Virus record (IMG/VR): IMGVR_UViG_3300028864_000007
Location: 1 to 50,988 of that record
DNA length: 50,988 bases
Source: a virus
Reading direction: 5' to 3' (one strand)
The notes beneath the pieces were generated by a model. The model searched no databases. It had not been told where the DNA came from and saw only the letters and a program-made list of their open reading frames with translations. The position numbers and the translations under genes are program-made. How positions within the stretch are numbered: position 1 is the stretch's first letter; every line of letters begins with the position of its first letter. Shown here piece after piece: positions 1 through 50,988 of the stretch.

Positions 1-127
1 CCTCTTTTCTTATTTAGTGTAACTGCTTATTATATATCGTCCTCGTCTTCAAATTCAGTATAAAAGCATGGGCCACAGATACCAGATATTAATAACTCTC
101 GTTTGTCTGCTTCCATATCTGGAAATG
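1..127. repeat. Terminal direct repeat, left copy
   Basis: These 127 bases are identical to the last 127 bases of the window (50862-50988). The left copy holds the end of the two-way terminator and most of the first minus-strand gene. A 127-base overlap equals a common largest assembly k-mer, so I read it as the mark of a circular contig and not as a physical end. The unique circle is then 50,861 bp. A true direct terminal repeat is not excluded by sequence alone. Confidence 0.9.
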
Positions 128-233
128 CAGTTTGTATTGGAGTTCCTGCTTGCCAAGCATTGTACTCTTCAATCTTGAAGCATATTTTGTGGACTGCGCC
201 ACAGACAATACATGCCTTCTTAATGTGTGCCAT
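30..233 (-). CDS. Small Cys-rich protein, probable zinc ribbon
   Basis: A 67-residue protein of unknown function. It has two CxxC pairs: CIVC near residues 8-11 and CGPC near residues 53-56. Four cysteines so spaced suggest one zinc-binding site. The C-terminal end is acidic (EFEDEDDI). It is the last gene of the leftward cluster and ends about 20 bases before the terminator shared with the rightward transcript across the circle junction. Its start lies directly after the stop of the gene at 235-387. DNA- or protein-binding by a small zinc ribbon is an inference from the cysteine pattern only. The sequence from 50891 to the window end is a second, partial copy caused by the assembly overlap. 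Confidence 0.75.
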   Translation of the reverse strand: MAHIKKACIVCGAVHKICFKIEEYNAWQAGTPIQTAFPDMEADKRELLISGICGPCFYTEFEDEDDI

Positions 234-234
234 A

Positions 235-387
235 CTAGATGTCCCATTCGCTAAGTGCTATTTGACAAGCACGGTTAATACCACTCGTTTCGTTCATTGC
301 CTGAAGTGCTGCAGCAACAACTTCAGTTTCAAGTCCATGCTCTCTTGCTTGAGCAAGCATACTTCTAACAGCTTCGTAATCTTCCAT
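235..387 (-). CDS. Hypothetical 50-residue protein
   Basis: Read on the minus strand from the ATG at 387 to the TAG at 235-237, it encodes 50 residues starting MEDYEAVRSMLAQAREHG. It fits between its neighbours with gaps of 4 bases upstream and 1 base downstream, which is the packing seen throughout this cluster. The protein looks mostly helical, with an Ala- and Glu-rich middle and two cysteine-poor helices. I recognise no family. It is supported by frame, start codon and packing, not by homology. Confidence 0.65.
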   Translation of the reverse strand: MEDYEAVRSMLAQAREHGLETEVVAAALQAMNETSGINRACQIALSEWDI

Positions 388-391
388 TGAA

Positions 392-592
392 TTATGAATT
401 TAGTGTACGTTCAACTTGTGTTAGAGCCAAATCGAGCTTTTCAACTGGCATGCTATCAACTACTTCATCAATAGACTTTGTTAAGTCATCATGTGAATAC
501 ATTCTTTTAAACATCTGCTGTCGCTTTTCATTGCAACTGGCTAACTGACTTTTTATTTCAGTTCTCATGTACTTTTCAACATTTACATTCAT
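392..592 (-). CDS. Hypothetical helical protein, 66 residues
   Basis: A charged, probably all-helical protein (MNVNVEKYMRTEIKSQL...). No motif is recognised. Its start overlaps the stop of the upstream gene (589-738) by four bases in an ATGA arrangement, which suggests translational coupling. It belongs to the leftward cluster of small genes between 30 and 3024. Function unknown. Confidence 0.7.
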   Translation of the reverse strand: MNVNVEKYMRTEIKSQLASCNEKRQQMFKRMYSHDDLTKSIDEVVDSMPVEKLDLALTQVERTLNS

Positions 593-738
593 GTGTTCTT
601 CTTTTTTAAATAATTATTTTGTGCAATTGTATTTTTTGGTGTGTATGACCAACCACAGTCACAAACATATATAACTAAATAAGGCTCGCTCTTTTGTTTA
701 GTCGGTTTGATATTAGCTCCACAGTGACCACAAATCAT
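589..738 (-). CDS. Small zinc-ribbon-like protein, 49 residues
   Basis: The protein begins MICGHCGANIKPTKQK and later has VCDCGWSY, giving a CxxC pair near residues 3-6 and a CxC pair near 26-28. This is the layout of a minimal zinc ribbon in which two knuckles face each other across a short beta hairpin. The C-terminus is Lys-rich, so nucleic-acid contact is plausible but not shown. The start overlaps the stop of the upstream gene by one base (TAATG), and its stop overlaps the start of the next gene by four bases. Family not recognised. Confidence 0.75.
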   Translation of the reverse strand: MICGHCGANIKPTKQKSEPYLVIYVCDCGWSYTPKNTIAQNNYLKKKNT

Positions 739-884
739 TATTCAGCTATTAAAGTTGTGTCAGTGTCATAAGCCATTTGGTCGTAGTATGCTGCTTCCTC
801 TTTATTGATTTGAGCATCATATTGTCCTGCTGCAATGAATATAGCAGCCACGATTAAAAGCAGTATCAGTTTCTTGTGCTTCAT
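738..884 (-). CDS. Small membrane or secreted protein, 48 residues
   Basis: The N-terminus has basic residues (MKHKK) followed by a hydrophobic stretch LILLLIVAAIFIAAG at about residues 6-20, then an acidic polar tail. This is a signal anchor or an uncleaved signal peptide. No lipobox cysteine is present. Phages often use such small membrane proteins to change the host envelope or block superinfection, but nothing in the sequence points to a specific role. It is packed between two neighbours with one-base spacing or overlap. Confidence 0.7.
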   Translation of the reverse strand: MKHKKLILLLIVAAIFIAAGQYDAQINKEEAAYYDQMAYDTDTTLIAE

Positions 885-885
885 A

Positions 886-1167
886 TTATTTAGTTGTTAG
901 ATAAGTGATTTTAATTTTCTTGTTTTGCTGACCTTTTCTTAAAAGCCTGCTATTACATTGCTGTTTGATTAAGTCGCGCTTCATTTTGTCAAGCATTTTT
1001 GCATATTGCTCATGCAATTCCCAGCCATCAAGTTTGGCCATCTTCTTTTTTAACTTGCGAGGTATTCGCCCAATGCCGAAAGCATTTAAACTGAATGGCT
1101 TAATACTCTTGATGTCAACTAATATATGCTGACCATTACTTTCTATGATACAATCTGGTGTTCCCAT
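886..1167 (-). CDS. Possible PD-(D/E)xK-fold protein, 93 residues
   Basis: Near the N-terminus the protein has PD at residues 4-5 and, after about twelve residues, VDIK at 17-20. Together they resemble the catalytic half-sites of PD-(D/E)xK nucleases, with Asp in the E/D position. The rest is strongly basic (KLKKKMAKL, KMKRDLIKQQ), as expected of a DNA-binding protein. The usual helix before the PD motif is missing, since the motif starts at residue 4, so this may be a minimal or degenerate nuclease such as a resolvase or nicking enzyme. It is separated from the upstream gene by five bases. The nuclease reading is an inference from one short motif. Confidence 0.7.
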   Translation of the reverse strand: MGTPDCIIESNGQHILVDIKSIKPFSLNAFGIGRIPRKLKKKMAKLDGWELHEQYAKMLDKMKRDLIKQQCNSRLLRKGQQNKKIKITYLTTK

Positions 1168-1172
1168 CTTAT

Positions 1173-1427
1173 TTAATATTTATACTTCTTTTGAATTAGA
1201 GCTTTGAACTCGTCCATATCTGTGAACAACTGGCCATTCGATATGCACTTCCTTAGTTCATCAGCATTAAAGTACATTGGTTTGATACTTATTTTGCCAG
1301 TGACTTTGTCCTTCCACACTCGTACATGAGTTTTATCTTTTGCTGCTGTGATGATGTCTAGCAATTGGTCTTTCGTGTACTGCGCTTTGATTTCTTCTTG
1401 CGTGAATGCTGGTTCAATCTTACTCAT
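1173..1427 (-). CDS. Hypothetical 84-residue protein
   Basis: The open frame extends upstream to 1565, but that part overlaps the upstream gene in another frame. I chose the internal ATG at 1427 (MSKIEPAFTQEEIK...), which lies one base after the upstream stop, the same TAATATG junction found elsewhere in the cluster. The product has a helical N-terminal half and a beta-rich centre (THVRVWKDKVTGKISIKPM). No known family is recognised. Confidence 0.7.
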   Translation of the reverse strand: MSKIEPAFTQEEIKAQYTKDQLLDIITAAKDKTHVRVWKDKVTGKISIKPMYFNADELRKCISNGQLFTDMDEFKALIQKKYKY

Positions 1428-1428
1428 A

Positions 1429-1749
1429 TTATCGTGGACTTTCTTTAAAGTTGAAGTAACTGCACGTATCTGTCTTGCTTGTATACTTGCCACGTGAGTC
1501 AACCATACAGAATACATTCTCTTTGTTAACTGAGGCGTATTCACAGTTTTGGCAAATGCCAACATGAGGTTTGATGACTCTCAGTATTTCTTGAGTTGTG
1601 TTGTGCTGGTCAAGTTCACTGATTCTGATGACATCTTCAATGCTTGCCAATCTGCCTAACTGGCACTGAACAACAGCTAGTTCTTCAGGTGCAAGACGAC
1701 TCATAACCATTGTAATCATCTGCTTTAGAATTTTATGGCTATTAATCAT
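1429..1749 (-). CDS. Hypothetical protein with C-terminal Cys cluster, 106 residues
   Basis: The N-terminal two thirds look helical. The C-terminal third contains ICQNCEYA, FCMVD and DTCSYF, four cysteines spaced CxxC-x15-C-x13-C or so, which could bind zinc or an iron-sulfur centre. The start overlaps the stop of the upstream gene by four bases (ATGA). Many small phage proteins have such a Cys-rich tail, often in host takeover; no specific family can be named. Confidence 0.75.
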   Translation of the reverse strand: MINSHKILKQMITMVMSRLAPEELAVVQCQLGRLASIEDVIRISELDQHNTTQEILRVIKPHVGICQNCEYASVNKENVFCMVDSRGKYTSKTDTCSYFNFKESPR

Positions 1750-1919
1750 TTTGGCAGTATTATTGTGTTTGGGTCACTTGGTTCAATCATGAACTCAACT
1801 AAATCTAGCATTTGTGAAGTGTACCCATATTGGGCAGACTTCATAACTACTATTTCATTCTTGAAGTCAATGCTGACTGCATCATGAATTGTGTCTGTTT
1901 CCTTATCTCTGATTTTCAT
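1746..1919 (-). CDS. Hypothetical 57-residue protein
   Basis: Read from the ATG at 1919 (MKIRDKETDTIHDAVS...) to the TGA at 1746-1748. The start lies one base after the upstream stop, and the stop overlaps the next start, so the frame fits the coupled organisation of the cluster. The product is acidic and ends DPNTIILPK. No motif is recognised. Confidence 0.65.
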   Translation of the reverse strand: MKIRDKETDTIHDAVSIDFKNEIVVMKSAQYGYTSQMLDLVEFMIEPSDPNTIILPK

Positions 1920-1920
1920 A

Positions 1921-2262
1921 TTACTTAACCGTTAATTCATCAATCTCTTTAAGTAATTCTGTGATGACTTTTATAACTCCACATCTTTCGATGTACTGAC
2001 CTTTACCATCACTAACACATACCAACTCACCAAAGTCTTCATCATATGTGCTCAAGCCTTGCATCAACAATTCAATTCTTAATTTGTTGTCATCATCATT
2101 GATGGCCCAACCTTGAATTGTAAATGGCTGAGGACCAAGTGCAGTTTCAGCAATTTTCCTTATGAGTGCATATGTGACCTTATCAAAGTCAGTGAAGTCA
2201 TCGCCAAGGTCAAACCCAACAATGCTCTTTACAGATGTACCAATATTAATTTTCATCTTCAT
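1921..2262 (-). CDS. Hypothetical 113-residue protein
   Basis: An acidic, probably alpha/beta protein (FDLGDDFTDFDKVTY..., then a beta-rich GQYIERCGVIKV segment). Two in-frame starts are possible, at 2262 and 2256; both overlap the end of the upstream gene. I recognise no family. It belongs to the leftward small-gene cluster. Confidence 0.7.
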   Translation of the reverse strand: MKMKINIGTSVKSIVGFDLGDDFTDFDKVTYALIRKIAETALGPQPFTIQGWAINDDDNKLRIELLMQGLSTYDEDFGELVCVSDGKGQYIERCGVIKVITELLKEIDELTVK

Positions 2263-2629
2263 TATAGATTTGTCCGTGAATATCTTGCGATTTCAAATAC
2301 TCAACACTATTGTCGATGCCACCGATTGGGTAGGGTGTATAGTATGCCTTCGCAGTCATAGACATGTTCATTAATGCTACTACTCTGCGTGACATTTTCT
2401 CATAGAGGTTCATTGCCCTTATTGACATTTCCATACTCTTAAGTGCAAGAGCCATGCAATATTTCTTAAGAATGCCTTGCTCATCATTACATTCACTATT
2501 AAGTTTATTCGCAACTTCTTTGTACTCTAATGCAGCTTTTAGCAACTTCTTAGTACGTTCAAACCACATTGCCTCAATCTCAATAAGAGTTGTGACTGAT
2601 TTGACATCTTTAAACCTGATTACTTCCAT
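2246..2629 (-). CDS. Hypothetical helical protein, 127 residues
   Basis: I chose the ATG at 2629 (MEVIRFKDVKSVTT...), one base after the stop of the upstream gene, over the ATG at 2641, which would overlap it. The protein is largely helical with a long charged and Met/Ala-rich middle. The C-terminal part has a Tyr/Pro/Gly patch (YYTPYPIGG). No family recognised. It overlaps the next gene by about 17 bases. Confidence 0.7.
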   Translation of the reverse strand: MEVIRFKDVKSVTTLIEIEAMWFERTKKLLKAALEYKEVANKLNSECNDEQGILKKYCMALALKSMEMSIRAMNLYEKMSRRVVALMNMSMTAKAYYTPYPIGGIDNSVEYLKSQDIHGQIYNEDEN

Positions 2630-2630
2630 A

Positions 2631-2801
2631 TTATTCAGCATTAAAGATTTTGGTAATGTTCACAGCTTCTAACTCGACTAAGTCAAGGACATTAGCTTCT
2701 GCATTGGCTCCATTGGAGATTACTACTAACTCTTCAGCGAACTTAAGGAGTCTGATTTGCAGCTCAAGATGCTGCTTCCGTGATTTGATAGGAGGTGTCA
2801 T
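2631..2801 (-). CDS. Hypothetical 56-residue protein
   Basis: Read from the ATG at 2801 (MTPPIKSRKQHLELQ...) to the TAA at 2631-2633. It has a basic N-terminus and an Ala/Leu/Glu-rich helix, and may be a small dimeric coiled-coil protein. The next gene starts one base after its stop, which supports the frame. No homology is recognised. Confidence 0.65.
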   Translation of the reverse strand: MTPPIKSRKQHLELQIRLLKFAEELVVISNGANAEANVLDLVELEAVNITKIFNAE

Positions 2802-2823
2802 GTTTCTTTGTTATTAGTGAATA

Positions 2824-3024
2824 TTAGATAATTTGTTTACTATCAACTACATAATTGCTAACCTCTTTTGTGGCAGCATTGAAATTGAAGTGGTAAGTAG
2901 TGTGAACATCAGAGTATCTCAGTGTCACATTCGCAAACCTGTAATATGAGTCTATCTCATAGTCGTATGCTTCTTTCTGTTCTAAGAACTCGAATACAGC
3001 TTTCAGTACAAATAATGGTGCCAT
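2824..3024 (-). CDS. Hypothetical 66-residue protein, first gene of the leftward cluster
   Basis: This is the promoter-proximal gene of the leftward cluster. The product is rich in aromatic residues (AYDYEIDSYYRF, TTYHFNF) and probably folds as a small beta sheet. A sequence read on the minus strand as TACTTTTA at about 3045-3052 lies upstream of its start. The same core (TACTTTT) occurs in the repeated intergenic elements before other clusters, so it may be the start signal of this transcript. Function unknown. Confidence 0.65.
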   Translation of the reverse strand: MAPLFVLKAVFEFLEQKEAYDYEIDSYYRFANVTLRYSDVHTTYHFNFNAATKEVSNYVVDSKQII

Positions 3025-3630
3025 AATGCTGTTGAATTAATTAAGTATAAAAGTAAAACATATTTTTGACATTAAACATTAAAGTATGTTAAATATTATT
3101 AGCATAAATGTTAAATAATATTTAGCTATTTTAGGCTGATTGGTGATGCCTAATTACAATTCTTTTATTAGACTGCATCTGACCGAAATAGGCTCAATCA
3201 GATAACCTAGAATTATTAGAAACTGCGTTTGAACTGAGTAGTCATATAAATATGTGTAGTTCAATATGAACGAAATAGCCTTAAATTTAGCGCTTTCTAG
3301 CTACATCGTGACATAATATTTATATAGACGATAAGTTGTTTAAGTCAATAAAAATAGTAGCCTAAAATCAACTCAGTAATAGGCCATTATTCATATGTGC
3401 CACAGACGCATAGGAACAGCTCAGATAGCCTAGAATGATATGAGTGTATACTTATATAGCTACGTTTATTTCATTCAATTCTAGGACGTCTGAGCTGCCA
3501 CCATAAATGAGTATTTGACTACTACATAATATGTATATGTGAATGAATGTGAATGACAATTTGTGCTATTGTTAAAATATATGAATGTGAATAAATGTGA
3601 ATAAATGTGAATACGCCGATAGGACCGCAT
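3025..3630. other. Non-coding, motif-rich intergenic region
   Basis: About 600 bases without a convincing gene. The motif TAGCCTA(A/G)AA and its complement recur (about 3122-3137, 3202-3216, 3354-3364, 3427-3437). The stretch 3278-3305, read on the minus strand, resembles block A of the four plus-strand repeats (TAGC, AGAAAG and AAATTTAAG in order). The region therefore seems to hold diverged relatives of those repeats and probably the promoters of the leftward cluster. Confidence 0.5.
3538..3612. repeat. Short repeats of the type GTGAATAAAT
   Basis: The unit GTGAAT(G/A)AAT occurs five times: two clustered around 3538-3555, and three in near-perfect tandem between about 3581 and 3612. The array lies just downstream of the minus-strand terminator of the 315-residue gene. 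It could be a protein-binding array or a slippage product; no function is evident. Confidence 0.6.
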
Positions 3631-3631
3631 G

Positions 3632-3662
3632 AAAAAAGTGGCCATCTCACGATGACCACTTT
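3632..3662 (-). terminator. Rho-independent terminator of the 315-residue gene
   Basis: Read on the minus strand, the sequence forms AAAGTGG-CATC paired with GATG-CCACTTT, with one internal mismatch and a 4-base loop, followed directly by six T. It lies about 30 bases beyond the stop codon at 3691, where the transcript of that gene should end. Confidence 0.8.
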
Positions 3663-3690
3663 CCAATCAAACTAAAAAACTGCCGAGATA

Positions 3691-4638
3691 TTATGCCAAT
3701 GGGTCGATGTTTTCAGCTTCGAGTGCGGCGGCTTTGACGGCTTCAACTGAGGCATCAAAGTCTGCCTGGCGAGCTGCTACGAGCTTCGTGATGCGTTCCA
3801 ATTCGTTCTGAGCGGACTTAAGTGCGGTGGCAGCCACTTCCTGTCTCTTTTCAGGACTCTTGGCAATTTCGTTGCGAACTGCTTCGGCTTCTGCGTAAGC
3901 GGCAGCAATCTTTTCGTCCACTTCTTCGCTGACTTCCATTGGAGAGCCAAAAGTTTTGTGCGCCAGAGTGCTATCTTCCAATTTGACGCGGACGATAACA
4001 CGTTCGCTACGTTTGTCGATGTAGGCAGTGATTGCGATGCCGGAGACGACTTCTTCGCCTTTGAATGCTTTGAAAGATACCTTGTGGCCGATGACCAAAC
4101 CAGCAGCATCCAAGTCCTTCTGCAAATCTTCGTCAGACATTTCCTTTTTGGTGCGGTTGCCACCACGTACGGAAGTCATTTCGACTGTTTCTTCGCTCAC
4201 TTTGACCAATTTGGAGTCGTATGCTTTTACGATGCGATGACCATCAGCGACGATTTTGATGCCGATGAGAGGCTTGTTGGTGCGTTTGTCATTGATGATG
4301 TTGGTGACGATACCGTCGGTCCATTCGGCAGTGTTGAAAGGCACTACGGTACATTTGTGGCCAACCATTTCGGTTGTGAGCTTCAACACAAGGGCTGCAC
4401 ATTCTTCGTCAGACATCTTGGGCCTTTCAGGTGCAACCTTCTCAGCTTTCTCGGCTGATTCTGTGCCTTCTTCAGCGGGTTGTTTACTTGTGGATTCCCC
4501 TGCAGGGACTTCACTTTTCTGTTGTTCACGCGATGCCAGTACTTCGTTGATGATGACTGCTTCTTCGGCAGATACTGCGGACAATAGTCCATTCAACTTC
4601 TTTGACGTCATTTTGCTGTAATCTTCTTTTGTTGCCAT
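3691..4638 (-). CDS. Unknown 315-residue protein with a duplicated beta-rich domain
   Basis: After a polar, Glu/Ser/Ala-rich N-terminal third there are two related segments, at about residues 93-150 and 181-240. Each begins GHK and runs through a GI(V/A)-type turn, a DKR motif and a terminal VSEE. This looks like an internal domain duplication, possibly SH3- or KOW-like barrels. The C-terminal ~80 residues are Ala/Glu-rich and probably form a long helix or coiled coil. Base composition and codon choice are more GC-rich than in neighbouring genes and resemble the capsid gene, suggesting high expression. It is a single-gene unit with its own terminator. A DNA-binding or host-directed early role is possible; I do not recognise the family. 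Confidence 0.85.
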   Translation of the reverse strand: MATKEDYSKMTSKKLNGLLSAVSAEEAVIINEVLASREQQKSEVPAGESTSKQPAEEGTESAEKAEKVAPERPKMSDEECAALVLKLTTEMVGHKCTVVPFNTAEWTDGIVTNIINDKRTNKPLIGIKIVADGHRIVKAYDSKLVKVSEETVEMTSVRGGNRTKKEMSDEDLQKDLDAAGLVIGHKVSFKAFKGEEVVSGIAITAYIDKRSERVIVRVKLEDSTLAHKTFGSPMEVSEEVDEKIAAAYAEAEAVRNEIAKSPEKRQEVAATALKSAQNELERITKLVAARQADFDASVEAVKAAALEAENIDPLA

Positions 4639-4899
4639 GATGATGGTAATTAATAGTTAATAATTGTTTAGAAAAATTGTTATGTAAAACTAATGATTTA
4701 ATTCGATATGCGAAAGTTTTAAATGTTAAATAATGTTAAAACTATTTCTTCCAATTTGCCGTGTCTTCTATGGCCATCTTCTTGGCAAGGGCTGAATGTT
4801 TCATGATGGTGCAATTCTTTTTTGCTGAAGTCTTAGAACCAATCCTTTAAGTCTTCATAGAAGTATTCCTGTTTGAACTCCATGAGCTCTTCAGAGGAT

Positions 4900-5142
4900 T
4901 TAATATCTAACTGATATTGTCATATAAACAACTTTCTTTTCTTCATCATAGTCAAACCAACAACCTTCTCCAAGAGCTTCAAATAAGTGGCCTAAACGGG
5001 AATGGTGAAATACGACTGAATAGGAACCATCTGCATTAATGCCAAAAACATGAATATAATGGCCATCTACTTCAAACTTTATTTGCTTGCACCTGTTCTC
5101 AACTGACTCAGTTAGTACTGTTAAAATGTCTTTTGTTTTCAT
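4900..5142 (-). CDS. Hypothetical 80-residue protein
   Basis: An acidic, beta-rich small protein (IKFEVDGHYIHVFGINADGSYS then GCWFDYDEEKKVVYM). No family is recognised. It stands alone on the minus strand between the 315-residue gene and the large non-coding region. Its upstream region carries tandem GTGTTAAATTA units that may act as an operator. The 157 bases downstream of it hold only very short frames. Confidence 0.65.
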   Translation of the reverse strand: MKTKDILTVLTESVENRCKQIKFEVDGHYIHVFGINADGSYSVVFHHSRLGHLFEALGEGCWFDYDEEKKVVYMTISVRY

Positions 5143-5180
5143 GTTAAATTAGTGTTAAATTAGTGTTAATGTTAATTAGT
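5140..5180. repeat. Tandem GTTAAATTA repeats upstream of the 80-residue gene
   Basis: The unit TGTTAAATTAG occurs twice in tandem, followed by two shortened copies (TGTTAATG, TTAATTAG), directly before the start codon on the minus strand. The placement suggests an operator or a structured leader. No binding protein can be named. Confidence 0.55.
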
Positions 5181-5461
5181 TGCTGTGTTATTTTCATATA
5201 GCTAAAGTACTGTGATTTTGAGACATTGGTGCTGTGCATTAGTTAAAAAGTGTTAAAAAGAATGTTAAAAAGAATGTCAAAATATGTTAACAGTTTTTTA
5301 AGCTTTTGGGGATTAATATTATGATTTCAAATCTATTTAGATGCGCTTTTAGGTGTGATATTGATGTTTGGGATATAAACCTTTATTATAATATTGGATT
5401 ATATAGTTATGTCTTAAAATAGCCTAAAAATGATTGTGTCAAATATGTCATATATAGTTTA

Positions 5462-5675
5462 ACAATGAAATAGTTTATTGGACAAACAATTAATATGTTA
5501 AATAACTTATACAAATAATATTTATTATGTCAAATAGTTTATATGTCAAATAGTTTCATATATGAAATAGTTTTATCATAATATATTTTAACATATTAAT
5601 ATTTATATGTTTGAAACATTTATTCATATTAATATTTATACGAATGAAATAGTTTATATGTCAAATAGTTTCATA
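5462..5675. repeat. AT-rich repeats (GTC/ATG)AAATAGTTT
   Basis: The core AAATAGTTT, preceded by GTC or ATG, occurs six times, near 5466, 5529, 5544, 5562, 5645 and 5659. Two of the clusters share a longer stretch in which the core units are joined by ATAT. A perfect palindrome TTTCATATATGAAA lies near 5553-5566. Such direct repeats in an AT-rich region resemble iterons or a DNA-unwinding element, but the assignment is inferred. Confidence 0.6.
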
Positions 5676-6142
5676 TGGAAAATATATTTAATATTAAATA
5701 TGTTGATAAGAAATAATGTTAATTGGCAAATATGTCATAATAAAATAATGTCATATTCGAATTAGGTCAATGAGAATATATTTCATAAATGAAAATACTT
5801 TTAGTTGAAATTATGTTTATTGTTAAATATGTCGGATTTGGGCATGACAAAATGTCATGGGAGCAATATGCCAAATTGTCACATTCGATTTCACGTTTAT
5901 TCACATTTCAGATTACAGCCAACCAGCATGTTTATTCATCCTAAATTAACAATTTGGTCACACCCCAACATTCACATTGAGTTAACATGTTAGTAACATG
6001 ACTCGGCATATGCCAATATGGCATAAAATAATCGAATAATATGACATTATGGCATATTCCTTAACATTGATATTTAACGTATGATTTAACGTTATTTAAC
6101 AGTTGGCATACATCTTAATTCGGTTTTTTCATGTACTTTATA

Positions 6143-6167
6143 AGCCAGGCCCCTTTTTGACCTGGCT
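6143..6167. other. GC-rich hairpin in the intergenic region
   Basis: AGCCAGG pairs perfectly with CCTGGCT across an 11-base loop. It lies in a GC-rich island (about 6140-6240) that stands out from the AT-rich surroundings and is followed by further GC-rich sequence with GGGCCC. It lies 0.7 kb before the terminase genes. It could be a terminator-like structure, a packaging (cos/pac) site or a small RNA; sequence alone cannot decide. Confidence 0.5.
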
Positions 6168-6326
6168 GGCCCCATACTAGTACCATCCGGCAGGTTGTGC
6201 GTACGGACACAATTCTATTATTAGTAGAGGAGGGCCCATAATAAGAAATCACCAATTAGGAAAATTGCCTCTCAAAATTTTATTACTCATAATAGATTCA
6301 TCTGATATTAACCAATCAAGGTGATA

Positions 6327-6627
6327 GAAACAAGAGTAGAAACAATAATAAACAATAATAAACAATGCTTTGTTTCTTCATAACTTATTGAAAATCAACT
6401 CTTTATAAGCAAATAAACAATATAAACAATAAATTATATATAACTATATCATATATAATAGATATGGCCAATATTTAACATATTAATTCCTAATACAAAA
6501 GCATATAAATAAATATAGCCCGGGCCTTGTTGGAAATTTTAGTTTCTTTGTTTTTATTGTTTCTACTCATTTATAAAGAGTTGAAAATCAATAAGTTATA
6601 TTGTTTCTTATTGTTTACTCTTGTTTC
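6327..6627. repeat. Large imperfect inverted repeat with AAACAATAA units (locus 1)
   Basis: The left arm (6327-6408) and the complement of the right arm (6571-6627) share GAAACAAGAGTA, then AAACAATAA-type units, then ATAACTTATTGA and TCAACTCTTTATAA. The left arm has an extra ~25 bases with AATAAACAAT and TTTGTTTCTTC. The spacer is AT-rich with further AAACAAT units and a GGCCCGGG-like core. A related locus lies at 31069-31275. Candidate functions are a replication origin or a regulator-binding region before the late operon. Confidence 0.7.
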
Positions 6628-6883
6628 TCGTTTGGACATTGTTTACATGCAGGACAGCCCATGAGGAAAATGGCTGTTTGGGAATTAACAATTTAATAAT
6701 GTAACTCTTACCATCCACAAAAGCATATTTTTATGTGCTTTGTGTGGAGAGTAACAATTAATTAATGTTCTCAACAACTATAAAAGTCAACTGCATGATA
6801 AAAATGATGCTAAAATGCTTTATCATGTCACAAATAATCATCATATTTATAGCTGCTATTGTCTCACATAACATCTTTATTTC

Positions 6884-7561
6884 ATGACAACTGACATAAA
6901 AGATGAACTCAAATCATTATTACCAGACCGGAATTTACCAATCAGCCTAAATTCCAATCAAGGTGAAAGTGAACAGAACATCGAAGAACAAGCAAACAAG
7001 ATTACTCGCAAGAAGGATGACGCCGAGATTCGTCGTCTACAAAAACGTGCTTATGACAATCTAAAGCACGAAGGTAAGCTCAAAACTGATGGTAATCAAG
7101 AGTATGAGATAATTGAAACACAAGAATTGGAGCACAGACGTAAGCCTGCACTTGGTGGTGAACTCGCTCACCTCAATGGGACTACACCTCCGCAGGTGGC
7201 GCGCTTATTAAAGTCACTCAATATAAATCTCGATATACAGTTGACAAAGACCGACACCAAAAACCTACTTGCAACACTCCTTACATGCAATGAATACCAA
7301 CTTAAAGGTCTAGCAGCAAATAACAAAACTCCATTAGCTATCAAAATTGTCATTAAAGCATTACAAGTAGCAGCTACGACTGGTGACATGTCAGTAGTTG
7401 AGTCTCTGTGGAATAGAATATTCGGTCCAACAGCATTTCAAATAGATTTGGGCCAAGTCCAGGGACAAGCAGGTGCAAATGGCATGCTACCTCAAGGCCC
7501 GATGAGCCGTGAAGCTTATGTGATGATAAGAGAGACTCTCATTGGCATAAAAGAGCAGTAA
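6884..7561 (+). CDS. terS: Probable terminase small subunit
   Basis: The protein has 225 residues and is placed directly before the large terminase gene (one base between stop and start). The N-terminal half is polar and charged, and the C-terminal half has a helical segment TPLAIKIVIKALQVAATTGD followed by SVVESLWNRIFG. That pattern (hydrophobic helix, GD, then a residue run ending in R-I-x-G) is typical of a group of phage small terminase subunits. The role would be recognition of the packaging site and loading of the large subunit. The ATG follows a leader without Shine-Dalgarno sequence. Assignment rests on position and this segment, with no catalytic residues to check. Confidence 0.7.
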   Translation: MTTDIKDELKSLLPDRNLPISLNSNQGESEQNIEEQANKITRKKDDAEIRRLQKRAYDNLKHEGKLKTDGNQEYEIIETQELEHRRKPALGGELAHLNGTTPPQVARLLKSLNINLDIQLTKTDTKNLLATLLTCNEYQLKGLAANNKTPLAIKIVIKALQVAATTGDMSVVESLWNRIFGPTAFQIDLGQVQGQAGANGMLPQGPMSREAYVMIRETLIGIKEQ

Positions 7562-7562
7562 T

Positions 7563-9089
7563 ATGGTCACTACTATAGCAAAAGGCCAGATTGATGTAAT
7601 TGAAGCACTTAGACTCGAACTGTTATCAGACTTAGAGTCGTATGTGCGTGCCATGTATAAAGCACAGTACAAACGGAATTTCATTGTCAATGCTCACCAT
7701 AAACAGCTGTTTGCCGCACTCATTAGAGTGGTCGATGGAGACTGTAAACGGCTTATTATTAACATGCCACCACGATATTCCAAGACAGAAGTAGTCGTTA
7801 AGATGTTTATTAGTTGGTGTTATGCCCTTAATTCTGCATGCAAGTTTCTGCACTTGTCATACTCAGACATGCTTATTAAGGACAACAGCGATACTGTTAG
7901 GCAGATTATGATGTTGCCTATATACGAACAGCTGTTTCCAGGTAGTAAACTCGAAAAGACCAAGTCAAGCTCTAGTAGATGGAAGACTGAGCATGGAGGT
8001 GAGATGTATGCAGTATCAACACAAGGTCAGGTTACTGGGTTTGGTGCTGGTAAGGTCGATGATGACGAAACAGGTAATATAGACACATCATGGATTAACA
8101 CAGATGATGAATTTCTGCAGAAGTTAGGCCTTATTAATGCGAACAGCAATATCTTTGAAGGCGCACTAGTAATAGATGACCCATTGAAACCTGAAGATGC
8201 AATGTCGGACACAGTACGTGAACGAATCAATACACGGTTCGAATCAACAATACGAAATCGTGTCAATAGTAGAAATACGCCAATCATCATTATTATGCAG
8301 AGGTTGCATGAGCATGACTTATGTGGGTATCTGCAAGAAATTGAGCCAGACGAATGGGAAGTGTTGTCGTTACCTGCAATTCTTGTTGATGAAGAAACTG
8401 GTGAAGAAGAAGCACTGTGGCCAATGAAGCATACACTCGAAGAGCTTCACAAGATGAGAGCAGTCAACTCACTCATCTTTGATACTCAATACATGCAGAA
8501 CCCAAAACCTAAAGAAGGCCTCATGTATAGCCAAGGCTTTCGCACATATCAAACTGTCCCACACGATCCCAAAAATAAGATTTGCAACTACACAGATACT
8601 GCTGACACAGGTTCTGACAGTCTATGCTCAATCAATTTTGTTGAGACTCCAGAAGTTCTATACGTGACAGATGTTTTGTTCACTAGTAAACCAATGGAGT
8701 ACACTGAACCTGAGACTGCTAAGATGATACAGCTTGGGCGCGTGCAGCTCGCGCGTATAGAAAGTAATAATGGTGGACGCGGGTTTGCGCGGGCTATAGA
8801 AAAGATACTGCGTCGCTCATATAAAAATCACAGAACACAAGTAACTTGGTTTACTCAGACACTCAATAAGTTTGAACGTATATTCAATGCATCTGCAGAA
8901 GTCCAGAATATGATTTACTTTCCAGAAGACTGGGCTACAAGATGGCCACAGTTTTATCAAGCAATTACTTCATACAGAAAAGACAACAAGCGCAAGACTA
9001 TGCATGATGATGCACCAGATGCATTGACTGGAGTGTATGAAATGCATTGCAAAGCTGGCAAGAAAAAGAAGTTAAAACAGATGAATTAA
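7563..9089 (+). CDS. terL: Terminase large subunit
   Basis: A 508-residue packaging motor. The Walker A-like motif is NMPPRYSKTE at about residues 68-76, a variant of the PPRHGKSE form. Walker B is ALVIDDPLKP at 201-210. The GFGAGK segment at 159-164 and IIIIMQRLHEHDL at 241-253 (coupling region) follow the usual order. The C-terminal RNase H-like nuclease shows YTDTADTGSD at about 343-352 and HDDAPDALTG near 487-496. Between GFGAGK and Walker B there is an insertion of about 35 residues, acidic and Asn-rich, that is not usual in the family. It is packed directly after the small subunit. Confidence 0.93.
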   Translation: MVTTIAKGQIDVIEALRLELLSDLESYVRAMYKAQYKRNFIVNAHHKQLFAALIRVVDGDCKRLIINMPPRYSKTEVVVKMFISWCYALNSACKFLHLSYSDMLIKDNSDTVRQIMMLPIYEQLFPGSKLEKTKSSSSRWKTEHGGEMYAVSTQGQVTGFGAGKVDDDETGNIDTSWINTDDEFLQKLGLINANSNIFEGALVIDDPLKPEDAMSDTVRERINTRFESTIRNRVNSRNTPIIIIMQRLHEHDLCGYLQEIEPDEWEVLSLPAILVDEETGEEEALWPMKHTLEELHKMRAVNSLIFDTQYMQNPKPKEGLMYSQGFRTYQTVPHDPKNKICNYTDTADTGSDSLCSINFVETPEVLYVTDVLFTSKPMEYTEPETAKMIQLGRVQLARIESNNGGRGFARAIEKILRRSYKNHRTQVTWFTQTLNKFERIFNASAEVQNMIYFPEDWATRWPQFYQAITSYRKDNKRKTMHDDAPDALTGVYEMHCKAGKKKKLKQMN

Positions 9090-9106
9090 AAGTGTTAAAA
9101 AATGTT

Positions 9107-9132
9107 AAAAACGCATTTTATATGCAATTTTT
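9107..9132 (+). terminator. Weak terminator after the terminase genes
   Basis: AAAAA-GCAT pairs with ATGC-ATTTT across a 5-base loop, with one mismatch, and is followed by T-rich sequence. The hairpin is AT-rich and so weak. It lies between the terminase stop and the promoter of the next gene. Confidence 0.4.
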
Positions 9133-9135
9133 TAT

Positions 9136-9143
9136 TATATTTG
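9136..9143 (+). promoter_or_regulatory. Bacteroides-type -7 promoter element
   Basis: TATATTTG matches the Bacteroidota housekeeping sigma -7 consensus TAnnTTTG exactly, and lies 88 bases before the start of the strongly expressed gene at 9231. No clear -33 TTTG is seen at the usual spacing. It probably drives the capsid-gene transcript and gives evidence of the host phylum. Confidence 0.6.
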
Positions 9144-9230
9144 TATACCAATAATTATTGAGTTTTCACGGGTAAAGAACGCAGTAATAAAGAAAACAAG
9201 TTTAAATTCAACAATCTAAATTTTAATCCT

Positions 9231-9854
9231 ATGTCAGTATGTGGATGCCCCGTTGCTGCTGCTTTACCAGATGTCGTGGTAGATGCATGTCCTGTTAAGT
9301 TTGGACAAACCCAAAAACTCATTTTCCAACGTATCAGAAAAGCTGATGGCACGAAGAACTTTCTCGCCTCTGTTATCCTGAAAGCAAGTTGGACTCCTTT
9401 ATTGGTCGCCGCAGATGGCACCAAAGTTGTTGTATCTCCTTTCGTACAAGGGCCAGCCGTTGAACCAGGCGGCGCCAAAATGTTTGGTGGTGGCAATGCT
9501 ACTCTTGGTGGCATGGAAATGGTCATCGGCAAAGACCCAACTAAATTCACTGCAAACTTGTTCGGAATGGCCCAAACAACCATCAACCAGCTAAAAGCTC
9601 TTGCTTGTGAAGAAATTGGTGTATACCTTGTCAACGACAGAGGCCAGATCGGCAGCAAAACTGTTGACGCAACTCATCATTACCCAATTCCAGTGAGCAC
9701 CTTCTTCGTTGGTGACTTGAAGATTGGTGGCCTTGAAGAACCGGATGCAAATGTCATTTCGTTCTCTTTCGCACCCAACTGGAGTGATGATTTCGCTTTC
9801 CAAACTCCAACTGATTTTGACGCACTGATTGATCTGTTCAAACCGGTAGCATAA
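9231..9854 (+). CDS. Structural protein, possibly tail tube or head decoration
   Basis: A 207-residue protein with its own promoter, lying between the terminase and portal genes. Codon use is more GC-rich than in most of the genome and resembles the capsid gene, pointing to a protein made in large amounts. The sequence is rich in small residues and beta strands (TKVVVSPFVQGPAVEPGG, NVISFSFAPNW), with CGCP near the N-terminus and cysteines near residue 20. A virion protein present in many copies fits best; a tail tube is needed for a siphovirus and no better candidate is visible downstream, but a head decoration protein is equally possible. I do not recognise the family with confidence. Confidence 0.8.
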   Translation: MSVCGCPVAAALPDVVVDACPVKFGQTQKLIFQRIRKADGTKNFLASVILKASWTPLLVAADGTKVVVSPFVQGPAVEPGGAKMFGGGNATLGGMEMVIGKDPTKFTANLFGMAQTTINQLKALACEEIGVYLVNDRGQIGSKTVDATHHYPIPVSTFFVGDLKIGGLEEPDANVISFSFAPNWSDDFAFQTPTDFDALIDLFKPVA

Positions 9855-9857
9855 GCC

Positions 9858-10064
9858 ATGGAAAAGAAGGCTATCTCGGTTGTGGACCTCGAAGCTCCCA
9901 GCTTAGGCAATGAAAGAAGGACGTTTAGCATTGAACATGCTGAGCGCCTTCTTGACATTCCAAACTCTGGTTGGCAATTACCTGCTGACAGCAAACATCA
10001 ATACTCAAAAGAAAATGGCATTACTGGAAAATCAAATAAAGGAACTACTGAAGGTTCGCTCTAA
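9858..10064 (+). CDS. Small conserved phage protein, 68 residues
   Basis: It starts three bases after the previous stop (MEKKAISVVDLEAPSLG...) and its last 50 bases overlap the start of the portal gene in another frame. The segment RTFSIEHAERLLDIPNSGW followed by LPADS is of a kind I have seen in small proteins of Bacteroidota mobile elements, with a helix, PNSGW and a short acidic tail, but no function is known to me. Its position inside the head operon suggests a role in head assembly or the regulation of it. Confidence 0.65.
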   Translation: MEKKAISVVDLEAPSLGNERRTFSIEHAERLLDIPNSGWQLPADSKHQYSKENGITGKSNKGTTEGSL

Positions 10065-11772
10065 ACAAGCAACCATCAGTTGTGCTATCAACCTTGAGAA
10101 GCGCGTTCGTTTTCATACGGAAGCGAATCTCAATTCGTCTGATATCACGAGTCCTTCAAATGATTTTCTAACTTGGGTCAATACATTGATTCCAAAAGAC
10201 AAATTTGCCGTTTTTCAGAGTCTGTTCAAATTTCCATTAGCTACTACAGGGGTAGTAGAAGATGTATACCGCGAACTAGAACGTGTATTCAGCAGCCGTA
10301 ATTACTCCGCGAATTACCAATTTACCGACAAGACTTTGTCAGATGATTGGGACTACTACAGGCAACACTTCTTGAAAGAACCTACAATCTGGAAAGAGAT
10401 TGGCTGGCAGAAGATGAAAACATCTCCTAACAGTGTTCTTATAGTTGATATGCCAACTGTCCAAACAACTGATAAGCCTGAGCCTTACTTTTACTGGCTT
10501 GATATTTGTCATGTTCTCGATTACAGTACCAAAGATGGTCACTCAATCGATTACATCATTTTTACGCAAGAAGGTGAGAAAATAGCAGTGATTGACGAAT
10601 TGTCCTACCGCGTGTACGCGTTTAAAGATAATGAAGTCGGCGCACTACTCACCATCAATGCACACGAACTTGGTTATTGCCCAGCACGTTTCTTTTGGAG
10701 TCAGCAATTGACTGACGAGCAGAAGGAACTGAAGAAAAACCCGATAACAAAAGAATTGTCCAATCTTGATTGGTACTTATTCTTTTCAACAGGCAAGCAG
10801 TACTTAGACTTATATGCTCCATATCCTATTTATAGTGCATACGAAGTTGCTTGTGATTTTGAAAACAATGAGACTGGCGAGTACTGTGATGGTGGTTTTC
10901 TAAAGAATGCAGACAGCCATTATCAAGTATATCAAGATGGATCTTTGCACAAGTGTCCGGTTTGTTCAGACAAAAAGATTGCTGGTCCAGGTTCATTTAT
11001 ACAGATTCCAATTCCATCAGTTGAAGATAGCATTTCAGACTTAAAGAATCCAGTTCAAATCACTACGATTGATATCGATTCACTCGATTACAATGTTAAA
11101 GAGTGCGAACGGATTAAGCTGAACATCATTACGTCTATCATTGGTACGAATGGAAATGTTTCAGAAAAGGAAGCCATTAACACAACACAGGTTTCAGCCA
11201 ATTTTGAAAGTAAGACTTCTGTACTCAACAACTTAAAGACCAACTTTGAGAGGGCGCAGAAATTCGTTGAAGATACTGTTTGCAAGTTGCGTTATGGCAA
11301 AGGATTTATTTCTTCAGCCATTAATTGGGGAACTGAGTTTTATGTTTATTCTGTTGAAGACTTGTACAAGAAGTACGAGATTGCAAAGAAGAATGGAACT
11401 AACCAGTCAGAACTTGATGCTATTTCGAAGCAAATACTTGAAGTAGAATACAAGAATAACCCAGTACAGTTACAAAGACTATTGCTAATGAAGCAGTTAG
11501 AACCGTACAGGCATTACACTTTAGATGAAGTGCTTTCGATGGCTGATAAAGGCTTCTTATCAAAAGAAGAGATACTGTTGAAGATTAATTTCAATTCATA
11601 TATTGACAGGTTCGAACGTGAAAACACGAATCTTATCGAGTTCGGTTCATTCCTGCAATTAGACAAGAAGTTATTTATTGTTAAACAAACACTATTATTG
11701 TATGTCAGAGAAGAAAAGACTGACTCAGCCCCAGTTGACAAAACTGCAGGAGGAGCACAAAACGTTGCTTGA
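10015..11772 (+). CDS. Portal protein
   Basis: The frame is open from 9910, but I chose the ATG at 10015 (MALLENQIKELLKVRSK...), giving 585 residues, since the earlier starts lie inside the previous gene. Position between terminase and scaffold/capsid, length, and the C-terminal helical region with a long amphipathic stretch (SKTSVLNNLKTNFERAQKFV) fit a portal ring subunit. The middle has an insertion-like Cys-containing segment (YCDGGFLKNA then HKCPVCSDKK), which may bind zinc. The C-terminal part has a charged segment NNPVQLQRLLLMKQLEPYRH typical of the portal clip/crown side. No sequence motif proves a portal; identification is mainly by context. Confidence 0.7.
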   Translation: MALLENQIKELLKVRSKQATISCAINLEKRVRFHTEANLNSSDITSPSNDFLTWVNTLIPKDKFAVFQSLFKFPLATTGVVEDVYRELERVFSSRNYSANYQFTDKTLSDDWDYYRQHFLKEPTIWKEIGWQKMKTSPNSVLIVDMPTVQTTDKPEPYFYWLDICHVLDYSTKDGHSIDYIIFTQEGEKIAVIDELSYRVYAFKDNEVGALLTINAHELGYCPARFFWSQQLTDEQKELKKNPITKELSNLDWYLFFSTGKQYLDLYAPYPIYSAYEVACDFENNETGEYCDGGFLKNADSHYQVYQDGSLHKCPVCSDKKIAGPGSFIQIPIPSVEDSISDLKNPVQITTIDIDSLDYNVKECERIKLNIITSIIGTNGNVSEKEAINTTQVSANFESKTSVLNNLKTNFERAQKFVEDTVCKLRYGKGFISSAINWGTEFYVYSVEDLYKKYEIAKKNGTNQSELDAISKQILEVEYKNNPVQLQRLLLMKQLEPYRHYTLDEVLSMADKGFLSKEEILLKINFNSYIDRFERENTNLIEFGSFLQLDKKLFIVKQTLLLYVREEKTDSAPVDKTAGGAQNVA

Positions 11773-12127
11773 AAAGAAAGAAGCCGGTACGATTACCGAT
11801 TCTGAACAAGCCCGTCTTGGCGAAGTTACAGGCATTATCATTGATGATGAAGAACTCGCTGAAGAACAGAAACAGGCTGCTGAAAAAGCACTTGCTGAAA
11901 AGCAACTGAAAAAAGCAGAAAAGAAGGGTTACGAAGTACCCGAAGGTGAAGAAGACTTTGTCCACGTTTCGCAGTGGAAAGGTGACCTTTTCGACCCAAA
12001 AACTGGCAAAGAAGTTGCATCCAAGACCATACAGAAGTATGATGCCAAGGAATTTGCAAACTTTGCAAAGTATTCAACATCGTTGGGCTACTCCTACGAA
12101 GTTCTGTACACACCAGCTAAAAAGTAA
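11702..12127 (+). CDS. Head-operon protein of unknown function
   Basis: I chose the ATG at 11702 (MSEKKRLTQPQLTKLQ...), 141 residues, over an earlier ATG at 11678; both overlap the end of the portal gene. The first ~90 residues are charged and probably a long helix or coiled coil (EEQKQAAEKALAEKQLKKAEKK). The C-terminal part is a short globular segment ending YEVLYTPAKK. Composition is like the scaffold and capsid genes that follow. It may be a head-assembly partner or a minor virion protein. Confidence 0.7.
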   Translation: MSEKKRLTQPQLTKLQEEHKTLLEKKEAGTITDSEQARLGEVTGIIIDDEELAEEQKQAAEKALAEKQLKKAEKKGYEVPEGEEDFVHVSQWKGDLFDPKTGKEVASKTIQKYDAKEFANFAKYSTSLGYSYEVLYTPAKK

Positions 12128-12134
12128 AAGTAAA

Positions 12135-13079
12135 ATGGCAATTACAAAAGACCTTTTAGAAGCAAACCCGTCACTCAGTGTTTTGACTGACGAGCAGAAG
12201 AATGCAATCACTGTTTTGAGTGCAAACGACGAACAGACTGTTATCAATACCAAAATTGGAGAAGTCCATGGTAACTATGACGCAGACATTCTTGCTGTTA
12301 CTGGTGAAAAGAAGAACAACGGCGAAAAGACCTACGACTTTATGAAACGCGTACTTGGTACGTATAAAACAAAAGTTGAAGGTTCAACAACAGAATTGGA
12401 AGCACTGAAAACCACTAAAAAGGACCTTGAAGAACAAATCAAGAAAGGTGCAACTGACCCGATCATTGTAAAGAAGCTCACTGATGCTGAACAGACAATT
12501 GCACAACTACAAGAGTCAATCAAGGTTGAACAAAAGAAGGTTACTGATTCTACAGCACAGTTCGAACAAACAAGCAAATCTCTGAGAGCAGAGTTTGCAC
12601 TTGACCAAGCTGTTGGTAAACTGAAATTCAAAGCAGGCATACCTGATTCAGTAGCAAAAACTCTCGCAGATGTAGCCAAGAAAGAGATTTTGGCAAATGC
12701 AGTACCAGACTTCATTGAAAAAGCTGATGGAACCAAACAGTTAGTCTTCAGAGACGCGAATGGTGAAATCATCAAGAATAAAGAAAAACTGAGTGAACCA
12801 TTCACAGCAGAAGACTTTGTTTTTGGACATACTTCATTGAAAGAAATAATTGACCTTGGTGGAAAAGGTGCCGGTAGCGGTACAGGACCTAAAGGTGGTG
12901 GTACAGGTGGAAGCGGAACTTCATTGGACTTGTCAGGTGTCAAAACACAGTCCGATGCAGACGAAGTCATCATCTCACATCTGTTGAAAAGTGGTCTTAC
13001 TAAAGGCTCAGTTGAATTCCAAAAGAAGCAGACTGAAATTCGTACAGAGCTGAAAGTCGGCGAAATGCCGATGCGATAA
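12135..13079 (+). CDS. Probable capsid scaffolding protein
   Basis: The frame is open upstream to 11946, but the ATG at 12135 (MAITKDLLEANPSLS...) lies seven bases after the previous stop and gives 314 residues. The order is a helical start, a long coiled coil at about residues 65-150 (Lys, Glu, Gln-rich), a compact middle region, a Gly-rich linker near 245-265 (GGKGAGSGTGPKGGGTGGSG), and a short helical C-terminus. This is the layout of GP20-type phage scaffolding proteins, which guide capsid assembly and then leave. It directly precedes the capsid gene. Confidence 0.75.
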   Translation: MAITKDLLEANPSLSVLTDEQKNAITVLSANDEQTVINTKIGEVHGNYDADILAVTGEKKNNGEKTYDFMKRVLGTYKTKVEGSTTELEALKTTKKDLEEQIKKGATDPIIVKKLTDAEQTIAQLQESIKVEQKKVTDSTAQFEQTSKSLRAEFALDQAVGKLKFKAGIPDSVAKTLADVAKKEILANAVPDFIEKADGTKQLVFRDANGEIIKNKEKLSEPFTAEDFVFGHTSLKEIIDLGGKGAGSGTGPKGGGTGGSGTSLDLSGVKTQSDADEVIISHLLKSGLTKGSVEFQKKQTEIRTELKVGEMPMR

Positions 13080-13140
13080 TCATAAAAACGTGCAAGGGTA
13101 ACACGCAAACTAGTATTCACAAAAACAAATTTTATTTATC

Positions 13141-14181
13141 ATGAGTTTAATCAACACCAGAATCCAGAACATTATCGCAAAAGGTAATCTGGACAAGTTT
13201 GAAAGAAGGCCTAGTGCCTACGGAGCCCTTGACACGTTCATGAAACAGACTGAAGACAGCACTGGGCTTATTACCCAGGACTTGAAAGAAAAAGCTTTAG
13301 CTGCTGTTAACACGACACTTGAAGTTCCGGTAATCGACTACGATGGCGATGTAACAATCGACAACGTTTTGTCTGCAACCATTGCCGACGACGAGAACGT
13401 TTCCCAGAAGATTCAGATTACTTTTGCCACTTACTCGTGGGGTTTCACTGTAGTTCCTTCGATGTTCATGAACAACGAAATCAAAATGCAGGAAGACTTC
13501 GCCGCCAAGTTCGAAAAGTATCTGTACAAATTCGCCGGAACGTTGGAAGGTGTCGCTGTAGCCGCTTTGTCTGCTGTAAAGACGCAAGTTTTGAAAGACC
13601 CGTTGGACTACACCTTCGCTGCCAACAAACTGAACGCCACTTGGCCTCAGCGTGAAACACTGATCGGTGACATCGACCCCATGATGTTTGCAAACGATTT
13701 CTTTGGCGATGTCGATGTTATTGGCAACACAGGTATCCAAAGCATCATCAACAAACTGGCTCAGTCAGGCGTGTACAACGACAAAAATCTGCGCATGGAA
13801 TATGCAGGCAAAGAACTCCACTGGAGCAATTTGATTGCAAATGCCACTGGCAAGTTCGGTACAGGTTTTGCAGTACAAAAAGGCTCTTTGGGCATCTTGA
13901 CCAAATTCGAGCGTGAAGCATTGCTGCGTACGAAGGCAAGAACCGGTCACGAATGGGACATTGAAACTCTGCCGATGCTGAACATGCCTGTTGGTACGTA
14001 CTACTACGAAAGTGTAGGCGACTTCAGTGCAATCAACGGTGCTGCATCTTCAGACATGAAGCGTGTCATGAAAGAACATTACGGCTTTGCTGTACAGGTT
14101 GCTTTTGTAACTGCTTACAATTCTGCTCCAGCCACACTTCCTAGCCCTATCATTTCGTTTGATATTGCTAAGGCAGTGTAA
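13141..14181 (+). CDS. Major capsid protein
   Basis: A 346-residue protein placed after the scaffold gene and followed by a strong terminator. Codon use is the most GC-rich in the window, as expected for the most abundant virion protein. The N-terminal 50 residues are charged and helical; the centre has alternating strands (TLEVPVIDYDGDVTIDNVLS, KIQITFATYSWGFTVVP) and a long helix near 117-145. This suits an HK97-type fold, with no sign of a separate protease gene, so any N-terminal processing is uncertain. The start ATG at 13141 follows an AT-rich leader of 61 bases without a Shine-Dalgarno sequence. Confidence 0.85.
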   Translation: MSLINTRIQNIIAKGNLDKFERRPSAYGALDTFMKQTEDSTGLITQDLKEKALAAVNTTLEVPVIDYDGDVTIDNVLSATIADDENVSQKIQITFATYSWGFTVVPSMFMNNEIKMQEDFAAKFEKYLYKFAGTLEGVAVAALSAVKTQVLKDPLDYTFAANKLNATWPQRETLIGDIDPMMFANDFFGDVDVIGNTGIQSIINKLAQSGVYNDKNLRMEYAGKELHWSNLIANATGKFGTGFAVQKGSLGILTKFEREALLRTKARTGHEWDIETLPMLNMPVGTYYYESVGDFSAINGAASSDMKRVMKEHYGFAVQVAFVTAYNSAPATLPSPIISFDIAKAV

Positions 14182-14234
14182 ACTAACAAACTTCCCTGCT
14201 GTGTTCTAATCATCAGTGTTTTTTGTTGCCAGGC

Positions 14235-14271
14235 GGCATCGAGTGCTTTGGCATTCGGTGCCGTTCTTTTT
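14235..14271 (+). terminator. Strong rho-independent terminator after the capsid gene
   Basis: A 12-bp stem, GGCATCGAGTGC against GCATTCGGTGCC (two G-T pairs), has a 4-base loop and is followed by GTTCTTTTTAT. It lies 54 bases beyond the capsid stop codon and should separate the capsid transcript from the tail operon. Confidence 0.9.
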
Positions 14272-14300
14272 ATATAATAATTTAGCTGTCAATGTATGTA

Positions 14301-14413
14301 TAAAGCCTTTCCAAAATAGCAGAAAGTAGCCAAATTTAAGTTTTAACTATATTGACGATTAAATATATTAGTTTTTAAAATAATGCCAGAAAATAGCCTA
14401 AAATAACTTACTC
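14301..14413 (+). promoter_or_regulatory. Intergenic repeat element, copy 1 (candidate phage promoter)
   Basis: The element has block A (AAAGCCT, then AATAGCAGAAAGTAGCC, then AAATTTAAG) at 14301-14340, a central TATTAGTTTTTAAAA, and block B (AAAATAGCCTAAAA) at about 14390-14404, ending ACTTACTC. Related copies lie at 30364, 38526 and 49977 with the same length and order. This copy stands just before the connector gene at 14422 and after the capsid terminator. Confidence 0.75.
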
Positions 14414-14421
14414 ATACTATT

Positions 14422-15744
14422 ATGCTACGACAAGATACAATAATGCAAAACATGCTTCATTTAGTTGGTTTCCAAAAAGATACTGAAGATGAAGTTGTGA
14501 TTGCCAACAGCTTACTTAGAAGCGATTCTGGCTTATATTTTCAGCAAGGCCATCCATTGATTACTCTGAAGAACCTTGCGAGTGTAGCTCCGCAATTCAC
14601 ATCTGAATATGGTGTGTACGATGATTTCGTTATTGATACAGAGTACAAAGCTGGTGAAAAGTGTATGTACGGTGCACCTAATAAGGTTACATACAGAGCA
14701 TTGGTCGATGTAACTCAGATTACACCAGGTACTGAACAAGCTAAAGGTAAGTGGGAAGAATATTCCAAACTATCAGAATGGCTTGAAAATAAAGTGGCAA
14801 GCAGCACACTCAAAGCGCTGCAAATGTTTTTCACAGAAAAGATGTCAGCAGGCACGGCAAGAAGTCTGTTAGATGATAAAATATTGTATGATGGCACTGG
14901 TCGCTTAACTGACCTATCCAAAAATACTAACTCGCTTGTTGGGTTTGAGATAACTCAACCACGAAGTAAGAATGCAACAGTAAAGATAAATAAAATAGGA
15001 TTGCAGTGTTTGCAACCAGGTACTATTGACATTTATATAATGCATAGTAGCCAAGACGAACCGATCAAAGTAATCCCATTTGTAAAAACAAAGTCAAACT
15101 CACTTGAGTGGGTAACAGTTGATGACTTGTATTTGCCAAGTGTAGGTGCACAATCAGATGGTGGCAGTTATTACATTTGCTACAGACAATCACAACTTAT
15201 AAATGGTAATGCTGCAATTTACAAAAGTATGGACTGGAGTGCAGGCCCATGTCCAACTTGTTCAAGGCAAATGATTTCGTCATGGCAAACAATGTCCAAG
15301 TACGTGCAAGTTCAACCATTTAAAGTTCAAGACGAATGGACCGAACAAAGCAAAAAGATGTGGGACGTTGCAAACAATCAATATATGTATTCTGACAATT
15401 TTGGCATAAACTTAGATTTGTCAATCATGTGTGATTTTACAGATTTCTTTGTTGCTCATAAATATGAGTTTGAAACATTGATTTTGAAGCAATTCACGAT
15501 TGACATGTTTAAAGAGTTCATATACAATCCAAATGCACGAGTTAATCGTAATTCTGTCATTGCAGCCAAAGGTGAGTTACAATACGAGCTTGAAGGTGAT
15601 GCTGGTGGATTTGGTGGTAAAGCTCCATCAGGGTTGATGTATGAGTACAAGAAAACGCTCAAAGCATTAAAAGTCGATATGAATGGCATTGACAGATACT
15701 GTATGCCTTGTAAAAATAATGGTATTAAATATGGTACCATCTAA
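14422..15744 (+). CDS. Large structural protein downstream of capsid (connector/neck region)
   Basis: A 440-residue protein in the position of head-tail connector genes. Its middle part is beta-rich (KINKIGLQCLQPGTIDIYIMH), and two pairs of cysteines are present (CPTC near residue 277, CMPC near 430), which may bind zinc. The segment ASSTLKALQMFFTEKMSAG is helical. It is the first gene of the tail operon and follows repeat copy 1. A second start lies at 14443. Tail-completion or neck function is inferred from position only. Confidence 0.7.
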   Translation: MLRQDTIMQNMLHLVGFQKDTEDEVVIANSLLRSDSGLYFQQGHPLITLKNLASVAPQFTSEYGVYDDFVIDTEYKAGEKCMYGAPNKVTYRALVDVTQITPGTEQAKGKWEEYSKLSEWLENKVASSTLKALQMFFTEKMSAGTARSLLDDKILYDGTGRLTDLSKNTNSLVGFEITQPRSKNATVKINKIGLQCLQPGTIDIYIMHSSQDEPIKVIPFVKTKSNSLEWVTVDDLYLPSVGAQSDGGSYYICYRQSQLINGNAAIYKSMDWSAGPCPTCSRQMISSWQTMSKYVQVQPFKVQDEWTEQSKKMWDVANNQYMYSDNFGINLDLSIMCDFTDFFVAHKYEFETLILKQFTIDMFKEFIYNPNARVNRNSVIAAKGELQYELEGDAGGFGGKAPSGLMYEYKKTLKALKVDMNGIDRYCMPCKNNGIKYGTI

Positions 15745-16190
15745 TGGATGCATTTGATGAAAAAATAAAAGTGTTAGAAGAATTTCTTACGTTAGGTATA
15801 AAAATAACGTTAAGGAATACAGTCAATGAACATGAAGTTGAAATTGCCGAAATGAATTCGGTTAATCAGCTTAGTGAACTTGGAGTTGATAGATACGGAA
15901 CTGATATATTCAGTAGAGTGCCATACAGTCGATTCACAATTGATTGGAAAAGAGAGCATGGACAACCATTTGACCATGTAACATTGAGGAACACAGGCTA
16001 TTTTCACAGTACATTCTATGTAAATGCAAACAACGAGTCATTTGAAATTGGGGCGGCAGACTCTAAAGTCTATGACTTAGTAAGAAAATATGGAGAGGGT
16101 ATACTTGGTTTAACGGTTGAAAACTTGAGTACACTTGTTTGGGAAATTCTTTATCCGAGTTTACTAACCAATTTAAAAAGTCAGTTATAA
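15744..16190 (+). CDS. Head-tail connector or tail-completion protein, 148 residues
   Basis: The ATG shares one base with the preceding stop (TAATG). The protein is mostly alpha/beta (FSRVPYSRFTIDWKREHG, STFYVNANNESFEIGAA) and ends with a helix. Length and position fit a connector of the tail-completion type. No specific motif recognised. Confidence 0.65.
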   Translation: MDAFDEKIKVLEEFLTLGIKITLRNTVNEHEVEIAEMNSVNQLSELGVDRYGTDIFSRVPYSRFTIDWKREHGQPFDHVTLRNTGYFHSTFYVNANNESFEIGAADSKVYDLVRKYGEGILGLTVENLSTLVWEILYPSLLTNLKSQL

Positions 16191-16753
16191 TGAGAGTAGT
16201 TACACAACATAAAAGTGAAGAACCTGTCTTATTAGACAAGGTTATTGATGAGATAATTGACAATCAAAAAGCAAAATTAACTTGGATAAATAATGCGTTC
16301 AGGTTAGCATATACATTAGAGCATGAAGTCCAAGGAAAGAAATTCAGGTATCCAGCAGTTTATACGGAACGCAATAATTATTGTTCTGTTCTTCCTGATG
16401 ATTCTCTTGGAAATTTCTCGTTCATTGAAAAGAAAGACCCAGAAACAGTAATTCAGCGCGCTGGATTTTATGATATATCAGTTGATGTAGACATAATTTT
16501 CTGGTTCAATTTGTCAAGTATATATGAAACTCATAAAGTAGTAATGCTTGAAAATGTAAAAGATGATGTATTAAAATTGTTCAACTCAAAGAGCCTATTC
16601 AAATCATCGAGTATAATCGTAAATAAGGTATACGTGAATGCAGAAAATATATTTGATGGATATGATTTAAAGCAAGTCGAAAATCAATTTCTTATGATGC
16701 CTTATACTGGTATTAAATTAAGCTGCACAATAAAGTACACATCACCATGCTAA
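16190..16753 (+). CDS. Tail-completion-like protein, 187 residues
   Basis: The frame is open from 16139, but the ATG at 16190 (MRVVTQHKSEEPVLL...) shares one base with the preceding stop, the usual junction here. It contains a beta-rich middle (FYDISVDVDIIFWFNL) and a C-terminal strand-rich part ending IKLSCTIKYTSPC. Its position directly before the membrane and chaperone-like genes of the tail module suits a tail-terminator or completion protein. The assignment is positional. Confidence 0.65.
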   Translation: MRVVTQHKSEEPVLLDKVIDEIIDNQKAKLTWINNAFRLAYTLEHEVQGKKFRYPAVYTERNNYCSVLPDDSLGNFSFIEKKDPETVIQRAGFYDISVDVDIIFWFNLSSIYETHKVVMLENVKDDVLKLFNSKSLFKSSSIIVNKVYVNAENIFDGYDLKQVENQFLMMPYTGIKLSCTIKYTSPC

Positions 16754-16998
16754 CAAAAGTAGTATTAATAGCACTGCTCGTTACATTTACAATAATTGTA
16801 GCAGAAAAGTTTGGTATAATAAGCTATCTACAGTCAAACTTAAAAAGTAATCTGTTGAATAAACTTGTTAACTGTTACTTCTGTTTATCATTTTGGGTAG
16901 CTATGGTTTATTGTGTTGTTTTATCAGTTGCATTAAATGACTGGACATTTTTATTAGTACCAATATTTTCTTCACCAATATCAAGGTTTATAGCATGA
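16747..16998 (+). CDS. Small membrane protein with CYFCLSFW motif
   Basis: An 83-residue protein with three hydrophobic segments (residues about 3-20, 44-66, 67-82). The motif NCYFCLSFW at residues 42-50 has a CxxC pair next to the second membrane segment. The same Cys-x2-Cys-x-SFW pattern is found in small membrane proteins of the DUF1360 type and in phage proteins encoded among tail genes. The role is unknown; assembly at the membrane or envelope change are possibilities. It overlaps the preceding gene by seven bases and the next by four. Confidence 0.75.
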   Translation: MLTKVVLIALLVTFTIIVAEKFGIISYLQSNLKSNLLNKLVNCYFCLSFWVAMVYCVVLSVALNDWTFLLVPIFSSPISRFIA

Positions 16999-17726
16999 TA
17001 GCATTGAAACTAAATAAGCACAAGGTAGTTGTATATGATAGTATAGAAGACTTACCAATTGTCAATTACCACAAATACAATAAGTTGATGCTTGTTGATA
17101 GTGGTATAGGTAGTGAGTTAAGTGACATTGACGCTCATATAACTAAGATTGCAAGTTTCATAAAAACAAATCCAAACTTAGCTGTTGCAGAGCTAACTAA
17201 CCTGCAACAATCACTTTATTTCATCAATCAAAATATAAGCCCAAAGAATATCGCGTACATGGCCCTTATATCAGAAGTAGATGGAGATAAAGTAACAGAC
17301 TTGTCAGATGATAATTTAATGAAAATATTTGGGCTATTGAATGAAGAAAAAATGTCTTTACTTGAAAAAGTGTTCAATGGTTTAAAAAAAAAAATAAACG
17401 ACGAACTTGAACAGTACTTTCCTTTGATTGCAGATAATGTACTTATAAAAGAAGCATACGAGCTAATTAAAAGAAGAGCTAACATACAATTACATGGTAT
17501 TATTACTGGAGAAGATATACAAAAAGAAATAGATGGTATAAATACAGAGATTTTAACAAAAGAAAAACCTAAGGCATTTAGTGGCAAAGAGAGTATTCTT
17601 ATTAAGATTGATAAGAATTTTGACCAAACTTGCATGCTAATTTCGCAGAAACTAAATGCTAACGCTAAAGTGTTGACAGTCATGGAATACTACAATGCTG
17701 TAGAACTTATTAGTGATAAAAAATAA
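16995..17726 (+). CDS. Possible tail assembly chaperone, 243 residues
   Basis: It lies directly upstream of the tape measure gene, the position of tail assembly chaperones. The protein is mostly helical and charged. A run of eleven A near 17384-17394, in the codons for Lys-Lys-Lys, is a possible slippage site, but either shifted frame meets a stop codon within a few codons, so slippage would give a truncated and not an extended product. The classic frameshift fusion of tail chaperones is therefore not supported by the sequence. The start ATG overlaps the previous stop by four bases. Confidence 0.65.
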   Translation: MIALKLNKHKVVVYDSIEDLPIVNYHKYNKLMLVDSGIGSELSDIDAHITKIASFIKTNPNLAVAELTNLQQSLYFINQNISPKNIAYMALISEVDGDKVTDLSDDNLMKIFGLLNEEKMSLLEKVFNGLKKKINDELEQYFPLIADNVLIKEAYELIKRRANIQLHGIITGEDIQKEIDGINTEILTKEKPKAFSGKESILIKIDKNFDQTCMLISQKLNANAKVLTVMEYYNAVELISDKK

Positions 17727-17793
17727 ATGTTAAAATATGTTAATTTTACAATTAAGTAATAAATAATTTGTATATTTATATCAAATAAAGGCC

Positions 17794-20700
17794 ATGCCTC
17801 CCGAACTAAACCCGATAAGATACGCAGACATTGTCAGACCAGACAGTTCTATTAAGGATGCCATTTCGCAGCTTAAGCAGTTAAAAGGCATCTATGAGGA
17901 AACACTGGCTTCAATCTCAAGTTCGGCCACATCTTTTCAAACAAAACTTAGACCTGTTAGTGTAGGTATTAGTGAACAAAGAGAGGTAATTAAAAATACA
18001 GCCGAAGCTACAGACAATTTATTCGCATCATACAAAGCAGTATCGCAAGAAGTAATTGATGTTGATGCAAAAATTAAAGTTCTTAGCTCAAGTTTGGATA
18101 ATGTGACCAAACTGACTAAAGAACAGGCACTCGCACGTAAGTCATATTCTATCGCTGCACTCGCAGATGCTAAAGTTCAAACAGAAATTGCTAATAAAGA
18201 CCTTCTAAATGCTAAAACCTCTACAGAAGCATCAAAACAACTAACATTAGAATTGAACCGTCAAGTTCAAGCTAAGAAGTTAGATGTAATGGCTTCTAAA
18301 GAAAGTGAAAGAGCTACTAAGCAAGAAGAAACTTCTAAGAGAAGTATTATAAAAACTATTAAAGAAAAGGTTGCACAATCTATTGAAGAGATTGTTATTG
18401 CAAAAGAAGCTAAACAAATTGCTGCTTTAAATGCTGTAGTAACCAATAATAATGCAGATTCTTATAACAGGTTATCAGCTCAGTACAATCTAAACAAAAT
18501 CAACTTAAATAAGTATTCGCAAGAAGTTATTGCGAGTTCTAAATTTCTTAGCGCGCAACAGGAAGAGTCTAAACACCTCTACACTGAAATGAGTCGTTTG
18601 CAAGAAGTTACTGGTAAGCACACACTACAAGTTGGTAATTACAGACGCGCTTGGAATGGCTTAAGTGTAGCAACTTCACAAGTTGTAAGAGAATTACCGG
18701 CAGCAGCTATGGGAATGAATACATTCTTCTTAGCAATTTCCAACAACATTCCAATCTTGATGGATGAAATTCAAAATCTAAGACTGGAGAATAAAGCGCT
18801 TCAAGCTGAAGGCAAAGCTACTATAAGTGTTGGAAAGCAAATGTTAAAGTCATTACTCAGTTTCAATACAGTTATGGTAATATTGCTCACAGTATTTTCA
18901 ATGTTTGGCACTAAAATTGTAGCTTGGATAGAAGACCTTATTAAAGGTGATGCTGCTATTAAGAAATTAACTGCCTCACAAATGGGTCTTTTAACTTCTA
19001 CAGAAGCCATGCGTAAAGGCTTAAATGGTAGTGAGTATCAGAAAGCTGTAGAGGGTATTAATAAAATGTCTAGTGAACTTAAGAATGCTAAAGGTAATCA
19101 TGATTTAGAAAGGCAAGCTGTAGATGATTATAATAAGTCGCTAGGTATAACATTTGGCAAAGCAAAAGATGTTGACGGAGCACTAAAGTTAATTAGAGAC
19201 AATAAAGATGCATATATACAAGCTATGCAGGCTATGACATTTGCAAATGTATTCTTTGGTGTAAGTGCTGAAGACGCAGTCAAGCGAATGGATATAAACA
19301 TGAAAAGTCAAAAAGAACTGTTAAAAGATGCTGGTAAAGATGCTGAAAGTTTGCAAGGCCAATACTATGATTTAGGAGAAAGAATTAGGATAGCTACTCT
19401 TAAAGGTAAGAAAGAAAATGATAATGTACTAGTTGGAGAAGATACATTTACTGTTCAGCAGTTGATTGACAACAGGCAAATGTTAGCCAAGCAGATTATT
19501 AAAATTGAAACAGATGAGCGTAGACGTCAAACAAGTATAGTTGATAAGCACAGTGAAGAAGCATTAAAAAAAGCAGTAGAGTACAACACAGATTACACAA
19601 AAATATTCAAAGATAATAAGTGGACAACTACAGAATCATATGCAACTGGTAAAACTCCAGAAGAGAAAGCTACTGAAGCCGCTGAAAAAGCTTTAAGAGA
19701 AAAGTTATCGGCAGCTAAAGCAAACATGCAAATACAAAAAGAGTATTCGGCTAGCATAAATGCGTTAGAAGAAGACTCGTTGTTGCAGCAGAAGATTACA
19801 TTGAAAAATGCTCTTCAGGATGAAACTGATGAACTCATGGCAAAATATGTCTTAGATGCAAAACTCACTAAAGAAAGTAAAGCTCAAATAATTGATATTA
19901 TTGTTAATAAGCACAAAGCATTCAATGTTGCTATTGCTGATATTGACCTAAAAGAGCAGCAAAGAAAGTTATCAACTGAGCAAGAAACATTAAATCTGCA
20001 ACTTGATAAGTTAGTAGAAGGTACTAATGATTACTATGCAGTCAAAGCGCAACTTGTAGAAAATGCACGCAAGCAGGCACTTATTAAAAATAGACTTGCA
20101 ATCACAGCAGAACGTCAAGATGAGAAAGTTATAAATGCTGCATATGATAAGCAGATGCTTGACTTAATGACTAGTAAAAGTGATGCACAATTTGAGCAAT
20201 ACCAGAAGTATCAAGAAAGTGAGTTCAATTTGCTAAGACGTACAGAAGAAGAAAAGACAAAATTCAAACTTCAACAAGAACGTGACAGATATGTACGCCT
20301 ATTAGAACTTGCAAAAACTGGTGCAAAAGTATTATCACAAGTAGAAATAACTACTTACACGAACATGATTGCTGATATAAATAAGCAGTTAGCACAATTG
20401 AAGTCTGACAACTTTGATATTTACAAAATGCTTGGGTTAAAAGTAGATGATAATCAGAAAAAAGCGATATCACAATCAGTAAACATGGTTGTAGATAACC
20501 TCAAGAATATGTTCAGTGCAGAACAGGAACTTGCACAAAAAGCTGTAGATGTTGCAACAAATGCTACTGATGCAAAGAAAACAAGATTGCAAGAAGAAAT
20601 TGAAGCACGTAATAATGGTTATGCAAGTAATGTAGCATTAGCTGAGAAAGAACTTGCATCATCTAAGAAAGCGCAAGAAAAGGCTTTAAGAGAACAACAA

Positions 20701-21282
20701 AAATATCAAAAGGCACAAGAAACAATAGATACAATAAGTCAAACGTCAAGTTTAATTACAGCTTCTGCAAGTCTATGGAAAGCAATGGCCCCACTTGGTG
20801 GACTTGGCATAGGCTTAGCTATTGCAGGTATAGCAACTATGTTTGGAACATTCATCGAAGCAAAAGCAAAAGCCAGTCAACTATCCAAGACTCAAACAAA
20901 AGTATATGGTGAAGGTGGTACTGAAATGCTCAACGGCGGAAGTCACCAATCAGGTCATGATATAGATTTGGGTACAACGTCTGATGGCAAAAACAGAAGA
21001 GCCGAAGGTGGAGAAATGCTTGCAATCATAAATAAGAGAAATACAAGAAAATACAGGTCAACTATACCGGCAATCATAGATTCGTTAAACAGAGGTAATT
21101 TTGAACAAAAGTTTGCTTTGACTTCTGGCAATACTACATATGTCGAGTCACACAATACAGACTTAAGAATACTGGAAACAGAAGTTCAAAGTATACGTAG
21201 ACAAGGTGAACGTAAGTATATGTTTGATGCAAAAGGAAATGTTATAGAGGTATATAGAAATCTAACAAGACGGTACAAATGA
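17794..21282 (+). CDS. Tail tape measure protein
   Basis: At 1162 residues it is the longest protein of the phage. The sequence is dominated by long Lys/Glu/Ala/Gln coiled-coil segments (about residues 20-230, 600-990). A hydrophobic segment near 352-377 (VMVILLTVFSMFG) and a second near 1007-1030 (GGLGIGLAIAGIATMFG) are typical of tape measures, which insert into the membrane at DNA entry. At the usual ~0.15 nm per residue, it would predict a tail of roughly 170 nm, consistent with a siphovirus. It follows the chaperone-like gene and precedes the tail-tip genes. Confidence 0.92.
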   Translation: MPPELNPIRYADIVRPDSSIKDAISQLKQLKGIYEETLASISSSATSFQTKLRPVSVGISEQREVIKNTAEATDNLFASYKAVSQEVIDVDAKIKVLSSSLDNVTKLTKEQALARKSYSIAALADAKVQTEIANKDLLNAKTSTEASKQLTLELNRQVQAKKLDVMASKESERATKQEETSKRSIIKTIKEKVAQSIEEIVIAKEAKQIAALNAVVTNNNADSYNRLSAQYNLNKINLNKYSQEVIASSKFLSAQQEESKHLYTEMSRLQEVTGKHTLQVGNYRRAWNGLSVATSQVVRELPAAAMGMNTFFLAISNNIPILMDEIQNLRLENKALQAEGKATISVGKQMLKSLLSFNTVMVILLTVFSMFGTKIVAWIEDLIKGDAAIKKLTASQMGLLTSTEAMRKGLNGSEYQKAVEGINKMSSELKNAKGNHDLERQAVDDYNKSLGITFGKAKDVDGALKLIRDNKDAYIQAMQAMTFANVFFGVSAEDAVKRMDINMKSQKELLKDAGKDAESLQGQYYDLGERIRIATLKGKKENDNVLVGEDTFTVQQLIDNRQMLAKQIIKIETDERRRQTSIVDKHSEEALKKAVEYNTDYTKIFKDNKWTTTESYATGKTPEEKATEAAEKALREKLSAAKANMQIQKEYSASINALEEDSLLQQKITLKNALQDETDELMAKYVLDAKLTKESKAQIIDIIVNKHKAFNVAIADIDLKEQQRKLSTEQETLNLQLDKLVEGTNDYYAVKAQLVENARKQALIKNRLAITAERQDEKVINAAYDKQMLDLMTSKSDAQFEQYQKYQESEFNLLRRTEEEKTKFKLQQERDRYVRLLELAKTGAKVLSQVEITTYTNMIADINKQLAQLKSDNFDIYKMLGLKVDDNQKKAISQSVNMVVDNLKNMFSAEQELAQKAVDVATNATDAKKTRLQEEIEARNNGYASNVALAEKELASSKKAQEKALREQQKYQKAQETIDTISQTSSLITASASLWKAMAPLGGLGIGLAIAGIATMFGTFIEAKAKASQLSKTQTKVYGEGGTEMLNGGSHQSGHDIDLGTTSDGKNRRAEGGEMLAIINKRNTRKYRSTIPAIIDSLNRGNFEQKFALTSGNTTYVESHNTDLRILETEVQSIRRQGERKYMFDAKGNVIEVYRNLTRRYK

Positions 21283-23462
21283 TTATTAAGTACAGATTCT
21301 CAATTAATGGTATATCAGTCCATCCTATATACAAGGATGACCTGACAAAAACCTATGAAAAAGAGTCTGACCAAGTTTTCTTTAGACAGTCTTTGTCAGG
21401 TGCAATGTCTCTTATAAATGAAGATTTCGATTGGATTGACTCACAACCGTTCAATACTGAGTTTATATTATTGACCGAAAAAAGTGATGATAATGGCTTA
21501 AATTGGTCAGGCTATGTAGTTAGCTCATTCTATAAAACAGATTGTAAGTGGGATAGTGATAATAAGAAAGTAGAGATAAAAGTAAATGTACACGACTCAT
21601 ATACAAATGTACTTGCAGGACTTGATAAAGAATATAATCTTATAAAATTAGCACCTGAAATTAAACCTTTAACAATTCAAAAAAGGCCATTACTTCAATA
21701 TTATATACCTGGCCAAAGTTCATTGACGTGCTTTTTGTCTGGAATGTCATGGGAACAAGAAGTTAGTAACCCTGTAACTGACACAAATGCTTTAGCAAAT
21801 TTCTCATTTTCATTGAGTTCGCATTTACAAAGAAGCTCAATATCAAAATCACCACAGAATCCACCTACACCCACTATAGATGACCAAGAGTTTGTAAATA
21901 AATTTACATTTACTAGGCAAAATGCATGTGAATGGACATCACAAAATGGAGATTATAAATTGAAGTATGAACCTTATTTTTCAGATTCAAATCATACTCT
22001 TTATACTTTCGGGTTATACTTAGTTTCTACGAATACTAAACTTTTTGGTTGTTCAGGCGATACAATATATGCTAACCCAATAGGGACGCAATTTGCTATG
22101 TCTGCTGTTGGTGGGAGTGGTGCTACAGGCCAATACTTGATGCAGAACTTTACAGTAAATGTATATTCAAGGTATTTGTTAGATGTTACTAGTATTGCTG
22201 GTCAAAATACAACTCCTATTCTTGCTGATGATATTGTACCGAATAACAGGAACTACAAATACATGATAGGATATGCTATCGATTTATGTAGAATATCAAA
22301 TGAATTTCAGTCAGAACCAACTGAATATGGGTATGCTACAGAAGATGAATATTTTGTAAGACCTTACGACTCTCTATTTGGTAGACTATATTATCCACTT
22401 GCAAAATCAAGTTGGATTCTAAGTTCTTACTGGTTTAGATTTTTAGATTTTGACGAGTTATTAGAAGAAGAAGGTCGTAAAGCATATATGTTAAAAGACA
22501 CATTTCCAATACATTCAGTTATATCTGTTTTGTTAAATGAACTTGCACCAGATGTATTACATGAAGGTACAAGCGAGTATTCGCAATTCTTATATGGTGA
22601 AACTAATCCTATTTCAAACTGGCCATTTAGGCTGTTTATAAGTCCAAAATCTAATGTTACAAAAGGTGAGTATGACCAACCAGCAAGAAAAGCTCCAATA
22701 ACACTCGGTCAAGTACTAGATATGTTATCAGCAACATTAAAATGCAAATGGTTCATTGAAGATAGCAAATTGAAGATTGAACATATTTCCTATTTCAGAA
22801 ATGGAAATTCATATACAGAAGAACAGTCATGTGATTATGATTTAACTGAGTTGTATAACAGAAAAGTAAAAAAGAATTGGAATTACAAAACTAGTACCTG
22901 GGAATTTAATAAAAGTGAAATACCTGAAAGAATAGAGTTTTCATGGATGGACGAAGTTACAGATGCTTTCGCTGGTTATCCAATTGACATCATAAGTAAG
23001 TATGTAACAAGAGGAAATGTGCAAAGTGTTACTGTTACACAATTCACACCTGATATAGACTACATGCTTCTTAACCCTGAAAGCATAAACAATGACGGGT
23101 TTGCATTATTCGCTGCTACAGAGGTAACGCCACTTTCAGGCCAGTACGAATTGCCATTTATAACTAAACAGGTAGAAGAGCATAAATTTATAATGCAAAA
23201 CGGGATATTAAGTTGGATATACTTGCAACCGACATTTTATATGCATGACTTGCCAGCTAAAGAAGTTAAGGTTAACAAGGTAAATGAAAATGCATATGGC
23301 ATTTCACGTAACAAACAGCAGTCTATATCATTACCAAGCAACGATGATTTAGACGTTATGTCATTAATTAAAACAGATTTTGGGAATGGCCAAATTGAGA
23401 AGTTGCAAGTTAATTTGTCAAGTAGAATGAATGAAATAACTCTCGTGTATGATACAGAATAA
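21279..23462 (+). CDS. Tail-tip or baseplate protein, 727 residues
   Basis: It starts four bases before the tape measure stop (ATGA). The protein is beta-rich throughout and aromatic, with a start MIIKYRFSINGISVHPIY typical of distal-tail proteins in this context. Long, large tail-tip proteins after a tape measure normally build the hub that joins tube and fibres. No enzymatic motif is seen. Its C-terminus extends 14 bases into the next gene. Confidence 0.75.
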   Translation: MIIKYRFSINGISVHPIYKDDLTKTYEKESDQVFFRQSLSGAMSLINEDFDWIDSQPFNTEFILLTEKSDDNGLNWSGYVVSSFYKTDCKWDSDNKKVEIKVNVHDSYTNVLAGLDKEYNLIKLAPEIKPLTIQKRPLLQYYIPGQSSLTCFLSGMSWEQEVSNPVTDTNALANFSFSLSSHLQRSSISKSPQNPPTPTIDDQEFVNKFTFTRQNACEWTSQNGDYKLKYEPYFSDSNHTLYTFGLYLVSTNTKLFGCSGDTIYANPIGTQFAMSAVGGSGATGQYLMQNFTVNVYSRYLLDVTSIAGQNTTPILADDIVPNNRNYKYMIGYAIDLCRISNEFQSEPTEYGYATEDEYFVRPYDSLFGRLYYPLAKSSWILSSYWFRFLDFDELLEEEGRKAYMLKDTFPIHSVISVLLNELAPDVLHEGTSEYSQFLYGETNPISNWPFRLFISPKSNVTKGEYDQPARKAPITLGQVLDMLSATLKCKWFIEDSKLKIEHISYFRNGNSYTEEQSCDYDLTELYNRKVKKNWNYKTSTWEFNKSEIPERIEFSWMDEVTDAFAGYPIDIISKYVTRGNVQSVTVTQFTPDIDYMLLNPESINNDGFALFAATEVTPLSGQYELPFITKQVEEHKFIMQNGILSWIYLQPTFYMHDLPAKEVKVNKVNENAYGISRNKQQSISLPSNDDLDVMSLIKTDFGNGQIEKLQVNLSSRMNEITLVYDTE

Positions 23463-24306
23463 TAACCTCAGCATACTTCCATGGTACCCAAATGTATCAT
23501 TTCAGAATCATAGGAAGAGTTATTCGTATGGAGAAGTATTTCAATTACTTTCGCCTGACCGTAAGCTATTACCTTTTCAGATAGTACGACCAACACGTGA
23601 AAATGAAATAACTGATGTACATCTATATAACTTAGATGGTACATTATTCATGAATATAACTGATGCCATCAAAAGTACAGGTTTAAGCATAATAAGGTGT
23701 ATAAGTAAAGGATATGATATAATCAAGTATCCTGGTATACTGAGAATGGCTATCAATATGCCAGAAGGTTCATATTATGCATTAATTTGTGATGGCGCAG
23801 AAAATTGGTTTAGTGAGGTGTTTACTTGCAAACATGACTTATCTGGTGCATTAAAAATTGAATTTTGGGATTTTGATAACTTTGAGTATGATGGCGGAGA
23901 AATTGATTATACATCATTGTACCGTAATACTGTGTATTTGCAAACAGAAGTTGGACGACCAGATTATAACTTCGATGAAACTGGTGAAAAGAGAGATGGC
24001 TTATTCTTTGTAGAAAAACAAATAAGCGAAAAAGTATACAAGTTTACATTCTTAGTGCCAGAGTATTTATGTGATGCAATGAGAATAATAAGAATGCATG
24101 ACTATATACAAATAACTAGTAAAGGTGTGGCTTATACTCCAGATTCATTTTTGATAACTCCTAAATGGCAAGATGGTGGGTATATTGCATCTGTTGACTG
24201 CGAATTTGAATGTGCTACTATTATAAAGAAGATAGGTCGTGCTGTAGTTCAACCAACACCGATTGGTTCATTCAATAATGATTATAATGAAAGTTTCGAA
24301 CAATAA
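23449..24306 (+). CDS. Tail-tip protein, 285 residues
   Basis: The ATG at 23449 lies inside the end of the previous gene, in another frame. The protein is beta-rich (IVRPTRENEITDVHLYNLDG, FSEVFTCKHDLSGALKIEFWD) and ends with a polar tail. It sits between the hub-like and fibre-like genes, so it is probably a tail-tip or fibre-attachment protein. I do not recognise a named family. Confidence 0.7.
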   Translation: MIQNNNLSILPWYPNVSFQNHRKSYSYGEVFQLLSPDRKLLPFQIVRPTRENEITDVHLYNLDGTLFMNITDAIKSTGLSIIRCISKGYDIIKYPGILRMAINMPEGSYYALICDGAENWFSEVFTCKHDLSGALKIEFWDFDNFEYDGGEIDYTSLYRNTVYLQTEVGRPDYNFDETGEKRDGLFFVEKQISEKVYKFTFLVPEYLCDAMRIIRMHDYIQITSKGVAYTPDSFLITPKWQDGGYIASVDCEFECATIIKKIGRAVVQPTPIGSFNNDYNESFEQ

Positions 24307-24317
24307 CAACTGAATAT

Positions 24318-24914
24318 ATGAGCTGGTCAGTATTAAAAGATGCAGTAAATGCAATAATAAAAGAAAATGGTTCTGGTGAAATAACTGGTACTTTACTTCA
24401 ACAGGTATTAGGCAATATAATTGACACACTAGGCAAGAATAGGACTTTCGCTGGGTTTGCGACTACATCAACAAATCCAGGAATACAGGATGAAAATATA
24501 TTTTATATGGCCACTAGCATAGGGCTATACCCAAATTTTAGTGGTATAGAAATATTACGTAAAGGCTTGTATACAATATCATATTCTGAAGGTACCTGGA
24601 TAATGTCAAAACTATTTGATGATATCGACTTGCAAGGTATTAAAGGGGATACTGGCTTATCTGCATATGAGTCTTATGTAGCAACTACTGAGGATGAACC
24701 TATGCTGGCTGAACAGGAATGGTCTAATCCTATAAAAGGTGATGACGGACTATCAGCATATCAATCATATCTTGATACAACTGATGATGAGCCAGTAATG
24801 ACTGAGAAAGAATGGGCAAATCAAACAGGAAATATAAAGGATATACTAGATATACTAAATGGTGATTTAGAAGGGGATATACAGGAAATAATTGATAATA
24901 TGGAAGGTATATGA
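24318..24914 (+). CDS. Short tail fibre or fibre-adaptor protein
   Basis: Of 198 residues. The second half contains two ~26-residue tandem repeats: GLSAYESYVATTEDEP and GLSAYQSYLDTTDDEP, each followed by a short E-x-EW segment and preceded by a collagen-like GIKGD or GDDG. These repeats are common in fibre proteins of Bacteroidota phages and probably form a stalk. The N-terminal helix probably joins the tail tip. The C-terminal helical end (ILDILNGDLEGDIQEIIDN) may trimerise. Confidence 0.75.
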   Translation: MSWSVLKDAVNAIIKENGSGEITGTLLQQVLGNIIDTLGKNRTFAGFATTSTNPGIQDENIFYMATSIGLYPNFSGIEILRKGLYTISYSEGTWIMSKLFDDIDLQGIKGDTGLSAYESYVATTEDEPMLAEQEWSNPIKGDDGLSAYQSYLDTTDDEPVMTEKEWANQTGNIKDILDILNGDLEGDIQEIIDNMEGI

Positions 24915-26092
24915 GCTACAATGAGAGTTTAGGAGATATAAACAACTTCGTAACATATGTTAAAAGTTGTAAAAATAATATTGCTAGTGCACTTATTGAG
25001 AAAGGTGTAGGTGTATATGAAGGTGATAAACTTGATACTTTTGCAAGTAAAGTGTTAAGTATAACAGGTGGCAGTACAGAAACGATATTCCTAGTTGTTT
25101 ATAAAGACTATGACGATACAATTTTAAAGTCTCAACATGTGTTATTAAATGGAGATGTACTACCACCTACAGAGCCATCAAGAGAAATGTACAAATTTAC
25201 AGGTTGGGACAACTCATCATTGAATGTGCAAAGTGACATTATGATAACAGCCCAATATGTATATGCCCCGAATGCAGTAAAATTCCTAGACTTTACTGGC
25301 AAAGTAATAGATTTGCAATATGTTGAAACAGGTCAAGATGCAGTTACGCCATTAGTAGAATGGGAGAATTTAGTTTTAAATTCATGGAGCGATTACACTA
25401 ATATACAAGGGTGTAGAGTAATATTTCCTAGTGTAAGCCCATCATTTAATAAGTCTATTGTAAAAATTGTAATTGATAGTAGTACTGGGTTATCTCCTAC
25501 ATTTTATTACTGGTCAGCTACTGGCAGTGTAACTATAGACTTTGGTGATGGCAGCAATGTAATAGATAATAATCATGGTGATAGAAATGCCTCACATACA
25601 TACACTTCATATGGCACATATATTGTAACATTTAATACCACAGGTGAGGCTGTATTAGGTAAATCAGCAACATACCCAGGTCCACTTTTAAGTAGCAACT
25701 ATAAACAAGCAATCCGCTCATGCTATTGTGGTTCTTTACCTATTACACAGTACACATTATTAGATGGTATAAATGTTGATGGTATATTATTAAAAGATAC
25801 TGTTACACATTTAAGTAATAACAGTCTACAAGGGTGTACGTCATTAGAAAGTATAATCTTAAATAGTGGTATCACTTCTATAGAGCCATATGCATTGCAA
25901 GGGTGCTCATCATTGAAGTCTTTGATTCTAAGATGCTTATCAAAGGTAACGCTTTCTAACGTTAATGCAATTGATGGAGTTCATGTTGACTTTAAAATAT
26001 ATGTACCTGATACACTAGTAGATACATATAAAGTTGACCCAACTTGGTCGGTATTCTCGAATAAAATATATTCAATACTAGAAATTCAGTAA
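24911..26092 (+). CDS. Receptor-binding protein with InlB-like, PKD-like and BspA-type repeats
   Basis: Of 393 residues. After a helical start (residues 1-60), including NIASALIEKGVGVYEGDKLD, which resembles half of the repeat unit of the next gene, there is an InlB/Listeria-Bacteroides-like repeat (VYKDYDDTILKSQHVLLNG then KFTGWD, about 76-115). A PKD-like segment with FGDGSNV and HTYTSYGTYIVTF (about 210-245) follows. A BspA-type leucine-rich segment (LQGCTSLESIILNSGITSIE) comes next, and the end is IYVPDTLVDTYK. Such domains bind carbohydrate or protein; a role in host-surface recognition is likely. It overlaps its neighbour by four bases and is a shorter relative of the next gene. Confidence 0.8.
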   Translation: MSYNESLGDINNFVTYVKSCKNNIASALIEKGVGVYEGDKLDTFASKVLSITGGSTETIFLVVYKDYDDTILKSQHVLLNGDVLPPTEPSREMYKFTGWDNSSLNVQSDIMITAQYVYAPNAVKFLDFTGKVIDLQYVETGQDAVTPLVEWENLVLNSWSDYTNIQGCRVIFPSVSPSFNKSIVKIVIDSSTGLSPTFYYWSATGSVTIDFGDGSNVIDNNHGDRNASHTYTSYGTYIVTFNTTGEAVLGKSATYPGPLLSSNYKQAIRSCYCGSLPITQYTLLDGINVDGILLKDTVTHLSNNSLQGCTSLESIILNSGITSIEPYALQGCSSLKSLILRCLSKVTLSNVNAIDGVHVDFKIYVPDTLVDTYKVDPTWSVFSNKIYSILEIQ

Positions 26093-26093
26093 T

Positions 26094-28256
26094 ATGACTA
26101 TAAGAAGTGCTAAACAGGTAATGCAGAATATGCTCGATAATGTAGATGCTATTATAGCAGCTATATCTAGTCTTGGTGTAAGCATTGATAGTGATTCAAA
26201 TTTTCCGCAAATTATATCAAAAATACAAAGTATAGCCATAGGTATACCAGAAAATACAATAAATGGTATTCTTGATATAATAAATGGTGAGGTTATAAAT
26301 GGAAACTATATAAATAAATCAACGGCTATATCTGATTCAAAAGAGAGTATACGGCAAGCTATTATTGCCAAAGGTGTAGAAATTCTAGAATCAGACCCAT
26401 TCTCTATCTATGATGAGGCTATAGGAATGATAGATACAGGTATCTCAGAGTCTACAATCGATACTATTTTAGATGGTATAAATGGTGAATCTGTAGCTGG
26501 TGGCTATGTTGAGAAATCAGATGCAATCAGTAGTTCAAAAGAGGATATAAGACAATCAATAATTTCAAAAGGCGGAACGTTAGATTCTAGTGTGCCATTA
26601 AAAGATTATAATGACGCTATTGATGCCATACCCTTAGGAGTTCCAGAAGCATCTATAGAAGTAGCTATTAACGATGTCAATGGAGAAGTAATTAGTGGAA
26701 ATTGGGAAGCTAAAATAGCATCAACATCCAGCTCAAAAGAATCTACAAGACAAGCTATTATCGCCAAGGGTGTTGCAGTAGCAGTTAATGTTCCCTTAAG
26801 TGGATACCCTGCAAAAGTTGCTGCTATTGCTCAAGGTATTCCAACTGTTACAGTTGAAGGATTATTGGATACTATCAACGGGGAAGTTATAAGTGGCAAC
26901 TACAATGCTAAAAATACAGTTACTCTTGCTTCAAAAGAAGCTACAAGGCAAGCTATTATTGCCAAGGGGGTTAACGTTCCTGTAGGAACAGCATTGAGTG
27001 GTTATCCAGCTAAGATTGCAGCCATTACTCCATCCTATGTGACCCCACGAAAGGTTGAAACCGTAGATTGGGATGGAGTAATTCTGAAATCAGAAGTGGT
27101 TGAAAATGGGACAAATGCAACTGCACCTTCAGGATTTGTAGTTGGGAGTGCACACCCCACAGAGTCAAGGTTGATATTCAGAGGCTGGAATGGTTCTTAT
27201 TCTAACATTACAGAGGATACAACAATACAACCAACTTATACTACAGACTCAGGAAAGACCTACATATTTGTTAATGTAAATTCAGGAACTGCTATTTACT
27301 CATCATTCAGAATACAAAAGAATTATGCGGATGCGGTGACGTTTTCTTGGAACGACGGAACAGCAGATACTGTAATAACGACAACTGGTTCTATTATAGT
27401 GCCTAGCCACTTTTGGTCAACCCCTGGGATAAAAGTAGTTACCATGACTGTTGCTGCAGGTAGAACTGTTGGATTGGGAATAGGGAATTCAACTAATCCA
27501 TTTATGGTGAGTGAGCCGACATCTTTGATAGGAATAATAATAGGAAGCTCTTGCACTTTAGGGGGATATTGTTTTAATAATTGCTGGGCCTTAAAGAAAG
27601 TTGTAATATCAGAAGGTATAACTCAGCTAGGTTCCTATTCATTCAATGAATGTGAAACGCTTGATAATTTGGCCATTCCAAATAGCATAACATCTTTACA
27701 AGGAAATGTATTTCCATATTGTTATTCTCTTAAATACATGGTGGTACCTGCATCAGTTACCACATTTCCTGCAAACTTTAATTCTTCTTGTTTAAGCTTG
27801 CAATACATCAAAGTAATGAATGATTCATGGACTCCAACGACAAACTATATCTTCAATACATTATCATCTTTAAGAAAATTGAGGCTACCATTTTCTGCGA
27901 TGTTGACTATAACGCAAAGTATGTTTTACGGATGTAGAGCTTTGAAAGGAGATTATGTATTTCCAAACGTCACCGACATTCAAAGTCAGGCCTTTTACCA
28001 AGCTTCGGGGTTAACATCTTTGGAATTTGGAGCAGGGCTACTTACAATCGGTTCAACTGCATTTGCATACGCTACAGGACTTGATTACATAATCTTTAGA
28101 AGTATAACCCCACCTACTTTAGGGCTTACAGCACTTTCCTCAGTTTCAAAGATAATAAAAATATATGTTCCTGATTCTTCAGTTGCGACATACAAAGCTG
28201 CTACTAATTGGACATCCTACTCAGATTTAATTTATCCTTTAAGTTCAAAACCATGA
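26094..28256 (+). CDS. Large receptor-binding protein with tandem repeats
   Basis: Of 720 residues. It has four ~66-residue tandem repeats (residues 51-314). Each begins near IPExTI, with INGE(V/S)I(S/N)G, then SSKExxRQAIIAKGV, and ends with a Y-x-A(K/I)-type segment; the last two are the most alike. Then follow an InlB-like segment near 320-385 (VETVDWDGVILKSEVVENG), a PKD-like segment with WNDGTADTVITT (about 420-455), and BspA-type leucine-rich repeats to the end (VISEGITQLGSYSFNECETL). The C-terminus IYVPDSSVATYKAATNW matches that of the preceding gene. Domain order is that of a tail fibre with a long repeated stalk and a binding head. Confidence 0.85.
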   Translation: MTIRSAKQVMQNMLDNVDAIIAAISSLGVSIDSDSNFPQIISKIQSIAIGIPENTINGILDIINGEVINGNYINKSTAISDSKESIRQAIIAKGVEILESDPFSIYDEAIGMIDTGISESTIDTILDGINGESVAGGYVEKSDAISSSKEDIRQSIISKGGTLDSSVPLKDYNDAIDAIPLGVPEASIEVAINDVNGEVISGNWEAKIASTSSSKESTRQAIIAKGVAVAVNVPLSGYPAKVAAIAQGIPTVTVEGLLDTINGEVISGNYNAKNTVTLASKEATRQAIIAKGVNVPVGTALSGYPAKIAAITPSYVTPRKVETVDWDGVILKSEVVENGTNATAPSGFVVGSAHPTESRLIFRGWNGSYSNITEDTTIQPTYTTDSGKTYIFVNVNSGTAIYSSFRIQKNYADAVTFSWNDGTADTVITTTGSIIVPSHFWSTPGIKVVTMTVAAGRTVGLGIGNSTNPFMVSEPTSLIGIIIGSSCTLGGYCFNNCWALKKVVISEGITQLGSYSFNECETLDNLAIPNSITSLQGNVFPYCYSLKYMVVPASVTTFPANFNSSCLSLQYIKVMNDSWTPTTNYIFNTLSSLRKLRLPFSAMLTITQSMFYGCRALKGDYVFPNVTDIQSQAFYQASGLTSLEFGAGLLTIGSTAFAYATGLDYIIFRSITPPTLGLTALSSVSKIIKIYVPDSSVATYKAATNWTSYSDLIYPLSSKP
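26244..27035 (+). repeat. Four 198-bp coding tandem repeats in the receptor-binding gene
   Basis: Units start at 26244, 26442, 26640 and 26838, each 198 bp (66 codons), with no gaps. They are diverged in DNA but clearly related in protein. Such an array can change copy number by recombination and thereby alter stalk length. Confidence 0.85.
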
Positions 28257-28417
28257 CAATAAAAGCAACAGAGGGTAAAACCTTCAAAAGAATCCATGAT
28301 GGATTCATTATGGGAAGTGAGATAGCACTTGGTATTGATTATTCAACAGGAACTCCTAGAGAAGACAAGCCTGAGTACTATGAAGAGGCAGAAGAAATTA
28401 AAAGTGTAAACAAATAA
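28253..28417 (+). CDS. Small conserved tail or lysis-region protein, 54 residues
   Basis: The frame is open from 28208, but the ATG at 28253 (MTIKATEGKTFKRIHDGF...) overlaps the previous stop by four bases and gives 54 residues. The end (GTPREDKPEYYEEAEEI) is acidic. Small proteins that share this KATEGKxFKRIHDGF-like start lie between tail-fibre and holin genes in Bacteroidota phages as far as I recall; their function is not known to me. Confidence 0.7.
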   Translation: MTIKATEGKTFKRIHDGFIMGSEIALGIDYSTGTPREDKPEYYEEAEEIKSVNK

Positions 28418-28421
28418 TAAC

Positions 28422-28946
28422 ATGAATACTGAAATGGAGCGAATTTTTGTAGTACTTTGGATGACCTTTGGTTTATACATCATGGTCCTTGTGATGATTT
28501 TAACAGACCTTTGGTCAGGTGTACGTAAAGCTAAAAAGAAGAACATCATTCGTTCTTCATACGGATTTCGTAGGACGGTAGACAAAGTTGCAAAGTACTA
28601 CAACACTTTAATAGCATTATCAGTGATTGATGCTATGCAAATGGCTGGCGTATGGTATCTGGGCAAGTACTATGGATATAATATACCACTTATACCAATT
28701 ATCACAATGCTTGGTTCTATAGGTATAGGACTAATAGAATTGAAGTCAATATTTGAGAAAGCTGAAGATAAGGTTGAATATGACCGGCTACTACACCTAA
28801 CAGGCAAGATTATTGCTAACAAAGAAGACCTTGGTGAAGTTGCAAAGGTCATTGTAGACTATATGGATGACAAGACAAATAGTGTAGGATGCAAATATGA
28901 AGTTATGAATGACAGCAAATGTGGTAGTATAAAACAAAAAGAATAA
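28422..28946 (+). CDS. Probable holin
   Basis: Of 174 residues, with hydrophobic segments at about residues 8-31, 61-82 (less strong) and 86-104, plus a charged C-terminus. The segment VLVMILTDLWSGVRKAKKK, a membrane segment ending in a basic patch, is typical of holins of Bacteroidota phages. It would form the membrane hole that lets the lysozyme reach the wall. The lysozyme gene starts at its last base (TAATG). Confidence 0.75.
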   Translation: MNTEMERIFVVLWMTFGLYIMVLVMILTDLWSGVRKAKKKNIIRSSYGFRRTVDKVAKYYNTLIALSVIDAMQMAGVWYLGKYYGYNIPLIPIITMLGSIGIGLIELKSIFEKAEDKVEYDRLLHLTGKIIANKEDLGEVAKVIVDYMDDKTNSVGCKYEVMNDSKCGSIKQKE

Positions 28947-29449
28947 TGGAAAAGTTCAGTGTTATAAAACATTATGAGAGTCTTCATGATGGCGATTTGA
29001 AGGCTATTGGTCTTCAACCTAAAATGGACCCTGCTGGTATTTGGACAGAAGGTTGGGGACATGCAATGGTAAACTCAAAAGGTAAGTTCATTATTGGTCC
29101 AAAGTATAAAGCAATCGCGTATGCAACCTCAAGAATAACAACAATTGAGCAAGCGCAAAAGCAATTAGAATTAGACGTAAGGTCTGTTAATCTTCTTATT
29201 GCACGCAAAATTGCAGTTAAGCTTACTGACTATCAGTTAGAGGCGCTACAAGCTTTCTATTTTAATTGTGGTTACTCAGAAACTTTGACTGCACTCATAA
29301 ACGCAAAGTCTGCTGAACTATACAAATGGTGGACAACACATTATATAACTGGCCAAGGAAGCAAAATACCACTTGACGGTTTAGTCTACCGAAGAAAGAC
29401 AGAAGCAACACTATTTACAACAGGAGTACTTAAATTTTTTAATGTATGA
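28946..29449 (+). CDS. Endolysin, GH24-type lysozyme
   Basis: A 167-residue cell-wall hydrolase. The T4-lysozyme-like catalytic residues appear as Glu in HYESLHDGD (E11), Asp in MDPAGIWTEGWGH (D28) and Thr in the same segment (T34). The spacing between Glu and Asp is longer than in T4 lysozyme, as in other lysozymes of this phage group. The substrate would be the N-acetylmuramic acid to N-acetylglucosamine bond of peptidoglycan. No signal peptide is present, in line with release through a holin. It starts on the last base of the holin gene. Confidence 0.85.
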   Translation: MEKFSVIKHYESLHDGDLKAIGLQPKMDPAGIWTEGWGHAMVNSKGKFIIGPKYKAIAYATSRITTIEQAQKQLELDVRSVNLLIARKIAVKLTDYQLEALQAFYFNCGYSETLTALINAKSAELYKWWTTHYITGQGSKIPLDGLVYRRKTEATLFTTGVLKFFNV

Positions 29450-29700
29450 AGAAAACAAAAAAGAATTGGTTCCAGAGATTATTCTCGCCAACGCCAAAAG
29501 AATGGAAAAAGATTCGTAACCAGTGGGGCAATCTTGCTGGAGCTGTAACGGCCGGGTGGGTAACACTTGGTACACTTGGTTTTAAAGTACCACTCGCAGT
29601 TGAGATTTGTGCTGGTCTCATAATTGCGGTATCTACAGCAATTGTAACTTATGCTCAAAGTCACGAACAAAATAAATCCAAAAACAATGAAAAAAATTAA
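29446..29700 (+). CDS. Small membrane protein of the lysis cassette, 84 residues
   Basis: It overlaps the lysozyme gene by four bases. It has a basic start (MKKTKKNWFQRLF), two hydrophobic segments (about residues 28-46 and 49-68) and a Lys/Asn tail. This is the layout of a small two-segment holin or antiholin; a spanin component is an alternative but lacks the long periplasmic coiled coil. It completes the lysis cassette with the holin and lysozyme. Confidence 0.7.
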   Translation: MKKTKKNWFQRLFSPTPKEWKKIRNQWGNLAGAVTAGWVTLGTLGFKVPLAVEICAGLIIAVSTAIVTYAQSHEQNKSKNNEKN

Positions 29701-30286
29701 TTCTGTTAGTATTCACTTTGTACGTAACGAGTATGAATACAATAAGTACTTGTCAGATTCATACAAAGATGAGTTTGAATTTGCTGATGTTGAAGATAAA
29801 CTTCCTTTAGTAGTCATTGATGCAGAGCGTCAAGACTTTGGTACTGTCGCGCTATTGTGTTACATTTCATTCTCTCCAGAAGTTGACATGACTGATTTTG
29901 TTGATACTGACGATCTGATTGTAAGTGTTGACAAGCATTCAGTAAGTGCTAACTTTGCCAACTTGAGTCAAGTTGTATTTTCAGTTCCTGACGAACTTGG
30001 ACTTGACACTACAGAAACAATGGTAGTCACGCTGACTGACCCTGATTCAGATGAAACAGTTAGTTCTACAGCAGTAGCATACACCGTTAAAGAACTTATG
30101 GAAAAGATTGAAAACGAAGTTTCTGAACAGGGCAGTGCAGTAGGTGAGATATTACTTGAAGTAATAATACTTTTGCAAAAAGTTGCTACATCTGATACAT
30201 ATACAACTCTTGCTGATTTCGAAATACTAGGAGAGTTTGTACATCAATTGGATGAACGTGTACAAGCTCTTGAAAGTCCAGTTTAA
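29687..30286 (+). CDS. Hypothetical acidic protein, 199 residues, end of the late operon
   Basis: I chose the ATG at 29687 (MKKINSVSIHFVRNEYEYN...), inside the end of the previous gene, over a start at 29651. The protein is strongly acidic and beta-rich (VEDKLPLVVIDAERQDFG, ETMVVTLTDPDSDETVSS), ending in helices. It may be a minor structural or decoration protein. A strong hairpin terminator follows seven bases after its stop. Confidence 0.65.
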   Translation: MKKINSVSIHFVRNEYEYNKYLSDSYKDEFEFADVEDKLPLVVIDAERQDFGTVALLCYISFSPEVDMTDFVDTDDLIVSVDKHSVSANFANLSQVVFSVPDELGLDTTETMVVTLTDPDSDETVSSTAVAYTVKELMEKIENEVSEQGSAVGEILLEVIILLQKVATSDTYTTLADFEILGEFVHQLDERVQALESPV

Positions 30287-30292
30287 AACAGC

Positions 30293-30334
30293 AAATATGC
30301 AGTCTGCTTAATAATATGAGTAGACTGCATATTT
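30293..30334 (+). terminator. Strong hairpin terminator of the late operon
   Basis: A perfect 13-bp stem, AAATATGCAGTCT against AGACTGCATATTT, with a 16-base loop and a following CGTTTATT. It is right after the last late gene. The symmetric A/T-rich stem base makes it usable from either direction. Confidence 0.85.
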
Positions 30335-30363
30335 CGTTTATTGTTGGTCAATATTTATATATA

Positions 30364-30476
30364 TAAAGCCTATCCATAATAGCAGAAAGTAGCCAAATTT
30401 AAGTTTAGGCCATAAACCTTTATAAATATATTACTTTTTATTAAAATGTCATAAAATAGCCTAAAACGACCTACTC
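30364..30476 (+). promoter_or_regulatory. Intergenic repeat element, copy 2 (candidate phage promoter)
   Basis: Block A at 30364-30403 (AAAGCCT, AATAGCAGAAAGTAGCC, AAATTTAAG), central TATTACTTTTTATTAAAATGTC, and block B (AAAATAGCCTAAAA) ending CCTACTC directly before the ATG at 30477. It lies after the late-operon terminator and probably starts the next transcript. Confidence 0.8.
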
Positions 30477-31067
30477 ATGTTCAAGTATATTAAAAACAAC
30501 ATCTGGCAATTACTATTTTGCCTTATCTTAGGGTTAGTTATAAGTTTCTTCATTGGTCGATCAGAAGTCAAGCCAAGTGTAAAGGTTGTGTACAAACATG
30601 GTAAAACTGTACGTGACACTATTTATTCAGAAAAACTGGTCCCATACAAAGTAGAGGTACCTGCAAATCCAATACTCCCACTAACGCCTGACACAGTTAA
30701 GTTACCAGGTGGTGTAGAGTATATAACATTGAAGGTTGATACAGCAAAAATAATTGCTAATTATATAAAAGAAAACAAGTATAAGAGTTTAATGTTTGAT
30801 AACAAAAATGGCAGACTTGTAGTTGATGCAAAAGTGCAGTACAATGAATTAAAAGGAATGAGCTATGAGTTTACTCCAATTGAGAAAGAAACAACAATAA
30901 CCAAAGTGCCTGCCTTCATACCATTCATTTCAGCTGGATACAATACACTCAACTATGCAAACATAGGCTGTGGCATATTCTATCATAACTTAGGTCTAGA
31001 GTACAATTACAATATAGATTTGCATGCATCTTCATATCATCAATTTGGACTTAAATATAAGTTCTAA
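30477..31067 (+). CDS. Membrane-anchored protein, 196 residues (DUF6808-like)
   Basis: One N-terminal membrane segment (residues 9-26, LWQLLFCLILGLVISFFIG-like), followed by a polar segment with a VRDTIYSEKLVPYKVEVP part, and a C-terminal third that is beta-rich and ends in an aromatic residue (HQFGLKYKF). The pattern of N-terminal anchor, then an extended region with DTIY, resembles the DUF6808 proteins of Bacteroidota phages, whose function is unknown to me. It could span the periplasm, as an inner spanin does, or change the envelope. It has its own repeat-type promoter and is followed by locus 2 of the AAACAATAA repeats. Confidence 0.75.
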   Translation: MFKYIKNNIWQLLFCLILGLVISFFIGRSEVKPSVKVVYKHGKTVRDTIYSEKLVPYKVEVPANPILPLTPDTVKLPGGVEYITLKVDTAKIIANYIKENKYKSLMFDNKNGRLVVDAKVQYNELKGMSYEFTPIEKETTITKVPAFIPFISAGYNTLNYANIGCGIFYHNLGLEYNYNIDLHASSYHQFGLKYKF

Positions 31068-31068
31068 T

Positions 31069-31275
31069 AAACAAGAGTAAACAATTGAAACAATTCTTTG
31101 TTTACATGTAAGTGCAACTAAATCAATACTTTAAAAGCAAATAAACAAAATAAACAATAAAGCATATAAACTTTCTACTTATAAAATAAATAGTTAAATA
31201 GTAATAATTAATTATCGCATAGTAAGTTGGAAATTGTTGTTTATATAGTTTATTGTTTATCTCTGTTTATGCAAA
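31069..31275. repeat. AAACAATAA-rich repeat locus 2, related to 6327-6627
   Basis: The locus shares with locus 1 the ordered pieces ACAAGAGTA-AAACAAT, then TTTGTTT, then GCAAATAAACAAxATAAACAATAAA, then TTGGAAATT and TTGTTTAT-type sequence on the right. The middle is AT-rich. It lies before the regulator-like gene and replication operon, as locus 1 lies before the late operon. The two loci are ~24.7 kb apart in a 50.86-kb circle. Confidence 0.7.
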
Positions 31276-31345
31276 TAGTCAAGTGTTAACAAAATTATTT
31301 TTAGTTAAATAATGTTAATTGTTTTTTACTTTTAAAATTTATTTT

Positions 31346-31353
31346 TATATTTG
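31346..31353 (+). promoter_or_regulatory. Bacteroides-type -7 promoter element
   Basis: TATATTTG matches TAnnTTTG exactly, 23 bases before the ATG at 31376. No consensus -33 element is at the usual distance. It probably drives the regulator and replication operon. Confidence 0.6.
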
Positions 31354-31375
31354 CATAACAAAATTCAAACAGACA

Positions 31376-31786
31376 ATGGCACACATCGATTTAAGTCTAA
31401 TTGTAGAGGAATTTAATCTTGACCTCAATGCAATGTGTAAAGTATTATTTCCTGATAATAAATTCCCAAGACCAGCTTTGGACAGGATATTGAAAGGTCA
31501 AACTAAACTTGACTCTGACCAATTGAATGTGCTTGCTGATTACTTGTCAATCAACACTCAGGACCTATACATGAATAAAGGTTGGAGAGGTGCATCGATT
31601 AAAAATAATGTACTCATAATGACACGTGGCGCTTTTACAGCCAAGTTCAATATTGAGTCATTCAAAACAACTCTCACTTTCAATGACGAACTTGTAGATG
31701 ATATTCTTATTAGTGCAAAGATGATTTCACTAAATGAGTACATTTTAGAGTTAGACAAACAAATCGCAAGATTTCTAAACAAATAA
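31376..31786 (+). CDS. Putative helix-turn-helix regulator, 136 residues
   Basis: The ATG at 31376 (MAHIDLSLIVEEFNLD...) was chosen because the promoter-like TATATTTG lies just upstream; an earlier ATG at 31319 would put that element inside the gene. The first 70 residues fit an XRE-like HTH: FPRPALDRILKGQTKLD then QLNVLADYLSINTQDLY, i.e. a turn, a recognition helix and the LAxxLxIxxxxLY closing segment. The rest is alpha/beta and may dimerise. It lies immediately after repeat locus 2. Control of its own transcript or of the late operon through the AAACAATAA loci is an inference. Confidence 0.7.
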   Translation: MAHIDLSLIVEEFNLDLNAMCKVLFPDNKFPRPALDRILKGQTKLDSDQLNVLADYLSINTQDLYMNKGWRGASIKNNVLIMTRGAFTAKFNIESFKTTLTFNDELVDDILISAKMISLNEYILELDKQIARFLNK

Positions 31787-31805
31787 TTTTAAAGGCAACA
31801 AAATT

Positions 31806-32228
31806 ATGATTACTACACACACCTTTCAGATTGACACGACCAACCCGCTTCATGTGCTAGCACTACTTGACTTCATGGCAAGAATTGCTTTTGCAAAAGA
31901 AGAAGGTGACCATGTCGATTTATCTTCAATTATCAAAAAGTCTGTTACAGAAAGTGTGACAGAAACTAAGCAAACGCCAACTGAGAAAGTAGTTGAAACT
32001 AAAAAGACAGTTGAGAAAGTTGCTGAAAAGCCAGTTGACAAACCTGCTGAAAAGGAGCACGATGGAATGAAGATTTCAGAAGTACGTGCTATGCTACAAG
32101 AGAAAGTTAGCATTGACAATAATCGTGAAAAGATTTTTGACAAACTGCGTGAATTAAATGCAGAGAGCATAACAACGCTTGAACCAAAACATTACAAAGC
32201 TATTTACGATTACATGGCAACTTTGTAA
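31806..32228 (+). CDS. Hypothetical protein of the replication module, 140 residues
   Basis: Three parts: a helical start, a charged central linker with repeated VEKVAEKPVDKPAEKE-type sequence, and a C-terminal ~55-residue helical domain starting MKISEVRAMLQEKVS. The C-terminal part resembles a domain found at the ends of phage replication proteins that I know only as a hypothetical. The linker is of low complexity. Its stop is next to the start of the Cas4-like gene (TAATATG). Confidence 0.65.
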   Translation: MITTHTFQIDTTNPLHVLALLDFMARIAFAKEEGDHVDLSSIIKKSVTESVTETKQTPTEKVVETKKTVEKVAEKPVDKPAEKEHDGMKISEVRAMLQEKVSIDNNREKIFDKLRELNAESITTLEPKHYKAIYDYMATL

Positions 32229-32229
32229 T

Positions 32230-33429
32230 ATGGTAAAGAATGTAATCAACCATGAAGAACGAGAGCACTCAATGCTTTCATGTTCTGGCTCATCACGCTG
32301 GTGGAACTGCACTCCAAGTGCTAAACTAGAAGCTGAATATGGTGAGTTCTCTACGAGTGACTTCGCACTAGAAGGAACTCTTGCACACGAACTAGGTCAA
32401 GCGTACCTTCAGTATGATGTACTTGGTGAAACAACGAAAGATGTATTTGACCAACAGATTGATGCAATCATTAATCACAGGTTATTTTCAGACGAAATGT
32501 TTGAAGAAGTACCGAAGTACGTTGAATACTGTGAACAACAGTTTAATGAAGCAAAGGCTAAGACGCAAGGTGCCGTCATGCTTGTTGAGCAATCAGTAAA
32601 ATTGACTGGATACGTACCTGGAGGTAAAGGTTCAATTGACTGCACAATTATTGCAGACGAGACAATTGAAATTATAGATTTGAAGTACGGTAAAGGTGTC
32701 TCTGTAAGTGCTGAAAAGAACAAGCAGTTGATGTTATATGCCTTGGGTGTTATGCTTAAGTACGACCTTGCATACGACTTCACTCAGATTGTAATGACAA
32801 TTGTGCAACCACGACGCAACAACATTTCTTCATTCACGATGACCAAAGCTGACTTGTATGCATGGGCAAATGACGAACTGAAGGAACGTGCGATGATTGC
32901 CTTTGAAGGTAAAGGTGATTTAGTTGTTGGTGAATGGTGTAAATTCTGTAATGTAAAGAGCCGTTGTACTCAAATATACAAGCATAATATTGAACTTGCA
33001 AAGGATGACTTCAGGGAACCAAGTCTCTTGACTGATGATGAGATTTCTGACATTCTTTTGCAGGTCAATATGTTGATTGAATGGGGCAATTCTGTTAAAG
33101 ATTATGCACTCAGTCTAGCCATCAACAATGGCAAAAAGTGGCCAGGATTTAAACTGGTAGAAGGCACTAGCAGACGCAAGTTTGCCAATGAAGAGAAAGT
33201 AGCAGAAATACTACTCTCACAAAAAGATTTGTCAGCTGATGATGTTTACCAAACTAAGTTGCAAGGCATAACCAATATTCAGAAAGTGCTTGGTAAAAAG
33301 CGTTTTGAGTCTTTGCTTAGCAATTACATTATTAAACCATCAGGCAAACCAACTCTTGTTGACCTTACTGATAAACGCCCTGAATTGGGTATCTCTCAAG
33401 CTCAGCGTGATTTCGCTGATGAAGATTAA
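32230..33429 (+). CDS. Cas4/RecB-like nuclease (DUF2800)
   Basis: The ATG at 32230 (MVKNVINHEEREHS...) is one base after the previous stop and gives 399 residues. A RecB-like PD-(D/E)xK fold is shown by GTLAHELG at residues 48-55, DCTIIADE near 138-145, and EIIDLKYGKG at 147-156 (the D-x-K half-site). CKFCNVKSRC at 237-246 is part of the cysteine set of the Cas4-like iron-sulfur or zinc centre. DUF2800 proteins regularly precede the DUF2815 single-strand-binding gene in phages. The likely role is recombination-dependent replication or end processing. Confidence 0.88.
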   Translation: MVKNVINHEEREHSMLSCSGSSRWWNCTPSAKLEAEYGEFSTSDFALEGTLAHELGQAYLQYDVLGETTKDVFDQQIDAIINHRLFSDEMFEEVPKYVEYCEQQFNEAKAKTQGAVMLVEQSVKLTGYVPGGKGSIDCTIIADETIEIIDLKYGKGVSVSAEKNKQLMLYALGVMLKYDLAYDFTQIVMTIVQPRRNNISSFTMTKADLYAWANDELKERAMIAFEGKGDLVVGEWCKFCNVKSRCTQIYKHNIELAKDDFREPSLLTDDEISDILLQVNMLIEWGNSVKDYALSLAINNGKKWPGFKLVEGTSRRKFANEEKVAEILLSQKDLSADDVYQTKLQGITNIQKVLGKKRFESLLSNYIIKPSGKPTLVDLTDKRPELGISQAQRDFADED

Positions 33430-33467
33430 TTCTCTTTCTATCTATAAACATCAAATTTTTATTTGTT

Positions 33468-33998
33468 ATGGCAACTGAAATTACAACAAAGATTACAACT
33501 GGAGAAGTCACATTCTGTTATGTGAACCTTCTCAAACCGACAGCAATGAAGGAAGGTGATGCACTGAAGTACAATGTAGCAATCGTTATTCCAAAGTCCG
33601 ACACCAAAACCATTGACAAAATCAAAGCAGCGATTCAAGCAGCAACTGATGCTGGCATTGCTACTCTTGGTGGTAAAGTACCTGCAAAACTTGCAATTCC
33701 TTTGCGTGATGGTGACACTGACCGTCCAGACGATGCAGCATTCGCTGGTTGTGTGTTCGTCAATGCAAAAAGTACCAACCCTCCTGGTATTGTTGATGCA
33801 AACCTCGAACCAATCATTGACCCGAATGAAATTTACTCTGGCATGATTGGCCGCGCTTCAATCAATTTCTACGCATACAACCAAGCAGGTAGCAAAGGTA
33901 TTGCTGCTGGTTTGAACAACGTGCAAAAACTCAAAGCTGGTACACGCCTTTCCGGTGGTTCTACACCTGAAGACGACTTCTCCGATCCGTTGATGTAA
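33468..33998 (+). CDS. ssb: Enc34-type single-stranded-DNA-binding protein (DUF2815)
   Basis: Of 176 residues, with the typical start of this family: strands around TTGEVTFCYVNLLKPTAM, then EGDALKYNVAIVIPKSD, an acidic turn with PLRDGDTDRPDD near 81-92, and the closing segment MIGRASINFYAYNQAGSKGI. The end is acidic (PEDDFSDPLM), as in single-strand-binding proteins that recruit partners with an acidic tail. The family belongs to the Enc34/OB-fold phage SSBs. Position between DUF2800 and polymerase is standard. Base composition is more GC-rich than its neighbours, suggesting good expression. Confidence 0.9.
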   Translation: MATEITTKITTGEVTFCYVNLLKPTAMKEGDALKYNVAIVIPKSDTKTIDKIKAAIQAATDAGIATLGGKVPAKLAIPLRDGDTDRPDDAAFAGCVFVNAKSTNPPGIVDANLEPIIDPNEIYSGMIGRASINFYAYNQAGSKGIAAGLNNVQKLKAGTRLSGGSTPEDDFSDPLM

Positions 33999-34041
33999 AT
34001 CAAATGGCTGTGCTGATTAAATGTTAAGCAATCAAGCACAA

Positions 34042-34163
34042 AGTGGAATAGCATAAGGATGCAGATTCGTGCAGGAGGTAAGCTTTTTTACAAATAGCGC
34101 TTCACTGGTGTAGTCACCATAACACACGAATTACAATGCAAGGTTCGAGTCCTTGCTCCACTG
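34042..34163 (+). tRNA. tRNA-like element with ~52-nt insertion in the anticodon loop
   Basis: A cloverleaf can be drawn. Acceptor AGTGGA(A) at 34042-34048 pairs with (C)TCCACT at 34156-34162, six pairs. T8-A9 follow, then a short D arm GCAT-AAGG-ATGC (34051-34062) that keeps a GG. An anticodon stem GATTC/GAATT (34064-34068 with 34128-34132), a variable region of six bases, a T arm CAAGG-TTCGAGT-CCTTG (34139-34155) with a perfect T loop, and a G discriminator complete it. The anticodon loop should be seven bases but is 59, with an internal hairpin (TGGTG-TAGT-CACCA, 34106-34119). The anticodon cannot be assigned. It may be a decayed tRNA, an intron-bearing tRNA or a tRNA mimic. Confidence 0.5.
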
Positions 34164-34185
34164 CAACTGACAAATTAAATACTGT

Positions 34186-36159
34186 ATGATTAAGCGAGTA
34201 TATTTAGATATAGAAACCTTTTCTTCAGTTGACTTAAAAACATCAGGACTTTATAAATATGTCGAGTCACCAGACTTTGAGGTACTAATACTATCTTATG
34301 CATTCGACAATAGTCCAGTAGTTTGTGTTGACTTAGCCTTAGGAGAAGAAATACCGGAAGAACTTGAAGAAGCATTCTTCGATGATACAATCGAGAAATG
34401 GGCGCACAATGCCACATTTGAACGTGTATCTCTTAGGAAAATAGGCTACGACATTTCTATTGACCAATGGCGCTGTTCAATGATTAAAGCTGCAAGTTGT
34501 GGCTTACCATTCGGACTAGACCAAGTTTCTAAAGCATTAGATTTGAAGAACAAGAAACTTGATACTGGTAAAAATCTAATACGTTTCTTTTCAATGCCTT
34601 GTAAGCCCACTATCTCAAATAGAAAGCGTACACGTAATTATCCGATGGATGATTTGGGTAAATGGCAAATGTATAAAGACTATAACATGGTCGACGTTGA
34701 AGCAGAAAGAGAAATAATCTTGATGCTTGACAAATTTGAAATATCAGAATTTGATAAAGAACTCTATATACTTGACCAAGAAATCAATGACAGAGGCATT
34801 CTAGTTGACATGCAAATGGCAAAGAATGCTACCATGATTGATGAATGGTTTATTGAAAAGACTTCAGACACTGTAAGACAAATAACGCACTTAAGCAACC
34901 CTAACAGTCCAGCTCAACTCAAGACGTGGTTAACTAAAGCCATGGGAAAAGACATATCAACATTGGCAAAAGCAGAGATACCAAAACTGATTGAGGAATG
35001 TGAGCATGAGAATGTTAGGGTTGTTTTGTTAGCTCGTCAGATGATGAGTAAGTCATCAGTAAAGAAATATGCTGCAATGCTGAACTGCGCTGGTAGAGAC
35101 CACAGAACGCGTGGTTTATTCCAATTCTATGGTGCAAATAGAACTGGACGATGGGCAGGACGGTTAGTCCAATTGCAAAACCTTTCTAAGAACCATTTCG
35201 AAGACCATGATGACTTACTGATGGCACGCAATGCTGTTAAAAACAATAATGGCCCATTGCTTGAAATGTTATTTGATGATGTATCAGATACTTTATCACA
35301 ACTAGTAAGAACTACTTTTATAGCAAAAGAAGGTCATACATTTATGGTTGCCGACTTTAATGCTATTGAAGCTCGTGTACTTTCTTGGTTAGCCGATGAA
35401 AAATGGAGAATGGAAGTATTTGCTACTCATGGTAAAATATATGAAGCATCTGCATCTATAATGTTTAATGTGCCAATAGAGTTAGTTACTAAAGATTCTG
35501 AGTATAGAATGAGAGGTAAGAATGCTGAGTTGGCACTTGGGTATCAAGGTGCTCTAGGTGCAATGCAACGTATGGGTGGTGAAAAGATGGGGTTATCTGA
35601 AGCTGAAATGTGGCATATAGTAAAACTGTGGCGTAAAAATAATCCAAAGATTGTTGAATTATGGGCTGACTTAGACGAATGTTCTGTTGAATGTGTAAAA
35701 TACAGGAAAACTGTAGTTAGTCCATTTAGGCAAATTAAGTTTACAATGCAGGATAACTGCATGATTATTACACTTCCTAGTGGGCATAACCTTTATTACT
35801 GGAATGCGAAAGTAATCACAAATGATAAAGGAACTCCATGTGTAAGCTACGAAGGTATTAATCAAGAAACAAAATTCTGGGGTAGAGTAGACACTTACGG
35901 TGGTAAGTTAACTGAAAATATAGTTCAAGCAATTTCACGTGACATTCTCGGACAATCAATGTTGAATTTAAGAGCAAAAGGTTTTAACACAGTAATGCAT
36001 GTACATGATGAAGCAATAACGGAAGTACCTACAGAAGGAATTGACACAAAAGTCAAACTTCAGGAAATGTGTGATATTATGGGAGAAGACTTATCTTGGG
36101 CACCAGGATTAGTTCTTAAAGCTTCCGGTTATGTAACTGACTTTTATCTTAAAGACTAA
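34186..36159 (+). CDS. polA: DNA polymerase, family A, with proofreading exonuclease
   Basis: Of 657 residues. The N-terminal 3'-5' exonuclease has YLDIETFSS (D8, E10), HNATFE (74-79) and YNMVDVEAE (about 166-174). The polymerase part has motif A MVADFNAIEARVLSWL (D390), motif B RMRGKNAELALGYQGALG (about 441-457) and motif C VMHVHDEAITE (HDE 607-609). No 5' nuclease domain is present, as usual in phages. It follows the SSB gene and the tRNA-like element and precedes the primase-helicase with one base between them. This is the replicative polymerase. Confidence 0.95.
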   Translation: MIKRVYLDIETFSSVDLKTSGLYKYVESPDFEVLILSYAFDNSPVVCVDLALGEEIPEELEEAFFDDTIEKWAHNATFERVSLRKIGYDISIDQWRCSMIKAASCGLPFGLDQVSKALDLKNKKLDTGKNLIRFFSMPCKPTISNRKRTRNYPMDDLGKWQMYKDYNMVDVEAEREIILMLDKFEISEFDKELYILDQEINDRGILVDMQMAKNATMIDEWFIEKTSDTVRQITHLSNPNSPAQLKTWLTKAMGKDISTLAKAEIPKLIEECEHENVRVVLLARQMMSKSSVKKYAAMLNCAGRDHRTRGLFQFYGANRTGRWAGRLVQLQNLSKNHFEDHDDLLMARNAVKNNNGPLLEMLFDDVSDTLSQLVRTTFIAKEGHTFMVADFNAIEARVLSWLADEKWRMEVFATHGKIYEASASIMFNVPIELVTKDSEYRMRGKNAELALGYQGALGAMQRMGGEKMGLSEAEMWHIVKLWRKNNPKIVELWADLDECSVECVKYRKTVVSPFRQIKFTMQDNCMIITLPSGHNLYYWNAKVITNDKGTPCVSYEGINQETKFWGRVDTYGGKLTENIVQAISRDILGQSMLNLRAKGFNTVMHVHDEAITEVPTEGIDTKVKLQEMCDIMGEDLSWAPGLVLKASGYVTDFYLKD

Positions 36160-36160
36160 T

Positions 36161-38515
36161 ATGGATTTTGATGGTGCCATACACATTGCTACTGGACTCA
36201 GTGCAAAGACAAAAACGTGGAAGAATGAACGTATATTCTGGAGTAGTTTAGCAACTAGACTATGCACAGAATATAAGACTTCTGAAACATATAAGCAATT
36301 CATAGATGCTTCAAAAGAAGACCAAACTAAAATCAAAGATGTTGGTGGGTATGTAGGTGGTTTTATACGTAATGGAAGACGTAACCCACAAAACATTGCA
36401 TCACGTCAATTAATAACTCTAGACATTGACTTTGGGGATATTGATTTATGGTCTAACTTCTGTGACAAATTCAATAATGCTGCTGTAATACATGGCACGC
36501 ACAAATATACAGAAGAAACTCCACGATATAGACTTGTAATGCCTATTAGTCGTGAAGTCTCTTCAGAAGAGTATATGGCTATATCTCGTTGGGTAGCTGG
36601 TCAAATAGGAATTGACCTATTCGACAACACAACATTTGAGGTCAATAGACTAATGTTCTGGCCATCAACTCCAATTGATATTGACTATTATTCTGACATG
36701 CAAGACGGTCCCTGGATTGATGCTGACGACGTTCTTGCTATGTATGAAGATTGGCATGATACTTCAAAATGGCCAACTGCAGAAGTTGCTGACAAGAATG
36801 TAAAGGAAAACATTGATAAGCAAGAAGACCCACGTGAGAAGAAAGGTGTAATTGGAATGTTCTGCCGTACTTATGGCATTAAAGATGCAATTGAAACATT
36901 CCTTAATGAAGTATACGTTTTCAATACAGAAGATAGGTACACGTACACGAAAGGTTCAACAGCTGGTGGCCTTATAATCTATGACGATACATTTGCATAT
37001 TCCCATCATGGCACAGACCCTTGTTGCAACAGAACTTCAAATGCTTTTGATTTAGTTCGTATTCACAAATATGGTTACTTAGACTCTGGAACTGAAAAGA
37101 AGGATACAGACAAAAAGAGTTTTAAGCGCATGGAAGAACTTGTGCTTAAAGATGATAATGTCAAGTTGTTGATTGCAAATGAGAAGTTAAATGCAAGTGA
37201 GTATGACACAAAATTCACAGCAGAAGATACTTGGATTACTGATTTAAAGCTCGATACACGTGGCACATACTTAAGCACAGCCCCAAATATCAACTTAATT
37301 GTTCAGAACGATACAAATCTAAAAGATTCACTCAAATATAATAGATTTGATAACAAGAGGTATATAACAAAATCTATGCCTTGGCGTATAATTAGTACTC
37401 CTGAACCACTTCGTGATGTTGATTATTCAGGTATACGTAACTATGTAGAGTCTGTGTATGAAATATCTGCAAGTTCAAAGATTGATGACTCATTAGCACT
37501 TGAGTTTGAACGCAATGCATTTCACCCAATTGTAGACTTCTTAGACTCTTTAACTTGGGACAAAGTCTCTAGAATAGATAACTTACTTGTAGACTACTTT
37601 GGTGCACCTAAAAATGTGTATACAGCAGAAGCAATTAGGAAGCCTCTATGTGCAGCTGTTGCACGTGTATATGCTCCTGGCACTAAATTTGACTTAGTGT
37701 TAACTTTGGTTGGTGGTCAAGGTACAGGTAAATCTACATTCGTTAAGAAGTTAGGCAAACAGTGGTTTTCAGATACATTCTTGACAGTACAAGGTAAAGA
37801 AGCTTTTGAACAAATACAAGGCGCTTGGTTGATTGAAATGGCTGAACTTTCTGGATTACGCAAAGCTGAAACAGAAACTATCAAACAGTTCATAACTAAA
37901 TGTGAAGATATGTATCGTCCTGCTTATGGACGTACAGTTGAAACATATAAACGTCAATGTGTTTTCTTTGGTACTACAAATAGTGCAGACTTCCTTAATG
38001 ACCCGTCAGGTAACAGACGTTTTATTCCTATTGACGTATGCTTGAATAAAGCTACTAAAGATATATGGGAAGACCTATCAACTGCAGAAATTGACCAAAT
38101 ATGGGCTGAAGCTGTACACTATTACAAATTAGGCGAATTACTGTACATGAGCAAAGAAGCTGAAGAGTTTGCACGTACTGAACAGCATAAGCACAGTGCA
38201 ATGGATGAACGCAAAGGCATTGTAGAAGACTATCTAAATAAATTACTTCCAAGTGATTGGAGTGATAAAGATTTGGATGACCGTAGACGCGCACTTACTG
38301 ACCCGCTAACCGAGCAAAAGATAAAAAGGATGCATGTTTGTATAGCTGAAATCTGGTGTGAATGTCTAGGAAAGCCAAAAGAAGAAATGAGTCGCTATAA
38401 CACACGAGAAATAAATGACATAATGAAAACAATGCATACTTGGGAGTATAATAACTCAACTAAGAATTTTGGGTTTTATGGCAAACAGAAATTTTATTCA
38501 AGACGAATTGATTAA
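36161..38515 (+). CDS. VapE-type primase-helicase
   Basis: Of 784 residues. The N-terminal part contains acidic and basic segments ITLDIDFGDIDLW (about 86-98) and TPRYRLVMPI (about 121-130), like primase domains of the archaeo-eukaryotic type. A middle region (about 270-320) with FAYSHHGTDPCCN matches the linker seen in VapE-linked primases. The C-terminal VapE helicase has Walker A VGGQGTGKSTFVKKL at 517-531, a Walker B-like WLIEMAELSG (about 563-572) and FFGTTNSADFLNDPSGNRRF (sensor-like, about 604-623). It begins one base after the polymerase stop. It is the sole helicase-primase seen, so it should open and prime the fork. Confidence 0.92.
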   Translation: MDFDGAIHIATGLSAKTKTWKNERIFWSSLATRLCTEYKTSETYKQFIDASKEDQTKIKDVGGYVGGFIRNGRRNPQNIASRQLITLDIDFGDIDLWSNFCDKFNNAAVIHGTHKYTEETPRYRLVMPISREVSSEEYMAISRWVAGQIGIDLFDNTTFEVNRLMFWPSTPIDIDYYSDMQDGPWIDADDVLAMYEDWHDTSKWPTAEVADKNVKENIDKQEDPREKKGVIGMFCRTYGIKDAIETFLNEVYVFNTEDRYTYTKGSTAGGLIIYDDTFAYSHHGTDPCCNRTSNAFDLVRIHKYGYLDSGTEKKDTDKKSFKRMEELVLKDDNVKLLIANEKLNASEYDTKFTAEDTWITDLKLDTRGTYLSTAPNINLIVQNDTNLKDSLKYNRFDNKRYITKSMPWRIISTPEPLRDVDYSGIRNYVESVYEISASSKIDDSLALEFERNAFHPIVDFLDSLTWDKVSRIDNLLVDYFGAPKNVYTAEAIRKPLCAAVARVYAPGTKFDLVLTLVGGQGTGKSTFVKKLGKQWFSDTFLTVQGKEAFEQIQGAWLIEMAELSGLRKAETETIKQFITKCEDMYRPAYGRTVETYKRQCVFFGTTNSADFLNDPSGNRRFIPIDVCLNKATKDIWEDLSTAEIDQIWAEAVHYYKLGELLYMSKEAEEFARTEQHKHSAMDERKGIVEDYLNKLLPSDWSDKDLDDRRRALTDPLTEQKIKRMHVCIAEIWCECLGKPKEEMSRYNTREINDIMKTMHTWEYNNSTKNFGFYGKQKFYSRRID

Positions 38516-38525
38516 ACTTAGTAGT

Positions 38526-38640
38526 TAAAGCCTTTCCGGAATAGTAGAAAGTAGCCAAATTTAAGTTTAAACCATAAACCTTTACAATTATATTACTTTT
38601 AATTAAAATGTCCTAAAATAGCCTATTTGAACCTACACTT
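38526..38640 (+). promoter_or_regulatory. Intergenic repeat element, copy 3 (candidate phage promoter)
   Basis: Block A at 38526-38565 (AAAGCCTTTCC, AATAGTAGAAAGTAGCC, AAATTTAAG), central TATTACTTTTAATTAAAATGTCC, block B AAAATAGCCTATTTGAACCTACACTT. The spacing equals that of the other copies. It begins seven... bases after the primase-helicase stop region and precedes thyX, dividing the replication genes into two transcripts. Confidence 0.8.
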
Positions 38641-38660
38641 ATTTTAAACAGCAACAAAAC

Positions 38661-39272
38661 ATGGAATTGATTAAACCTAATTACGAAATCCTATCACCAA
38701 TTGATGGTGCTGCCATTCTGAAGTCTCTGGAAATGGCTGGAAGAGTTTGTTACAAAAGTGAAGAAAAGATTACTCCAGAAAGTGCGAGTAAGTTTGTTCA
38801 CATGCTAATCAACAAAGGGCATGAAAGTGTTCTTGAACATGAGAAAATCTCTGTGAGGTTTATTTGTGACCGTGGTGTGTCACATGAAATTGTACGTCAC
38901 AGAATAGCAAGTTTCTCACAAGAAAGTACTCGTTACTGTAACTACAAAGGTGGAGTTGCTTTCATACTTCCTTTTTGGCTTCTTAATGCTGGTCAAGCAG
39001 AACTTGAAGTTTGGAATCAGGCAATGAGGATTGCTGAAGAGAGCTATCAGATGCTCATCAAACTCGGTTGGACTCCTCAACAAGCACGGTCAGTACTTCC
39101 AAATAGTACAAAGACTGAAATTATCGTTACTGCAAATTTACGTGAATGGAGAACTATCTTCAAGCAACGTACATCAAAAGCTGCTCATCCTCAAATGAGA
39201 GAAATTATGTGTCCTCTATTAGATGAGTTAGCATTTGCTATCCCAGTAGTATTTGAAGATATAGAGTATTAG
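38661..39272 (+). CDS. thyX: Flavin-dependent thymidylate synthase
   Basis: Of 203 residues. The ThyX signature RHR-x7-S is present as RHRIASFSQESTRY at residues 79-92. The preceding LEHEKISVRFICDRGVSHE (59-77) and the NATK/R-type segment SVLPNSTKTEI with LREWRTIFKQR (about 144-170) complete the active site. The enzyme makes dTMP from dUMP with methylene-tetrahydrofolate and FAD/NADPH. Its presence means the two thymidylate-synthase-fold proteins at 43912 and 45911 are not needed for dTMP, which supports another role for them. It starts after repeat copy 3. Confidence 0.95.
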   Translation: MELIKPNYEILSPIDGAAILKSLEMAGRVCYKSEEKITPESASKFVHMLINKGHESVLEHEKISVRFICDRGVSHEIVRHRIASFSQESTRYCNYKGGVAFILPFWLLNAGQAELEVWNQAMRIAEESYQMLIKLGWTPQQARSVLPNSTKTEIIVTANLREWRTIFKQRTSKAAHPQMREIMCPLLDELAFAIPVVFEDIEY

Positions 39273-39273
39273 C

Positions 39274-39654
39274 ATGAGCACACAGGGACACTATCTTAAT
39301 AACTTGTGGAGATGGAAGTGTGGAATGCCAGAATTGCAAGAGCCAATTAAGGTAACACTTGATTTTGACGAGTTAGCCAAATCTCAGATGTCAGAACAGT
39401 TTGTAGAGTACATGGCCAATAGAATGGTACTCGGTACATTCAGGTATGGCAAATGGCAGGATAACAAGAAGAATGGAGTCAAGATTGACAGAATTTCTTC
39501 TATTCGTAAAAGACTCGATTTATTTGAGAAAACTGGTAATTCAGAATATCTAGTTGATATAGCCAATTTGGCAATGATTGAATTTGAAATTAGTGACCAT
39601 CCTAACTTATACTTTGCAGCTATTGATGATGGTTGTCATGCAGAATTTAAATGA
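39274..39654 (+). CDS. Hypothetical phage protein, MazG-like helical, 126 residues
   Basis: It starts one base after the ThyX stop. The central part has MVLGTFRYGKWQDNKKNG, then RKRLDLFEKTGNSEYLVDIANLAMIEFE, with an acidic helix D-x3-A-x3-E spacing reminiscent of all-alpha NTP pyrophosphatases. Proteins like this occur in many phages near ThyX. A nucleotide-pool role is plausible; I do not regard it as proved. Confidence 0.7.
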   Translation: MSTQGHYLNNLWRWKCGMPELQEPIKVTLDFDELAKSQMSEQFVEYMANRMVLGTFRYGKWQDNKKNGVKIDRISSIRKRLDLFEKTGNSEYLVDIANLAMIEFEISDHPNLYFAAIDDGCHAEFK

Positions 39655-39935
39655 AGAAAGAAAGTGAGAAAGTAGTTGAGAGAACTCTTCGTGAAGATGT
39701 TGAGAAAATGAAAGGACTTTGCATAAAGTTACTTACTCAATTCTTTATGGGATTGCCTGACAGGCTTATACTACTTCCTGGTAAAATAATATTCTTCGTT
39801 GAAACAAAGTCAACTGGAGATGAGCCAAAAGACATACAAAAGTGGGTGCACAAGAAGATAATAGATTTAGGCTTTGATGTGTATGTACTTGATACTGTAG
39901 AAAAGGTAAAAACAACACTCAAGAAGTATGAATGA
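39651..39935 (+). CDS. VRR-NUC nuclease
   Basis: Of 94 residues. The VRR-NUC fold is shown by GLPDRLILLPGKIIFFVETKSTG: GxPDR at residues 34-38 and ExK at 51-53, and a basic helix and C-terminal YVLDTVE-like strand follow. These small nucleases cut or resolve branched DNA. Genes of this family are regularly found just before the SNF2-like helicase in phage replication modules, as here. It overlaps both neighbours by a few bases. Confidence 0.9.
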   Translation: MKKESEKVVERTLREDVEKMKGLCIKLLTQFFMGLPDRLILLPGKIIFFVETKSTGDEPKDIQKWVHKKIIDLGFDVYVLDTVEKVKTTLKKYE

Positions 39936-41385
39936 AAAGGACTTACATAATTATCAGTTACAATGTGTTGACCACGGTATGCAAAATAAGTATTCAGGCT
40001 TATTCCTTGATATGGGCCTTGGTAAGACTGTTATTACTCTTACTATTATCAATAAGCTCTTATATGAAGAACTCGAGATTAAGAATGTACTTATCGTCGC
40101 GCCTAAAAGGGTGGCTGAAACAGTATGGGAAGAAGAAGCTAAAAAGTGGGACCATTTAAAGCATCTCAAGTTCTCTAAGATTATTGGCTCACAGAAAGAA
40201 CGCATGGAAGCAATCAATGCTAAAGCTGAAGTATATATCATATCTCGTGATAATATTGCTTGGCTGTGTGGCTTATTTGGTGGTCTTAAACTACCTTATG
40301 ACATGCTTGTGTTAGATGAACTTAGTAGTTTCAAAAGTCATAGAGCGCAACGGTTCAAAGTATTAAAGAATGTACGTACATCACTTACACGTGTAATAGG
40401 TCTAACAGGTACGCCAGCCTCCAATGGATTTATAGATTTGTGGGCGCAACTCTATTTAATTGACAGAGGTGAACGTCTTGAAAAGACAATATCAAGATAC
40501 AGAGAACTATATTTCAGAGCTGGCCAAACCGTAGGTAATGTTGTATATTCATATAAACTTCTCACTGACAGTGAAGCTAAAATTACTGAAAAGATTAAAG
40601 ACATTTGTATCAGTATGAAGTCTTTTGATTACTTACAAATGCCAATGAGGACAGACAACTTTATTCCTGTGGTCCTTACGTCAGACGTACAGAAGTCTTA
40701 TAACAAGTTTGAACAAGAAAATATCATAAGTTTATTTGGTGGGCCAGACGAAGGCATACAAGTTATTACTATGTATGACGAGAATGGTGAGCCATACATA
40801 CTTGAAACTGAAGAGCCAAAACAGATTACAGCCTTAACTGCTGCTGCACTATCAAACAAGTTATTACAGTATGCAAATGGAGCTATCTACGATGAAAATC
40901 ATGACTACCATGTTGTACACGACCAGAAGTTAGATGTTCTTGAAGAAATAATTGAAGATGCAAACGGGCAAAGTGTCCTTGTAGCTTGGAATTATAAGCA
41001 TGACCGTGACCGTATTATGAAGCGGTTAGAAAAGTATAAACCTCGTGAATTGAAAACAAGTAAAGACATCAATGACTGGAATGATGGTAAGATTCAAGTC
41101 CTATTAGCCCATCCAGCTTCTGCAGGTCATGGCCTTAATTTGCAACGTGGCGGAAGTCTAATTGTATGGTTCTCTGTTAACTGGAGTCTTGAGTTATATC
41201 AGCAGTTTAATAGCCGTGTATACAGACAAGGTCAAGATAAGCATGTTATAATTCACCATTTAATTGCTGAACACACTCATGACGAAGATGTAATGAAGGC
41301 TATCCAAGCTAAAGACAGAAAGCAAGAAACTCTCCTAAGTGCTATTAAAGCTAAGGTCAGTAAATATGTCAATGGATTTTCTTAA
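39928..41385 (+). CDS. SNF2-like DEAD-box-type helicase
   Basis: Of 485 residues. Motif I is FLDMGLGKTVIT at residues 27-38; motif II VLDELSSFKS (about 127-136), motif III GLTGTPASNGF (about 155-165), motif V/VI QVLLAHPASAGHGLNLQ (about 389-405) and YQQFNSRVYRQGQDK (about 422-436). All are typical of small phage SNF2-family helicases or translocases, usually linked to VRR-NUC and VapE genes. It is the last gene of the replication transcript and is followed by a weak hairpin (41411-41428). Confidence 0.93.
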   Translation: MNEKDLHNYQLQCVDHGMQNKYSGLFLDMGLGKTVITLTIINKLLYEELEIKNVLIVAPKRVAETVWEEEAKKWDHLKHLKFSKIIGSQKERMEAINAKAEVYIISRDNIAWLCGLFGGLKLPYDMLVLDELSSFKSHRAQRFKVLKNVRTSLTRVIGLTGTPASNGFIDLWAQLYLIDRGERLEKTISRYRELYFRAGQTVGNVVYSYKLLTDSEAKITEKIKDICISMKSFDYLQMPMRTDNFIPVVLTSDVQKSYNKFEQENIISLFGGPDEGIQVITMYDENGEPYILETEEPKQITALTAAALSNKLLQYANGAIYDENHDYHVVHDQKLDVLEEIIEDANGQSVLVAWNYKHDRDRIMKRLEKYKPRELKTSKDINDWNDGKIQVLLAHPASAGHGLNLQRGGSLIVWFSVNWSLELYQQFNSRVYRQGQDKHVIIHHLIAEHTHDEDVMKAIQAKDRKQETLLSAIKAKVSKYVNGFS

Positions 41386-41443
41386 TAAGAGTTAAAATTC
41401 CATAATAAATATGAAATAATTTTTTCATGTCATTTATATATAT

Positions 41444-41451
41444 TATATTAG
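41444..41451 (+). promoter_or_regulatory. Possible promoter of the modification cluster
   Basis: TATATTAG differs in one base from the consensus TAnnTTTG and lies 19 bases before the ATG at 41470. An AT-rich hairpin (41411-41428) lies between it and the helicase stop, so the carbamoyltransferase cluster may be its own transcript. Confidence 0.35.
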
Positions 41452-41469
41452 CAGTATAAAATTACAACA

Positions 41470-43272
41470 ATGCAAATCAAAAACTCACTTCTTATTACTC
41501 TCGGCCATAATTCAAGTGCCATCTTAGTGTATTATAACGGAACCAGGATAATTGGTTATGAGCAAGAACGTATTGACGGTATCAAGTCGTCAAGTGCTTT
41601 TCCAAGTGGAGCAATATTCAAAATTGCAGAAGTACTCGGCATGCAATATATGCAAGGTTGTAAAGTGTATATCTCTCATTGGTTTGACTGCGATAAGTCA
41701 GGTCATAAATTCAAGCCAAGTAAATACATGACTGAAATTGACATGGCTAATCTTTTGGCATTCACTACACTAGAAAATATATCATTTTGCGATTCACTTG
41801 ATACACACCATGATGCTCATGCTTGTTCTGCATTGGCTTTCTTTAAGTACCATGCACATACTAATGATGTTTTCAAAGTTGGTGAGCATATGAAAGGTGA
41901 AGATATTCATGTCATTGTTGCAGACGGATTTGGTACAAATGGTGAAGTACTTTCAATCTACAAAACAAAACTCGATTCTACTTCTTTGGATTTAGTTACT
42001 TCTGTACGTAATTACCCAGCTTCTTTTGGTCTTATGTACCAATATGCAACGTCATTCACAGGAATGAAGGAAAACCAAGACGAGTACAAATATCTTGGTT
42101 ATGAAGCTCATATTGGTGAATATTGTGATTTAGAAGAGATTGACAGACTTGACTATTACATCGAGTCAACTGTTGAACATCTCAAGAATGCAAGGCTCAA
42201 CAAAAATGGATACATTTCAAATGGGCATGATTTAATAAACTTTGACAACCTTAATATTGTGAAGAATTGGTGGCACTCATGGTTTGAAGAAGTTTTAATG
42301 AACTCATGCAATGAAACTGAAATTCTGTTTGATTCATTTAAAGCACGTGTCATGATTGCTTATCTGATTCAACAATCTCTTGAAATATCGATGACACGCA
42401 TTCTTGATGAGTATGACATAAAGAATTGCATAGTTGTAGGTGGTGTGTTCTACAATGTAAAACTAAACAACAAGATTCTTACACATATTCCTGGTATATT
42501 CTGTGCTGCTCCATTAGCTGGAGACCAAGGTGCAGCAATTGGTATGTTCTACATTGACACTATAAACAAATATCCAATGTATGACTTCCCATTCAAGTCG
42601 TTGTGCATTGGCGAACGCAAGTTGCATGGAATTGAGAAATTCAAGATTCCAAACATGAAGCATGTAATCGTTGATAGTGATGCAAAACGCTTCGATGTTA
42701 TTAAGCAAATTGCTACTGATATTGTAAACAATAAAATTGTGAATCTAGTAAGTGGTCCTATGGAATTTGGTCCACGTGCTTTGTGCAACACTTCTACACT
42801 CATGCTTCCTACTCAAGAATTAGTTGGCATCAACAATTACTTGAACAATCGCAACGAAGTAATGCCATGTGCACCTGTAATGCTCAAAAGAAATGCAGAA
42901 CATTTGTTTGACAAGAATGAACTTGACAGGGTTATTGGTTCAGACAACTTCATGATTTGTACACATGATTATAGTGTATGGCACACTAATTCTATGGCAG
43001 GTGTAATGCACAAGAAACCACTTGAAGATGTATATACTGGCCGTCCACAAATTGTATCTGATGATTCATTTATTGGTCAAATTCTACAGAAAGTTGAATA
43101 CATGTGTGGTGAACGTGCGCTTGTAAACACAAGCTTCAACACTCATGGACGTCCAATAGCATTTGAAACAATGGATATAATCCATAACTTCAATTACCAA
43201 ACAAGTAGGATAAATAGTCAACTGGCAAAAGACTTAGACTTCTTCAAGTTGTACATAATTGACATTGAATAG
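41470..43272 (+). CDS. Carbamoyltransferase, NodU/TobZ type (candidate DNA-base modification enzyme)
   Basis: Of 600 residues. The N-terminal ASKHA-like domain has TLGHNSSAILV (10-20), YEQERIDGIKSSSAFPSG (30-47) and THHDAHACSA (112-121), whose His/Asp bind the metal and carbamoyl-phosphate site. IVVGGVFYNVKLNN (about 316-329), SGPMEFGPRAL (428-438) and NTSFNTHGRP (about 553-562) complete the family set. The family transfers carbamoyl from carbamoyl-phosphate to a hydroxyl group. In a phage next to cytosine-type hydroxymethylases, the acceptor is probably 5-hydroxymethylcytosine, giving 5-carbamoyloxymethylcytosine, a modification reported from metagenomic phages. It heads the cluster 41470-46588. 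Confidence 0.92.
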   Translation: MQIKNSLLITLGHNSSAILVYYNGTRIIGYEQERIDGIKSSSAFPSGAIFKIAEVLGMQYMQGCKVYISHWFDCDKSGHKFKPSKYMTEIDMANLLAFTTLENISFCDSLDTHHDAHACSALAFFKYHAHTNDVFKVGEHMKGEDIHVIVADGFGTNGEVLSIYKTKLDSTSLDLVTSVRNYPASFGLMYQYATSFTGMKENQDEYKYLGYEAHIGEYCDLEEIDRLDYYIESTVEHLKNARLNKNGYISNGHDLINFDNLNIVKNWWHSWFEEVLMNSCNETEILFDSFKARVMIAYLIQQSLEISMTRILDEYDIKNCIVVGGVFYNVKLNNKILTHIPGIFCAAPLAGDQGAAIGMFYIDTINKYPMYDFPFKSLCIGERKLHGIEKFKIPNMKHVIVDSDAKRFDVIKQIATDIVNNKIVNLVSGPMEFGPRALCNTSTLMLPTQELVGINNYLNNRNEVMPCAPVMLKRNAEHLFDKNELDRVIGSDNFMICTHDYSVWHTNSMAGVMHKKPLEDVYTGRPQIVSDDSFIGQILQKVEYMCGERALVNTSFNTHGRPIAFETMDIIHNFNYQTSRINSQLAKDLDFFKLYIIDIE

Positions 43273-43273
43273 T

Positions 43274-43924
43274 ATGCCAACAATATTCCACAAAAAAGGT
43301 CCAACCATTATAGCATTCTCTGGAGGGTGCTATAGTGGCAAGACGACCTCAATGCAACGTCTACAAAGGCATATTGGCTTAGATAGGTGTACATTATTGA
43401 GTGAGTTGATACGTGAAAAGTTGTTAACTACAATTGATGATGTTAGGTCAAAGCCATCTGAATATTTACGATTGCAATGCGACATTATAAAACAGAAGAT
43501 TAATCAGGAAATGGAGCTTCTTTTGTATAATAAACAAAGAGTCATTTTGGTTGACAGGTCTATCGCTGATTCGCTATTCTACTTGCTATTTTATGTGGAC
43601 AAACATTCATTGACTGAGAATGAACTACGTGCTTATTACGGAATATACAAGTACACGCATGATTATGCCAACTTCGCTTATAAGAGTATCTACTCGTCCG
43701 TACTATTCTTTGAACCAATTAAAGCTGATTGCATTGACAACATCAATCGACCTAAAGCAATAAACTCTACAATGAAGTTCTTTGAGCGTGACGTAATTAA
43801 GTCAATCAATGAACAGTACACTGACCAACTATACACCATTGACCTCAACAAAGAAACAGAATTGTTTACTGACTCTGCAAAAATGGACAAACTCTTATTT
43901 GACACTGTAGGATGGAAAATATAA
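43274..43924 (+). CDS. P-loop nucleotide kinase (candidate deoxynucleotide kinase)
   Basis: The frame is open from 43259, but the ATG at 43274 (MPTIFHKKGPTIIAFSG...) lies one base after the previous stop and gives 216 residues. The P-loop GGCYSGKTTS is at residues 17-26. VDRSIADSLFY near 92-102 (DR-x3-D) is the typical Asp/Arg segment of the NadR/thymidylate-kinase-like P-loop group. Fixed between a carbamoyltransferase and a TS-fold hydroxymethylase, it may phosphorylate the modified dCMP (5-hm-dCMP) to the diphosphate, as T4 gp1 does. A 5-hydroxymethyl-base kinase acting on DNA is an alternative. Its substrate cannot be read from the sequence. Confidence 0.85.
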   Translation: MPTIFHKKGPTIIAFSGGCYSGKTTSMQRLQRHIGLDRCTLLSELIREKLLTTIDDVRSKPSEYLRLQCDIIKQKINQEMELLLYNKQRVILVDRSIADSLFYLLFYVDKHSLTENELRAYYGIYKYTHDYANFAYKSIYSSVLFFEPIKADCIDNINRPKAINSTMKFFERDVIKSINEQYTDQLYTIDLNKETELFTDSAKMDKLLFDTVGWKI

Positions 43925-44805
43925 AGGCACCGTCTCACTTTAAGATAAGTGAAGAAGTTGAAAAGAGAATGTACCAAGATACATTCAGACTTCTTGACAC
44001 GAATGTGTTTGGCAGATTCTGTGAAGACATGAGGAAATGTAATGACACAGACTTACTTGAAGTTGAGAACTATTCTTTCAGAATAAACCCACTTTCACAA
44101 TACTTTTATCTTTGCTCTCCTGCTAATGACGAGTCTTACTTCTCAAAGAATAAAGCATGTGCATTGATGGACTGGTACCTAAATGGTGACAGAGATGATT
44201 TATCAATATTAAAAGCTTTTCCTGAGTATGAATATCCTAATATCGATGATGATAACTTTATTCAGATTAACGAGTCTACTCGTCAGGTCTTTCCTAAGTT
44301 TAACAGCAATTATGGTTATTATTTATTCACTCAAGGATTCTTGTTTAAAGCATACGAAAAACTAAAAGCAAACAAGAACTCAAGACAAGCATCTATATCA
44401 ATCAATAGCAATCAAGTCATGTATGACCAATCTATTGACAAGTTATGTACAAACAATATAATGTTTCGCATACGTGATAATAAGCTTAATATGACTGTCC
44501 AGATGCGCTCTAATGACTTAATAAGAAACATGGTATATGACGTATTTACGTTCAGTCTTATTTATGGCATTATGTTTAATTCACTTACATTCACATATCC
44601 TGAATTAGGTGTAGGCGAGTACTATCATACTTCAGCTTCTATGCACATACATAAGTCTGATATTGACAAATTAATGTATGCTATGAAAGCTGAGTCACAA
44701 ATAAGGCCATGCTTTAAACTACGATTAAATTTCTATGACCCATATTATCTTGATAAGTTGAAAGCTAAAGTCGCTAAAATAACCAATCTAACATTTAATG
44801 TGTAA
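43912..44805 (+). CDS. Thymidylate-synthase-fold hydroxymethyltransferase A (probable dCMP hydroxymethylase)
   Basis: Of 297 residues. NSNYGYYLF (131-139) corresponds to the YG-x-QW segment; NSRQASISIN (156-165) to the Arg-containing active-site loop. The catalytic Cys is in DKLCTNNIMF (C179), followed after 20 residues by QMRSND (197-202), the QRSxD box. Counting eight residues past that Asp, the residue aligned with E. coli TS Asn177 is Asp210 (VYDVFTF). T4 dCMP hydroxymethylase also has Asp there, and true TS has Asn, so dCMP is the likely substrate. The C-terminal HTSASMHIHKSD (239-250) aligns with the TS GDTHLY region. It lies between the kinase and the dUTPase-like gene, overlapping the kinase gene by 13 bases. 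Confidence 0.88.
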   Translation: MENIKAPSHFKISEEVEKRMYQDTFRLLDTNVFGRFCEDMRKCNDTDLLEVENYSFRINPLSQYFYLCSPANDESYFSKNKACALMDWYLNGDRDDLSILKAFPEYEYPNIDDDNFIQINESTRQVFPKFNSNYGYYLFTQGFLFKAYEKLKANKNSRQASISINSNQVMYDQSIDKLCTNNIMFRIRDNKLNMTVQMRSNDLIRNMVYDVFTFSLIYGIMFNSLTFTYPELGVGEYYHTSASMHIHKSDIDKLMYAMKAESQIRPCFKLRLNFYDPYYLDKLKAKVAKITNLTFNV

Positions 44806-45260
44806 TGGCAAAACAAAATCTTAAATTTACTAGAGTGAGAACAGTCAAACCTCCTCACAGAGGCACTGACAAGTCAGCAGGCATAGACTTCTTTGTGCCA
44901 AGTGAAATTGAACGAATTGACCTACAACCTGGTCAAGCAGCATTGATACCTTCTGGTATTCATGTCAAAGTGCCAATGGGTTATGCACTAATTGCGTTCA
45001 ACAAATCTGGTGTAGCAACAAAACAAGGATTGCAGGTTGGTGCTTGTGTAGTTGATGAGGACTATGAAGGTGAACTTCACATTCATGTGATAAATGTATC
45101 TGACAGTGAAACAATTATAGTTGGTGGTCAGAAGTTAGTACAGTTTGTATTGCTTCCTGTTTATTATGCTGAAGTTGAAGAAACTGAGTCAGTAAAAGAC
45201 CTTTACGCAGGTTCAAACTCTGCACGTGGAACTGGTGGATTTGGTAGTACTGGAAGCTAA
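44805..45260 (+). CDS. dut: dUTPase-fold deoxynucleotide pyrophosphatase
   Basis: Of 151 residues; all five motifs are visible: SAGIDFF (24-30), NKSGVATKQG (66-75), GACVVDEDYEGE (79-90), GQKLVQFVLLP (108-118) and RGTGGFGSTG (141-150). The trimeric family cleaves dUTP to dUMP, feeding ThyX and keeping uracil out of DNA. Because the neighbours are probably dCMP hydroxymethylases, it may act also, or instead, on dCTP, so that the normal base is removed and the modified one is used. Sequence does not decide between these. The gene shares a base with the preceding stop and with the next start. Confidence 0.92.
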   Translation: MAKQNLKFTRVRTVKPPHRGTDKSAGIDFFVPSEIERIDLQPGQAALIPSGIHVKVPMGYALIAFNKSGVATKQGLQVGACVVDEDYEGELHIHVINVSDSETIIVGGQKLVQFVLLPVYYAEVEETESVKDLYAGSNSARGTGGFGSTGS

Positions 45261-45769
45261 TGGAAGAAAGGATAAGCGAGAAATTCGCAACCATAGACGA
45301 ACTAACTGCAGATGCATATTTCAAAGATGCACTTGCTGAAGTACTTGTAAAGTTTGAAAACAGAAAAGAGCCACCTGCAGGAATGCATTACAAACGTGGC
45401 AAGTATGAATACCTTGTAGAAGGCAAGTACTTGACTGTAGAAAGGTTCATTGCTCTATTCAATGTGATTAACAGACACATTGGGCCTAAGCATCCAATGG
45501 CTGTGCGTGAGTTTGTTAAAGATGTAGTAATTGCAGTCAGTGTTGAAACAATCAAACATTACAGAAGCCTTGACATTCTTGATACAGTTGACCCAATTCC
45601 TGATAATGACGAAGTATGTCAATTATGTGGTGGTGAAATGGAGCAATTTGATGGCGAGTACAAACGACTTCAACATGATAATGGTAGTGAACCAGAAGAG
45701 ATACCAATTTGGGAATCATTCAAGTGCAAACTGTGCGGTAACATCATAAGCAACGAACCTGAAAAGTGA
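45260..45769 (+). CDS. Hypothetical protein with C-terminal zinc ribbon, 169 residues
   Basis: The N-terminal part contains a short helical domain (residues 1-50) and a polar region with PAGMHYKRGKYEYLVEGKYL. The C-terminal part has VCQLCGGEMEQF and FKCKLCGNII, two CxxC pairs typical of a zinc ribbon. It starts on the last base of the dUTPase-like gene and lies inside the modification cluster; a nucleic-acid-binding or accessory role is possible. Family not recognised. Confidence 0.75.
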   Translation: MEERISEKFATIDELTADAYFKDALAEVLVKFENRKEPPAGMHYKRGKYEYLVEGKYLTVERFIALFNVINRHIGPKHPMAVREFVKDVVIAVSVETIKHYRSLDILDTVDPIPDNDEVCQLCGGEMEQFDGEYKRLQHDNGSEPEEIPIWESFKCKLCGNIISNEPEK

Positions 45770-45921
45770 AAGCAATATACCTTCATATTGGAGACTTAGT
45801 AGTAATTGGTGAAAACCAATATGCTGCTAAAGAAGAAGGATTTGTAGAAGTTCCTGCAGAAGCTATTCAAGTCACTAAAGAAGGTTTACAAATTAATATA
45901 GCAATCTATTATGATATTTAG
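45766..45921 (+). CDS. Small protein with GTG start, 51 residues
   Basis: The start is GTG at 45766-45768, whose last two bases are part of the previous TGA stop (GTGA). The product MKAIYLHIGDLVVIGENQ... is a compact beta-rich protein ending INIAIYYDI. It fills the space between two genes in frame with its neighbours' spacing, which supports it, though no ATG start exists. It extends 11 bases into the next gene. Function unknown. Confidence 0.6.
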   Translation: MKAIYLHIGDLVVIGENQYAAKEEGFVEVPAEAIQVTKEGLQINIAIYYDI

Positions 45922-46588
45922 ATATAACAATTGTGTCTTTGAAGATGCCAACGAGGTATTCACTTACATGTATGACCAGATTATGCAGTTTGGTCATGAG
46001 AATGGAAATGGTACACGTAAACTACTCAATGTAGGCTTCTATATGATGCACCCTGGTCAACGTTTAATTGCTTGTGATTGGCGCAAGTGGAGTGGCAAGT
46101 ATGCAGAACGTGAATGGCAATGGTACCAATCACAAAATAGAAGTGTAGCCGAACTTAAGAAGTTTGCTCCTACTTGGGACAAGATGCACAATGGCAACAA
46201 CATCGTCAATTCTAATTATGGTTGGCAATGGAACAGAAATTACCAGCTAGAAGGTGCCATAAATCTGCTACGTGAAAATAAGCATACACGTCAAGCTTGT
46301 ATAACTATATTTGATGGTAAAGAAGCTGACCAGTATGCTTATGACACTCCCTGCACGATGTATATCAACTTCATATTTATGGAAGAATATGGATTGTGCA
46401 TGGAAGTACACATGAGGTCTAATGACCTTGTCTATGGATTCTGTAATGACCAGTATTGCTTCAGCAAGTTGCAAGAGTATGTTGCTGTACAACTTAATAT
46501 GAAGATTGGTTGGTACTACCATTTTGCAAATGACTTACACATATACGAAAAGCATTTTGACTTAAAGCCCCAAAGATTAGGTATATAA
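45911..46588 (+). CDS. Thymidylate-synthase-fold hydroxymethyltransferase B (probable dCMP hydroxymethylase)
   Basis: Of 225 residues, the second TS-fold protein of the cluster. SNYGWQWNRN (101-110) matches the VYGxQW segment of thymidylate synthase. RENKHTRQACIT (121-132) is the Arg loop. The catalytic Cys lies in DTPCTMYI (C148), and HMRSND (167-172) is the QRSxD box. The residue aligned with TS Asn177 is Asp180 (CNDQYCF), as in dCMP-type enzymes and in paralogue A. The end NDLHIYEKH (207-215) matches GDTHLY. It is closer to canonical TS than A and shorter. Having two such enzymes in one genome is unusual; they may form a heterodimer, or act on different nucleotides. Confidence 0.88.
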   Translation: MIFRYNNCVFEDANEVFTYMYDQIMQFGHENGNGTRKLLNVGFYMMHPGQRLIACDWRKWSGKYAEREWQWYQSQNRSVAELKKFAPTWDKMHNGNNIVNSNYGWQWNRNYQLEGAINLLRENKHTRQACITIFDGKEADQYAYDTPCTMYINFIFMEEYGLCMEVHMRSNDLVYGFCNDQYCFSKLQEYVAVQLNMKIGWYYHFANDLHIYEKHFDLKPQRLGI

Positions 46589-46633
46589 TCCTTGTTTAGA
46601 TTTCTGTTAACTTAAAATTAATAATCGAACGCA

Positions 46634-47137
46634 ATGACACAAAGTGAACAAGAACTGTTAGAACTTGCAAAGCAAGTGATAGAACTCAATGACAAGAATT
46701 TAGGTAGTATTATGCTTACAGGCTCATTAATGTTAGCTGTAAGAGGTCTCAACAAAGCAAGAGAAGCAGGCGACATAGATATTCTGTGTAGCATGCTTAC
46801 TGCATATGAACTAGGCCATCCTGTTATGCCTGCTGGATTTAAGGAAGTAGGCATTGATGGAATGAAGTCTGAAGTAAATGCTATCCAGTTCAAAAACGAA
46901 GATGGCATTAAAGTTGAGTTCATGCATTCTGAAGAGCCAAGAGACCTCGTTGATGGTGTATACTGCGCTCAAGTGAATGGCATGTTATATGCCAAAGTTT
47001 TGTATTCTTCACGTGATAAGAATGAAGAATCAAGAAAGAAACATGTAGCTGATGTTCTTTATTTCTTAGAGCATAATGATGCTACATACACCCCAAAGCT
47101 TACTAAACAAAATTCTGCAGACGATTTACCTTTTTAA
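46634..47137 (+). CDS. Nucleotidyltransferase-fold protein
   Basis: Of 167 residues. IMLTGSLMLAVRGL (26-40) followed by AGDIDIL (45-51) is the GS...DxD signature of the nucleotidyltransferase fold; IKVEFMH near 95-101 supplies the third strand acid. The C-terminus is acidic with DDLPF, an ending common in proteins that bind SSBs or replisome partners. A minimal nucleotidyltransferase of this type may modify a small molecule, RNA or a tRNA end; the substrate is unknown. A weak -7-like TAGATTTC lies at 46597-46604. Confidence 0.8.
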   Translation: MTQSEQELLELAKQVIELNDKNLGSIMLTGSLMLAVRGLNKAREAGDIDILCSMLTAYELGHPVMPAGFKEVGIDGMKSEVNAIQFKNEDGIKVEFMHSEEPRDLVDGVYCAQVNGMLYAKVLYSSRDKNEESRKKHVADVLYFLEHNDATYTPKLTKQNSADDLPF

Positions 47138-47139
47138 TT

Positions 47140-47454
47140 ATGGTAGGAGCATTAATAACAGCAGTAGTACTGATTACTTGGTTTAAGTTTTCACATGACT
47201 ACACTACTAAGCAACACAATGCCAAAGTAGATTCACTGAACTTTGAGTTACAAAAATGCAAGATTGAGATTGACTCTCTTTGTAAGAAGCTACACAGCAA
47301 GAGTACAGAATTAGATGCAACAAAAGCATCATTGACAATGTCAACTGCAAAGAATGACAAAAATCACAAGAAACTCAAGTTGATTACTTATATACTTGAA
47401 GACAGAGACCTTGAAAACAAACTTTCCAAAATACTAGACGCAATCAATGCTTAA
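47140..47454 (+). CDS. Membrane-anchored coiled-coil protein, 104 residues
   Basis: An N-terminal membrane segment (residues 2-17) is followed by a long charged and Leu-containing coiled coil to the end (KVDSLNFELQKCKIEIDSL, then KKLHSKSTELDATKASL). This topology is that of an inner-membrane spanin, whose partner could be the lipoprotein at 50640; the genes are 3 kb apart, which is unusual for a spanin pair. Other membrane-tethered roles are possible. It overlaps the ligase gene by eight bases. Confidence 0.7.
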   Translation: MVGALITAVVLITWFKFSHDYTTKQHNAKVDSLNFELQKCKIEIDSLCKKLHSKSTELDATKASLTMSTAKNDKNHKKLKLITYILEDRDLENKLSKILDAINA

Positions 47455-48571
47455 AGAACTATACAAAAAGTCCAGAATTGGCAAGATACAGCAGTGGGGT
47501 ATTGAAACAGATTCATGCTACTACAGAACGTATGAAGGATTCATTGATGGTATATTGTCATACTCTGAATGGTCTCTATGTGAAGCTAAGAATGTAGGTC
47601 GTTCTAACGAAACGACTGCAGACGAACAAGCAATCAAGGAAGCTCAGGCTTTAATCAAAAAGCAATATGAGAAAGGTTGGGCCGATACTGTAGAACTTGC
47701 AAAGACTACTAAAGCCAAGATTGCTCCAATGCTTGCGTATAAGTACAAAGACTTCAAACCATACGTAAAGTCTCTGAAGCTTATTGCTATTCAGCCTAAG
47801 TTTGATGGCATCCGTTGTGCTGGTACTATTGAAGGAATGTGGACACGTACTGGTAAACCGATTATTGCATGTCCACATATTGAAGAAGAGATTGAAGAAC
47901 TTCTCGAGTTACTTCCTAGAGGTGCCAAACTTGATGGTGAACTGTACAATCATGATTTGCGTGACGACTTCAATACTATTACTTCAATTGTACGCAAGTC
48001 TGTATTAAGTAGCGCTGACCTTGACAAGTCACACAACATCATGCAATATCATGTATACGATGTCGACATGCCTGGCACATTCATAAACCGCTTTCACACG
48101 TTCAATGAGATTATCGCTGCTAACGACTTCAAGTTCATTAAGCCTTCACTGACATATTTCTTAGAGCCTGCATCTCCAACATTTCAAAAAGATTTGGATG
48201 CCTTCTATAAGACTTTCTTGGGACTTGGCTATGAAGGCCAAATGATTCGTAATGCTGACTCTCCATATGAACACTACCGTTCTAAGTATTTGCTTAAACG
48301 TAAGGAAATGATAACTGAAGAGTTTGAGATTCTTGACATTAAGGAAGGCAGAGGCAACCGATCAGGAATGGCTGGTTCTATAATCTTTGAAGGCTTTGAT
48401 GCTGGCATAAAAGGTACTGAAGAGTACTTCACTTCATTGCTTATTGACAAGCACATGTATATTGGCCTCATGGCTACTGTACAATACCAAGCACTTACAC
48501 CTATTAAACCTGACGGAACTGGTGGTGTACCACGTTTTCCTGTCGTAATTGGAATACGAGACTATGAATAA
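47447..48571 (+). CDS. lig: ATP-dependent DNA ligase
   Basis: Of 374 residues. An N-terminal ~85-residue WGR-like region (GKIQQWGIETDSCYYRT, then AKNVGRSNETTADEQA) is found in T4-like and other phage ligases. The nucleotidyltransferase domain starts near residue 110 with AIQPKFDGIRC: K118 is the adenylated lysine, followed by DG. Later motifs are TKLDGELYNH-like AKLDGELYNHDL (about 160-171), YEGQMIRNADSPYE (about 262-275) and LLKRKEMITEEFEI (about 281-294). The C-terminal OB-fold follows. It seals nicks in replication and repair. It precedes a run of small genes. Confidence 0.93.
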   Translation: MLKELYKKSRIGKIQQWGIETDSCYYRTYEGFIDGILSYSEWSLCEAKNVGRSNETTADEQAIKEAQALIKKQYEKGWADTVELAKTTKAKIAPMLAYKYKDFKPYVKSLKLIAIQPKFDGIRCAGTIEGMWTRTGKPIIACPHIEEEIEELLELLPRGAKLDGELYNHDLRDDFNTITSIVRKSVLSSADLDKSHNIMQYHVYDVDMPGTFINRFHTFNEIIAANDFKFIKPSLTYFLEPASPTFQKDLDAFYKTFLGLGYEGQMIRNADSPYEHYRSKYLLKRKEMITEEFEILDIKEGRGNRSGMAGSIIFEGFDAGIKGTEEYFTSLLIDKHMYIGLMATVQYQALTPIKPDGTGGVPRFPVVIGIRDYE

Positions 48572-48677
48572 CCATCCAGTAGTAGTATTAATCGTGGCAA
48601 CAATTATACTGTCTTTCTTTGTAAATGAATGGTACACCTTTGTAGAACAAGCAATCAAGAATTATGGCAAAAAGTAA
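48564..48677 (+). CDS. Small single-pass membrane protein, 37 residues
   Basis: Starts at 48564 inside the end of the ligase gene and ends at 48677. MNNHPVVVLIVATIILSFF forms one membrane segment (residues 5-20), followed by a short polar tail ending NYGKK. Such tiny membrane proteins are frequent in phages; the role is unknown. It overlaps the next gene by 14 bases. Confidence 0.55.
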   Translation: MNNHPVVVLIVATIILSFFVNEWYTFVEQAIKNYGKK

Positions 48678-48879
48678 TTATTGCTATTTAGTTAGCTGGA
48701 TAAATGAAGATGGAGTTGAGTGCAAAGGTTATGTCTATGTTGCTGACCAAACATCTCAACTCGAAGTAAAGAATAAAGTGATTGTTATAAAGTGTGATGA
48801 CAACTTTGTTATTAATAAAGATGAGAAGAAAATCATCAAAACAAAAAGTAAATTAACAGTAATTGGTTATATTGATTGA
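48664..48879 (+). CDS. Hypothetical 71-residue protein
   Basis: A small beta-rich protein (CYLVSWINEDGVECKGYVYV then KVIVIKCDDNFVI) with a basic linker. It has three or four strands and may be an SH3- or OB-like minimal fold. No family recognised. The next gene starts one base after its stop (TGATATG). Confidence 0.65.
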   Translation: MAKSNYCYLVSWINEDGVECKGYVYVADQTSQLEVKNKVIVIKCDDNFVINKDEKKIIKTKSKLTVIGYID

Positions 48880-48880
48880 T

Positions 48881-49120
48881 ATGGAAAAGAATGGATTTGT
48901 AATTCAGTTTAATTACCTGAATAGCGCACTTTATTATGAAGAGAAAGGTAAGTGCTGCCGTACTGACCTTCGTTTAGCAACTATATATGCAGACAGGCAA
49001 TCAGCTCAATGTGATATAGATTGTAAAGAACAAGGCATCTCTCGTGGCGAAGTCGTTACATATGACCAAGCTTTAGAACAGTTTGAAAGTACTAACCCTT
49101 TAGACTACAGAATACGATGA
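48881..49120 (+). CDS. Hypothetical 79-residue protein
   Basis: The frame is open from 48863, but the ATG at 48881 (MEKNGFVIQFNYLNSALYY...) follows the upstream stop by one base. It contains CCRTDLRLATIYADRQSAQCD, with a Cys pair, and an acidic end. No family recognised. Confidence 0.65.
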   Translation: MEKNGFVIQFNYLNSALYYEEKGKCCRTDLRLATIYADRQSAQCDIDCKEQGISRGEVVTYDQALEQFESTNPLDYRIR

Positions 49121-49302
49121 GAAAGCTTAGAATGTTTAATTTCGTGCGTGCACTATCAGCAGTTGCAAAAGTCCTGTATTATCCAATTTATTTCTTTGGC
49201 TATATATTGTGGTACATCGCACGTTTCTTACTTGCTATTAGCTACTTCATGATGCTAACACCTCAACCTGGTATAGACATATTTAAGAATTTCTGGAAAT
49301 GA
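49117..49302 (+). CDS. Small membrane protein, 61 residues
   Basis: It overlaps the previous stop by four bases. A long aromatic hydrophobic segment spans about residues 16-46 (VAKVLYYPIYFFGYILWYI then FLLAISYFMM), enough for one or two membrane passes. The start is basic (MRKLRMFNFVRA). Function unknown. Confidence 0.65.
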   Translation: MRKLRMFNFVRALSAVAKVLYYPIYFFGYILWYIARFLLAISYFMMLTPQPGIDIFKNFWK

Positions 49303-49994
49303 GTGACGTAGTACATAGAGTTCCTCTTGAACAGTGGCAAGCAGAACGTCGTGAACGTGCTGCACAGAAGTCAAAAGATGTAGCTACATTTAAAGAGTTG
49401 GAGCGTAAGAAAATCAGGCGTAATGCTATGATTAATGAAACTCCAGAATTAACTGAACCTGTAACACGTAAACAGTTAATTGAACTTATACGTCTAATGA
49501 CTAAGGAACATGATGATAAAGCAAGAGAAACTAAACTTATAATCGATAAACGGATAACTCTGATACTTCGTATGGGTATTGATACTACACTACTCAATTG
49601 TTATAAGAAATATGGTAGGCACATAATACCCACATCTCCTGGTTTCTTTTATATGGCAAGCAAAGAATATGGTGGCGGATATGATTTATGGGTAAATCCA
49701 GATGTGCCTAACTTCTACACTCAGTTTACTGAAATGGATGCAATCAGAAGACTTAAACCAGACTGGCTATTTAAACTCGATAAATTGGTCAAGTTGTACT
49801 ATGACACTATCGCAACTATCTATGCACGTGAGTCTGGCTTAGCTGCAAGATTCTACAATATTTATAATAGATTTGGCCTACTGAAGAAAGACCCATTCGC
49901 ATACAGAATTTACGTTGATAATAAGCTTTATGAGATTAAAGATGACGAAGAATTTGATGTAGACATGGACGATGAAATAGCCTATCCAGAATAG
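49299..49994 (+). CDS. Hypothetical 231-residue protein
   Basis: A charged helical N-terminus (QWQAERRERAAQKSKDV) is followed by a mostly helical protein with an aromatic middle (PTSPGFFYMASKEYGGGYDLW) and an acidic end (DDEEFDVDMDDEIAYPE). Its last codons lie inside repeat copy 4, so the repeat and coding sequence overlap by 18 bases. No family is recognised. Confidence 0.7.
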   Translation: MSDVVHRVPLEQWQAERRERAAQKSKDVATFKELERKKIRRNAMINETPELTEPVTRKQLIELIRLMTKEHDDKARETKLIIDKRITLILRMGIDTTLLNCYKKYGRHIIPTSPGFFYMASKEYGGGYDLWVNPDVPNFYTQFTEMDAIRRLKPDWLFKLDKLVKLYYDTIATIYARESGLAARFYNIYNRFGLLKKDPFAYRIYVDNKLYEIKDDEEFDVDMDDEIAYPE

Positions 49995-50090
49995 CAGAAA
50001 GTAGCCAAATTTAAGCTAAACTATATTTTATAAGTAAGCCTATTACTTTAATAAAAAGTAGCCTAAAATAGCCTATTTAAACCTACACTT
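49977..50090 (+). promoter_or_regulatory. Intergenic repeat element, copy 4 (candidate phage promoter)
   Basis: Block A at 49977-50015 (TAGCCTATCC, AATAGCAGAAAGTAGCC, AAATTTAAG), central TATTACTTTAATAAAAAGTAGCC, and block B AAAATAGCCTATTTAAACCTACACTT. It starts within the end of the 231-residue gene and precedes the gene at 50110 by 19 bases. Confidence 0.8.
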
Positions 50091-50109
50091 TAACCAAACA
50101 CTATTTAAA

Positions 50110-50388
50110 ATGAATACAATAGACAAGTTTATAGCTGTTGTTAGAGATTCCTTCATTGGTTCTCAACAAGTATATACAGAAGGTAGTTGTTATCACTTCC
50201 ATCTAATATTGAAGGAAGTGTTTCCAGAAGCAGTTCCTTATTATGATGCAGACCATGTACTTACTGAGATTGAAGGTAAGTTCTATGATATTACTGGTGA
50301 AGTATCTCAAGGTTATGCACATCTGATGAATGAGCAGGCTTCATATAACCTGAAAGCTCCATACAATATTTATAAACCAATTCATTGA
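50110..50388 (+). CDS. Possible papain-like Cys-His-Asp protein, 92 residues
   Basis: The sequence has GSCYHFHLIL (C27), DADHVLTEIEGKFYDITG (H49, D60). Cys, His with a downstream strand, and Asp in the order Cys-His-Asp are the pattern of papain-like (NlpC/P60- or transglutaminase-type) folds. At 92 residues it is a minimal version and probably acts as a single domain. It is the first gene after repeat copy 4. A peptidase, amidase or an inactive binder are possible. I cannot name a subfamily. Confidence 0.7.
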   Translation: MNTIDKFIAVVRDSFIGSQQVYTEGSCYHFHLILKEVFPEAVPYYDADHVLTEIEGKFYDITGEVSQGYAHLMNEQASYNLKAPYNIYKPIH

Positions 50389-50392
50389 TTAC

Positions 50393-50638
50393 ATGAAGCC
50401 AATTAAATTTAAAGAGTCAAACATCTGCATTGGTGAAAGCCAGCCAGATTATTTGCCATTGCCAGCATTTTTAGATAGTGAAGATGTACATGTTCCTATG
50501 ACAATGTGCTTTGAGCTTAGTGACGAAGAAAAGAAGCAAGTTGCTGAGACTGACCAAATTTGGATTACTGTACTGACATTTGGAAGTCCATTTCACCCAA
50601 TTATGGATTCAGTTATTAAACCTGAAAACTTCGAATAA
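50393..50638 (+). CDS. Hypothetical conserved-type protein, 81 residues
   Basis: A small acidic protein: MKPIKFKESNICIGESQP then YLPLPAFLDSEDVHVPMTMC and DEEKKQVAETDQIWITVLTFG. The pattern of an N-terminal strand, QPxYLPLPA and a helix with W-x-T is of a small protein that recurs in Bacteroidota phages as I recall; function not known. It starts four bases after the previous stop. Confidence 0.7.
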   Translation: MKPIKFKESNICIGESQPDYLPLPAFLDSEDVHVPMTMCFELSDEEKKQVAETDQIWITVLTFGSPFHPIMDSVIKPENFE

Positions 50639-50639
50639 C

Positions 50640-50837
50640 ATGAGAACAATTCTATTATTGTGTGTTGTAACACTCTCCTCATGTGCTTCAATGCGAATAC
50701 CAAATCCTCAAAACTGGAACAGTGATATTACATTGCAAAGAATATATGCTAAAGAGGAACAGAAGAATGCTGAACTTGTTTCACATCGAATACAAATAAT
50801 AAGGCCTGATACTATTACAATATCAGACCCATTCTAA
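50640..50837 (+). CDS. Small lipoprotein, 65 residues
   Basis: The frame is open from 50580, but the ATG at 50640 (MRTILLLCVVTLSSCASMR...) gives a proper signal peptide: charged start, hydrophobic core and lipobox LSSC (Cys15). The mature part is short and polar. Lipid-anchored outer-membrane spanins and superinfection-exclusion proteins have this form; the membrane-anchored coiled-coil protein at 47140 could be the inner partner. It is the last gene before the two-way terminator. Confidence 0.8.
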   Translation: MRTILLLCVVTLSSCASMRIPNPQNWNSDITLQRIYAKEEQKNAELVSHRIQIIRPDTITISDPF

Positions 50838-50841
50838 ACTA

Positions 50842-50869
50842 AAAAGAGGAACCATTTGACTCCTCTTTT
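50842..50869. terminator. Two-way terminator between convergent transcripts
   Basis: AAAAGAGGA pairs with TCCTCTTTT, a perfect 9-bp stem with a 10-base loop and A/T tracts on both sides. The rightward transcript ends here from the left (lipoprotein gene), and the leftward transcript ends here after the gene at 30-233, via the circle junction. It overlaps the first eight bases of the repeated 127-bp segment. Confidence 0.85.
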
Positions 50870-50988
50870 CTTATTTAGTGTAACTGCTTATTATATATCG
50901 TCCTCGTCTTCAAATTCAGTATAAAAGCATGGGCCACAGATACCAGATATTAATAACTCTCGTTTGTCTGCTTCCATATCTGGAAATG
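50862..50988. repeat. Terminal direct repeat, right copy
   Basis: Identical to bases 1-127. It contains the 3' part of the terminator and, from 50891, a partial second copy of the first minus-strand gene. This is the assembly overlap of a circular contig and should be trimmed for gene counting. Confidence 0.9.

What the first reader, a model, noticed from the sequence alone, without database searches (positions are those of the whole stretch)
41470..46588. Candidate 5-carbamoyloxymethylcytosine DNA-modification cluster
Seen: a complete NodU/TobZ-type carbamoyltransferase, a P-loop kinase, two TS-fold proteins with dCMP-type active sites, a dUTPase-fold pyrophosphatase, a zinc-ribbon protein and a small protein, consecutive on one strand. 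Known: TS-fold enzymes with Asp in place of Asn177 make 5-hydroxymethyl-dCMP (T4 gp42), and a phage carbamoyltransferase that converts 5-hydroxymethylcytosine to 5-carbamoyloxymethylcytosine was reported from a metagenomic genome-phenome study (MetaGPA; from memory). Inferred: this phage makes hm-dCMP, phosphorylates it, uses it in place of dC, and carbamoylates it in DNA, probably against host restriction. The kinase, the pyrophosphatase and the doubled hydroxymethylase are what would make this layout more than the known pair.
Basis: partly seen in the sequence, partly recalled or inferred. Interest (0 to 1): 0.88.

Follow-up and report, generated by a model that had tools for sequence, protein, structure and literature searches.

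The report
Phage cytosine-carbamoylation genes, odd thymidylate-synthase twin
A gut-type phage carries a compact gene set that probably swaps its DNA cytosines for a carbamoyl-capped version as armour against bacterial defences, and one of its two look-alike enzymes has lost the folate-binding half of its active site yet is kept by selection, so it probably does something not yet described.

Summary
In detail: seven overlapping ORFs at 41470-46588. The carbamoyltransferase (CT) belongs with the experimentally proven 5-hydroxymethylcytosine carbamoyltransferase: 34% identical along its full length, with the same diagnostic substitutions. The cluster is therefore a new member of a known kind, also present in Bacteroides fragilis phages. 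'Doubled hydroxymethylase' is not supported. TS-B (45911-46588) keeps every residue of a T4-type dCMP hydroxymethylase. TS-A (43912-44805) does not. In 8 of 8 diverged TS-A proteins the folate-site residues fixed in 47 canonical phage enzymes are lost (Glu60 to M/L/I, Trp82 to Y, Gly175 to L/N) or remade (Tyr56 to K, Ile81 to E). The cytosine-handling half (Ser94, Tyr96, Arg123, Asp145, Cys148, Arg168, Asp179) stays intact. TS-A is under purifying selection, descends from the CT cassette's own hydroxymethylase, overlaps the kinase gene, and occurs only beside CT. A second, much more divergent degenerate TS ('TS-C') fills the same slot in other CT phages. The only TS-fold enzyme I found with matching losses is RB69 ORF048c, the flavin-dependent 5-hydroxy-dCMP synthase. 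TS-A is probably folate-independent; its reaction is unknown.

The parts
41470..43272 (+). CT: NodU/TobZ-type carbamoyltransferase, predicted 5-hydroxymethylcytosine carbamoyltransferase (600 aa)
   Evidence: Pfam Carbam_trans_N/C and PHROG 1601; 34% identity over the whole length to the assayed MetaGPA enzyme; residues aligned to TobZ W408/G421/R423 are L/C/T, as I/C/T in the assayed enzyme
43259..43924 (+). KIN: P-loop nucleotide-kinase-like protein (AAA_28; PHROG 'thymidylate kinase'); TTG start overlaps the CT end by 14 nt
   Evidence: homologues next to CT in many loci, none in 30 CT-less TS-B loci
43912..44805 (+). TS-A: TS-fold paralogue with intact cytosine/phosphate half (S132, Y134, R158, D176, C179, R199, S200, D210 of this protein) but remade folate site (Leu85 at the T4 Glu60 position); probably not a hydroxymethylase
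   Evidence: tree; model pLDDT 76.6 with MilA and T4 dCMP hydroxymethylase as best folds; dN/dS 0.02-0.15 among B. fragilis phages
44805..45260 (+). DUT: dUTPase-fold pyrophosphatase (dUTP or dCTP; substrate not decided)
   Evidence: Pfam dUTPase 4e-19, PHROG 135; found with TS-B in 17 of 30 CT-less loci too
45260..45769 (+). 169-aa protein with two CxxC pairs near the C-terminus (zinc ribbon); no relatives outside near-identical contigs
45766..45921 (+). 51-aa ORF (GTG start) bridging to TS-B; coding status unproven
   Evidence: only
45911..46588 (+). TS-B: dCMP hydroxymethylase of T4 gp42/MilA type, all catalytic residues present (E68, C148, D180 of this protein)
   Evidence: in the tree with Bacteroidetes-phage TSs, most of them from contigs without CT
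38661..39272 (+). ThyX, flavin-dependent thymidylate synthase (context: an independent source of dTMP)
   Evidence: Pfam Thy1 8.9e-48

Best explanation
The cluster makes a cytosine-hypermodified phage genome. TS-B converts dCMP to 5-hydroxymethyl-dCMP with methylene-tetrahydrofolate; the dUTPase-fold enzyme supplies monophosphate and/or removes competing triphosphate; the kinase starts the rise to the triphosphate; CT transfers carbamoyl from carbamoyl phosphate via carbamoyl-AMP to the hydroxymethyl group, on hm-dCTP or on DNA, giving 5-carbamoyloxymethylcytosine (5cmC) as protection from host nucleases. TS-A is not a second hydroxymethylase. It is the CT cassette's own former hydroxymethylase, made redundant once the cassette sat beside TS-B (or, in L009, a T4-like enzyme). 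It lost and remade its folate site but kept the pocket that binds a cytosine 5'-nucleotide and attacks C6 through Cys. Most likely it is a folate-independent enzyme that forms the usual Cys-C6 adduct on a cytosine nucleotide (dCMP, hm-dCMP or cm-dCMP) and works with the overlapping kinase and CT, perhaps using a flavin or another cofactor. Shown by computation: gene order, families, residue losses, selection, ancestry, restriction of TS-A to CT loci. Inferred: all reactions in this phage, and the chemistry of TS-A. The confidence given is for the pathway plus 'TS-A is not a folate-dependent hydroxymethylase'; that TS-A is itself catalytic is nearer 0.5.
For: CT; assayed relative in PMC8670742, active on hmdC in DNA and on hm-dCTP but not hm-dUTP. 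TS-B: all T4 catalytic residues including hydroxymethylase-specific Ser94 and Asp145 (roles from PMC6400193). TS-A: E60, W82 and G175 (47/47 in canonical enzymes) and Y56 (46/47) kept in 0/8 TS-A, D171 in 2/8; K56, E81 and Y82 fixed 8/8; S94, Y96, R123, D145, C148, T149, R168, D179, H216 kept 8/8. TS-A nests with CT-linked hydroxymethylases (99/98), TS-B in a separate 100/100 clade. TS-A in 6 of 9 CT-bearing and 0 of 30 CT-less TS-B loci (Fisher 3e-5 on loci, some near-duplicates); one TS gene per CT-less record. Purifying selection. TS-C in the same slot elsewhere. Precedent for a folate-free TS fold: RB69 ORF048c / PDB 9iqc.
Against: No chemical data for this phage or any close relative. Two CT + TS-B lineages lack TS-A (L015, L037/L038), so it is not needed for carbamoylation as such. 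TS-A could be a non-catalytic binding subunit. It is not in the RB69-type clade, and RB69's E145/T94 are not shared, so the flavin analogy is weak. The TS-A model is only moderately confident (pLDDT 76.6). The kinase's substrate is unknown, and no KIN homologue was found in CT-less TS-B phages, so they must phosphorylate the nucleotide some other way.
Confidence: 0.66

Rival explanations
1. TS-A is a second working dCMP (or dCTP, or ribonucleotide) hydroxymethylase; another residue stands in for Glu60.
For: Cys148 and Asp179 positions kept; TS fold nearest to MilA and T4 dCMP hydroxymethylase; a related group (L025, L026, L027, L032) has Gln at this position in what appears to be its only cytosine-type TS. 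Glu81, fixed in 8 of 8 TS-A, might substitute.
Against: Glu60/Glu58 is described as conserved in all family members and needed to activate methylene-THF (PMC6400193). Tyr56, Ile81, Trp82, Asp171 and Gly175 around the folate are also changed in TS-A. TS-B already supplies the activity.
Confidence: 0.13
2. TS-A is a catalytically silent partner: it binds cytosine nucleotide and regulates or tethers the kinase, CT or TS-B, for example as one half of a heterodimer giving the phosphate-binding Arg123 to the other subunit.
For: TS enzymes are dimers with Arg123/124 supplied by the opposite protomer (PMC6400193), and TS-A keeps Arg123 8 of 8; kinase and TS-A reading frames overlap.
Against: The Cys nucleophile, Asp179, Asp145 and Tyr96 are all kept at about 42% mean pairwise identity, more than ligand binding alone needs; TS-A follows CT, not TS-B.
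Confidence: 0.3
3. TS-A is a flavin-dependent cytosine C5 hydroxylase like RB69 ORF048c (5-hydroxy-dCMP synthase), and CT may carbamoylate 5-hydroxycytosine as well as 5-hydroxymethylcytosine.
For: RB69 ORF048c lacks the same folate-site residues (E60F, W82A, D171N, G175V) and is solved with dCMP and FAD (PDB 9iqc title).
Against: Separate clades; RB69-type enzymes have E145 and T/M94 where TS-A has D145 and S94, and keep Tyr56. The loss may simply reflect folate independence.
Confidence: 0.15
4. CT is a NodU-like enzyme acting on a sugar or other small molecule, not on DNA or nucleotides.
For: NodU/TobZ/GdmN/NovN relatives act on sugars and antibiotics; carbamoyltransferases also occur in cyanophages.
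Against: Best matches are phage CTs beside cytosine-type TS genes; the W, G and R of sugar and antibiotic CTs are replaced as in the assayed 5hmC enzyme.
Confidence: 0.07

Closest known systems
5-hydroxymethylcytosine carbamoyltransferase of the MetaGPA study (PMC8670742) and Xanthomonas phage Xp15-type clusters
   Same: CT of the same class with the same diagnostic residues; hydroxymethylase and kinase close by
   Different: Xp15-type clusters have one TS, MazG-like pyrophosphatase and dCMP deaminase; here there are two TS of different origin and a dUTPase, without detected MazG or deaminase in the cluster
Bacteroides fragilis phages BF503P1/P2/P4, BF486P2/P3, BF494P1
   Same: Same gene order CT-KIN-TS-A-DUT-x-TS-B
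   Different: About 35-54% protein identity; different small genes between DUT and TS-B; both TS annotated as dCMP hydroxymethylases
T4 gp42 dCMP hydroxymethylase
   Same: TS-B carries Glu60, Cys148, Asp179, Ser94, Tyr96 and Asp145 equivalents
   Different: TS-B lies in a separate clade; TS-A has lost the folate half
RB69 ORF048c, TS-superfamily 5-hydroxy-dCMP synthase (PDB 9iqc; PMC13390438 citing Lee et al. 2025)
   Same: TS fold without Glu60, Trp82, Asp171, Gly175, like TS-A
   Different: Own clade; E145, T94 and Y56 where TS-A has D145, S94 and K56

Membership tests
5hmC carbamoyltransferase (MetaGPA type) | Both carbamoyltransferase domains over the Pfam cut-offs | tested here: met
   PF16861 94.4 bits (cut-off 27), PF02543 47 bits (cut-off 24)
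5hmC carbamoyltransferase (MetaGPA type) | Full-length similarity to the assayed enzyme | tested here: met
   34% identity over 592 columns, E 1e-79
5hmC carbamoyltransferase (MetaGPA type) | Replacement of TobZ W408/G421/R423 | tested here: met
   window L/C/T, assayed enzyme I/C/T. TobZ itself was not aligned; positions follow from the spacing 0/+13/+15 in the aligned relatives
5hmC carbamoyltransferase (MetaGPA type) | Adjacent cytosine-type TS | tested here: met
5hmC carbamoyltransferase (MetaGPA type) | Activity on hm-dCTP or hmC-DNA | not testable with these tools
   needs an assay
dCMP hydroxymethylase, TS-B | Cys148, Asp179, Glu60, Tyr96, plus Ser94 and Asp145 | tested here: met
dCMP hydroxymethylase, TS-A | Cys148 and Asp179 | tested here: met
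dCMP hydroxymethylase, TS-A | Glu60, which activates methylene-THF, and the folate pocket (Tyr56, Trp82, Asp171, Gly175) | tested here: not met
   0 of 8 keep Glu60, Tyr56, Trp82 or Gly175; 2 of 8 keep Asp171
5-hydroxy-dCMP synthase (RB69 ORF048c), TS-A | Loss of Glu60/Trp82/Asp171/Gly175 | tested here: met
   (window TS-A itself keeps Asp171; 6 of 8 family members have Asn)
5-hydroxy-dCMP synthase (RB69 ORF048c), TS-A | Common clade and E145 | tested here: not met
5-hydroxy-dCMP synthase (RB69 ORF048c), TS-A | Binds flavin | not testable with these tools
   needs purified protein
nucleotide monophosphate kinase, KIN | P-loop kinase fold with dNMP kinase similarity | tested here: inconclusive
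   AAA_28 in 11 of 11, PHROG thymidylate kinase in 10 of 11, dNK in 2; no close solved relative; substrate unknown
dUTPase | PF00692 with catalytic Asp and C-terminal G-rich motif | tested here: met
   (VVDEDYEGE and RGTGGFGSTG visible); dUTP versus dCTP not decided

The most novel reading that the evidence does not exclude
TS-A (and, on another branch, TS-C) is a folate-free TS-fold enzyme that adds a further step at C5 of the cytosine nucleotide. For example, Cys attack at C6 could expel the carbamate or phosphate of a substituted 5-hydroxymethylcytosine and let a nucleophile other than water add, or a flavin-dependent oxidation could take place. The final base of these phages would then be a hypermodified cytosine beyond 5cmC.
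Probability: 0.3. Interest if true: 0.85.

Novelty: new variant of a known kind. Interest (0 to 1): 0.6.

Why it matters
It extends the only characterised cytosine-carbamoylation system to phages of gut Bacteroidota, with isolates in existence whose DNA could be analysed directly. It also points to an overlooked group of TS-fold proteins, annotated as hydroxymethylases, that have independently lost the folate site next to this carbamoyltransferase. If they carry out another C5 reaction, the real base in these phages is not the one that annotation predicts; if they are binding subunits, they show how carbamoylation is organised. Either answer corrects current annotations and bears on which restriction and modification-dependent nucleases such phages evade.

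Tried and rejected
(1) TS-Q (E58Q; L025, L026, L027, L032, probably L031) as a third case of an extra paralogue: rejected, because the second TS in L027 and L032 is a classical dUMP-type ThyA, so TS-Q is the only cytosine-type TS found there. (2) TS-A as a member of the RB69 5-hydroxy-dCMP synthases: rejected by the tree and by E145/T94. (3) TS-A as a decaying gene: rejected by dN/dS of 0.02-0.15. (4) Kinase as a 5-hmdU DNA kinase: no such match for KIN. (5) Zinc-ribbon protein as a conserved pathway member: no homologue outside near-identical contigs. (6) MazG-like role for 39274-39654, suspected by eye: no family match. (7) Profile searches of PDB or Pfam with TS-C found nothing useful; its TS kinship rests on motifs, a partial profile match (88.9% probability) and the predicted fold. 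(8) The source paper for 5-hydroxy-dCMP synthase is not held; I used a citing paper. (9) Host: the genome scan found CT only in three MAG contigs, which does not identify the window's host.
Full report
OBSERVATION. The seven ORFs exist at 41470-46588 on the + strand, each overlapping the next by 1-14 nt, which suggests one translationally coupled operon. Domain searches give carbamoyltransferase N and C domains, an AAA_28 P-loop protein, two thymidylate-synthase (TS) folds and a dUTPase; the zinc-ribbon protein matches nothing over a cut-off. The window is a tailed-phage contig with terminase, portal, tape measure, endolysin, a family A DNA polymerase, a primase/helicase and ThyX. It is held as a virus record of its own.

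CARBAMOYLTRANSFERASE. A phage-wide search finds 33 records. The best are Bacteroides fragilis phages (51% identity), then Acinetobacter phages and Xanthomonas phage Xp15 (35-37%). The MetaGPA paper prints the sequence of the enzyme that was expressed and shown to convert 5hmdC in DNA and hm-dCTP, but not hm-dUTP, into the carbamoyloxymethyl product (PMC8670742). The window protein aligns with it over its full length at 34%. MetaGPA named TobZ W408, G421 and R423 as the positions that best separate modified from unmodified contigs. In the window these read L, C, T and in the assayed enzyme I, C, T, as in nearly all CTs found here; solved sugar and antibiotic carbamoyltransferases keep G and R and mostly W. 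I did not align TobZ itself; the positions follow from the 0/+13/+15 spacing.

TWO TS PROTEINS OF DIFFERENT ORIGIN. I collected 53 CT loci, 7 TS-A loci and 36 TS-B loci from viral contigs and compared all TS proteins with E. coli ThyA and T4 gp42. TS-B has every catalytic residue of T4 dCMP hydroxymethylase, including Ser94 and Asp145, which position the water for hydroxylation (PMC6400193). In the tree it falls in a 100/100 clade of Bacteroidetes-phage TSs, most from contigs without CT. TS-A forms a separate clade (100/99) inside the CT-linked, Xp15-type hydroxymethylases (99/98), with L033 as probable sister (94/78). L033 has the order CT-kinase-TS-deaminase and an intact Glu60. TS-A is therefore most likely the CT cassette's own former hydroxymethylase.

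WHAT TS-A LOST AND KEPT (T4 numbering). In 47 canonical enzymes Glu60, Trp82, Asp171 and Gly175 are invariant, and Tyr56 is present in 46. In 8 TS-A proteins Glu60 is M, L or I; Tyr56 is Lys in all; Trp82 is Tyr in all; residue 81 is Glu in all; Asp171 is Asn in 6; Gly175 is Leu or Asn. These positions lie in the folate site; Glu60 activates methylene-THF (PMC6400193). The cytosine and phosphate side (Ser94, Tyr96, Arg123, Asp145, Cys148, Thr149, Arg168, Asp179, His216) is unchanged in all 8. TS-A is not decaying: pairwise dN/dS among B. fragilis phages is 0.02-0.15. The model (pLDDT 76.6, pTM 0.81) matches MilA and T4 dCMP hydroxymethylase best.

TS-A GOES WITH CT, NOT WITH TS-B. TS-A is in 6 of 9 TS-B loci that have CT and in 0 of 30 that do not (Fisher 3e-5; 4e-4 if 17 CT-less loci are counted; loci are not fully independent). 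Whole-record searches found no CT in 17 CT-less records and only one TS gene in each of 12 CT-less records, against two in the TS-A bearers. In L009, TS-A and the kinase sit beside CT with a T4-like hydroxymethylase instead of TS-B. No KIN homologue was found in the 30 CT-less loci. In L067 and similar contigs the stretch between helicase and dUTPase instead holds a methyltransferase, a protein with the 5-hmdU-DNA-kinase helical domain and a SAM-synthetase-like protein. So the base module dUTPase + TS-B appears to carry exchangeable hypermodification cassettes, and TS-A belongs to the CT cassette.

A RECURRENT SLOT. In about eleven other distinct CT loci a second degenerate TS, TS-C (187-267 aa), sits near CT beside a canonical TS, often directly after the kinase (L017, L019, L034, and L113 from a Patescibacteria MAG). 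It keeps Tyr, Arg-Arg, Asp-x-x-Cys, Arg...Asp and the Asp179 position, has Glu where Gly175 should be, and no recognisable Glu60 segment. Pfam does not recognise it as a TS. Its model (pLDDT 92.3) matches TS structures, E about 1e-5, TM 0.4-0.6.

PRECEDENT. PDB 9iqc/9iqu, a TS-fold 'monooxygenase dependent on riboflavin with dCMP and FAD', matches RB69 ORF048c at 100% over the stretch compared. A 2026 paper describes the 5-hydroxy-dCMP synthase of Mosigvirus, RB69's genus, as a TS-superfamily enzyme (PMC13390438); equating the two is my inference. It lacks the same folate residues (E60F, W82A, D171N, G175V) but forms its own clade with E145 and T94. A TS fold can therefore drop folate; TS-A did so independently.

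MECHANISM AND CERTAINTY. Most likely TS-B makes hm-dCMP, KIN and host enzymes raise it to hm-dCTP, and CT carbamoylates hm-dCTP or DNA. TS-A binds a cytosine nucleotide covalently without folate and acts with KIN and CT. About one chance in three remains that it is only a binding subunit, and a smaller one that it is still a hydroxymethylase. CT + TS-B lineages without TS-A exist (L015, L037/L038), so TS-A is an addition and not a requirement. All reactions in this phage are inferred.

NOVELTY. The CT-hydroxymethylase cluster is a new member of a known kind. The folate-site-less TS-A and TS-C proteins in it are a new variant; within the papers I could search I found no description of them.

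Noticed in passing
L016:5244, L017:11349, L018:10767, L019:12420, L020:10771, L021:7206, L022:9064, L023:2856, L024:10751, L028:10841, L034:11571, L113:9017: TS-C: a second, very divergent TS-fold protein near CT in other phages, invisible to Pfam as a TS, often directly after the kinase gene.
   Followed up: partly
L067:3993-7713 (also L068, L071, L080, L065): TS-B phages without CT carry, between helicase and dUTPase, a SAM methyltransferase and in several cases a protein with the 5-hmdU DNA kinase helical domain and a truncated SAM synthetase: possibly another cytosine hypermodification.
   Followed up: partly
L025:8216, L026:8213, L027:8213, L032:8177: CT-linked TS with Gln at the catalytic Glu60 position, Glu at Asp171 and Lys/Glu at Tyr218; the only cytosine-type TS found in these contigs. 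L027 and L032 also encode a classical ThyA.
   Followed up: partly
46634-47137: Nucleotidyltransferase-like ORF (GSLML...DIDILC) just after TS-B; by eye similar small proteins lie near TS-B in L067 (6425) and BF503P1 (L001:13547).
   Followed up: no
L001:11465-12271 and equivalents in BF503P2, BF503P4, BF486P2: Public records annotate TS-A as deoxycytidylate 5-hydroxymethyltransferase; the residue evidence argues against this.
   Followed up: yes
39274-39654: 126-aa protein between ThyX and a VRR-NUC protein, no family match.
   Followed up: no
L018:11435-13400, L020:12406-13425: Nucleotide-sugar epimerase-like genes and a thymidine-kinase-like gene inside CT/TS clusters, suggesting that sugar chemistry may be added as well.
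   Followed up: no
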